IMG/VR virus record: IMGVR_UViG_3300043410_001305
Span: 1-34,030 of that record
Length of the DNA: 34,030 nt
Origin: a virus
Reading direction: 5' to 3' (one strand)
Shown here: positions 1 to 34,030 of the stretch, piece by piece
Layout of the letters: the number at the start of each line of letters is the position of its first letter
Position numbering within the stretch: position 1 is the stretch's first letter
The notes under the pieces: generated by a model
What the model saw: the letters and a program-made list of their open reading frames with translations, nothing else
Told to the model about the DNA's origin: nothing
Databases searched by the model: none
Program-made: the position numbers and the translations under genes

Positions 1-127
1 TATGCACACCCTGTGATATAATGCGGGTTCCAAGGCATACTGTCAAATATTATGCGTATAGGATGTCTATATTCTAAAATATGCACACTCTTATAGTAAC
101 TTCTTCTTGTTAGTTAGTTGTTGTTGG
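1..127. repeat. Direct terminal repeat, left copy
   Basis: Bases 1-127 are identical to 33904-34030. A repeat of exactly 127 bp at both ends of a contig is what de Bruijn assemblers leave when a circular or terminally redundant molecule is closed with a 127-mer, so the repeat length is probably an assembly feature and not a measured terminal repeat. The copy carries one extended -10 promoter box (-10 at 17-22) and one TATAGT-type box (79-100), both pointing right. Confidence 0.95.
79..100 (+). promoter_or_regulatory. TATAGT-type promoter-like box, rightward
   Basis: ATATGCACACTCT followed directly by TATAGTAAC. The same box, with one internal difference (CCCT for CTCT), lies in reverse orientation at 33751-33772, facing the leftward operon. 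It is the last box before the polymerase leader and is also present as 33982-34003 in the right terminal copy. It has no TTGACA-like -35 and no extended -10 TG, so it may be read by a phage polymerase or need an activator. Function is inferred. Confidence 0.55.
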
Positions 128-153
128 TTGCATTATTATTGATCCTGTTGAGT

Positions 154-175
154 GGTTCCTTGCTCGATTTTTTTT
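154..175 (+). promoter_or_regulatory. Leader element, rightward copy (box plus T-run)
   Basis: GGTTCCTTGCTCGAT followed by a T-run, starting 57 nt after the TATAGT of the rightward box. The same element occurs in reverse at 33674-33696, at 58 nt from its own TATAGT. Downstream blocks also match: TTTTTCCA, then GGGACA followed by a T-run (197-207 here). It could be a nut/put-like antitermination signal, a polymerase pause site or a protein-binding site. The repeat is seen; the function is inferred. Confidence 0.6.
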
Positions 176-212
176 ACCTTTTTCCATAAAAGTTAAGGGA
201 CACTTTTTGTAT

Positions 213-235
213 AAAAAAGATAAATACTTACATAG
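213..235 (+). repeat. 23-bp direct repeat, copy 1 (promoter-like)
   Basis: Six A residues then GATAAATACTTACATAG, identical to 3095-3117. Here it continues into GGGATAG. The layout, an AT-rich left half and a right end reading CATAGGGA, resembles single-subunit phage RNA polymerase promoters such as that of T7, but this is a visual likeness only. A weaker relative begins at 283 (GATAAATAAGTATATGGG). Confidence 0.5.
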
Positions 236-310
236 GGATAGCAATTATCACTATAATAACATACTAGTTTTTCATCAATAATGATAAATAAGTATATGGG
301 TGAATAACCC

Positions 311-404
311 AATGTTCATTTCTTATAGTCCAAATATGCGTTGGTTGCGCTAACAGCCAACGCCCTTCCTTAGCGGGTCGGTTTGAACACGAAATGAATA
401 CATT
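311..404 (+). ncRNA. Candidate structured leader RNA with pseudoknot
   Basis: The polymerase 5' leader can form an outer helix of 12 bp (311-322 with 391-398 and 401-404, two-base bulge), a second helix (328-329/387-388 and 331-335/381-385, one mismatch), and an inner 10-bp hairpin (338-347 with 354-363, one G-U). The inner loop CGCTAA (348-353) is exactly complementary to TTAGCG (370-375), six bases past the hairpin, giving an H-type pseudoknot. The segment is GC-rich beside its AT-rich surroundings. It ends 2 nt before the polymerase SD (AAGGA at 406-410). It matches no riboswitch class I can name. IncI-type plasmid rep leaders use a similar loop-to-downstream hexamer pairing to control rep translation. 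Confidence 0.6.
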
Positions 405-417
405 ATAAGGAACATTT

Positions 418-2121
418 ATGAACATAATTCAACAAATAACTATCAACGAACAGGTATATACAGCACTTGCTACTGCCTTTCCTAAATCTAATACTAGAAA
501 AGCATTAGATAGATACAAAACTGCATTAGAACAAGCAATCAAAACAGCCATCAGTAACGATCGTTACTTCCCAGCACTGAAATTATTCAGTATTTCTACA
601 AAAGAATTAATGAAAAAAGGAAAACAAATTGGTCCATATAATAAAAAAGTATGGTTACAATCTTGGTTAGAAAAAAATAATCTAAATTTATTCAAAATAG
701 TGGAAAAAGGTAATAATATATCTAAGAAAGTATCAGTAATTACATTTACAAATTTAGTAACATTGACTGATATCCAGGCTGAAATTGATGCAAAATATGA
801 ACAATTAAACCAACAACTGGAACCTAAAATGGCATACACAACTAACGACCATAATGAACAACGCATTCTATTAGAACAAGCACGTGAATTAGATGAATTA
901 TTATGTACTACAAATGAAAATATCTTTGTTACCACATACAGTGAATATTCTAATTGTGAATTTGATATTGTTCCAATTGATGTTCGTTCTTTATCTGCAT
1001 ATATTGATTGGGTATCAACATCTAATTATGATAATGAAAAAAAGAAAAAATACTTACGTCAAGCAAAATTCATATTAGCTATTGCCCAATATACTGGTGG
1101 TGAATTCCCACAACCTAAAAATCCATCTGTATTTGGTCGTATGTATTATCACGGTATTTCAATGCAAACAATCAATAAAGAAATGCGTTGTGCTTGCCTA
1201 GGTAATTCATATGAATATGATTTAAGCAATGCTGCTCCATCTTGGAAACTTGGTTATGCTAAACAATTCTTAGCTGATGCAAATATTACTGATGAAAATG
1301 CTGTTAGTGAATATTTTCCTGGATTATATTCTTATATTACTGCTAAAAAAGAATTTCGTGAAATACTTGCCAATGAAATCTTTGTTGGTACTGACTTAGA
1401 ATATGATTCTTTTGAAACACGTATGAAAGCAATTAAACAAGCTATGGCTGCCATTGGATTTGGTGCAAAAGTTCGTGAATTAACTTACAAAGTTGATGGG
1501 GTAAGATACTATGGTGCATTAAACGAAATTATTCGTAATAAAACTGCTAGAATACAATTCTTAAACCATCCTTTAATTGTTGCATATAATGATGAACAAC
1601 AAATTCTTGATGATTATATTATTTTAACATATAAAGAAAGTAATCCAGATTACAAAACTAATCCATTATTCAGAACTGAAAAACAATTCTGTAAATCTAA
1701 ACTACTAGCATACTTATTCCAATCATATGAAAAAATGGTTATGGATAAAATTGATGAAACTGTAACTAAAAATGGATTCACTGTTAAAGCAAGAATTCAC
1801 GATTCTATTGTATTAAATGCAAAACTACAAGATGAATTATCTATGTATGATGTTGATAAAGTATTGCAATCAATCAATCCATTTTTAAAATTAGATGAAT
1901 CAAAACTTGAAAAATGGAATAAAGTTATTGGTGCTAGTGTATCTGAACATCATAATAGAATGGCAAATGAGGAATTACGTGCTAGACAATATAAATCAAT
2001 GCACGTCTTACCATCTATTGAAATCGTACCAACTATGAATGAAATGGTAAATGAATGGTTTGATGTTAATGAAAAAGTAAATAAAAAACCACAATTAAGA
2101 TTACTTAAAAAAGCGGCATAA
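418..2121 (+). CDS. Divergent polymerase-fold protein (family A / single-subunit RNAP-like)
   Basis: This 567-aa protein is the first early gene, started by ATG with SD AAGGA 7 nt upstream. Motifs appear in family-A polymerase order: FGRMYY at 239-244 (compare the RGRVY of T7 RNAP), motif A YEYDLSN with Asp268, motif B KQAMAAIGFGAK with Lys340, Phe348 and Gly349, and motif C RIHDSI with His461-Asp462. The K-x7-aromatic-G spacing matches T7 RNAP (Lys631, Tyr639) and Pol I (Lys758, Tyr766). The A-B and B-C spacings, 72 and 122 residues, are nearer to Pol I than to T7 RNAP. No 3'-5' exonuclease signature was seen, and the N-terminal 235 residues are unassigned and partly coiled coil. It may be a replicative or priming DNA polymerase or a minimal RNA polymerase; the sequence alone does not decide. 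It is the only replication-type enzyme in the genome. Confidence 0.65.
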   Translation: MNIIQQITINEQVYTALATAFPKSNTRKALDRYKTALEQAIKTAISNDRYFPALKLFSISTKELMKKGKQIGPYNKKVWLQSWLEKNNLNLFKIVEKGNNISKKVSVITFTNLVTLTDIQAEIDAKYEQLNQQLEPKMAYTTNDHNEQRILLEQARELDELLCTTNENIFVTTYSEYSNCEFDIVPIDVRSLSAYIDWVSTSNYDNEKKKKYLRQAKFILAIAQYTGGEFPQPKNPSVFGRMYYHGISMQTINKEMRCACLGNSYEYDLSNAAPSWKLGYAKQFLADANITDENAVSEYFPGLYSYITAKKEFREILANEIFVGTDLEYDSFETRMKAIKQAMAAIGFGAKVRELTYKVDGVRYYGALNEIIRNKTARIQFLNHPLIVAYNDEQQILDDYIILTYKESNPDYKTNPLFRTEKQFCKSKLLAYLFQSYEKMVMDKIDETVTKNGFTVKARIHDSIVLNAKLQDELSMYDVDKVLQSINPFLKLDESKLEKWNKVIGASVSEHHNRMANEELRARQYKSMHVLPSIEIVPTMNEMVNEWFDVNEKVNKKPQLRLLKKAA

Positions 2122-2132
2122 GGAATAGAACA

Positions 2133-2384
2133 ATGAGAACACCAGGAACAACTTTACAACAATTAAAATCAAATCCAGATAATTTCAAAGGATGGGGTGG
2201 TATTACACTAGTAACAAACTTATTTGATTATGATGAGGTTAAATCAATCTGTGAAAATGAAAATATAAATGCAATTATATTGATTAGAATTTCAGAACAA
2301 GATACTGTGCCATATGAACAAGTACCTAAAAAATGGAAAAAACTTGTTAAATATATTATAAAAAAAGAACAAAATAAAAAATAA
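2133..2384 (+). CDS. Early protein of unknown function (83 aa)
   Basis: It begins 11 nt after the polymerase stop with its own SD (AAGGA 8-9 nt before the ATG), so it is probably co-transcribed with it. The protein starts MRTPGTTLQQL, has a central hydrophobic strand (NAIILIRI) and a lysine-rich C terminus. No family was recognised. The mix of an acidic middle (YDEVKSICENEN) and a basic tail would suit a small nucleic-acid or protein-binding factor, but that is speculation. Confidence 0.7.
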   Translation: MRTPGTTLQQLKSNPDNFKGWGGITLVTNLFDYDEVKSICENENINAIILIRISEQDTVPYEQVPKKWKKLVKYIIKKEQNKK

Positions 2385-2394
2385 AGGATATTAG

Positions 2395-2466
2395 ATGAAA
2401 AAACCACAAAGATATAATCCACCAGAAACAGAAAGTCAAAAACAAAGACGTCAAGAACGTAAATAA
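2395..2466 (+). CDS. Early micro-protein (23 aa, basic)
   Basis: A short ORF with SD AAAGGA 7-8 nt before its ATG, lying between two longer early genes with no large gap on either side. The peptide is highly basic, rich in Gln, Arg and Lys, with a PQRYNPPETES stretch. No hydrophobic segment is present, so a small RNA- or DNA-binding peptide is possible. The support is its SD and its tight position in the cluster; homologues would be needed to confirm it. Confidence 0.5.
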   Translation: MKKPQRYNPPETESQKQRRQERK

Positions 2467-2484
2467 AATATACAGGAATATACA

Positions 2485-3039
2485 ATGAAAAACCAATTAT
2501 ATTATCAAATATCAACAGTAGAAAAAATAGAATCAGATTTTTTTGAAATTTCACTACTAATAAAAGAAAAATTTAAAGAATATCGTGAATCCATTCACTA
2601 TACCTATCATCTATTATCAATTGATACACCATTAGATATGTTTATCTATATGGGTACTTGTGATATCATTGATAAAAGTATTGATGCATATGTAAATGAT
2701 ACAGTTAAAAATTTCAATGCATTAGAATATATTGGAATAAGTAATGTGGAATATAATAGAATTACTAATAATATTGCTAAATTATTATTTCTACAACGTC
2801 GTGATGATTCAATTCCATTTAGATTACGTAATTATCAATTAACTAATAATATTCCATATGTATCTAGAATATCAGAAACTAAGTTCAAAAATAGTATGAA
2901 ATACTTTTTTATTATAATGTTATCAGATAATGATTATCATAAATTGCTAAATACACATTACAATACATCAGATGATTCATATATGTTTGAATTACACAGA
3001 TATTTAAAACAATTAGAAAGGGGGAATAGAAATGGCTGA
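2485..3039 (+). CDS. Early protein of unknown function (184 aa)
   Basis: Third longer gene of the rightward cluster, with SD CAGGAA before the ATG. The protein looks soluble and largely alpha-helical, with many Tyr, Asn and Ile residues (SLLIKEKFKEYRESIHYTYH near the N terminus) and ends ERGNRNG. No catalytic motif or known domain was recognised. Its stop (TGA) overlaps the start of the next micro-ORF, suggesting translational coupling. A host-takeover or replication-accessory role would fit the position only. Confidence 0.75.
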   Translation: MKNQLYYQISTVEKIESDFFEISLLIKEKFKEYRESIHYTYHLLSIDTPLDMFIYMGTCDIIDKSIDAYVNDTVKNFNALEYIGISNVEYNRITNNIAKLLFLQRRDDSIPFRLRNYQLTNNIPYVSRISETKFKNSMKYFFIIMLSDNDYHKLLNTHYNTSDDSYMFELHRYLKQLERGNRNG

Positions 3040-3082
3040 CACAGACGATGACAACTATGCATATAGAAAAGGTTATAATTAA
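3032..3082 (+). CDS. Early micro-protein (16 aa, acidic), tentative
   Basis: ATG overlaps the stop of the preceding gene (ATGGCTGA) and has the strongest SD of the early cluster, AAAGGGGG at 3017-3024. The peptide begins MADTDDDN and ends in a Tyr-rich basic stretch. At 16 residues it could be a true small peptide or a leader peptide whose translation affects the hairpin and 23-bp repeat just downstream. The unusually strong SD on so short an ORF is the main reason to list it. Confidence 0.4.
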   Translation: MADTDDDNYAYRKGYN

Positions 3083-3094
3083 TAGTTTTTAGAA

Positions 3095-3117
3095 AAAAAA
3101 GATAAATACTTACATAG
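3095..3117 (+). repeat. 23-bp direct repeat, copy 2 (promoter-like)
   Basis: Identical to 213-235. It precedes a hairpin (3149-3169) and two micro-ORFs, as copy 1 precedes the structured leader and the polymerase. Both copies lie in intergenic DNA on the rightward strand, consistent with an early promoter or RNA-processing site. Confidence 0.5.
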
Positions 3118-3148
3118 ATGGTAAGGCCATTTATATTCTCCTTAAAGT

Positions 3149-3180
3149 CCCCAGATTAATAACCTGGGGCAACCTTTTTA
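3149..3180 (+). terminator. Hairpin followed by T-run, possible weak terminator
   Basis: CCCCAG (3149-3154) pairs with CTGGGG (3164-3169) around a 9-nt loop. A run of five T residues starts five bases after the stem (3175-3179), farther than in typical intrinsic terminators, so it may be weak or act as a processing or translation-control hairpin between the 23-bp repeat and the next micro-ORF. Confidence 0.4.
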
Positions 3181-3195
3181 TACAATGGAACAACA

Positions 3196-3294
3196 ATGAA
3201 CAAATATATAGATATATACACTTTAACAGGCATTCTCATAGGAATTGCCGCATTAACAACTACAATAGCAATATTAATTAAAAATTTTGTATAA
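3196..3294 (+). CDS. Early single-pass membrane micro-protein (32 aa)
   Basis: The peptide is MNKYIDIYTL followed by an unbroken hydrophobic stretch (residues 10-28, rich in Ile, Leu, Ala, Thr) and a short basic end, a clear single transmembrane helix. SD GGAAC lies 7 nt before the ATG. A small early membrane peptide could affect the host envelope, exclusion or lysis timing, but no family was recognised. Confidence 0.5.
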   Translation: MNKYIDIYTLTGILIGIAALTTTIAILIKNFV

Positions 3295-3303
3295 GGAATA
3301 TTT

Positions 3304-3363
3304 ATGAAAGAAAGTAAAGAATCTAAAAAATCACCAGGTAAAGGTAAAACTAAAAAATGTTAA
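3304..3363 (+). CDS. Early micro-protein (19 aa, lysine-rich)
   Basis: Starts 9 nt after the preceding micro-ORF with SD AAGGAA, and ends just before the shared terminator. The peptide is dominated by Lys, Ser and Gly (MKESKESKKSPGKGKTKKC), with a C-terminal Cys. No function can be named. It closes the rightward cluster. Confidence 0.45.
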   Translation: MKESKESKKSPGKGKTKKC

Positions 3364-3366
3364 TAA

Positions 3367-3388
3367 AAAGGGGACTTCGGTCCCCTTT
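3367..3388. terminator. Bidirectional intrinsic terminator
   Basis: A perfect 9-bp stem, AAAGGGGAC with GTCCCCTTT, closed by a TTCG tetraloop. Leftward, the stem runs into TTTTTATTA; rightward, into TTTCTTAT. It sits between the converging early (+) and late (-) units, 3 nt after the last early stop and 1 nt before the last late stop, so it should end both transcripts. Confidence 0.9.
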
Positions 3389-3389
3389 C

Positions 3390-3596
3390 TTATATCTTAA
3401 ATCCTTTATGACAAATATTACAATACTTACATCTTAAATAAAGATTATAACTAAATTTCTGATTACGCACTACTGCACCACAATCCAATTCACATACTGC
3501 AATTCTTGGATTCAATTTAAACCCAATAATTTCATTTGTATCCTTATCTATTCTAAATGTTCCAACTGTTCTAAGTTTTTCTTTTAAGTCTTTCAT
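3390..3596 (-). CDS. Small zinc-ribbon-like protein (68 aa)
   Basis: The last gene of the leftward unit. Cysteines occur in two clusters, CELDC (residues 35-39) and CKYCNIC near residues 56-62, followed by His-Lys-Gly-Phe, a spacing that fits a small zinc ribbon or knuckle. Its start lies inside the end of the HNH gene (26-nt overlap), suggesting coupled translation, and there is only a weak SD. Possible partner of the HNH protein; the molecular role is unknown. Confidence 0.65.
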   Translation of the reverse strand: MKDLKEKLRTVGTFRIDKDTNEIIGFKLNPRIAVCELDCGAVVRNQKFSYNLYLRCKYCNICHKGFKI

Positions 3597-3909
3597 TGCG
3601 TCTAAGTTCTTCTTGTCGTTTATTTAATTTCTTTCTACACCATTTCGGTAAATATTTCATTGGAATAGATTTATATCTTGAATGTTCGTGAAATGCTAAT
3701 ATTGCAAATATAAGATCTGGATGTTCTTTCCCATATATTTTTAATAATAACAGATGGGCAAAATAATGTTCTTTTATAGTTAATCTAACTACATCACTAT
3801 TATATCCACCTAAACATTTTGGTACTATATGATGTTGTTCAGTGTGCCCATCTTTTATTTCATTTTGTGCCTTAATAATTAAATTGTTGTATATTCTTGT
3901 ATAGTTCAT
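3571..3909 (-). CDS. HNH endonuclease (small, phage type)
   Basis: A 112-aa protein with the pattern EQHHIVPKCLGG (His26-His27), then VVRLTIKEHYFAHLLL (His48, His52), typical of short phage HNH nucleases with the HHIxPK...GG...LT..EH..AH arrangement. The C terminus is strongly basic and probably binds DNA. Such genes are often free-standing homing endonucleases that spread between phages. It overlaps the zinc-ribbon gene, which may be its companion. No conserved SD is obvious. Confidence 0.8.
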   Translation of the reverse strand: MNYTRIYNNLIIKAQNEIKDGHTEQHHIVPKCLGGYNSDVVRLTIKEHYFAHLLLLKIYGKEHPDLIFAILAFHEHSRYKSIPMKYLPKWCRKKLNKRQEELRRNERLKRKT

Positions 3910-3936
3910 ACAACTATTTATAATTAAAAAATTACA

Positions 3937-4092
3937 CTACTTTTTCTTTTTCTTTGCAAGTAATCCAGTTTTAATATCTGCTTTATTGAAATCTTTACCA
4001 ACACTTACTGGTATTCCAACTTTCTTTGCAAATTCTGGATTATGTGCTACTGCTGCCATTAATTTGGCTTGTGATTTTGATTTTGATGGCAT
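3937..4092 (-). CDS. Small conserved phage protein (51 aa, MPSKS type)
   Basis: A 51-aa protein starting MPSKSKSQAKLMAAVAHNP and continuing FAKKVGIPVSVGKDF, ending in a run of lysines. This pattern recurs in small proteins from many unrelated tailed phages, from memory of such sequences, but its role is unknown. The ATG has the SD AAGGAATAAG upstream, 3 nt downstream of the methyltransferase stop. The highly basic composition suggests nucleic-acid binding or packaging into the virion. Confidence 0.75.
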   Translation of the reverse strand: MPSKSKSQAKLMAAVAHNPEFAKKVGIPVSVGKDFNKADIKTGLLAKKKKK

Positions 4093-4095
4093 ATC

Positions 4096-4923
4096 TTATT
4101 CCTTTAATGATACATTATAATTTAATTCATTTGCTGTTTCTATAAACAACATAACTAATTCATTTAAACTAATTGATGGATTTCCAGCGGTATTTGATTT
4201 AACCTTATTGAAATCTATTTTTTTAAATACATCTAACACAAATTCTTTATGACTTTTAATAAAATAATTACTATTTCTACTTAGATAGGAATAATTACTA
4301 GTCTTAATATTACCAGCATATACACCTACACGTCTTACTGAAAAATCACATTTATCATTATCAACTATTTCAAAATATTCATTTAATTGATGGATTTTAT
4401 ATGTTGATATCTTATTACGCATAATATCTTTTTTTACCCATATTTGTGCACAACAAGTTGCATTGAATGATTCACCATTAAATATAAAACTATTATCTGG
4501 TACTATTTCATCATATATTAAATGAAAATGTTTATTCAATCTATTTACTACACTAGGTTTTCTAAATGTTCTAGGTAATATAAATGCAATTGCATCACTA
4601 AATTGTGCTGAATAATTAAAGAATTTAACTGCTAGTGATGAATTCTTACCAAATGGTGGATTACCAATTGTAATAGTTTTTATATTAGTTGGGTAATTCC
4701 AAGTAAGATAATCTTGTTCAATAATTTCATCAAACTTTGGATCTATATCTAATCCAATTCGTTTAGATTTATCTAAATTAAACAAGAAACTTCCACTACC
4801 TGCACTTGGTTCCACTATTAACTTATAATTTGATAATCCAAGTTTTGTATCTATGATATTAATAAATTCTTTGGCATAATTAGGATTAGTAAAGAATTGA
4901 TCTAATTTACGTGCAATTGACAT
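4096..4923 (-). CDS. DNA N6-adenine methyltransferase
   Basis: A 275-aa class I SAM-dependent methyltransferase. Motif X-like DQFFTNP is at residues 8-14, motif I (SAM binding) EPSAGSGSF at 38-46, an acidic residue after strand 2 (GLDIDP, Asp59), and catalytic motif IV GNPPF at 87-91, diagnostic of amino-methylating (mostly N6-adenine) enzymes. No restriction enzyme lies nearby, so it is an orphan methylase, probably protecting phage DNA from host restriction. The recognition site cannot be read from sequence. It follows the holin candidate by 3 nt. Confidence 0.9.
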   Translation of the reverse strand: MSIARKLDQFFTNPNYAKEFINIIDTKLGLSNYKLIVEPSAGSGSFLFNLDKSKRIGLDIDPKFDEIIEQDYLTWNYPTNIKTITIGNPPFGKNSSLAVKFFNYSAQFSDAIAFILPRTFRKPSVVNRLNKHFHLIYDEIVPDNSFIFNGESFNATCCAQIWVKKDIMRNKISTYKIHQLNEYFEIVDNDKCDFSVRRVGVYAGNIKTSNYSYLSRNSNYFIKSHKEFVLDVFKKIDFNKVKSNTAGNPSISLNELVMLFIETANELNYNVSLKE

Positions 4924-4926
4924 AAT

Positions 4927-5280
4927 TTATTCCTTTTCTTTATATTTATCTATCTCCTTTACTACCTCAATAATATCATCGTTTTCGTGTTTTCTTGCCC
5001 AATTTCCTATTGCATTTAATACGAATAAACTAATACCACCAATTATAAATGATACTGGCATTGCATAGATAGTTGGGTCAAATCCTAACTTTGTAATAAT
5101 GATTTCAGTAAATGCCATACTAGTAAATATACTAGATCCACCTATTATGACACCACCAAAATATATACCTTTTTCTGCTATTCTTTTAGGAATATAAAAG
5201 CCAGCGACAGTTATGCCGCCAGCTAATCCTGATGTTGCTATTACTGCTTTCAATGAAATTCCAGTTGCCAAGTGTTGCAT
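4927..5280 (-). CDS. Putative holin (three membrane segments)
   Basis: A 117-aa protein with three hydrophobic segments, at about residues 9-29, 37-61 and 69-92, and a charged C-terminal tail ending DKYKEKE. Size, topology and position beside a transglycosylase gene fit a class I-like holin that permeabilises the inner membrane. No sequence family was recognised with certainty, so another small membrane protein (for example a superinfection-exclusion factor) is possible. It starts 3 nt after the stop of the transglycosylase gene. Confidence 0.6.
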   Translation of the reverse strand: MQHLATGISLKAVIATSGLAGGITVAGFYIPKRIAEKGIYFGGVIIGGSSIFTSMAFTEIIITKLGFDPTIYAMPVSFIIGGISLFVLNAIGNWARKHENDDIIEVVKEIDKYKEKE

Positions 5281-5283
5281 ATA

Positions 5284-7431
5284 TTAGTTACCTAATAGAC
5301 CTCTTTTTCTCATTTCTTCTTCATTAGTTTGTAATAATTCACTACGAATTGGTAATCCTTGACCAGTAACTGCTTTACCATATATATTACTACCTTTTTC
5401 AATTGCCTTAGCACCCATACCAGCAACATTTGCAACATTACCAACTAGTTTTGGACTACTAGCCAATAATGAACCAACTGCTGGAATTAATCCAGACATA
5501 GTTCCAATTGTTGATGCACTTGGTAATGCCATTGGACCAGCTAATCCACGTGGTGTCCAAGTATTAAGATTTTGACCAGCTAATGAATATTCTAAATTAG
5601 GTGCACCACTTTCTTTAAGAATATCTGCTAATTGACCACGTCTTGCCCAACTTGTATTTGCATTATTTCTCATAACACTTTGTAATTTTTTCAAAGTTGT
5701 TGATGGGTTCTTTGCACTCATAGATAATTCACGATCGATTTCATCTATTTGTTGTAATGATGTACTATAATCTTCCATTATCTTACCATATTCTGGACTA
5801 ACTGATTTTAATTTACTACTAATAGTATTTAATACTTTTCCAGCATATGCACGTTGTGGTGTATGTAATTCAGTACTATTGTAAATATCACCAACACGTT
5901 TTTTTAATGCATCTAATCCTAAAATTGTATGGAATTCAGCTGGATTTGCATTTTCCCATTCTGTTACTGCATCAGTTATTTGTTTTTTAACTGGAACAAC
6001 ACTTGGATTAGTTACTTTTCCTTTGTATTCACCAATTTTTAATGCTTCATCAATTCCAGGTTTTAATTCACTAAATGGTATAATATCCGATGAACCTTCT
6101 AATGATGATATTGCATTTGTATATGTTGATTGCATATCATTACGAATATTCTGTAGTGCACCTTTTGCTGTATCGACTACTGCGGTTTCTGGTATATTTC
6201 CAGCTAATGATTCTCTAAATGCTTTATTTTCAGGTGAAAGAATTCCTTTTCTACCTGCCTCATATGCGGCACCAATACTAGCACTACCAGCACCAGTTGA
6301 AACACCTAAAATTGGTTTTGCAACACCACCAGCAATATTTGTAACACCTTGTGCCATAGTTCCAACTGGTTTAGATACAGCTTCTGATACTGCTGCTGTT
6401 TTACCTAATCCAGCAACTTTTGCGGCTGGACTGACTACTGGTGATATATCCATTGCTAATCCAAATGGATCTGTCGCTAAGGTATTCAATATATTTTGAT
6501 TATTTCCATATCTTTCAGCCATTTGTGTTGCAAAATTACTAAATTCTGGTGTTGTATTAGTTTTGTATACATTTTTTGAACCAGTAATTGCTGATGGTAA
6601 TAATATATCTTTTAATGACTTATCTTTTAAATTTTCAGCAATAAATTGCCCAGTACCTTGTGCAATTCCACCTAATGTTTTTGCTGTTTCTACTGGATGT
6701 AATGCTGCATTAATAATACCTTCAACATTTTTCTGTGCACTAGGAATAATATTTGCTGGTATTTCTGATATTGCTTGCCCAAGCGTTCTTTCTTGCTGTA
6801 TTGGTTTTAATGATGCAAATTGTTCTGGAGTTATTTCCGTTGAATTTTCTATCACTGTACTTGGTTTTAATGATGCAAATTGTTCTGGAGTTATTTCATT
6901 ACTACTAGAAATATTAGTATCAGCATTATAAGATTTCCCATCATTATATGGTATTTCATTAGCACTTGCTGGTTGTATTACAGCATTTAATACTTTTTCA
7001 CCAACAGATGGACTAGATTGATTTGCATAATATTCAGAATTAAATTTTTTCATATAATTCTGTGTTTCAGTTGGTAATAATCTTGTATCTTTAATCTTAT
7101 ATGCTTTTCTATTTGGACCACTATTATACATACCAGCGGCAATAACTGGATTACCTTCTGCTGGACCATTTAATAATGTTGAGTAGTATTTTGCACCACC
7201 AGAAATTTGTTGATATGGATCATTAATATCAGTTACACCCATTTCTTTGGCTGTACCTGGCATTAATTGTGTTAATCCACGTGCTCCTGTTTTACTTATT
7301 GCATCAGTATATCCAGCGGATTCTTGCTTAATAATTTGATGTAATGACCCAGATGGTAATCCATATTTTTGCTCTTGTTGTGATGCATAATCTTGTAATT
7401 CTGGTGTCCATTTTTCATTAAATTTTGCCAT
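5284..7431 (-). CDS. Internal virion protein with N-terminal lytic transglycosylase domain
   Basis: A 715-aa protein. Residues about 10-130 form a Slt-type lytic transglycosylase: catalytic Glu37 in IIKQESAG, then GLTQLMPGTA (52-61), AAGMYNSGP (98-106) and ETQNYMKK. The rest is long, Ala/Gly/Ser/Thr-rich and partly helical, as in ejection proteins that open a channel through the envelope (compare T7 gp16, which also has an N-terminal transglycosylase). ITPEQFASLKP occurs twice just after the enzyme domain, from a 60-nt DNA duplication. With no separate endolysin recognised and a holin candidate next door, it may also help final lysis. Confidence 0.85.
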   Translation of the reverse strand: MAKFNEKWTPELQDYASQQEQKYGLPSGSLHQIIKQESAGYTDAISKTGARGLTQLMPGTAKEMGVTDINDPYQQISGGAKYYSTLLNGPAEGNPVIAAGMYNSGPNRKAYKIKDTRLLPTETQNYMKKFNSEYYANQSSPSVGEKVLNAVIQPASANEIPYNDGKSYNADTNISSSNEITPEQFASLKPSTVIENSTEITPEQFASLKPIQQERTLGQAISEIPANIIPSAQKNVEGIINAALHPVETAKTLGGIAQGTGQFIAENLKDKSLKDILLPSAITGSKNVYKTNTTPEFSNFATQMAERYGNNQNILNTLATDPFGLAMDISPVVSPAAKVAGLGKTAAVSEAVSKPVGTMAQGVTNIAGGVAKPILGVSTGAGSASIGAAYEAGRKGILSPENKAFRESLAGNIPETAVVDTAKGALQNIRNDMQSTYTNAISSLEGSSDIIPFSELKPGIDEALKIGEYKGKVTNPSVVPVKKQITDAVTEWENANPAEFHTILGLDALKKRVGDIYNSTELHTPQRAYAGKVLNTISSKLKSVSPEYGKIMEDYSTSLQQIDEIDRELSMSAKNPSTTLKKLQSVMRNNANTSWARRGQLADILKESGAPNLEYSLAGQNLNTWTPRGLAGPMALPSASTIGTMSGLIPAVGSLLASSPKLVGNVANVAGMGAKAIEKGSNIYGKAVTGQGLPIRSELLQTNEEEMRKRGLLGN
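6801..6897 (-). repeat. Tandem 60-nt duplication inside the transglycosylase gene
   Basis: Bases 6801-6837 and 6861-6897 are identical over 37 nt, offset by 60 nt, giving two copies of ITPEQFASLKP in the linker after the enzyme domain. In frame, so it alters linker length only. Confidence 0.9.
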
Positions 7432-7440
7432 AATTTATCC

Positions 7441-8718
7441 TTATTGCGCAAGTCTATAATTACCATTTGGTAATTTAATATATTTTTTACCATCACCACC
7501 AATAACAATTTCTGGTTTAGGTGTTTCATCAGTTGGTTTAGTATTATAAAAGTTTTGATTAGAACTTTGTTTAGCTTCTGGTTTATATGTTCCAGATAAT
7601 ACTTGTCCATAATGTTTATCTTTTTCAGATATTTTTTTATCAACTAATAATGCATCTTGTTGCAATCTTTCTAATTGTTTAAGTTGAACTGATTCTGGCG
7701 CATTTACATCAAATATTGCACCAGTTTGTAAATCAATATCTTTATCAGAATTAAGTTGTCCAGCACTAACAACACCAGCTGATTTCATTTGTCCAATTTT
7801 AGTTGCTACTAAATTTCTTGCTGTTGCATATAAATTACTTGTGGATTCAGCACCTAATTCTGTTCTTGCTTTTTGAATTGCTGGAATATTAGATCCTATA
7901 AAGCCTTTATGTGCTTCACCTATTTGTGTTTTTAAATCAGATAAAAGATTTTTACTTGCATCTGCTTGACCTTGTCTTTCAGCAATATTTTCTGGTGTAA
8001 AATAATCTTGTGCTGCAACATAATCTTTTGCTTGTGATTCAGTTTTAATCTTAGCAACACCTTGTTCAAGTTCTGATTGTTGTTTAGGTGTCATTCTACT
8101 AATACTAGTATCTCCAAGATTTGGAATATTACTTTGCTGTTCAGTTGTTCCAGTTTGAATGCCTTGACTTTGTTGTCCTGGTAATGTCACTTTATTACCA
8201 TATTGATCTACAAAACTTTGTAATTCTGGAACATATGTTACTTTTGGACCATTTACTAAATCTGATGAATATGGTGTAAATTGCCCAGTACTAACTTCAT
8301 ATTGTCCAGGAATTTCTTTACCACCAATATTCTGTGTGGTTGAAATAAATTGCTTAGATGGTTGTTTTGACATTGCGGTTGTAACTAAATGTTGTCCAAT
8401 TCCTTGTAAATCAGCCTCACCACTTGAAATCAAATCAATACCAGTTTTGTACATATCATCTGGTGATAATTTTGCTAAATCTTTATTACCTAAAATATCT
8501 GCAACAGTTTTTTTATGTTGTTGTTTTTCAATATCTTGTAACATACCTTGACCAGCACGTGAAAGACCACCACTTAAACTTTCTTGTAAATTTCTTCCAC
8601 CTTGCATTCCAATACCTAAATTAAGTAAATATTTTTGTATATCAGCACTAGATGTATCATTTTGTTTTTGATTTTCAGACATAATAGCACTTGGTGTATT
8701 TGTATCTTGTCCGCTCAT
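7441..8718 (-). CDS. Internal virion (ejection) protein candidate
   Basis: A 425-aa, Gln/Ser/Thr/Lys-rich protein with no membrane helix and several helical stretches (for example LLNLGIGMQGGRNLQESLSGG near the N terminus). It lies between the Gly/Gln-rich internal-protein genes and the transglycosylase, the place occupied by ejection proteins in podoviruses. The assignment rests on position and composition, not on a recognised domain. It starts directly at the stop of the 156-aa gene, so translation is probably coupled. Confidence 0.6.
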   Translation of the reverse strand: MSGQDTNTPSAIMSENQKQNDTSSADIQKYLLNLGIGMQGGRNLQESLSGGLSRAGQGMLQDIEKQQHKKTVADILGNKDLAKLSPDDMYKTGIDLISSGEADLQGIGQHLVTTAMSKQPSKQFISTTQNIGGKEIPGQYEVSTGQFTPYSSDLVNGPKVTYVPELQSFVDQYGNKVTLPGQQSQGIQTGTTEQQSNIPNLGDTSISRMTPKQQSELEQGVAKIKTESQAKDYVAAQDYFTPENIAERQGQADASKNLLSDLKTQIGEAHKGFIGSNIPAIQKARTELGAESTSNLYATARNLVATKIGQMKSAGVVSAGQLNSDKDIDLQTGAIFDVNAPESVQLKQLERLQQDALLVDKKISEKDKHYGQVLSGTYKPEAKQSSNQNFYNTKPTDETPKPEIVIGGDGKKYIKLPNGNYRLAQ

Positions 8719-9189
8719 TTATTTTCCTCCAATATTACCAGAATTACTACTAGTTGCTGGTAAAAAACTGCTATTTGATAATAATTTTTGTATTGCTATA
8801 ATACTTTGTGGATCATAACCAAATTGATTAGATTGCTGCATAGGTGGTGCAATAATTGGTTGATTCATTGTTGTTGGTGCATTATTCATTAATCCCCAAC
8901 TACCAACATTACTTGGTGTAACTATATTTGATTGTTGATTAATAATTGCACGTTGTGCTGGACTTAATGCTGCAATAATCTCATCAGGTGTCATCTTTTT
9001 ATTATTTTTTTCAATATCAGCTTTTAATGTATCTAAGAACTGTTTTTGCTCAATATATTGTTTATCTTTATATGGATTATATGCTGGTTGTGAACTACCA
9101 CCACCTCCACCACCGTGTAATTTAATTCTACCTAATGGATCTTTCTTAAATGCATCTTCTGGTAATATTGTATCTATATTATATCTCAT
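8719..9189 (-). CDS. Small Gly/Pro/Gln-rich virion protein candidate (156 aa)
   Basis: The N terminus carries a hexaglycine run (LHGGGGGGSS), followed by a short charged helical region (about 45-75) and a Pro/Gln/Asn-rich C-terminal half (APPMQQSNQFGYDPQS). Low complexity and position within the internal-protein block suggest a minor structural or assembly protein. No homologous family was recognised. It is preceded by an AT-rich gap holding SD AAGGAA. Confidence 0.55.
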   Translation of the reverse strand: MRYNIDTILPEDAFKKDPLGRIKLHGGGGGGSSQPAYNPYKDKQYIEQKQFLDTLKADIEKNNKKMTPDEIIAALSPAQRAIINQQSNIVTPSNVGSWGLMNNAPTTMNQPIIAPPMQQSNQFGYDPQSIIAIQKLLSNSSFLPATSSNSGNIGGK

Positions 9190-9213
9190 TTTTAATATTC
9201 CTTAATTATTTAT

Positions 9214-10269
9214 TTAGTGAAATTGACTACCAATACCACCGCCAAGACTTCCACCTAATTGTGCTCCCATCATTGCACCTTGTGGGCCACCAGCAAATGC
9301 TCCGCCAACACCACCTAAAACCATACCAGCTAATTGGCCTACACCTTGTCCACTACCTGGTGTGGTTGTTGTTGAACTAGTAACACCCCACGATGGATCT
9401 GGATTAATTAAATTTCTAAATCTAGCAAGATTTGAATATGGTGCATTTTGTTGATAATTCCATCTATTTGTTGCATCAGTAAGTTGTGCTTGATTAGCTT
9501 GTTGTTGAATAGTTCCAGCACGATTTAATTCACCTAACATTGCAATTGGCATATTTAATGTTTGTTCAGCATTACTTAATCCTAATCCAGTTGCACTTGT
9601 ACCATATCTATTTGCTGCATCTAATAATCCAGATGATATACCAGATTTTAATTGATTAATTTGATTAGTTGTTCCAGCTGCTATACTACGCATTTTATTT
9701 TGGGCATCATATGCATCAGCTAAATTTCTAGATAAAATATTTGCTTGCGAACCAGCTGCAATTTTATTAGCTAATCCACTTGCAATTGGATTTTGTAATA
9801 ATGATTTAATTTGTGGAATATTTTGATTTACAGATAACTGTCCTTTACCCAATGCTGTTTGCAATGCTTGATCAGTTGTATCTTGATACATCATTCTATT
9901 TAATCCACTACTAGCATCCATTGGTATATCTGTTAATGATCTTGCTAATTGATTTTGTGCTACATTAGTTGAACCTGAATATGGATTTTGTTGCTGATCT
10001 AATAATCCACGCACTACTCCTTGTGCACCAGCCATTTTAGATTGTAATTCTGGATTATTGATATATTCACCAATTCTATTTAATACACCTTCTTGAATAT
10101 TATTTAATCCAGCCGTTTGACTCCAAGGTGTATATTGTGCTGGTCCTTGTGAATATAATTTAGCTGCTTCTTGATACCCTGATGATATATATGGTGCTAA
10201 TGCACCCCAAGGGGCAACTTGTTTTGTTGATGTCTGTTTTTGATCACCTAATCCTAATACTCCACTCAT
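9214..10269 (-). CDS. Internal virion protein, paralogue A
   Basis: A 351-aa protein clearly related to the next gene (10281-11444): shared YSQGPxQYTPWSQ near residues 39-51, a TT(D/N)..x(Q)SALG-type segment in the middle, and a C-terminal L(T/A)DATNRWN(Y/F)xQN followed by LA(R/K)F(R/K)NLI. Unlike its paralogue it ends in a glycine zipper (GQLAGMVLGGVGGAFAGG and on to GSLGGGIGS), which is likely to insert in or cross membranes. This fits a protein ejected into the host envelope during infection. The SD is AAGGAA. Confidence 0.7.
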   Translation of the reverse strand: MSGVLGLGDQKQTSTKQVAPWGALAPYISSGYQEAAKLYSQGPAQYTPWSQTAGLNNIQEGVLNRIGEYINNPELQSKMAGAQGVVRGLLDQQQNPYSGSTNVAQNQLARSLTDIPMDASSGLNRMMYQDTTDQALQTALGKGQLSVNQNIPQIKSLLQNPIASGLANKIAAGSQANILSRNLADAYDAQNKMRSIAAGTTNQINQLKSGISSGLLDAANRYGTSATGLGLSNAEQTLNMPIAMLGELNRAGTIQQQANQAQLTDATNRWNYQQNAPYSNLARFRNLINPDPSWGVTSSTTTTPGSGQGVGQLAGMVLGGVGGAFAGGPQGAMMGAQLGGSLGGGIGSQFH

Positions 10270-10280
10270 AATTTAATTCC

Positions 10281-11444
10281 TTATTTATAACCACTTAATG
10301 GTTGTATATTTGTTGGTCCAGATGATTGTGGTCCAAGACCTTGTAATTGAACTCCAGATGCAATACCATTATCAGAAACTGGATTAATTGTTCCAGCTGG
10401 TGTTGGATTATTTGCATTTGCATTTTGATATGCACCATATGCCATTGAACCTGCTTGTAATAATCCACCAGCAAGTTGACCAATCATATTTGATGGTGGT
10501 GCATATGATGATGATGCACTGGTTGTTCCTAAATTTGCATTTGCATCAATTAAGTTTTTAAATTTAGCTAGTGTATCCCAACCTTGATTTTGATTAAAAT
10601 TCCATCTATTTGTTGCATCTGCTAATTCAGTTTGTGATTGTGCTTGTTGTGCTTGACCAACTTGCATTTGTTGATTTAACATATCTAATGGCATTGATAA
10701 TGCATTTTTATAATTTGCTAATCCTTGTTGTAAATTATTTAAATATGTATTAGCACTTTGGTTCATTAAATTAGCACCAGTTTGTGCTGATTGTCCTTGT
10801 TGTTGTGCAATTTGTTGTAATGCATTTAATCTATTTTGTTCAGATGTATTATATGCACCCATATTAATTTGATTAGCTGCTTCTTGCATTTGTGATTGTA
10901 AATTACCAGCGGCTGCGCCTTCTGCTAATGCATTTCTTGAACTACCATATGTATTTGAACCAATTGCTGCTCTACGTAATCCTGGTAAAGTTTCAGCCAT
11001 AAATTTATTAGATAATTGGCCTAATGCACTTTGCACTTGTGATTCTGCATATGGATTGGTTGTATCACCATATGCTAATTGATTTAATACACCAGTATTA
11101 CTTAATTGATTTCCACCAAGATATTGATTAACACCAGATTGTGCATATCCAGTTAATGGTTGTGAATAATTTTGTCCACCCATTATTTGATTTTCTACTG
11201 CACCTTGTGTATTACCAATTAAGTCTCTTGCTGCATTTGAATTAGTATAATCTAATATATTTTGTTGTGCTTGTTGCTGATATGGTGTAAATCCAGATAC
11301 TTGACTCCAAGGGGTATATTGTGATGGACCTTGACTATAAATCTTTGCTGCATCCTGTAATCCCTGTAGTATATAGGGCATTGCTGGTGCATATGGAAAT
11401 GCTTGACTTACAGTTGTCGATGATGGTTGACTACCTCCTGACAT
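10281..11444 (-). CDS. Internal virion protein, paralogue B
   Basis: A 387-aa, Gln/Asn/Ala-rich protein, homologous to its neighbour 9214-10269 over most of its length (same YSQGPSQYTPWSQ and LADATNRWNFNQN blocks). It lacks the strong glycine zipper and ends in a Pro/Gly/Ser-rich tail (GLGPQSSGPTNIQPLSGYK). The start codon shares one base with the stop of the 31-aa gene (TAATG). The pair looks like an old tandem duplication in which one copy kept the membrane-active end. Confidence 0.7.
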   Translation of the reverse strand: MSGGSQPSSTTVSQAFPYAPAMPYILQGLQDAAKIYSQGPSQYTPWSQVSGFTPYQQQAQQNILDYTNSNAARDLIGNTQGAVENQIMGGQNYSQPLTGYAQSGVNQYLGGNQLSNTGVLNQLAYGDTTNPYAESQVQSALGQLSNKFMAETLPGLRRAAIGSNTYGSSRNALAEGAAAGNLQSQMQEAANQINMGAYNTSEQNRLNALQQIAQQQGQSAQTGANLMNQSANTYLNNLQQGLANYKNALSMPLDMLNQQMQVGQAQQAQSQTELADATNRWNFNQNQGWDTLAKFKNLIDANANLGTTSASSSYAPPSNMIGQLAGGLLQAGSMAYGAYQNANANNPTPAGTINPVSDNGIASGVQLQGLGPQSSGPTNIQPLSGYK

Positions 11445-11539
11445 TATTTTTTCTCCTTTTTACCAAAAATTCTATCCCAATTATCATTATATTTTTGTGG
11501 GTCTGTTGGGCGTTGTTTTGAACCTTTACCTGCTGACAT
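11444..11539 (-). CDS. Very small conserved phage protein (31 aa)
   Basis: ATG at 11537-11539, stop overlapping the next start (TAATG). The peptide MSAGKGSKQRPTDPQKYNDN continues WDRIFGKK. The pattern GKGSxxRP...(Y/F)xxxWDxIFGKK recurs in tiny proteins of many podo- and siphoviruses, from memory of such sequences; its role is unknown. The SD is AAGGAA. Confidence 0.75.
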   Translation of the reverse strand: MSAGKGSKQRPTDPQKYNDNWDRIFGKKEKK

Positions 11540-11559
11540 AAATTTTCCTTATAATATAT

Positions 11560-11838
11560 TTATTGTTGAATTTGTAATTCAAAATTTTTGAATGTGTCAT
11601 AAATAATTTTAGATGTACTAGCATTATTTATTGTATCTTTTGCTATATTAGCAATTTCTCGTTTTGAATTAATCCAATTCCAGGTATTATTAATTAAAAT
11701 TATATCACCTGATGCTAATATATTACGTTGTGTATAATCTGGGTATATTGCTAATATAATTTCACCTGTTCTTATATTTACCTTATTAATATAACGTTCT
11801 TGTAGTAATTTTAAATCATTTTCAAAATTAATTGGCAT
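11560..11838 (-). CDS. Small tail-fibre-associated protein (92 aa)
   Basis: It contains ILAIYPDYTQRNILASG followed by TWNWINSKREIANIAKD. The YPxYxQRN...W.W....R.......I pattern resembles small proteins encoded directly after fibre genes in many phages, often described as fibre assembly or attachment proteins. It overlaps the end of the 137-aa gene by 11 nt. The specific role is inferred from position and this pattern only. Confidence 0.55.
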   Translation of the reverse strand: MPINFENDLKLLQERYINKVNIRTGEIILAIYPDYTQRNILASGDIILINNTWNWINSKREIANIAKDTINNASTSKIIYDTFKNFELQIQQ

Positions 11839-12241
11839 ATATTGTTACTCCATAATTAAGATATGGAAACTTAATTATTTCAATTCTAATTGTTCCTGGG
11901 ATATTTGTGGTAAATGTATCACTACAATCAATATTACATTCTAATATTTCATTCGTGGTATCATTGTATGCAATAAATTTAGCATTAGATGGTGCATTAG
12001 AAATAATAATTTCATCAGTACCATCTGCTAATAATATTGTTTTATTAATTACTGTATTTTGGATTGGTCTTGCCACTACTTCATTATTTACTATATAAGA
12101 ATCTTTAATTTGTTGTATACCAAGATCACCTTCAATATATGTTCTACCAACTAAATTTTGTGAATCAATATCAATTGGATTAATTCTAAGTGTTGATACT
12201 ATTTTACCAGTATCAGTTTCATAAATTATATAACTTTTCAT
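11828..12241 (-). CDS. Fibre-associated protein (137 aa)
   Basis: It starts MKSYIIYETDTGKIVSTLRI, a form common among small proteins encoded after phage fibre genes, and has a beta-rich C-terminal half (LLADGTDEIIISNAPSNAKF) that may be an immunoglobulin-like or carbohydrate-binding fold. It begins 2 nt after the stop of the long fibre gene, so it is probably translated from the same message and works with that fibre as an assembly factor or tip subunit. Confidence 0.55.
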   Translation of the reverse strand: MKSYIIYETDTGKIVSTLRINPIDIDSQNLVGRTYIEGDLGIQQIKDSYIVNNEVVARPIQNTVINKTILLADGTDEIIISNAPSNAKFIAYNDTTNEILECNIDCSDTFTTNIPGTIRIEIIKFPYLNYGVTIYAN

Positions 12242-12243
12242 TT

Positions 12244-15200
12244 TTATCTCTTTAATACAGTTATCATTATTGTAAAATGGTCAATAACATTAACACCACT
12301 TGTTGCTACAAAGTATTTTAATCCAACAGTATATTGGGCACCTTGTGTTAATTGTGATGTTGTTCCATAATTAATCCATTTATCTGTAAACGTTGTATCA
12401 GTGGTGGCACCTAATGTATTTGTTCCACCTGACCCTGGTAAAGTTGGGGCAACTGTACCATTTGCTGCATTCATCCATAAACTATATATTGCTTCACGTA
12501 AATATGCACCAGATGAAACTCTTTGTATATATGTTCCTATTTGTGTTCGTGAATTTGCTGTGGTACTTTTATCATATACTGATCCAACAATTTCAATCAT
12601 TACATCAATAGTTGTTGAACCATCACCTACTGTTGGAACAGTAAATGTAACTGAATCGATTAATGTCCAAGCATTTAATGTTGTAACAGTTAATTGTGGA
12701 CTTACTTGATGATATACTAATGTTGTTACTTCATTGGCACCAACTTTTACAGCTGTTACCGCATTAGTTGTTAAATTACCATTAGCGACTACTGAACCAT
12801 TTAATGTTATTGATGTTCCATTAAATGATACATTTGTTGTTGAATTTCCTACTGCAAATGTACCACCTGAATTAAATACTGCACCAGAACCTGTCATTGT
12901 GGTACCACTTACTGCTGGTGTTGTACCAACTGATAATGTTCCACTAAATGAACCAGTACTACCAGTAATATCACCTTTAACAGCTAGTGTGGAACCATCC
13001 CAATAAATTCCTTTTGACATATCTGCTGTGCCAAATTTAAATCCATATTGATTTGATGTTCCACCAGCACCATATCCTAATATAAAGCCAGCATTAGTTG
13101 TATCTGTAAATGATGTTTTACCACCTGAAATAGTACCACCAGATGACATTGTAATACCACCACCAGTAATAGTGGTTCCAGCAATTAATCCAGTTTGTGC
13201 TTGATTTTGTGGTGTTAAATTTGATACATTACCTAATCCAACTGATGTTGCTGTTACATTTGCATTATAAAAACTAGATGTTGGATAGGCGGTTCCACCA
13301 ACAATTAAAGATCCACCAAATGAACCTGTACTACCAGTAATATCACCTTTAACAGATAAAGTTGAACCATTCCAAGATAATCCAGTTGTAATAGTTCCAG
13401 CTGTTCCAGCACCAACACTAAAACGTGGTGTTCCACCATTAAAATCTAACCAGTATCCAGTTCCAGTTGCATATCCAGTCATACCACTTGATAATGATCC
13501 ACTAGTTCCAATAGTTACTGCACCAAATGAACCAGTTGCTGCTACTAATTGTCCAGTAAAAGTTCCATTTACAGATGATAATGTACCTGTAAAAGTTCCA
13601 TTAACTGATGAAAGTGTTCCAGCAAATGTTCCAGATGCTGCTGATAATGAACCAGCAAAAGATGCATTACCAGATGTATCTATGGCAAATGTTGCTGTTC
13701 CACTACTATTGTATCCAGCAATACCAGCACTAGTTAATGCAACTCCACTACCAGATGTTCTAGCACCAGAACTATTAATAACTAATGTTCCAGCAATTAC
13801 TGCTCCACTACCAGATAATACACTATTAGCGGTTTTACTAAGTTTATCACTTAATCCAGTAATGGCTGTATTTGCATTTGTTAATGCGGTATTAGCATTA
13901 GATAATGCGGTTGATGCATTTGAATTTGCTGTATCACTAATAGTTTTAATTGCTGTACTAACTGCATTTAATAATAATTGTTTTTCTTTATAATAAGTTG
14001 CAAAATATGTTCTAAATGTTGTACCAACAATTGTAATACTAGATGTATTTGAACACCAAGTTGCACCATCAGTTGGCGTGGCATCAATACTAATTGGTGA
14101 TGCTGTTAAATAATTTGCTAGATTAGTATATGCGGTTGTATAATTAGTTGTACTTACACTTGCATTAGAACCTTGGGTTGTTATACCTGGTTTTTCATCA
14201 TAAATTGATTTCCAACTAAGAAATACATCAGCTTTTTCTGATTGTGATATAATATTATCACTTGCAATATCAGTTAATCTATTCAAATAATTTGAACTTA
14301 TTGAATTAAGTAATACTTGCCGTGCATTAAAATAATCAGCAAATTTAGTTCTGAATACAGTTCCAGTAATAGAAATAGAATTTGGGTCAGCACACCAAGT
14401 TGCACCATCAGTTGGTAATGCATCCATATTAATTGGTGATGATGTCAAATATGTTGCTAATGCTGAATATGCTGATGTATATGCTGTTGTACTTACCCCA
14501 GCATTAGTTCCTTGTGTTGTAATACCAGTATGTTCATCATAAATTGATTTCCATTCAATGAATATACTATTTTTTTCATTTTGTGCAATAGTATTATCAC
14601 TTGCAACTGCACTTATCATTGCTAATGCATTTGCTGCATCAATAGCTGCATCTTGTGCTGTATAAAATGCAAGATTTGAATTAGTTAATGATTCATCTGC
14701 TGCAATTTTTGCGGCACCTGGAAATGAATTAACTAGTAATACTTTCTGTAAATTATAATCAACAAAAATATTTCTAAAATCTTTACCATTTATATTTAAT
14801 GGTTCTGCATTTGCACAAAATTCTGTTCCAATTGTTGGAACTTCTGGAATATAAATTGGATCACTAGTTAAATATTTTTTTAACTTTGCATATGCACTCA
14901 TATAACTACTTGTATCAACAGTTGAATATGTTGATGCATCATTTAATAATGATGAATATTCAGTATAAATAGTTTTCCAATCTTGAAATAATTTACTTTT
15001 TTCACTCTGACTAATAACATTATCATTTGAAATATCAGTATTAAAATTTACTACATAACTTTGTAAATCATTAATAGATGTATCAATTTGGGAATTAGTA
15101 ACTTCAATTGCTGTTATTTCATCTGATAATTGATTTAATTCAGTGGAAATTCCAGATACTTCAATTTCTAAATTTGATACTTTGTGTTCTAGTTCTGTAG

Positions 15201-15363
15201 TATCATTAGATGAACTACTAGACAATGATGTTGTATTATTTAAATTTTCATTAATATCACTTATTACAGTTCCTAATATTTGCAATTCATTATTCAAATA
15301 TGTTGGAATTGAATCCATATTTTGTGGAATTGGTAAATTTTGATAATATATCTGATTTGCCAT
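12244..15363 (-). CDS. Very long fibre / tail-tip protein (1039 aa)
   Basis: ATG at 15361-15363, sharing a base with the upstream stop (TAATG), with SD GGAGGT 8 nt before it; a TTG two codons earlier is less likely. Residues about 55-110 are coiled coil. Three related units of about 115 residues follow (ASDNxIxQxEKxxxFxxWKxIY, then a TYLTxxPI... DGATWC segment), each probably a helical bundle of the kind seen in long phage fibres. Next come a Gly/Ser/Thr-rich shaft with short repeats (SVNGTFTGTLS) and a C-terminal beta-rich knob (from about residue 880, VSPQLTVTTLNAW) that would bind the host. The gene lies directly after the tail hub. Confidence 0.8.
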   Translation of the reverse strand: MANQIYYQNLPIPQNMDSIPTYLNNELQILGTVISDINENLNNTTSLSSSSSNDTTELEHKVSNLEIEVSGISTELNQLSDEITAIEVTNSQIDTSINDLQSYVVNFNTDISNDNVISQSEKSKLFQDWKTIYTEYSSLLNDASTYSTVDTSSYMSAYAKLKKYLTSDPIYIPEVPTIGTEFCANAEPLNINGKDFRNIFVDYNLQKVLLVNSFPGAAKIAADESLTNSNLAFYTAQDAAIDAANALAMISAVASDNTIAQNEKNSIFIEWKSIYDEHTGITTQGTNAGVSTTAYTSAYSALATYLTSSPINMDALPTDGATWCADPNSISITGTVFRTKFADYFNARQVLLNSISSNYLNRLTDIASDNIISQSEKADVFLSWKSIYDEKPGITTQGSNASVSTTNYTTAYTNLANYLTASPISIDATPTDGATWCSNTSSITIVGTTFRTYFATYYKEKQLLLNAVSTAIKTISDTANSNASTALSNANTALTNANTAITGLSDKLSKTANSVLSGSGAVIAGTLVINSSGARTSGSGVALTSAGIAGYNSSGTATFAIDTSGNASFAGSLSAASGTFAGTLSSVNGTFTGTLSSVNGTFTGQLVAATGSFGAVTIGTSGSLSSGMTGYATGTGYWLDFNGGTPRFSVGAGTAGTITTGLSWNGSTLSVKGDITGSTGSFGGSLIVGGTAYPTSSFYNANVTATSVGLGNVSNLTPQNQAQTGLIAGTTITGGGITMSSGGTISGGKTSFTDTTNAGFILGYGAGGTSNQYGFKFGTADMSKGIYWDGSTLAVKGDITGSTGSFSGTLSVGTTPAVSGTTMTGSGAVFNSGGTFAVGNSTTNVSFNGTSITLNGSVVANGNLTTNAVTAVKVGANEVTTLVYHQVSPQLTVTTLNAWTLIDSVTFTVPTVGDGSTTIDVMIEIVGSVYDKSTTANSRTQIGTYIQRVSSGAYLREAIYSLWMNAANGTVAPTLPGSGGTNTLGATTDTTFTDKWINYGTTSQLTQGAQYTVGLKYFVATSGVNVIDHFTIMITVLKR

Positions 15364-16916
15364 TACCAATTACCTCCATTTACGTAATCAACATCTATAT
15401 TTTCAATTGTCCAGTTAATATCACCAGTACTTTCAATTCTAATACTAATAAATTTTCCACTTGCAAATAGATCAATTTTATAATCATTAATTATATCAAA
15501 TGGCATTGCATTAGTCCAAGTAATTGATTCATTACGTTTCATTTGTGTTCCAATATAAAAATTAACAATATTACTACTACCATTTATTTTTGTCATTTTT
15601 GGATACAAACCTTTAATTACTTTTATAGTTTGATCATTATCTAATTGCATATTAGTTCTTTCTAATGTTGCTGTCATATTTACACCAACATCAGTTGATG
15701 CTGTTGTTTCTAATAATAATAATTTATTATTTGTTGGATCTGAACCTACTAAGAAATATTGATTTAATTGATATTGACTTATATTAAATGCATAATTACT
15801 AGAATTAAATGGTGTTGTACTTGCATTAAATGATAATGCTGTACTAATATCTAATGGAACTTGTGAAATAAATGGAATATTATTTAATGTTCTAGTTGAC
15901 CATACATTTGTTGAATAATTATAAATGAATGCAATATTTGCAACAGTTGATGACCCAGTTGGAATACATATCCATATTTCAGAATATTTATAATATGGTG
16001 TAACATAACACGCGGATAATGCTTGTTTATTAATCACATTAAATAGATATTTTCTTAATTTACCTTCAATTATTGATTTATATCCATTACCATCAGTTAG
16101 TATAACATCATCGACTGTTACTACTAAATGTTGTCCTAATGCATCACATATACAATCTTTTGTTAATGCACCAACATTATTGAATACTTGTTTAACTGCA
16201 AATATATTATTACCACCAATATACATCATTAAATATGTTGAACGTTGTTTATAAATGATAAGATTATCACCTAATACTTTCATATCAATAATTGCACCTG
16301 GACTATCACTTAGATCAATATAACCAGCATCATTTGTAATATCAGTGTCATCCCAAGTTGTTGGTAATGCACCTGGTAATGCACTACCACTCCATCTAAC
16401 TCTTGTATTATAGATAGATGAATTTTCTGTAATATTTCCAGCAATTAAATATGCTTTAAATGATCGTATAACAGCACAAGATGCTGATGATGACCAACCT
16501 TCTAAATCTACTAATTTTATACTTGGCTCAATTTGGTTCCAACTTTGTGGTCTATTAACACCATTGTTAAATATAGGATACGAATTGATAACAGTATGCT
16601 GCCAATTATTATTAGTATTAATATAATCACCAGAAATATTAGTAATTTCATTCCAAGTTCCACTATAATAAGCATATATTTTTGATTTCCCACAACTAAT
16701 TATAACGCTTTTTTCACCATCATCGACTACTGTTGAATAATATGGTGAAATTGGCGTTGTTATTACATTTTCTGAACCAGTTATTTTTACTACTGAATTA
16801 TCAGTAAATCTTACATTATTTGCTATTGTCCATACTACTGGATTTGATGGCAATAATTCTGGATTTGTATCTTTAACTAATCCACCTATTAAATTACTAA
16901 ATGATACTGTTGCCAT
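15363..16916 (-). CDS. Tail hub / nozzle-like protein (517 aa)
   Basis: Begins MATVSFSNLIGGLVKDTNPE and is rich in beta strands, with repeated WS, GN and VxxD turns, such as KVLGDNLIIYKQRSTYLMMY and IWICIPTGSS. This is the look of the beta-propeller tail hub (nozzle or stabilisation) proteins that follow the adaptor in podoviruses such as P22-like and SU10-like phages. It lies between a fibre gene and the long fibre, where a fibre-holding tail ring would be encoded. The assignment is by overall pattern and position. Confidence 0.65.
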   Translation of the reverse strand: MATVSFSNLIGGLVKDTNPELLPSNPVVWTIANNVRFTDNSVVKITGSENVITTPISPYYSTVVDDGEKSVIISCGKSKIYAYYSGTWNEITNISGDYINTNNNWQHTVINSYPIFNNGVNRPQSWNQIEPSIKLVDLEGWSSSASCAVIRSFKAYLIAGNITENSSIYNTRVRWSGSALPGALPTTWDDTDITNDAGYIDLSDSPGAIIDMKVLGDNLIIYKQRSTYLMMYIGGNNIFAVKQVFNNVGALTKDCICDALGQHLVVTVDDVILTDGNGYKSIIEGKLRKYLFNVINKQALSACYVTPYYKYSEIWICIPTGSSTVANIAFIYNYSTNVWSTRTLNNIPFISQVPLDISTALSFNASTTPFNSSNYAFNISQYQLNQYFLVGSDPTNNKLLLLETTASTDVGVNMTATLERTNMQLDNDQTIKVIKGLYPKMTKINGSSNIVNFYIGTQMKRNESITWTNAMPFDIINDYKIDLFASGKFISIRIESTGDINWTIENIDVDYVNGGNW

Positions 16917-16919
16917 AAT

Positions 16920-18401
16920 TTATACCATTACTACTTGATAGAATACAGGGGTGGCTGTACCTGTTGTATTAATAATTGAAAACTTACCTAAATCTGTAGT
17001 TGTTCCAATTAACATTTTGATTGCATAATAATCTTGTGTATTACCAGTAAGTGATTGTATAGTATTCATTAGACTTACAATAGTTTTACCTGCAAATGTT
17101 GAACTAATATCAGTTAATGTAACTTTTAAAGTTGTATTTGCATTTAATGTTACATTAGACCAAAGTATAGTATGTCCAGCTGGTGTTGTGTACCAATTAT
17201 ATCCAGTTGGTGTTGTACTTACACTTGAATTTCTATTACAGAAATTAGTTGTTGCAAGTTTATATGAACTATCATTGATTGCTTGTTGAACTGCCGACAT
17301 TGAGGATGCCAATGTTCCAACATTAATACTTTCAGCTGGTACACCACCACTTGGTGTTAATACACCTGCATCGGTAAGAGATAAAATAGATGTTGTATTA
17401 CCACTATTTCTAATTTCAAGTGTTCCAGTTGGTGACATTCTAATAAATTTACTAGTATTAGTTGCTGTTACACTATCATTACGTAATTCAAAAAATTGAC
17501 CATATCCAGTACTTGGCATATCTGCACTACTAATATTTACTTTTGAAATTGGTGATGCAAATGTTCCCATATTCAATGTTTGGATTCTTGATATTTTTAG
17601 AGTTGGTGTTGCACTACTAGCTGTATATATATTAATATCACCAGTGGTTGTTTTACCTAATGAAATAGCATTTCCACTTGTGCTAGAACTAATTCCCATA
17701 GTGGATGTATTACCATATACTGAACCTTGATTGGTTTGATCACCTAAAATTACTCCACATTCAGTGGTTCCAGATTGTAATCTTAATCCTGCTCCAACAA
17801 TATCCATAGCATATGCTGGTGTCATTGTGTTAATACCAATTAATCCAGATGATAATACAGATACAATATCAGTACTACCAGCACCTAATCGTAAATTTCC
17901 AGTTCCTTGAACTGATGTATATGTTAATGATGATGGTTGTAATGCAACAATATCAGTAATTGATTTTTTAATAGTACTATTTTTAACTACAAATGCGGTT
18001 CCATTATAGATAACATCATAAACACTATTTGAATATACTACTGCTGGATTTCCATCTGCTAATACTAATGATTTTTGGCCAAGTGCTGATACATTAATAG
18101 TAACTGATGCTGACGTTGAATTATTCGAACATTTAAATATAAATCCACGACCTTCTGTATAACTTGTCCAAGCAATAGTTGGCGTAATAATTATATTATT
18201 TGCTGTTCCAGTATCTAAAAGATAATCAGAATTATTTAATGTATTTTGGGTTAAGGTAACTGGACCAGTAACATTAGGAAATGTATTTTTTAATGTACTT
18301 TTAATTAAACGCAAATGGTCATCAGCGGTTGATACTAAATCAGTTCCATCTGGGTTTAATGCATTAAGTTGATTGATATAAGTGGCTGATTCTAATGCCA
18401 T
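16920..18401 (-). CDS. Tail or head fibre protein (493 aa)
   Basis: The N terminus contains the very common phage fibre pattern (LNPDGTDLVSTADDHLRLIK followed by STLKNTFPNVTG), which marks the particle-anchoring end of many fibres. The remainder is Ser/Thr/Gly-rich, with repeated beta-strand turns and a C-terminal globular part (VSLMNTIQSLTGNTQDYYAI). SD AAGGAG lies 7-8 nt before the ATG. It lies between the adaptor and hub genes. Confidence 0.8.
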   Translation of the reverse strand: MALESATYINQLNALNPDGTDLVSTADDHLRLIKSTLKNTFPNVTGPVTLTQNTLNNSDYLLDTGTANNIIITPTIAWTSYTEGRGFIFKCSNNSTSASVTINVSALGQKSLVLADGNPAVVYSNSVYDVIYNGTAFVVKNSTIKKSITDIVALQPSSLTYTSVQGTGNLRLGAGSTDIVSVLSSGLIGINTMTPAYAMDIVGAGLRLQSGTTECGVILGDQTNQGSVYGNTSTMGISSSTSGNAISLGKTTTGDINIYTASSATPTLKISRIQTLNMGTFASPISKVNISSADMPSTGYGQFFELRNDSVTATNTSKFIRMSPTGTLEIRNSGNTTSILSLTDAGVLTPSGGVPAESINVGTLASSMSAVQQAINDSSYKLATTNFCNRNSSVSTTPTGYNWYTTPAGHTILWSNVTLNANTTLKVTLTDISSTFAGKTIVSLMNTIQSLTGNTQDYYAIKMLIGTTTDLGKFSIINTTGTATPVFYQVVMV

Positions 18402-18414
18402 AATTGTCTCCTTG

Positions 18415-19035
18415 TTATATTACGTAATCTGATTTGGCATATAATGGACTGCCACTAAATTTTTGATTACTATATTTTGATATTACATCTATAATTGCAC
18501 TATCAAATTTAGTTTGATAGAATTGAACTTGATCTGGATCATTTGTATAAATTGATGCTTCAATCAAACTACCATAAAGATACAAATATGGGAAATTAGT
18601 TAGAACCCAATTAGATGTATTAATATCACTTAATGATGTTAATTTAGCAATATATGTAATAGTTATTGAATAATTACTATCTGGTATTTTTGATAATAAA
18701 ATATTATTACCAACAATAGTAAAAAATTCTGGCACACCACTTGTATTAGTTGAATTATATTGTGATAAAACATTATCTGGCACAAATTCTAAAATACTTG
18801 TTGGATTAGATTGCACTACAATGTTTTGCATTTCATTATAATCATTTGGCAATGTTAATGTATTTACACCTGCGGTTAATGTTTGCGTAATAGTTGTTTC
18901 TAAGGGTAATCCTTTAATACTATTTGCAATTTTTGATTCTGTTAATTGAATAAATGTTGGAATATTAGTTGTTAAATCAGATCTATGTATCCAATTTGCA
19001 ATTTCAGTTTTAAGTGTTGAATAATCAGTAATCAT
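18415..19035 (-). CDS. Head-to-tail adaptor protein
   Basis: A 206-aa protein starting MITDYSTLKTEIANWIHRSD, with IPTFIQLTESKIANSIKGLP and a TLPNDYNEMQNI segment, then KIPDSNYSITITYIAKLTSL. This is the pattern of the adaptor (gp4/gp6-like, SU10-type) proteins that form the ring below the portal. Length is typical. The start codon overlaps the stop of the previous gene (TAATG), so translation is coupled. Confidence 0.8.
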   Translation of the reverse strand: MITDYSTLKTEIANWIHRSDLTTNIPTFIQLTESKIANSIKGLPLETTITQTLTAGVNTLTLPNDYNEMQNIVVQSNPTSILEFVPDNVLSQYNSTNTSGVPEFFTIVGNNILLSKIPDSNYSITITYIAKLTSLSDINTSNWVLTNFPYLYLYGSLIEASIYTNDPDQVQFYQTKFDSAIIDVISKYSNQKFSGSPLYAKSDYVI

Positions 19036-19355
19036 TATATTCTCCCAGCAACTGTTTTAAATCCAATATTTTCATTTAACCATTTTTTTAAACGTGGCAT
19101 ATCATCATTATTGAATACATCGATATTGTGTTCACTTTTAAGTTTGTATACAGTAAGCATATCTAATTCAGCAATTTTACGCATATCACCTTCTTTGGTG
19201 AATCCATTATTTGAATAGTTTCTTTCGTATTTGTTTCTTTCCATTAAATCAGATAAATCAACTGCCATTCTATCACGAAAGCTGTCAGTTGCTGCATCAT
19301 AATATGTTTTAGTTACGATGCCATCTTCATTAATACTTGTTCCCATATGTTTCAT
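19035..19355 (-). CDS. Small head/connector-region protein (106 aa)
   Basis: A charged, helical protein with an Asp/Glu/Lys/Arg-rich middle (DSFRDRMAVDLSDLMERNKY), encoded between the decoration-like and adaptor genes and directly coupled to the adaptor. ATG at 19353-19355 has SD AAGGA 7 nt upstream; an in-frame ATG three codons later is possible. No domain was recognised. A connector or head-completion role is inferred from position. Confidence 0.6.
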   Translation of the reverse strand: MKHMGTSINEDGIVTKTYYDAATDSFRDRMAVDLSDLMERNKYERNYSNNGFTKEGDMRKIAELDMLTVYKLKSEHNIDVFNNDDMPRLKKWLNENIGFKTVAGRI

Positions 19356-19387
19356 ATTTTTTTCCTTATTAAAATATATTTATAATT

Positions 19388-19420
19388 TTGCACTACTAGC
19401 TATTTATACTAATAGTGCAA
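19388..19420 (-). other. Intergenic hairpin
   Basis: TTGCACTA (19388-19395) pairs with TAGTGCAA (19413-19420); after one C/A mismatch the stem continues TAG with CTA, leaving a 9-nt loop. No T-run follows on the minus strand, so it is not a simple terminator. An RNA-processing or stability element between the decoration-like and connector genes is possible. Confidence 0.5.
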
Positions 19421-19425
19421 CATTA

Positions 19426-19737
19426 TTAAATTTCAATTGGAACAATATTGATAGTTGCTGCTGCACTACCTTGAATGTATGCAATATGAGTACATCCAAT
19501 TGTATTTAATATTAATTCTTCTGTATTTGTTGTACATATACTACTAGATGTTGCAACTGTTGAACTAATTCCTGGACGAACAAATGCATAAGTTGCTGCA
19601 ACTGGGCAAATTATTCTAACTGCACGTGCGGTAACACCAGCGGCATTAGTTGGGATAGCAACAACGGCACTAGTTGCACCTGATGTTACTGTTGAACCAT
19701 CTTGTATAATTGTAATTGAATCGATTTCGAATGACAT
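19426..19737 (-). CDS. Probable capsid decoration or head-stabilising protein (103 aa)
   Basis: A small, beta-rich protein with little charge (SFEIDSITIIQDGSTVTSGA, later ARAVRIICPVAATYAFVRPG), encoded directly after the major capsid gene and its terminator. Short all-beta proteins in this place commonly decorate or stabilise the capsid. No specific family was recognised, so the role is inferred from position and fold type. Confidence 0.55.
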   Translation of the reverse strand: MSFEIDSITIIQDGSTVTSGATSAVVAIPTNAAGVTARAVRIICPVAATYAFVRPGISSTVATSSSICTTNTEELILNTIGCTHIAYIQGSAAATINIVPIEI

Positions 19738-19758
19738 AATTTTCTTATCCTATATAAA

Positions 19759-19786
19759 GAAAAAGAGGACGTTATGCCCTCCTTTC
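19759..19786 (-). terminator. Terminator after the major capsid gene
   Basis: On the minus strand GAGGGC pairs with GTCCTC around a 5-nt loop, extended by a G-U pair and AAA/TTT, and runs into TTTTTCTTT. It lies 33 nt after the capsid stop. Partial termination here would raise capsid transcripts over those of the tail genes downstream. Confidence 0.75.
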
Positions 19787-19818
19787 CATTGTTTTTAACT
19801 TAATTAATAATTATATAA

Positions 19819-20790
19819 TTATTGTGTTAAGTCACGAATAGAACCGTGTGCATTGTTTGCATCAACTTTCAATGCAACTTCTGTTACGATTTGTTTTGCT
19901 TGGTAATCACCAGTTACAGCCAAGTCATTAACAGTGAAATTACGCAAGAATGCACTAGCCAATTTACCTGATTCTAATACATAAACTGTACCAGCATTAG
20001 CTGTATAAGTTGTTGTACCAGATGTCAAATCTTGGAAACGGTTAGCAACAACTTTCAATGTACCGAAATCACTTTCATATACAGAAATAGTTGAAACCAA
20101 AGTTTTGTTAGAAACATCTTGGAAACGTGTATTAGATGAACTGAAACTAGAAATTGCTTGACGTTGAATTGGGTTAGCCATAATTACGTCTGGGTCACCA
20201 CCAGCTGAATAAACTTGTTGAATAACTGATTTCAACATACCTTCGGTCAACGCACGGTTTGTTCCAGGTGTTCTAGCTGCGTTAGCTGAATAAGCTGGCA
20301 TATTACCACCTGAACCTACTGAATAATTGACATCAATCCATCCAGCAAGACCACGTGTATTACGTGCTGTAGTCGTATTACCAGCATTTTGTGTTGCTTG
20401 ATTTAAGAATGCCCATTCCATATCACGTTTCAATTCTTTGGTTTTTTTAGTGATTTGATATGCTAATTCATCTTTACCACGACCAGCTTTAACAGTGTTT
20501 TGAACAGTACCAGAAACAGTTGCTGTTTTACTGAAAATTTGTGTATATGCACCTGCACGTGTGGTTGCACCAAATACTGCTGTTGGGGCTACATCGCCTT
20601 CTAATTGTGCATTAGTTGCTGGTGCTGCTAATGCGTCCATTTGCCATTCAGTATATGTATTTTGTGCTGTATCTTTACGCAACATATTTGTCAATGGGCA
20701 ATCCACTGGTGAAATGTTTGCGATTAAGTCTGAAAGGTTTTCACGTTGACCAATAACGTTATATGTATGATCTGCTGCTTGTAATGCCAT
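19819..20790 (-). CDS. Major capsid protein, SU10/DUF5309 type (HK97 fold)
   Basis: A 323-aa protein starting MALQAADHTYNVIGQRENLS, with DLIANISPVDCPLTNMLRKD near the N terminus, RDMEWAFLNQ in the spine-helix region, and the C-terminal block LASAFLRNFTVNDLAVTGDY followed by AKQIVTEVALKVDANNAHGS, which is the signature of the DUF5309/SU10 major capsid family. Its codons use C and G at third positions more often than the neighbours' do, as expected for a very highly expressed gene. It has its own promoter candidate, 5' hairpins and a downstream terminator. SD AAGGAAA. Confidence 0.9.
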   Translation of the reverse strand: MALQAADHTYNVIGQRENLSDLIANISPVDCPLTNMLRKDTAQNTYTEWQMDALAAPATNAQLEGDVAPTAVFGATTRAGAYTQIFSKTATVSGTVQNTVKAGRGKDELAYQITKKTKELKRDMEWAFLNQATQNAGNTTTARNTRGLAGWIDVNYSVGSGGNMPAYSANAARTPGTNRALTEGMLKSVIQQVYSAGGDPDVIMANPIQRQAISSFSSSNTRFQDVSNKTLVSTISVYESDFGTLKVVANRFQDLTSGTTTYTANAGTVYVLESGKLASAFLRNFTVNDLAVTGDYQAKQIVTEVALKVDANNAHGSIRDLTQ

Positions 20791-21048
20791 TTTAAGTTTC
20801 CTTATAAAATAATTTTTCTACATACCCTTATGTAAAAATAATTGAAATTGTTAAATTAAATAAAGAGCATTAAGATAACAAAATCAAAATCATATTATAG
20901 GGTTCCTATCGGATTATCCAATGATGTAATTTTGTCAATCATTTCTAAATCTTGCTCTATTAACTTAGAAATGTTTTTATAATTCTTGTATAAGTGCAAG
21001 ATTATCCTACTGGGTTCTTACACTTATACTTAATTATGATATAGTTAT
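20791..21048 (-). other. Structured intergenic region upstream of the capsid gene
   Basis: No gene is seen in these 258 bases. On the minus strand they contain in order: a 12-bp hairpin with one mismatch (arms 21017-21029 and 20988-21000), a 9-bp hairpin (20965-20973 with 20940-20948), a nested set of short helices (20929-20935/20878-20884, 20921-20925/20889-20893, 20905-20909/20897-20901) and a 6-bp hairpin near the SD (20819-20834). The loop of the second hairpin (GCAAGAT) is complementary to ATCTTGC in the first, so the two could kiss or exchange partners. Role unknown; a processing site, capsid-mRNA stability element or small RNA are options. Confidence 0.55.
20894..20921 (-). promoter_or_regulatory. 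Sigma70-like promoter candidate for the capsid gene
   Basis: On the minus strand TTGGAT, a 16-nt spacer, then a perfect TATAAT (20894-20899), about 100 nt before the capsid start. Transcription would begin inside the structured intergenic region and keep the hairpin near the SD. Confidence 0.55.
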
Positions 21049-21984
21049 TTATAAAAATTTAGACATAAAATCTGCTATGTCTCTATCATTATTTGTGCTA
21101 ACAACTTGACGCATTTTAGTTTTAAATTCATCTTGTTGTGATGGCACTGGATTATTCCCTGGTTTTAAACTAGATCCAGGAACTGCTTTTACTTTTTTAC
21201 TAGCAATATCTTGTTGATTCATTAAATTATCATATAACATTGCCTTATGTAATATTTTAACTTGTCTTGGGTCAATTAACCCTTCTAATTCGTTACTTTG
21301 GAACCCACTTTTATTTGCAAAATTGCGAATATCTTCAATAACACTACCTGTTGCCCATCCTTCAATATCACGTGATAAAACTTGATGTGCTTCTTGTAAT
21401 TGTAAATCATATTCAGCTTGACGCTGTTTATTCCAATTATCTTGATATTGTTCATATTGAACTTTCATTTGTTGCTGGGCTTGATAGTTTTGATTAATAA
21501 TACCTTCAAGTTTAGCTTTTTCTGATACATAATGGGCTGGATCAGTTTCAGCTAGTGCAATAAATTCTGGTGAATATAATTTTGATTGTGCTTCTGTAAT
21601 ATTTTGTGTTGCAACTTGTGCTAACATTGGAATACTATTCAAATATTGATTATATTCTTGTTCTTTACTACTTAATTCACTTCTTTGTGATGCTAATTCC
21701 TGTGTTTTTTGTGTATAATCAGCTTGACGTTGATATCCATTACGTAATTCATCTAATGTTACTTCTTGTTCAATACCATTGATTTTAACTTTTACTTTAT
21801 AATCAGATGGTACATTTAATGCTGGATCATATTCAACTTCTTCTGATGCCACTACTTCTTCTTGTGGTTCTTCATCAATTTCTTCTTCTTGATTATTTAT
21901 AGAATAATCATCATTAATTAAGCCACTAATAGCATCGGTAATGCTATCTTCATTGTATTCGTTTTCAAAGTTTTCTTCTTGCAT
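21049..21984 (-). CDS. Capsid scaffolding protein
   Basis: A 311-aa, very acidic N terminus (about residues 1-55, many Glu and Asp), then VKINGIEQEVTLDELRNGYQ followed by RQADYTQKTQEL, the typical phage scaffold block, then a long Gln/Glu-rich coiled-coil region (about 90-200) and a helical C-terminal capsid-binding end (IADFMSKFL). It lies just upstream of the major capsid gene, the usual arrangement. SD AAAGGA. No protease domain is visible, so scaffold removal would not depend on a fused protease. Confidence 0.85.
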   Translation of the reverse strand: MQEENFENEYNEDSITDAISGLINDDYSINNQEEEIDEEPQEEVVASEEVEYDPALNVPSDYKVKVKINGIEQEVTLDELRNGYQRQADYTQKTQELASQRSELSSKEQEYNQYLNSIPMLAQVATQNITEAQSKLYSPEFIALAETDPAHYVSEKAKLEGIINQNYQAQQQMKVQYEQYQDNWNKQRQAEYDLQLQEAHQVLSRDIEGWATGSVIEDIRNFANKSGFQSNELEGLIDPRQVKILHKAMLYDNLMNQQDIASKKVKAVPGSSLKPGNNPVPSQQDEFKTKMRQVVSTNNDRDIADFMSKFL

Positions 21985-22029
21985 TGTGAGTCCTTTTGGT
22001 TATTCACTTATTATATTAAGTTATTTATA

Positions 22030-22227
22030 TTATTTATTTCTAAAACATCTTAGGTTATCTACATAACCAACTTGTATTACAGTTTGTAAATCTAATGCTG
22101 ATAAAAATACTGTATCAAAATCTCCAGTAGAATTTTCTACTAAAACTTGTTCATCACTTGATACAAATTCTTCACTACTTACCTCATCAATAATTTCATC
22201 ACTTACTTCACTTTTTACTCTTGCCAT
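22030..22227 (-). CDS. Small acidic head-region protein (65 aa)
   Basis: Very acidic N-terminal two thirds (SDEIIDEVSSEEFVSSDE), then VFLSALDLQTVIQVGYVDNL and a basic end. It is coupled to the preceding gene by a shared base at the stop and start, and precedes the scaffold. No family recognised. It might be an assembly cofactor or a small scaffold-like protein, on position and charge only. Confidence 0.55.
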   Translation of the reverse strand: MARVKSEVSDEIIDEVSSEEFVSSDEQVLVENSTGDFDTVFLSALDLQTVIQVGYVDNLRCFRNK

Positions 22228-22487
22228 TATTCGGCCTCCTTTAATTCATCTGTCGCTTGTTTAGCTAAAATAATTGGTTCATTTAATTCAATTAATAATT
22301 GATTTAATGCGTGTTGCTTATACCACAAATCTTCAATTTCATTTTTATTAGCTTGTTGAAATGTTTTAAAATTTCTTTGTAACATTTTTTCAATTCTATT
22401 AGTAAAACGTGCATCAGTTAAAATTGATTCAAAAAATGCACCATCTTCTATAATTTCACGTAATTGATTTTCTCTAAGTGTTGCCAT
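22227..22487 (-). CDS. Small helical head-region protein (86 aa)
   Basis: A charged, almost wholly helical protein with RENQLREIIEDGAFFESILT at the start and a KNEIEDLWYKQHALNQLLIE coiled-coil-like centre. It lies between two small genes upstream of the scaffold. It has a reasonable upstream SD (GAGGATAT). No function can be assigned beyond likely head assembly by position. Confidence 0.55.
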   Translation of the reverse strand: MATLRENQLREIIEDGAFFESILTDARFTNRIEKMLQRNFKTFQQANKNEIEDLWYKQHALNQLLIELNEPIILAKQATDELKEAE

Positions 22488-22519
22488 ATAATATCCTCTA
22501 TTATATAGTTATTTATACT

Positions 22520-22984
22520 TTAAAAAATATAACCACTTATCAATAACATTTCGATTGCAATATTATCATCTTGCATTCGTTTCTTACGTTTAATATTTAT
22601 TTCTTTTAATTTATTCAACAAATAATTATAATAACTTTCATTATCATATTGACTAATAAATGGAATTTCTAATTTATTTATCTTATCTATTGGACGACCA
22701 TATAATTTAACTAATTCATTTAATGATACTTCTTGTTTAGTTTCAACTATGGTATTATCAATTATTTCAACCTTTTCTTTATATTTTTTACGTTGTAACA
22801 AATAATGTTGATATTCACTTTCAGTTAAACTATATGTTTTTCCAAATATTTCATATAATTTATATTTTTTCTTTTTTCTAGCAAATGAACCACCACCAAG
22901 TACTTCTACCAATGGTGGTATCACAATATTTGTTACATCTTGGGTTGCAAATGGATAATCCGAAAATGCAAATGTTCCAAACAT
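22520..22984 (-). CDS. Unknown virion-region protein (154 aa)
   Basis: The N terminus MFGTFAFSDYPFATQ is followed by a Pro/Gly loop and a basic patch (SFARKKKKYKLYEIFGK), then helical charged segments rich in Lys, Glu, Tyr and Asn. The first 15 residues resemble those of small proteins found beside fibre genes in other phages, but this is a loose impression. It starts 2 nt after the stop of the 65-aa gene, so the two are coupled. Confidence 0.5.
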   Translation of the reverse strand: MFGTFAFSDYPFATQDVTNIVIPPLVEVLGGGSFARKKKKYKLYEIFGKTYSLTESEYQHYLLQRKKYKEKVEIIDNTIVETKQEVSLNELVKLYGRPIDKINKLEIPFISQYDNESYYNYLLNKLKEINIKRKKRMQDDNIAIEMLLISGYIF

Positions 22985-22986
22985 CT

Positions 22987-23184
22987 TTATCTCCCAAGTT
23001 GTGGTATTTCAGGTGGATTATAGTTTAAAAATGTATATGCTTCTTCATTAGTATCAAACCAATACCATCCATCTACTGGATATTCTAATTTATCTTTATC
23101 TTGTTCTACAAGAACATAATATGGACCTTCGACCCAATTACCACTTAATAATATTTCATTATTTTCTAATTTATAAAATGCCAT
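22987..23184 (-). CDS. Small protein downstream of the adhesin gene (65 aa)
   Basis: A Tyr/Trp/Glu-rich short protein (NWVEGPYYVLVEQDKDKLEY, then GWYWFDTNEEAYTFLN) with the look of a compact alpha/beta fold that could bind a fibre or sugar. It starts 4 nt after the adhesin stop and is probably translated with it, suggesting a fibre-assembly partner. No family recognised. Confidence 0.55.
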   Translation of the reverse strand: MAFYKLENNEILLSGNWVEGPYYVLVEQDKDKLEYPVDGWYWFDTNEEAYTFLNYNPPEIPQLGR

Positions 23185-23188
23185 AATT

Positions 23189-25207
23189 TTATCCTGATAC
23201 AGTCCAACCTTTTAATATTCCTATACTAGTATTTAATACTCTAAACACTAATGATGATGCACTTGCGGTTGATGTCATTGGTCTTGACATTGTAACACTA
23301 GTATTTGGAACTATTGCTGTAACAAGTGAATTATATCTCATTGTTCCAGTTCCATTTGTTGTTAATGCAACTACTGAACCTCCACTTGATGTTGATACTT
23401 GGAATGTATTAGTGGTTGAATTAATTACATAGTATGGTGTTCCAACAGTAATACCAGTTGTTGTTACAATAGTTGCAAATGAAACTATATCTCCATTAGA
23501 TAATCCGTGACTATTTAATGTTACAGTATCGCTAGTATCTTGAAAGGTTACTGCAATTGCGGTTGTTAAGGGGGTGCCAGTTCCAGTAACTTGCATCCCA
23601 ACAGTAATACCAGTTGTACTTGCCATTGTAATTGTTGTTGACCCAAGTGTTGTATTACTAGATAATGTTGCACTAGCACCACTTACAATAGTATTAGCAA
23701 AACTAAATGTTTGTGCCGTTGATACTGGTAATAAATTATTAAGCATTTTTTCAATTTCAGTAACAGTAAAAATACCATTAATAACTGTTGTATATTTTAC
23801 ATTATATATATCAATAGTTGTCGTTGATCCTGCTTGATTAAAACTAGATAATGCAACTGTATTAGATATTAAATTTAATGCTGGAATAGATGTTAATGCT
23901 CCATATGTATTAGCTGTACCATAAAACATATTAGCTACTGTTGTTGTTTTACTTGCATCAATTGCTGGAATTGATTGTAATAATGTACAATTTGAAAACA
24001 TACTACTCATATTTGTAACATTTGATGTATTTAATAATGGAATAGTTCTTAATGATGAACAAGACGAAAACATAGCTGCCATAGTTGTAACATTTGATGT
24101 ATTTAATAATGGAATAGTTAATAATTTAGAACATTGTTGAAACATAGATGCCATATCTGTTACTTTTGATGTATTAAATAATGGAATTAAATGTAAATAT
24201 GATTGTTGAAACATACTAGTCATAGTTGTAACATTTGATGTATTTAATAATGGAATAGTTCTTAATGATGAACATCCTTGAAACATACTACTCATATTTG
24301 TAACAGTTGATGTATTTAATAATGGAATAGTTTGTAATAATGTGCATCCATAAAACATATTACTCATATTAGTTACTTTACTTGTATTAAATAATGGAAT
24401 AGTTTTTAATGATGTACATTGATAAAACATACCAGTCATATTTGTAATATTCGATGTATCTGGTAATCTTATATATTTTAAACTTCCGCACCCTCGAAAG
24501 AAATTATCTAATGTTGTTAATTTAGGAATTGGTCCAATATATATATATTCTAATGTATTAGCGCCAAGCAATGGCCAAAATATTGATGAACAATTATTTA
24601 AATGTTTTATATAAAGTGATTTACAATATCCTGAAACTATTGCCCCTGATGATATACTAGAAATACTATTATCTAAAATTGTAATTTGTTCCAAGTAATA
24701 TAAAGATATAGCTACTGTGGAATTACCAACTGTAAATGATGTTAATGATGGAATATTTAATACAATATCCATCCATCCAACACCTAGTGAAACATATGAT
24801 ACTGAAACTGCTGAATGTCTTACGTGTAAATTAATAGATGTTAAAGTTTGACCTGATTGTGGTGTAATAGTAATAAATGCTTGTTTAAATGTTCCAGATT
24901 CATCTGATACTAATGTGGTATTAGATGTATCATATGTGGTATAATCATATTGATGTTGTGCGGTAACACCAGTTGCAATATTATCAACAGTTCCGTCACC
25001 CCAATCCACTGTATATGCACCAGAACAAGTTAATGCAACATAATTTCCGGCTTTATTTATTCTAAATAATCCAATTAATTTATTATCATTACTAATATTT
25101 GGCATAGGTAACCAATTTGCTGGGCGTTTCCATACCATTTGTTCAGTATTATTACTTGATAATGTTTTATTATTAATATTTCTTGTTGATGCATATCCAA
25201 CACTCAT
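23189..25207 (-). CDS. Virion adhesin with BspA-type leucine-rich repeats
   Basis: A 672-aa protein. Near residues 60-80 lies a PKD-like turn (SGAYTVDWGDGTVDN). Residues about 243-430 hold eight 24-residue BspA/DUF285-type repeats with consensus LxTIPLLNTSNVTNMSSMF followed by xxCSS. Near residues 550-620 is a beta-rich module (TVTLNSHGLSNGD, then YYVINSTTNTFQ) shared with the neighbouring 181-aa protein. BspA repeats are usual on bacterial surface proteins that bind host matrix or other cells. In a phage, flanked by fibre genes, they would serve surface or mucus binding. There is no signal peptide, fitting a virion protein. The start overlaps the stop of its neighbour. Confidence 0.75.
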   Translation of the reverse strand: MSVGYASTRNINNKTLSSNNTEQMVWKRPANWLPMPNISNDNKLIGLFRINKAGNYVALTCSGAYTVDWGDGTVDNIATGVTAQHQYDYTTYDTSNTTLVSDESGTFKQAFITITPQSGQTLTSINLHVRHSAVSVSYVSLGVGWMDIVLNIPSLTSFTVGNSTVAISLYYLEQITILDNSISSISSGAIVSGYCKSLYIKHLNNCSSIFWPLLGANTLEYIYIGPIPKLTTLDNFFRGCGSLKYIRLPDTSNITNMTGMFYQCTSLKTIPLFNTSKVTNMSNMFYGCTLLQTIPLLNTSTVTNMSSMFQGCSSLRTIPLLNTSNVTTMTSMFQQSYLHLIPLFNTSKVTDMASMFQQCSKLLTIPLLNTSNVTTMAAMFSSCSSLRTIPLLNTSNVTNMSSMFSNCTLLQSIPAIDASKTTTVANMFYGTANTYGALTSIPALNLISNTVALSSFNQAGSTTTIDIYNVKYTTVINGIFTVTEIEKMLNNLLPVSTAQTFSFANTIVSGASATLSSNTTLGSTTITMASTTGITVGMQVTGTGTPLTTAIAVTFQDTSDTVTLNSHGLSNGDIVSFATIVTTTGITVGTPYYVINSTTNTFQVSTSSGGSVVALTTNGTGTMRYNSLVTAIVPNTSVTMSRPMTSTASASSLVFRVLNTSIGILKGWTVSG
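23905..24480 (-). repeat. 72-bp tandem repeats (BspA leucine-rich repeats)
   Basis: Eight consecutive units of about 72 bp, each encoding 24 residues, with several units near-identical at the DNA level (for example TTGATGTATTTAATAATGG recurs on the plus strand). Uniform length keeps the reading frame, so unit number can vary by recombination. Confidence 0.85.
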
Positions 25208-25752
25208 TATGCAATCTCCGAACCATATAAATTAAATGATATTGAACTATTTGATGCATATACTGAAATTATATCAGTTGTTGCTAGTGTTATTCCAATA
25301 GTAAAAAATAAACTATCATTAGTATTTACAAAATTTTCAAAAATTATATAGTGTTTTGGATCTAATGTTGCACCACCTGGTCTAACTGCAACTCTAAATG
25401 TTCCACTTAATCCTTGACTACATACTACTAATGTTGAAATAACTGATGATGTACTAGATGGAACTGTATATAATGTATCTATTGTTACCATTGTCCCAGA
25501 ACCATTAGTTGTTAATGCAACTGCTGAACCCCCAAGTGTTAATGATAATTGAAATGTATTTGTTGCTGAACTTATTACATAATAAGTGGTATTTACAGAA
25601 ATACCAGTGGTTGTTGTAATTACTGTAAATGAAACTGGTGTTCCATTTGCTAATCCGTGACTATTTAATGTTACAGTATCACCAGTATCTTGAAATGTTA
25701 CTGAATAGGTTGTTGGGGTATCTTGCCCTAAAACTTTGTATGTTGTTGCCAT
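25207..25752 (-). CDS. Small beta-rich tail protein sharing a module with the adhesin (181 aa)
   Basis: Residues about 17-86 (VTFQDTGDTVTLNSHGLANG, then YYVISSATNTFQLS and LTTNGSGTM) match residues 550-620 of the adjacent adhesin. The C-terminal half is a different beta-rich domain (GTFRVAVRPGGATLDPKHYI), similar in style to small surface proteins encoded beside phage fibres. It overlaps the adhesin start by one base and follows the long-repeat fibre by 5 nt. Likely a fibre-tip or accessory subunit. Confidence 0.6.
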   Translation of the reverse strand: MATTYKVLGQDTPTTYSVTFQDTGDTVTLNSHGLANGTPVSFTVITTTTGISVNTTYYVISSATNTFQLSLTLGGSAVALTTNGSGTMVTIDTLYTVPSSTSSVISTLVVCSQGLSGTFRVAVRPGGATLDPKHYIIFENFVNTNDSLFFTIGITLATTDIISVYASNSSISFNLYGSEIA

Positions 25753-25757
25753 TTATA

Positions 25758-27968
25758 TTATGCTCCCATTAAAAGAAATGTTTGTTCTAATCCTACTGTG
25801 GCTGTTCCGCCACCACCAGTTGCTGTGACAACTCCACTTCCATCTATACTTAATCCACTACCAATTTTAATACCACCTAGAACTGATGCACTAGCAATTG
25901 GTAATGAATATCCACCTGAACTACTAATAACACCACTGCCATTAATTGTAATAGTGGTACCATCTACTTTAACTCCACCTAGAACTGATGTTGTTGCTGT
26001 TGGTAATGTATAGGAATATGTTGCTGAAATAATACCAGAACCATCTATACTTAATCCACTACCAACTTTAACCCCACCTAAAACTGAACCAGATGCTGTT
26101 GGTAATGTATATTGCGTTATAGTATTATTTAGCACTCCTGAACCATCGATGCTCAATCCTGTGCCAACCTTGATTCCACCTAGGACTGATGCACTAGCGG
26201 TTGGTAATGAATATGTATAAGTGGTTGATACGATTCCAGCACCATCTATACTTAATCCACTACCAATTTTAATTCCACCTAAAACTGATCCAGTTGCTGT
26301 TGGTAATGTATATGTATAACCATTGCTAATTACACCACTTCCATTAATTGTAATAGTGGTACCATCAACTTTAATACCACCTAATACAGTTGTTGTTGCT
26401 GTTGGTAATGTATATTGGGTAATTGTATTATTTAATACTCCACTTCCATCTATACTTAATCCTGTTCCTACTTTAATACCACCTAGAACTGATGCACTTG
26501 CTGTTGGTAATGAATATGTATAAGTGGTTGATACAATTCCAGATCCATCTATTGATAAACCACTTCCTATCTTAATACCACCTAAAACTGAACTAGTTGC
26601 TGTTGGTAATGAATATGAACTTGCACCACTAATAACACCATTTGCATCTATTGTAATAGTTGATCCATCTATTTTAACTCCACCTAATATAGTGGTTGAT
26701 GCTGTTGGCAAAGTGTAACCTCCACCTCCACCACCTGTGCTACTAATAACACCACTACCATTAATTGTAATAGTGGTTCCATCAACTTTAACACCACCTA
26801 AAATACTTGTTGATGCTGTTGGTAATGTATATGGATTACCTTTACTATTAAATGTTATCCAATCTGCGGCTGAAAGATATCCATCAGTTGTTGCATTTGC
26901 CATTGAAATATTAATAGCTGGTGTTGATGTTCCAGTTGATACAGAAATTGGTCCACTACCAGTAACATTAGTTACAGTTCCAACATTTGTGGTATAACCA
27001 GCTGGATTTGTTGAATTATATGGGGTAAATCCCAATCCAGTTGTAACTTGTGATGATGATAGTTGTTTATTTTTCCATAATGATGTTGAACTTTCCCATA
27101 CTAATAAATCATCATTAGTTTTAGTTCCATATGTTGATACATCGTGTAATTCATCTAGTTCAAATCCATTTTGAACTTTAACTAATATTTCACCAACGGT
27201 TGCTGAAACTCTTGATACTACTCCAATATATACTAAATGATTAGGGGCGTGTGGCTTATTAGCTAATCCATAAATAATACCACCAGCCGTACTAGGACTA
27301 AGCCAAACTGGATTTCCAATGGTTGCGGTCGATGTATTTAAATGTGCTGAACCAGTTCCAGAAAGTTTTCCATCAGTAATTACATAACCCATAGCATTTA
27401 TTGCTAAATCTTGTTCTAATAATCCTAATGTTTTGCTAGATGTTGATTCAGCATCAGCTTTTGCTAATCCAATTAAGATATTAGTTCCATCAGCACCAAT
27501 AATATAAACTGCTTGGCCTTTTGTTAATGCTTGTCCAGAACCATTTTTTACATATTGTTTAACTACTTCTGTAAATGCGGCGGCACCTGGCGCGGTATTA
27601 ACCCAATTAGTTCCATTATATGAAATTATATCACCAGTGGCTGGTGTTGTAATTATTGATGGATATGCACGTTCTGCTAATAATGTAACAGCTAGTACAC
27701 AAGATGCTGTAAGATTTAATGCACTACCAGTTGAACTATCAACTAATGTTCCACGACTTAATGTTCCACCTGAATATGTACAATCTTTTCTAATTTCCCA
27801 ATCTGTATAATTAGTTCCATCATTCACTACTACATCAAATAATAATCCTTCATCAGATGCACTAAATTTTTTAAATCCATTTGCGGCATTACCAATAGTA
27901 AAATTACCAGTTAAACCTGGTGCCGATGCGACACCAGTTTTGTATCTATCTCTAAACGTTACTGACAT
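25758..27968 (-). CDS. Tail fibre with ten LGG(I/V)K repeats (736 aa)
   Basis: The N-terminal part (about 1-370) anchors to the particle: VTFRDRYKTGVASAPGLTGN and DELHDVSTYGTKTNDDLLVW are common in fibre N-terminal modules. Residues about 375-715 consist of ten repeats (Y(S/T)LPTAxxxxLGG(I/V)K, then either VDGTTITINGSGVIS or GSGLSIDGSGIVS), probably a triple-beta shaft. It ends with the short hydrophobic tip GLEQTFLLMGA. The start overlaps the portal stop (TAATG). A receptor-binding or shaft role is well supported; the receptor is unknown. Confidence 0.85.
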   Translation of the reverse strand: MSVTFRDRYKTGVASAPGLTGNFTIGNAANGFKKFSASDEGLLFDVVVNDGTNYTDWEIRKDCTYSGGTLSRGTLVDSSTGSALNLTASCVLAVTLLAERAYPSIITTPATGDIISYNGTNWVNTAPGAAAFTEVVKQYVKNGSGQALTKGQAVYIIGADGTNILIGLAKADAESTSSKTLGLLEQDLAINAMGYVITDGKLSGTGSAHLNTSTATIGNPVWLSPSTAGGIIYGLANKPHAPNHLVYIGVVSRVSATVGEILVKVQNGFELDELHDVSTYGTKTNDDLLVWESSTSLWKNKQLSSSQVTTGLGFTPYNSTNPAGYTTNVGTVTNVTGSGPISVSTGTSTPAINISMANATTDGYLSAADWITFNSKGNPYTLPTASTSILGGVKVDGTTITINGSGVISSTGGGGGGYTLPTASTTILGGVKIDGSTITIDANGVISGASSYSLPTATSSVLGGIKIGSGLSIDGSGIVSTTYTYSLPTASASVLGGIKVGTGLSIDGSGVLNNTITQYTLPTATTTVLGGIKVDGTTITINGSGVISNGYTYTLPTATGSVLGGIKIGSGLSIDGAGIVSTTYTYSLPTASASVLGGIKVGTGLSIDGSGVLNNTITQYTLPTASGSVLGGVKVGSGLSIDGSGIISATYSYTLPTATTSVLGGVKVDGTTITINGSGVISSSGGYSLPIASASVLGGIKIGSGLSIDGSGVVTATGGGGTATVGLEQTFLLMGA
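25810..26850 (-). repeat. Ten imperfect tandem repeats in the fibre shaft
   Basis: Ten units of about 96-108 bp encode the LPTAxxxxLGGxK shaft. Two sub-types differ in their second half. Two units ending GVLNNTITQ are almost identical to each other while separated by others, a pattern expected from unequal exchange or gene conversion. These are coding repeats, not CRISPR. Confidence 0.9.
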
Positions 27969-30295
27969 TATTCAGCTCCTCTGATTCCAATAATATTTCC
28001 ATCATTATCACGAACAATTTCTTTTGGTTTAGTAATATGGTTATTGATATTTTCAATCATATTAAGTAATCCATCTTGTTTATTACGTTCAACTTGACGT
28101 TGTTCTTCATCCATTTTACGTTTAGTATCTTGATCTGCTAATATTTGTGCATAGATTGAACTTTGTCTTGGGTCTTGTCCTTCATTGCCAAATACTTTAC
28201 TTAATGTATTAATTTCAGATTGTGATAATAATTCATTAGATGGATTTAAACTATCTATTTCTGATAATTCTTGTTGAACATATCCTGGGTCTGAAAGTTT
28301 CTGTAGTTTCATTAATTCTAATTCATATTTCAATTTGATTTCATATTTTTTCAATTCGAATTCACGATCTGATTTAAGTTTATCAAGTTCAAAATTAGCG
28401 GTTTTAATCAATAATTCTTGATTAGATTTAATTTTTTCAGCTTCTGCTAATGATGCATTTGGATCAACTTGTTGTTGCTGTGCTGCTTGTTGTGCCATCA
28501 TTGCTTGTTGTTGATTATATTGATATACTTGTGAATATTCAGCACTACCTGGCATATTGAAATATTGTTCTGGACTATATCCCATATTTTTTATCATATC
28601 ATTAATGGCATTAAAGATTTTAGTTGGATCTAACATACTATTCAATTCTGGTTTAGATGAATTATTTACATCTTTTTGTAATTGAATAATTGATGTAATA
28701 TTAGCAAGTTCTTTATCTTTATCTACTGAACCAGTTCCAACATTAACTGATAATGCTTTAAGATTACGCCATTCAATTGGATTAACATTGATATAATTAG
28801 ATGAATATTGAATCAACTCTGGACCATCACTATACTTACTTGCTAGTTCAATAATCTTTCTGTATAAAGGTGCAATAGCGGTTTCAGCAAATATTCTAAC
28901 AATTAGTGCAAGTTTTTCTTGACTTGCTGACATAATCATTTGGGTACCAGTTGCTGTATTATTGAAACTATTTTTATCAATTCCTTGGGTTGATTTTGAT
29001 ACACCACTACGACTTTCAGCAATATCATCAATATATGTCATTAATGTAAATGCTTCACTACCAATACCACTAGATGGCATTACTTGAATTGAATTTGATG
29101 GTGCTCCACGAACTCTAATATAGTTACCAGGATTTGTGTTAAGTAAATCATTAGGATCTACAATGTTATCAATATTAACAGCTTTACTTGGATTGATATT
29201 AAACGCAAAGCTATCTAACATTGCTCTGGTAAGCATAGATTTCAATAATTGTAAATCAGCAACTAAATCAGCCATACTATTGCCATAAAATAGGTGTGGC
29301 TTTGGAAATGGTGATGTTGAAATAAATGGCTGACAATATACTTCTTCATTTTCAAGAATAGTATCACCAACTTTTAATACTTTTCTTAACTCAGCGATTC
29401 CATCATTGTTATAATCAACTCTGAAATATGCTTCTGTTACCCAAACTAATCTCATTGATGGATCTACTGGGCGAATATCTAAACTAGATGAATAAAATGA
29501 ACCATCTTGGGTTTCACGTGTCATTTTTTCAATAGAATAATCAGTCGATGCTTCTGTTCCATCGTTAATATCATCACTAATTTTGTAACCTTGTTCACGT
29601 AACCAACTTATGGATTTCTTTACACGATGTGCAATAAATGGACATTCATTTAAATCTAATGATCTAGTTGATTTACTGACTACAACTTCCTCAACTGGAA
29701 TATTCATAATTTTAATACGACCACCAGTTGATGTAATTTTACGTTTAATAGTAACATCGTGTGTTGTTAATGATTGTCCAGTTTCAGCATTCACTACTGT
29801 GATACTATCGTGGGTAACTGGCTCAACATTAATATCATTTAATAAGATGGCTAATTCAGCATCAGATAATCCAGCATATTCTTCTGTTTCAAAGATATCT
29901 TCTTTGTCATAATATACTTTTAAGAAACCATTCTTTTGTAATAATGCATCGTGAAAGAAATTATGTAATACTAGGAATCCATTATTTTGTTTGTGTAGTA
30001 CATTTTCGGCATATAATGTTGCTAATCTTGCACTATCTTTATATTGTGGTGAAATGGCATCAAACTTAATAATACTATTACCAGAAAATATTTTCATAAT
30101 TTGTGGTAATGCCCAACTGATAGTTTCTTGAACTTCACTGGATACATAAGTTGATCTACCTTTCTTTTCATTTCCAAATGCATCACGATTATAATACTTT
30201 AATGCACGTGTTCTTTCTTGTTGTATTGTTGATAAATAATTAGTTCCAGCTGATACTTCGGTATCAATAAAACTAATTATTGTTTGCTCATTCAT
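27968..30295 (-). CDS. Portal protein, P22-like
   Basis: A 775-aa protein with ATG at 30293-30295; the ORF extends eight codons further to a TTG, inside the previous gene, which is less likely as start. The N-terminal region RYYNRDAFG-like segment (ALKYYNRDAFGNEKKGRSTY) and QNNGFLVLHNFFHDALLQKN, then LRKVLKVGD and MTYIDDIAESRSGVSKSTQG are the core of the P22-type portal family. From about residue 610 there is a Gln-rich stretch and a long coiled-coil barrel (KSNQELLIKTANFELDKLKS and on). It forms the dodecameric ring for packaging and ejection. The following fibre gene overlaps its stop. Confidence 0.9.
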   Translation of the reverse strand: MNEQTIISFIDTEVSAGTNYLSTIQQERTRALKYYNRDAFGNEKKGRSTYVSSEVQETISWALPQIMKIFSGNSIIKFDAISPQYKDSARLATLYAENVLHKQNNGFLVLHNFFHDALLQKNGFLKVYYDKEDIFETEEYAGLSDAELAILLNDINVEPVTHDSITVVNAETGQSLTTHDVTIKRKITSTGGRIKIMNIPVEEVVVSKSTRSLDLNECPFIAHRVKKSISWLREQGYKISDDINDGTEASTDYSIEKMTRETQDGSFYSSSLDIRPVDPSMRLVWVTEAYFRVDYNNDGIAELRKVLKVGDTILENEEVYCQPFISTSPFPKPHLFYGNSMADLVADLQLLKSMLTRAMLDSFAFNINPSKAVNIDNIVDPNDLLNTNPGNYIRVRGAPSNSIQVMPSSGIGSEAFTLMTYIDDIAESRSGVSKSTQGIDKNSFNNTATGTQMIMSASQEKLALIVRIFAETAIAPLYRKIIELASKYSDGPELIQYSSNYINVNPIEWRNLKALSVNVGTGSVDKDKELANITSIIQLQKDVNNSSKPELNSMLDPTKIFNAINDMIKNMGYSPEQYFNMPGSAEYSQVYQYNQQQAMMAQQAAQQQQVDPNASLAEAEKIKSNQELLIKTANFELDKLKSDREFELKKYEIKLKYELELMKLQKLSDPGYVQQELSEIDSLNPSNELLSQSEINTLSKVFGNEGQDPRQSSIYAQILADQDTKRKMDEEQRQVERNKQDGLLNMIENINNHITKPKEIVRDNDGNIIGIRGAE

Positions 30296-30296
30296 T

Positions 30297-30698
30297 TTAT
30301 TTTTCACATTGATCCCCAATTGTAATAGAATATTCTATACGACTTATTTTCGCATTTAATTTATTCAATAGTTTTTTGTATCCTGGTCTAGTGCTATTCC
30401 AAGATACATTATCGCATTTTAATTCCATTGCTATTTGCTTAATATCATCCATATAATATCCAATTGCATCTATATGTTTGCTATGTGCAATCCATATCCA
30501 GAAAATATTTCCTTTAATATAGAAAATTAATGCATCATTTTCTTCACCAATTAATGCAAAACTTGTTCCATTAATTAAACTATTTAATACTTCTAGTTCA
30601 GTCCATTGTTCTATACATTTTTGTTTTACTTTTGTACAAGAATTGATTATTATATTTAAATCATCAACATTATGTAAGTTTGCATTTCTTAATTTCAT
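30297..30698 (-). CDS. GNAT-fold-like small virion protein (133 aa)
   Basis: Similar in plan to the T7 gp13-type internal proteins with a GNAT-like fold: a Gly-rich strand, GNIFWIWIAHSKHIDAIGYY near the middle and VSWNSTRPGYKKLLNKLNAK toward the C terminus. A clear acetyl-CoA-binding (R/Q)xxGx(G/A) loop was not seen, so enzymatic activity is doubtful. It lies between the large terminase and portal genes; phages of this type often place a small assembly protein here. Function is inferred. Confidence 0.5.
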   Translation of the reverse strand: MKLRNANLHNVDDLNIIINSCTKVKQKCIEQWTELEVLNSLINGTSFALIGEENDALIFYIKGNIFWIWIAHSKHIDAIGYYMDDIKQIAMELKCDNVSWNSTRPGYKKLLNKLNAKISRIEYSITIGDQCEK

Positions 30699-30715
30699 AT
30701 CTTATTTATACTTTT

Positions 30716-32215
30716 CTACCAGTCATAATCACCGGCACCATTATGTATAGAACTCCAAACCGTATTATGAATATTAGTGCCAACTGGATAAGCAAATGTT
30801 AGTGCTAATGCATCTGCGATATCTGGACTACGTTTTAACCGTTTCTTAATATTTTCTTTACTTTCAATAAGTAATCTTCCATTAATATCATTAGTGGAAC
30901 CAAAAGATAATAAATCCATTTCTAGTAAATTATCATCTGGAATTGATACTTCTCTTAGTATCCATTCTTTAAGATTAGCATACATTTCAGCACGTTTATT
31001 TGAATATAATGGATTAGATGGCTTTGAACCAAAGTTTATTTCCTCAATGGTGTATCCACGTAATCTCATTATTGCGGCAACTCCTCCACCAAATCCACCA
31101 GTACTATCTATGAATATCTTACTTGGATTATCTTGTAATATTACTTCTAATAACTTATCAGCAACTTGATCGTTAAGTAACTTTGAAAATAATTGATACT
31201 TAACCATTACATCACCTTTTCTCCATACAAAGCAAGTTTTGTCATTACCACTAGTGGCAACGTCTACACCTAGTATTAATGGCAAACTATCATTTTCTAT
31301 TTTACGTTTACGTGCATATTGAACATTTTCTATGGGTATGAAACTATCAGTTTCAATACTTTCAAATGCTTCTTCTGGTGATATTGGATATTCATTCTTG
31401 AATTTCTTTTCACCTAATTGCTTTATAGTTAATCTTCTCCAATACAATTGTTCATATGATAATTGATATATTCTTTTATATTCTTCTTCACTATCAGTAA
31501 ATGTTACACCTTCTGGGATTGCATTTCTACAACTCATATCTGTAGTCCAAGGTAAGAATATGGGTATATAGCTATTTTCACCTGCAACTGCATCACACCA
31601 CATTGTATAAAATAAACTATCAATAGTGGATGCGGTTGATTCAATTATAATTTCAGTTCCATCGACATCAGCAACACTTCGCATTAATCCAGCCGCAATT
31701 TCTTGTGCATTTGGCCAGAAACCAATCTCACTACAATGCAAATAATGTAAAGTATCACCACGACCAACTTCTTTACTACCAGCGGTACTTACTTTAATGG
31801 AACTATCATTTTCATTGAATTCTAGTTCTTTTGCATTATTCTTTTTAATATTTGGTTGTATAAACGTTGGTAAGTTATCATACATTCTTTTGTATACACG
31901 AAATAATGCTGTTGTGCTATCACTATTATGGGTAATAACACCAGCACGACGATGTTCATTCAATGTTAATAAATGCATAAATCTTGCGGCGGAATATGTT
32001 GATATTCCTAACTTACGTGATTTCAATATGATTACACGAACTCTTCCAGTTTCTTTCTTTTGCTTTTCAATTAAATTATGTACTTTTAATTGTTGAAAAT
32101 TTAACTTGAATGGAATTAATTCACCTGTGTTACTTACTATTTTGATACATTTATCTGTATAAAATGGTAATTCTTTCAATTGTTTTATTATTTCGATATC
32201 TGTATTATTCATCAT
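30716..32215 (-). CDS. terL: Terminase large subunit
   Basis: A 499-aa packaging ATPase-nuclease. Walker A-like KSRKLGIST (65-73), Walker B region LHYLHCSEIGF with catalytic Glu163, and coupling motif IESTA (191-195) lie in the ATPase half. The RNase H-like nuclease has Asp318 (GVDVATSGND), Asp370 (IFIDSTGGFG) and Asp468 (DIADALAL). Length and order are normal. ATG at 32213-32215 overlaps the end of the small subunit gene; a second ATG follows immediately and is equally possible. It ends with TAG. The genome is packaged through the portal encoded two genes further on. Confidence 0.95.
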   Translation of the reverse strand: MMNNTDIEIIKQLKELPFYTDKCIKIVSNTGELIPFKLNFQQLKVHNLIEKQKKETGRVRVIILKSRKLGISTYSAARFMHLLTLNEHRRAGVITHNSDSTTALFRVYKRMYDNLPTFIQPNIKKNNAKELEFNENDSSIKVSTAGSKEVGRGDTLHYLHCSEIGFWPNAQEIAAGLMRSVADVDGTEIIIESTASTIDSLFYTMWCDAVAGENSYIPIFLPWTTDMSCRNAIPEGVTFTDSEEEYKRIYQLSYEQLYWRRLTIKQLGEKKFKNEYPISPEEAFESIETDSFIPIENVQYARKRKIENDSLPLILGVDVATSGNDKTCFVWRKGDVMVKYQLFSKLLNDQVADKLLEVILQDNPSKIFIDSTGGFGGGVAAIMRLRGYTIEEINFGSKPSNPLYSNKRAEMYANLKEWILREVSIPDDNLLEMDLLSFGSTNDINGRLLIESKENIKKRLKRSPDIADALALTFAYPVGTNIHNTVWSSIHNGAGDYDW

Positions 32216-32597
32216 CTTTTAATAATTTAATTATACTACTAATATCAGTTCCTTTCATTGATTCACTTTCAATTTGTTGAACTTCACGTTGTCCTAATCC
32301 AACTTTACCCAAATATTGTAACATCTTTACTTGATCTTTATGTTCTTTATTTATAGCAATTTCATACTGATTGCGAATAATATTTTCAGAAAAATGCATC
32401 CATCCTTCTCTCCACGCTTCAAGTAAATCTAAATTACTTTCTAAATATGGAATTGTTACTCCGAAATATTGTGCACATTGGACTCTATTATATCCAATGG
32501 ATGCTAGTTCAAATAACTTATCTATATCTATCTCTTTACGTTTTCGCATATTTCTTTCTTTTGCTGCGATAATTCCATCATCAGTTAATCTTGGCAT
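32205..32597 (-). CDS. terS: Terminase small subunit
   Basis: A 130-aa protein with an N-terminal helix-turn-helix (LFELASIGYNRVQCAQYFGV, about residues 28-47), then an oligomerisation helix region (WMHFSENIIRNQYEIAINKE) and an acidic C-terminal tail (IIKLLKDDE). It binds phage DNA for packaging and hands it to the large subunit, whose start it overlaps. SD GGAG, 8-9 nt before the ATG. It lies just after the terminator at 32612-32633. Confidence 0.85.
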   Translation of the reverse strand: MPRLTDDGIIAAKERNMRKRKEIDIDKLFELASIGYNRVQCAQYFGVTIPYLESNLDLLEAWREGWMHFSENIIRNQYEIAINKEHKDQVKMLQYLGKVGLGQREVQQIESESMKGTDISSIIKLLKDDE

Positions 32598-32611
32598 AAT
32601 TATTCTCCATT

Positions 32612-32633
32612 AAAAAAGGGGCTTTCGCCCCTT
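32612..32633 (-). terminator. Intrinsic terminator upstream of the terminase genes
   Basis: On the minus strand a 7-bp stem, AAGGGGC with GCCCCTT, closed by a GAAA tetraloop and followed by TTTT. It lies between the HNH gene and the small terminase gene, within an otherwise continuous leftward unit. No clear promoter was seen between this hairpin and terS. Confidence 0.85.
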
Positions 32634-32650
32634 AGTATTTATGTTTAGTT

Positions 32651-33130
32651 TTAGTAAGTATTTCCACTATATAGTTCACGTCTCATCTGTATACATTTAG
32701 CTTGTGCTTGTTCTACTGTTGGGAAATATCCTCCGTGAATATGATTTCCATTAACCATTAATGATACACGATATGGATTAGTTTTATTTGTTTTACATAA
32801 GTATAATCCTGGGATATCACTAATGCTATTTCTTGCTTTACTATTTTGTGCATTTTCTTGAATGGTCACTAAACGTAAATTTTCAATGCGGTTATCAGTT
32901 TTATTTCTATTGATATGGTCGATGCATTTTGTGTTATCAATATCACCGTAATACATAATCCACGCTGCTCTATGGGCGAGTAGTGTTTTTCCGATATTTC
33001 CGATTCTTACTTTAATATAGATATATCTGCTTTTAGTTGTTGATGCTTTTCTACCAGTAATTTTGTTGGTGAATTCACCTGTTTCTGGGTTGTAATTGAA
33101 TGTGTTGTTAAGTGCTCTAAATAAGTTCAT
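32651..33130 (-). CDS. HNH homing-type endonuclease with AP2-like domain
   Basis: 159 aa from the ATG at 33128-33130, which has SD GGAG 9 nt upstream; the longer frame from a TTG lacks a good SD. The HNH_3-type core is LLAHRAAWIMYYGDI (His53), then CIDHINRNKTDNRIENLRLV (Asp71-His72, Asn84), followed by an AP2-like DNA-binding region (about 106-150, GLYLCKTNKTNPYRVSLMV...GGYFPTVEQA). Such genes are mobile and often sit next to terminase genes, but this domain mix is that of free-standing homing nucleases. Confidence 0.85.
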   Translation of the reverse strand: MNLFRALNNTFNYNPETGEFTNKITGRKASTTKSRYIYIKVRIGNIGKTLLAHRAAWIMYYGDIDNTKCIDHINRNKTDNRIENLRLVTIQENAQNSKARNSISDIPGLYLCKTNKTNPYRVSLMVNGNHIHGGYFPTVEQAQAKCIQMRRELYSGNTY

Positions 33131-33151
33131 TTTTATATTCTCCAAAATATA

Positions 33152-33400
33152 TTATCTTTTAACGCCAAAGATTAAGTCTAATAAGTTTATTACTACAATA
33201 CCACTATTGAAAGTGATTTTATTTGCTGTTCTTTTGATTACTGCATTTTTAAGTAATCTTGCTGTAGTTACTTGTTCAGGTAATTCATCTGAAAAATTGA
33301 AATCCATCATTTCTAAAATTTCATATGGACTGTAGTCATATTCAATTGGTCTAAATCTTTTTTCTTTTGATGGTTTCGATACTAATTGTGTCATTGTCAT
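33152..33400 (-). CDS. First leftward gene, unknown (82 aa)
   Basis: It starts at 33400 with SD AAGGAG 8-9 nt upstream, and leads the leftward unit after a leader of about 350 nt. The protein has a charged N-terminal half (KPSKEKRFRPIEYDYSPYEI) and helical middle (LPEQVTTARLLKNAVIKRTA) with a hydrophobic C-terminal segment (SGIVVINLLDLIFGVKR). It may be a regulator, since it is the first gene after the promoters, but no DNA-binding motif was recognised. Confidence 0.65.
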   Translation of the reverse strand: MTMTQLVSKPSKEKRFRPIEYDYSPYEILEMMDFNFSDELPEQVTTARLLKNAVIKRTANKITFNSGIVVINLLDLIFGVKR

Positions 33401-33443
33401 TGTTTGTTTCTCCTTATAATATTATTTAGTTAGTATTCAAAAA

Positions 33444-33470
33444 AATGGCTTATAATGGCCAAAAAATGGC
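33444..33470. promoter_or_regulatory. Three AATGGC repeats spaced about one helical turn
   Basis: AATGGC occurs at 33444-33449, 33454-33459 and 33465-33470, that is at 10 and 11 bp spacing, in the leader just upstream of the first leftward gene. Such phasing places them on one face of the DNA and would suit an oligomeric regulator. No protein is assigned. Confidence 0.35.
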
Positions 33471-33532
33471 ACTTTTTGAAATTATTTTTGCTAGATATGG
33501 GTAATTTGCGTATTTTGTATGATAAATAATGA

Positions 33533-33547
33533 TGACACAAAGTGTCA
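33533..33547. other. Small perfect inverted repeat
   Basis: TGACAC, loop AAA, GTGTCA. It lies 20 nt upstream of the rightward terminator at 33567-33600, inside the leader of the leftward unit. It could be part of a short antisense RNA or a protein site. Confidence 0.4.
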
Positions 33548-33566
33548 GTTCATTGTATATTCTCTG

Positions 33567-33600
33567 AAACCTCATAGTACTACTATTATGGGGTTTTTTT
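33567..33600 (+). terminator. Rightward intrinsic terminator inside the leftward leader
   Basis: AAACCTCATA pairs with TATGGGGTTT (10 bp with one G-U) across a 10-nt loop, running into seven T residues. It works on the plus strand only; leftward transcripts read it without a T-run. It would stop rightward transcripts before the promoter boxes at 33789, or end a short antisense RNA. Confidence 0.75.
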
Positions 33601-33630
33601 GTATCTATTAGATTTGTTCATTTCTTCCCC

Positions 33631-33656
33631 AAAAAAATTGTCCCAAGAATCCTTGG
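33631..33656 (-). terminator. Possible weak terminator or attenuator in the leftward leader
   Basis: On the minus strand CCAAG pairs with CTTGG across a 4-nt loop, followed after GGACAA by seven T residues. Weak stem. It lies just after the leader element at 33674-33696, where an attenuator would be placed if the element acts in antitermination. Confidence 0.35.
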
Positions 33657-33673
33657 AAAAAACGGAACCCACG

Positions 33674-33696
33674 AAAAAAAAATCGAGCAAGGAACC
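33674..33696 (-). promoter_or_regulatory. Leader element, leftward copy (box plus T-run)
   Basis: Reverse copy of the element at 154-175: GGTTCCTTGCTCGAT then a run of T residues, 58 nt downstream of the leftward TATAGT box. Further shared blocks follow (TTTTTCC, GGGACA and a T-run). See the rightward copy for possible roles. Confidence 0.6.
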
Positions 33697-33750
33697 AATT
33701 CAAGTAATCAGCAATCACATCTCTCCAACAATCAATAAGGAACAAGGAAT

Positions 33751-33772
33751 ATTACTATAAGGGTGTGCATAT
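33751..33772 (-). promoter_or_regulatory. TATAGT-type promoter-like box, leftward
   Basis: On the minus strand ATATGCACACCCT followed by TATAGTAAT, nearly identical to the rightward box at 79-100 (33982-34003). It faces the 30-kb leftward unit, about 350 nt before its first gene, and is its best promoter candidate. Confidence 0.55.
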
Positions 33773-33788
33773 TTTTATTATTTTCAAG

Positions 33789-33815
33789 ATATGCACACCC
33801 TGTGATATAATGCGG
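33789..33815 (+). promoter_or_regulatory. Extended -10 promoter box 1 (rightward)
   Basis: ATATGCACACCCT, then GTGATATAAT (TGA plus TATAAT at 33806-33811) and GCGG. A perfect extended -10 for the host vegetative sigma factor; no -35 is visible. It forms an inverted pair with the leftward box at 33751-33772, sharing the 13-bp ATATGCACACCCT head to head. Confidence 0.65.
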
Positions 33816-33840
33816 GTTCCAGGGCATACCTAATTAAGAA

Positions 33841-33867
33841 ATATACACACCCTGTGGTATAATGCGG
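33841..33867 (+). promoter_or_regulatory. Extended -10 promoter box 2 (rightward)
   Basis: ATATACACACCCT, then GTGGTATAAT (TATAAT at 33858-33863) and GCGG. One change in the left part and one in the extended -10 compared with box 1. It is 52 bp from box 1. Confidence 0.65.
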
Positions 33868-33902
33868 CCTGTGGGCCATCTAAAAAGTTACATATTCATA
33901 AA

Positions 33903-33929
33903 ATATGCACACCCTGTGATATAATGCGG
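33903..33929 (+). promoter_or_regulatory. Extended -10 promoter box 3 (rightward)
   Basis: ATATGCACACCCT, GTGATATAAT (TATAAT at 33920-33925) and GCGG. 62 bp from box 2 and about 75 bp before the TATAGT box. Also seen at the left end of the window, with its -10 at 17-22. Confidence 0.65.
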
Positions 33930-34030
33930 GTTCCAAGGCATACTGTCAAATATTATGCGTATAGGATGTCTATATTCTAAAATATGCACACTCTTATAGT
34001 AACTTCTTCTTGTTAGTTAGTTGTTGTTGG
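33904..34030. repeat. Direct terminal repeat, right copy
   Basis: Identical to bases 1-127. Joining the two copies makes 33401-33903 and 1-417 one continuous gene-free control region of about 920 bp between the divergent transcription units. Confidence 0.95.

Follow-up and report, generated by a model that had tools for sequence, protein, structure and literature searches.

In bacteriophage T4, gp43 and gp32 each act as a translational repressor of their own gene; the gp43 site is a hairpin about 40 nt before the start codon, and the gp32 site is a pseudoknot 67 nt before it (PMC3014915). The loop of the T4/RB69 gene 43 operator carries UAAC, and T4 gene e is a precedent for promoter-dependent masking (PMC3014915). 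A review of T4 describes the gene 32 pseudoknot as possibly the sole viral pseudoknot in translational autoregulation (PMC3014915). For replication genes, there are also precedents for plasmid-type antisense control (PMC10724649, PMC8125031). In IncL/M plasmids, the antisense target lies within the leader ORF repB (PMC8125031).

The locus described here is the leader of a probable phage replication gene, in which a candidate pseudoknot RNA had been proposed at 311-404. The leader is real and strongly folded, and is probably regulatory. A structured leader capable of translational control is supported by the folding statistics and the anatomy; antisense control is left without a good promoter or terminator.

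The phage and its probable replication gene

The window is the whole virus record IMGVR_UViG_3300043410_001305, which has 34,030 bases, 30.5% GC and a 127-bp direct terminal repeat at its ends. The phage encodes an SU10-type portal and major capsid protein, a terminase and further virion genes. Almost without exception, the virion genes lie between 33.4 and 3.5 kb and read from the minus strand. Among them, a minus-strand gene (23189-25207) has a 672-aa product with repeats of the DUF285 family, which is known from surface proteins of Mycoplasma. The plus strand contains just three sizeable genes (0.4-3.0 kb), the first of which lies behind the leader and is the only recognisable replication gene of the phage.

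418-2121, plus strand: replication gene, encoding a 567-aa, probably polymerase-like and diverged protein (homologues at 29-34% identity; motifs YDLSN, FGA and HD)
33779-33943, plus strand: three tandem 51-nt repeats, directed towards the gene, with perfect extended -10 elements (TGnTATAAT)

The third promoter repeat recurs at 1-40 through the terminal repeat. A nearer plus-strand promoter, at about 252, is without a good -35. Five copies of ATAT(G/A)CACA (four direct, one inverted), each one base off a DnaA box, are present at 33752-34002 and 1-91. These copies lie within the three tandem promoter repeats and are flanked by a 24-nt inverted repeat; the region, which adjoins the replication gene, resembles an origin of the iteron type. 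Near the terminal repeat, a 14-bp stem followed by T-rich sequence (33566-33597) is a likely transcription terminator. The minus-strand genes that flank the replication module encode a protein that weakly matches DNA methyltransferases and two products like homing or HNH endonucleases (4096-4923, 3571-3909 and 32651-33145).

The initial annotation had called the downstream gene a polymerase. This name is based on motifs only: those conserved in the family (RhYY..G..hQ, hEYD, K...hh.FGA, Q..E and HD) are similar to motifs A, B and C of the palm domain of polymerases. The 567-aa protein matches nothing in PDB, Pfam, NCBIfam or PHROG, and a 4-member profile does no better. The resemblance to palm domains is not confirmed in profile searches of PDB and Pfam, and the protein contains no recognisable DNA_pol_A domain (family A DNA polymerase). 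It is likewise without a Pfam or NCBIfam match to a RepA/RepZ-type initiator. The predicted structure has a pLDDT of 35 alone and 57 with three rows, and this low-confidence model, too poor for a meaningful fold comparison, is without a PDB fold match. The motifs, the plasmid context and the position of the gene point to a replication protein that is probably polymerase-like.

A single-protein search of IMG/VR, GTDB, phages and plasmids returns no homologues of the gene. Weak matches (E 0.06-2) lead to the Polaromonas plasmids pW9NP1 and pH8NP1 (22-24% identity), and in pW9NP1 the family gene is directly upstream of a RepA_C gene. In a profile search, the protein family is present in 10 of 401 genomes (Burkholderiales-type) from the taxonomic family of a Rhodoferax MAG. 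Full-length relatives are 29-34% identical and one truncated homologue is on another viral contig; a wider class-level search for relatives returns nothing more. An unannotated family of probably polymerase-like replication proteins, absent from Pfam, PHROGs and NCBIfam, has members in this phage, in plasmids of Polaromonas, in Burkholderiales-type genomes and in another virus (L026, L027, L035, L036, L037 and L044).

A relative of the phage that is syntenic in the virion genes (portal 61% and terminase 64% identical) has an unrelated protein at L003:1-1884 in place of 418-2121. The motifs of this protein look primase-like in our reading. This pattern is interpreted as a swap of the replication module. 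In the syntenic relative G001, the contig begins inside its different replication gene.

Structure of the leader

The elements of the leader are listed below in order of their first position.

297-311, plus strand: small hairpin TGGGT-GAATA-ACCCA over the SD-like sequence of the leader ORF (pair probability 0.8-1.0)
312-329, plus strand: 5' side of the long-range helix that masks the RBS (312-319/418-425 with 320-329/402-411; probability about 0.93-0.99 in transcripts from 264 or 291)
312-353, plus strand: possible leader ORF, MFISYSPNMRWLR and stop, with SD-like GGGTGA at 298-303
313-322, plus strand: 5' arm of the alternative outer helix, which leaves the SD out
338-363, plus strand: stable hairpin GCGTTGGTTG-CGCTAA-CAGCCAACGC
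348-353, plus strand: loop hexamer CGCTAA, which contains the leader-ORF stop TAA (351-353)
366-372, plus strand: anti-SD TTCCTTA, a 7-nt perfect complement of TAAGGAA at 406-412
370-375, plus strand: TTAGCG, candidate second strand of a pseudoknot
391-400, plus strand: 3' arm of the alternative outer helix
402-425, plus strand: region where translation of the replication gene starts, with the SD (AAGGA) at 407-411 and the ATG at 418; also the 3' arm of the masking helix

The hairpin is confirmed. Its helix (338-347/354-363), proposed earlier as the innermost of three, contains 10 pairs (9 Watson-Crick and one G-U) and has a pair probability of about 1 in all contexts tested. At -15.2 kcal/mol, it ranks third among the 68,008 26-nt windows on both strands, 3 of which fold this well; of 300 shuffles of the leader, 1 does so too. 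The leader as a whole is unusually structured, as had been suggested. The folding energy of 291-430 is -39.1 vs. -26.4 +/- 3.4 in shuffles (z = -3.8), and none of 500 shuffles is as good. Nor does the leader fit any known riboswitch class: none of the Rfam covariance models reaches its gathering score, and the best chance matches have E values of 1.6 and 6.1 (E<=10). A known riboswitch is dismissed on this result. An intrinsic terminator or attenuator is ruled out because both strands are without a U-tract after the hairpin.

The exact six-base match between the loop and TTAGCG, also proposed earlier, holds up, with a local P of 0.0063 (0.63%) when the 54 nt downstream of the hairpin are shuffled. 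It is weakened by comparison with the rest of the genome, where 7 of 119 hairpins with loops of at least 6 nt also have six loop bases complemented within 54 nt on the 3' side. Because these hairpins have an equal match, the hexamer match is suggestive only. The two hexamers are 16 nt apart. In the full pseudoknot, all six loop bases would be consumed, loop 1 would be 0 nt long and loop 3 would span the 10-bp stem with 6 nt (364-369). By standard pseudoknot geometry, such a fold would be sterically tight; leaving C348-G375 open (5 bp, 1-nt loop 1) would ease it. The isolated hexamer duplex has an energy of -5.6 kcal/mol and the five-pair version -3.2 kcal/mol, and the knot would therefore be marginal without tertiary help. 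The loop-distal pseudoknot is plausible but unproven, and its formation is doubtful.

Two further elements are absent from the initial annotation. One is the putative leader ORF, which has 13 codons (ATG at 312 to TAA at 353) and a stop codon inside the hairpin loop. The distance from its end to the start codon of the replication gene is 64 nt. The ORF may be a chance occurrence. The other is the anti-SD at 366-372, which shares 370-372 with the candidate pseudoknot strand. Occupation of either 291-365 or 300-366 lets it pair with the SD.

The long-range pairing of the leader depends on where the transcript starts. The earlier outer helix (311-322/391-404) is effectively 313-322/391-400. It is preferred in transcripts from position 29, just past the strong upstream promoter, with a probability of 0.55 (37 C) to 0.89 (15 C), but falls to 0.01-0.04 in the short transcripts from 264 or 291. 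The middle helix (328-335/381-388) likewise persists only in part, with a probability of 0.33-0.80 in long RNA vs. 0.02-0.04 in short RNA; it contains a C330.A386 mismatch and one G-U pair. The SD, which the proposed helices stop just short of, is not simply exposed. In short transcripts, the start codon pairs with 312-319 and the SD with 320-329, and the SD has an open probability of about 0.02 in the free leader. In the long transcript (start 29), the SD is still about 85% paired. SD bases 410-411 are open only when both the upstream arm and 370-375 are removed; the other SD bases stay covered by a short local hairpin.

RBS masking as such is not unusual: opening the start region costs 4.9 kcal/mol, a value close to the middle of the range among the genes of this phage, and 81 of 300 upstream shuffles reach it. 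Masking was dropped as a striking feature after this comparison.

Related leaders are absent from the collections searched, and this is the weak point of a regulatory reading. Compared as DNA with phages, plasmids and IMG/VR, the leader has no copy and no relevant match. A gapped pattern of the hairpin and TTAGCG has two matches, each within coding regions. In the leaders of the gene relatives, there is no hairpin with a 3' loop complement, except for GC-rich coding sequence in L027. The region upstream of the family gene in pH8NP1 contains no comparable leader, and the pW9NP1 record starts within the upstream region.

Proposed translational control and alternative explanations

The reading that is tentatively preferred, with somewhat less than even confidence, is that the 94-nt stretch belongs to a leader RNA through which translation of the replication protein is controlled in cis. 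This control would be off by default and is most likely autogenous. By default, the start region would be buried through pairing of 312-329 with 402-425. The mutually exclusive alternative, 313-322/391-400, would leave the SD and start codon out. Once the upstream arm is occupied, the second anti-SD (366-372) would seize the SD. A ribosome on the leader ORF or a longer transcript would lift the upstream mask, and pairing of 348-353 with 370-375 would destroy the second anti-SD, which would remove the second mask and turn the gene on. The regulator would most likely be the replication protein, which would bind the hairpin and repress translation when in excess. This is the least certain step. 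An autogenous regulator is favoured because it needs no further part and has precedents in T4 gp43 and gene 32.

The evidence counted for the switch consists of the z-score of -3.8, the rank of the hairpin, the hexamer P of 0.0063, the double SD mask, the start-dependent fold, the tandem promoters and the T4 precedents. Counted against it are the ordinary cost of masking, the lack of a similar leader in homologues, the tight pseudoknot, the 7 of 119 hairpins with a comparable match and the lack of a sequence relation between the 567-aa protein and T4 gp43. A ribosome at the stop codon of the leader ORF would itself block the loop, and this too is counted against the switch.

Several of the same observations are compatible with an ordinary strong 5' stem-loop that acts in mRNA stability, as an RNase site or as a DNA-level origin element; the match between the hexamers and the leader ORF would then both be coincidental. 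An equal loop complement is found in 7 of 119 hairpins, a 13-codon ORF easily arises by chance, masking is not above that of shuffles, there is no conservation and DnaA-box-like repeats adjoin the region. This explanation is unlikely on balance; the strength of the hairpin and the overall fold are well above shuffles, and the hairpin lies precisely in the leader of the one gene recognisable as a replication gene. The dependence of the fold on the transcript start has its own possible explanation, in which long and short transcripts fold differently, as in T4 gene e, and promoter timing sets expression without a pseudoknot or ligand. The outer helix has a probability of 0.55-0.89 from start 29 vs. 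0.01-0.04 from start 264, and three strong tandem promoters are upstream, with T4 as a precedent (PMC3014915). However, the SD is about 85% paired in the long transcript as well, the nearer promoter (about 252) is without a good -35 and the hairpin is left unexplained. Control by promoter choice alone is quite improbable.

Plasmid-type antisense control by the IncI/IncB/IncL-M logic is also improbable. Here, a minus-strand RNA from near 395 would cover the hairpin, kiss the loop, block the pseudoknot and keep the gene off. It would start from the following element.

402-407, minus strand: TATAAT, possible weak antisense promoter (TTGAAT 19 nt upstream), not among the promoters of the scan

The distal TTAGCG is the loop that an antisense hairpin would display, the minus strand contains TATAAT at 407-402, a leader ORF is present and the gene has plasmid relatives. 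The CUAA and UUAG loops fit, in our reading, the YUNR form, a motif known from plasmid antisense loops. The minus strand opposite the leader, however, has only this -10 with a poor -35 (TTGAAT, 19-nt spacer) that is absent from the promoter scan, and it is without a U-tract terminator past the hairpin. The order and spacing are unlike those of ColIb-P9, and there is no IncI-type rep gene.

The tentatively preferred translational switch has a more specific form, which is speculative and improbable. In this form, the tailed phage would have a replicon that is compact and plasmid-like, with origin repeats, tandem promoters and one diverged polymerase-like replication protein, and its pseudoknot switch would have evolved independently. 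The loop that bears the stop codon would pair downstream and destroy the anti-SD, which would couple replication control to translation of the leader peptide. If the switch operates in this way, the phage would control its replication protein by plasmid copy-number logic. The protein family of this replicon lies outside Pfam and PHROGs. A second, unrelated viral autoregulatory pseudoknot would be useful because the gene 32 case is possibly the only one (PMC3014915).

Comparison with known systems

The T4 gene 43 operator and the phage leader both contain a hairpin in the leader of a replication gene and both contain UAAC, which in the phage lies across 351-354. The T4 hairpin is 16-18 nt and its operator reaches the RBS, whereas the phage hairpin is 26 nt and lies 55-80 nt upstream. 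The phage protein is unrelated to gp43 by sequence and the phage leader is only a candidate operator. The T4 gene 32 leader shares with the phage leader an H-type pseudoknot, which is a candidate in the phage, and in T4 this is followed by A+U-rich sequence to the RBS. Unlike the gene 32 leader, the phage leader has a 10-bp stem and a loop whose bases would all be consumed, and its gene is not an SSB gene.

The Polaromonas plasmids pW9NP1 and pH8NP1 contain a gene of the same protein family as the phage gene. The identity is low (22-24%) and pH8NP1 is without a comparable leader upstream.

The parallel with plasmids of the IncI, IncB and IncL type, drawn in the initial annotation, is one of logic only. 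The leader of repYZ in ColIb-P9 (IncI-alpha) and its IncB and IncL/M relatives share with the phage a loop paired with a distal complement, a leader ORF, a downstream replication gene and a second mask of the SD. The phage has a loop hexamer with an exact 6-nt complement upstream of the SD of the replication gene; it has neither a coupled leader ORF that spans the SD mask nor a RepA/RepZ-type initiator. The parallel does not extend to order or spacing. In ColIb-P9, the order is stem-loop, repY and distal strand, and the hexamers are about 110 nt apart; in the phage, the leader ORF comes first, followed by the hairpin, the distal strand and the SD, and the distance is 16 nt. The ColIb-P9 repY (378-467) overlaps the rep start, whereas the phage ORF ends in the hairpin loop. 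The phage is also without a convincing antisense RNA and its replication protein is unrelated. An identity with the IncI hexamers, as CGCCAA/UUGGCG, is rejected: in the ColIb-P9 sequence, the loop TTGGCG(GA) pairs with (T)CCGCCA, and the resemblance of the phage hexamer is therefore loose. Because the order differs, the minus-strand promoter is weak and there is no terminator, the leader is a member of none of these systems, although it may work like them. The phage leader would represent a known kind of control and possibly a new variant of it.
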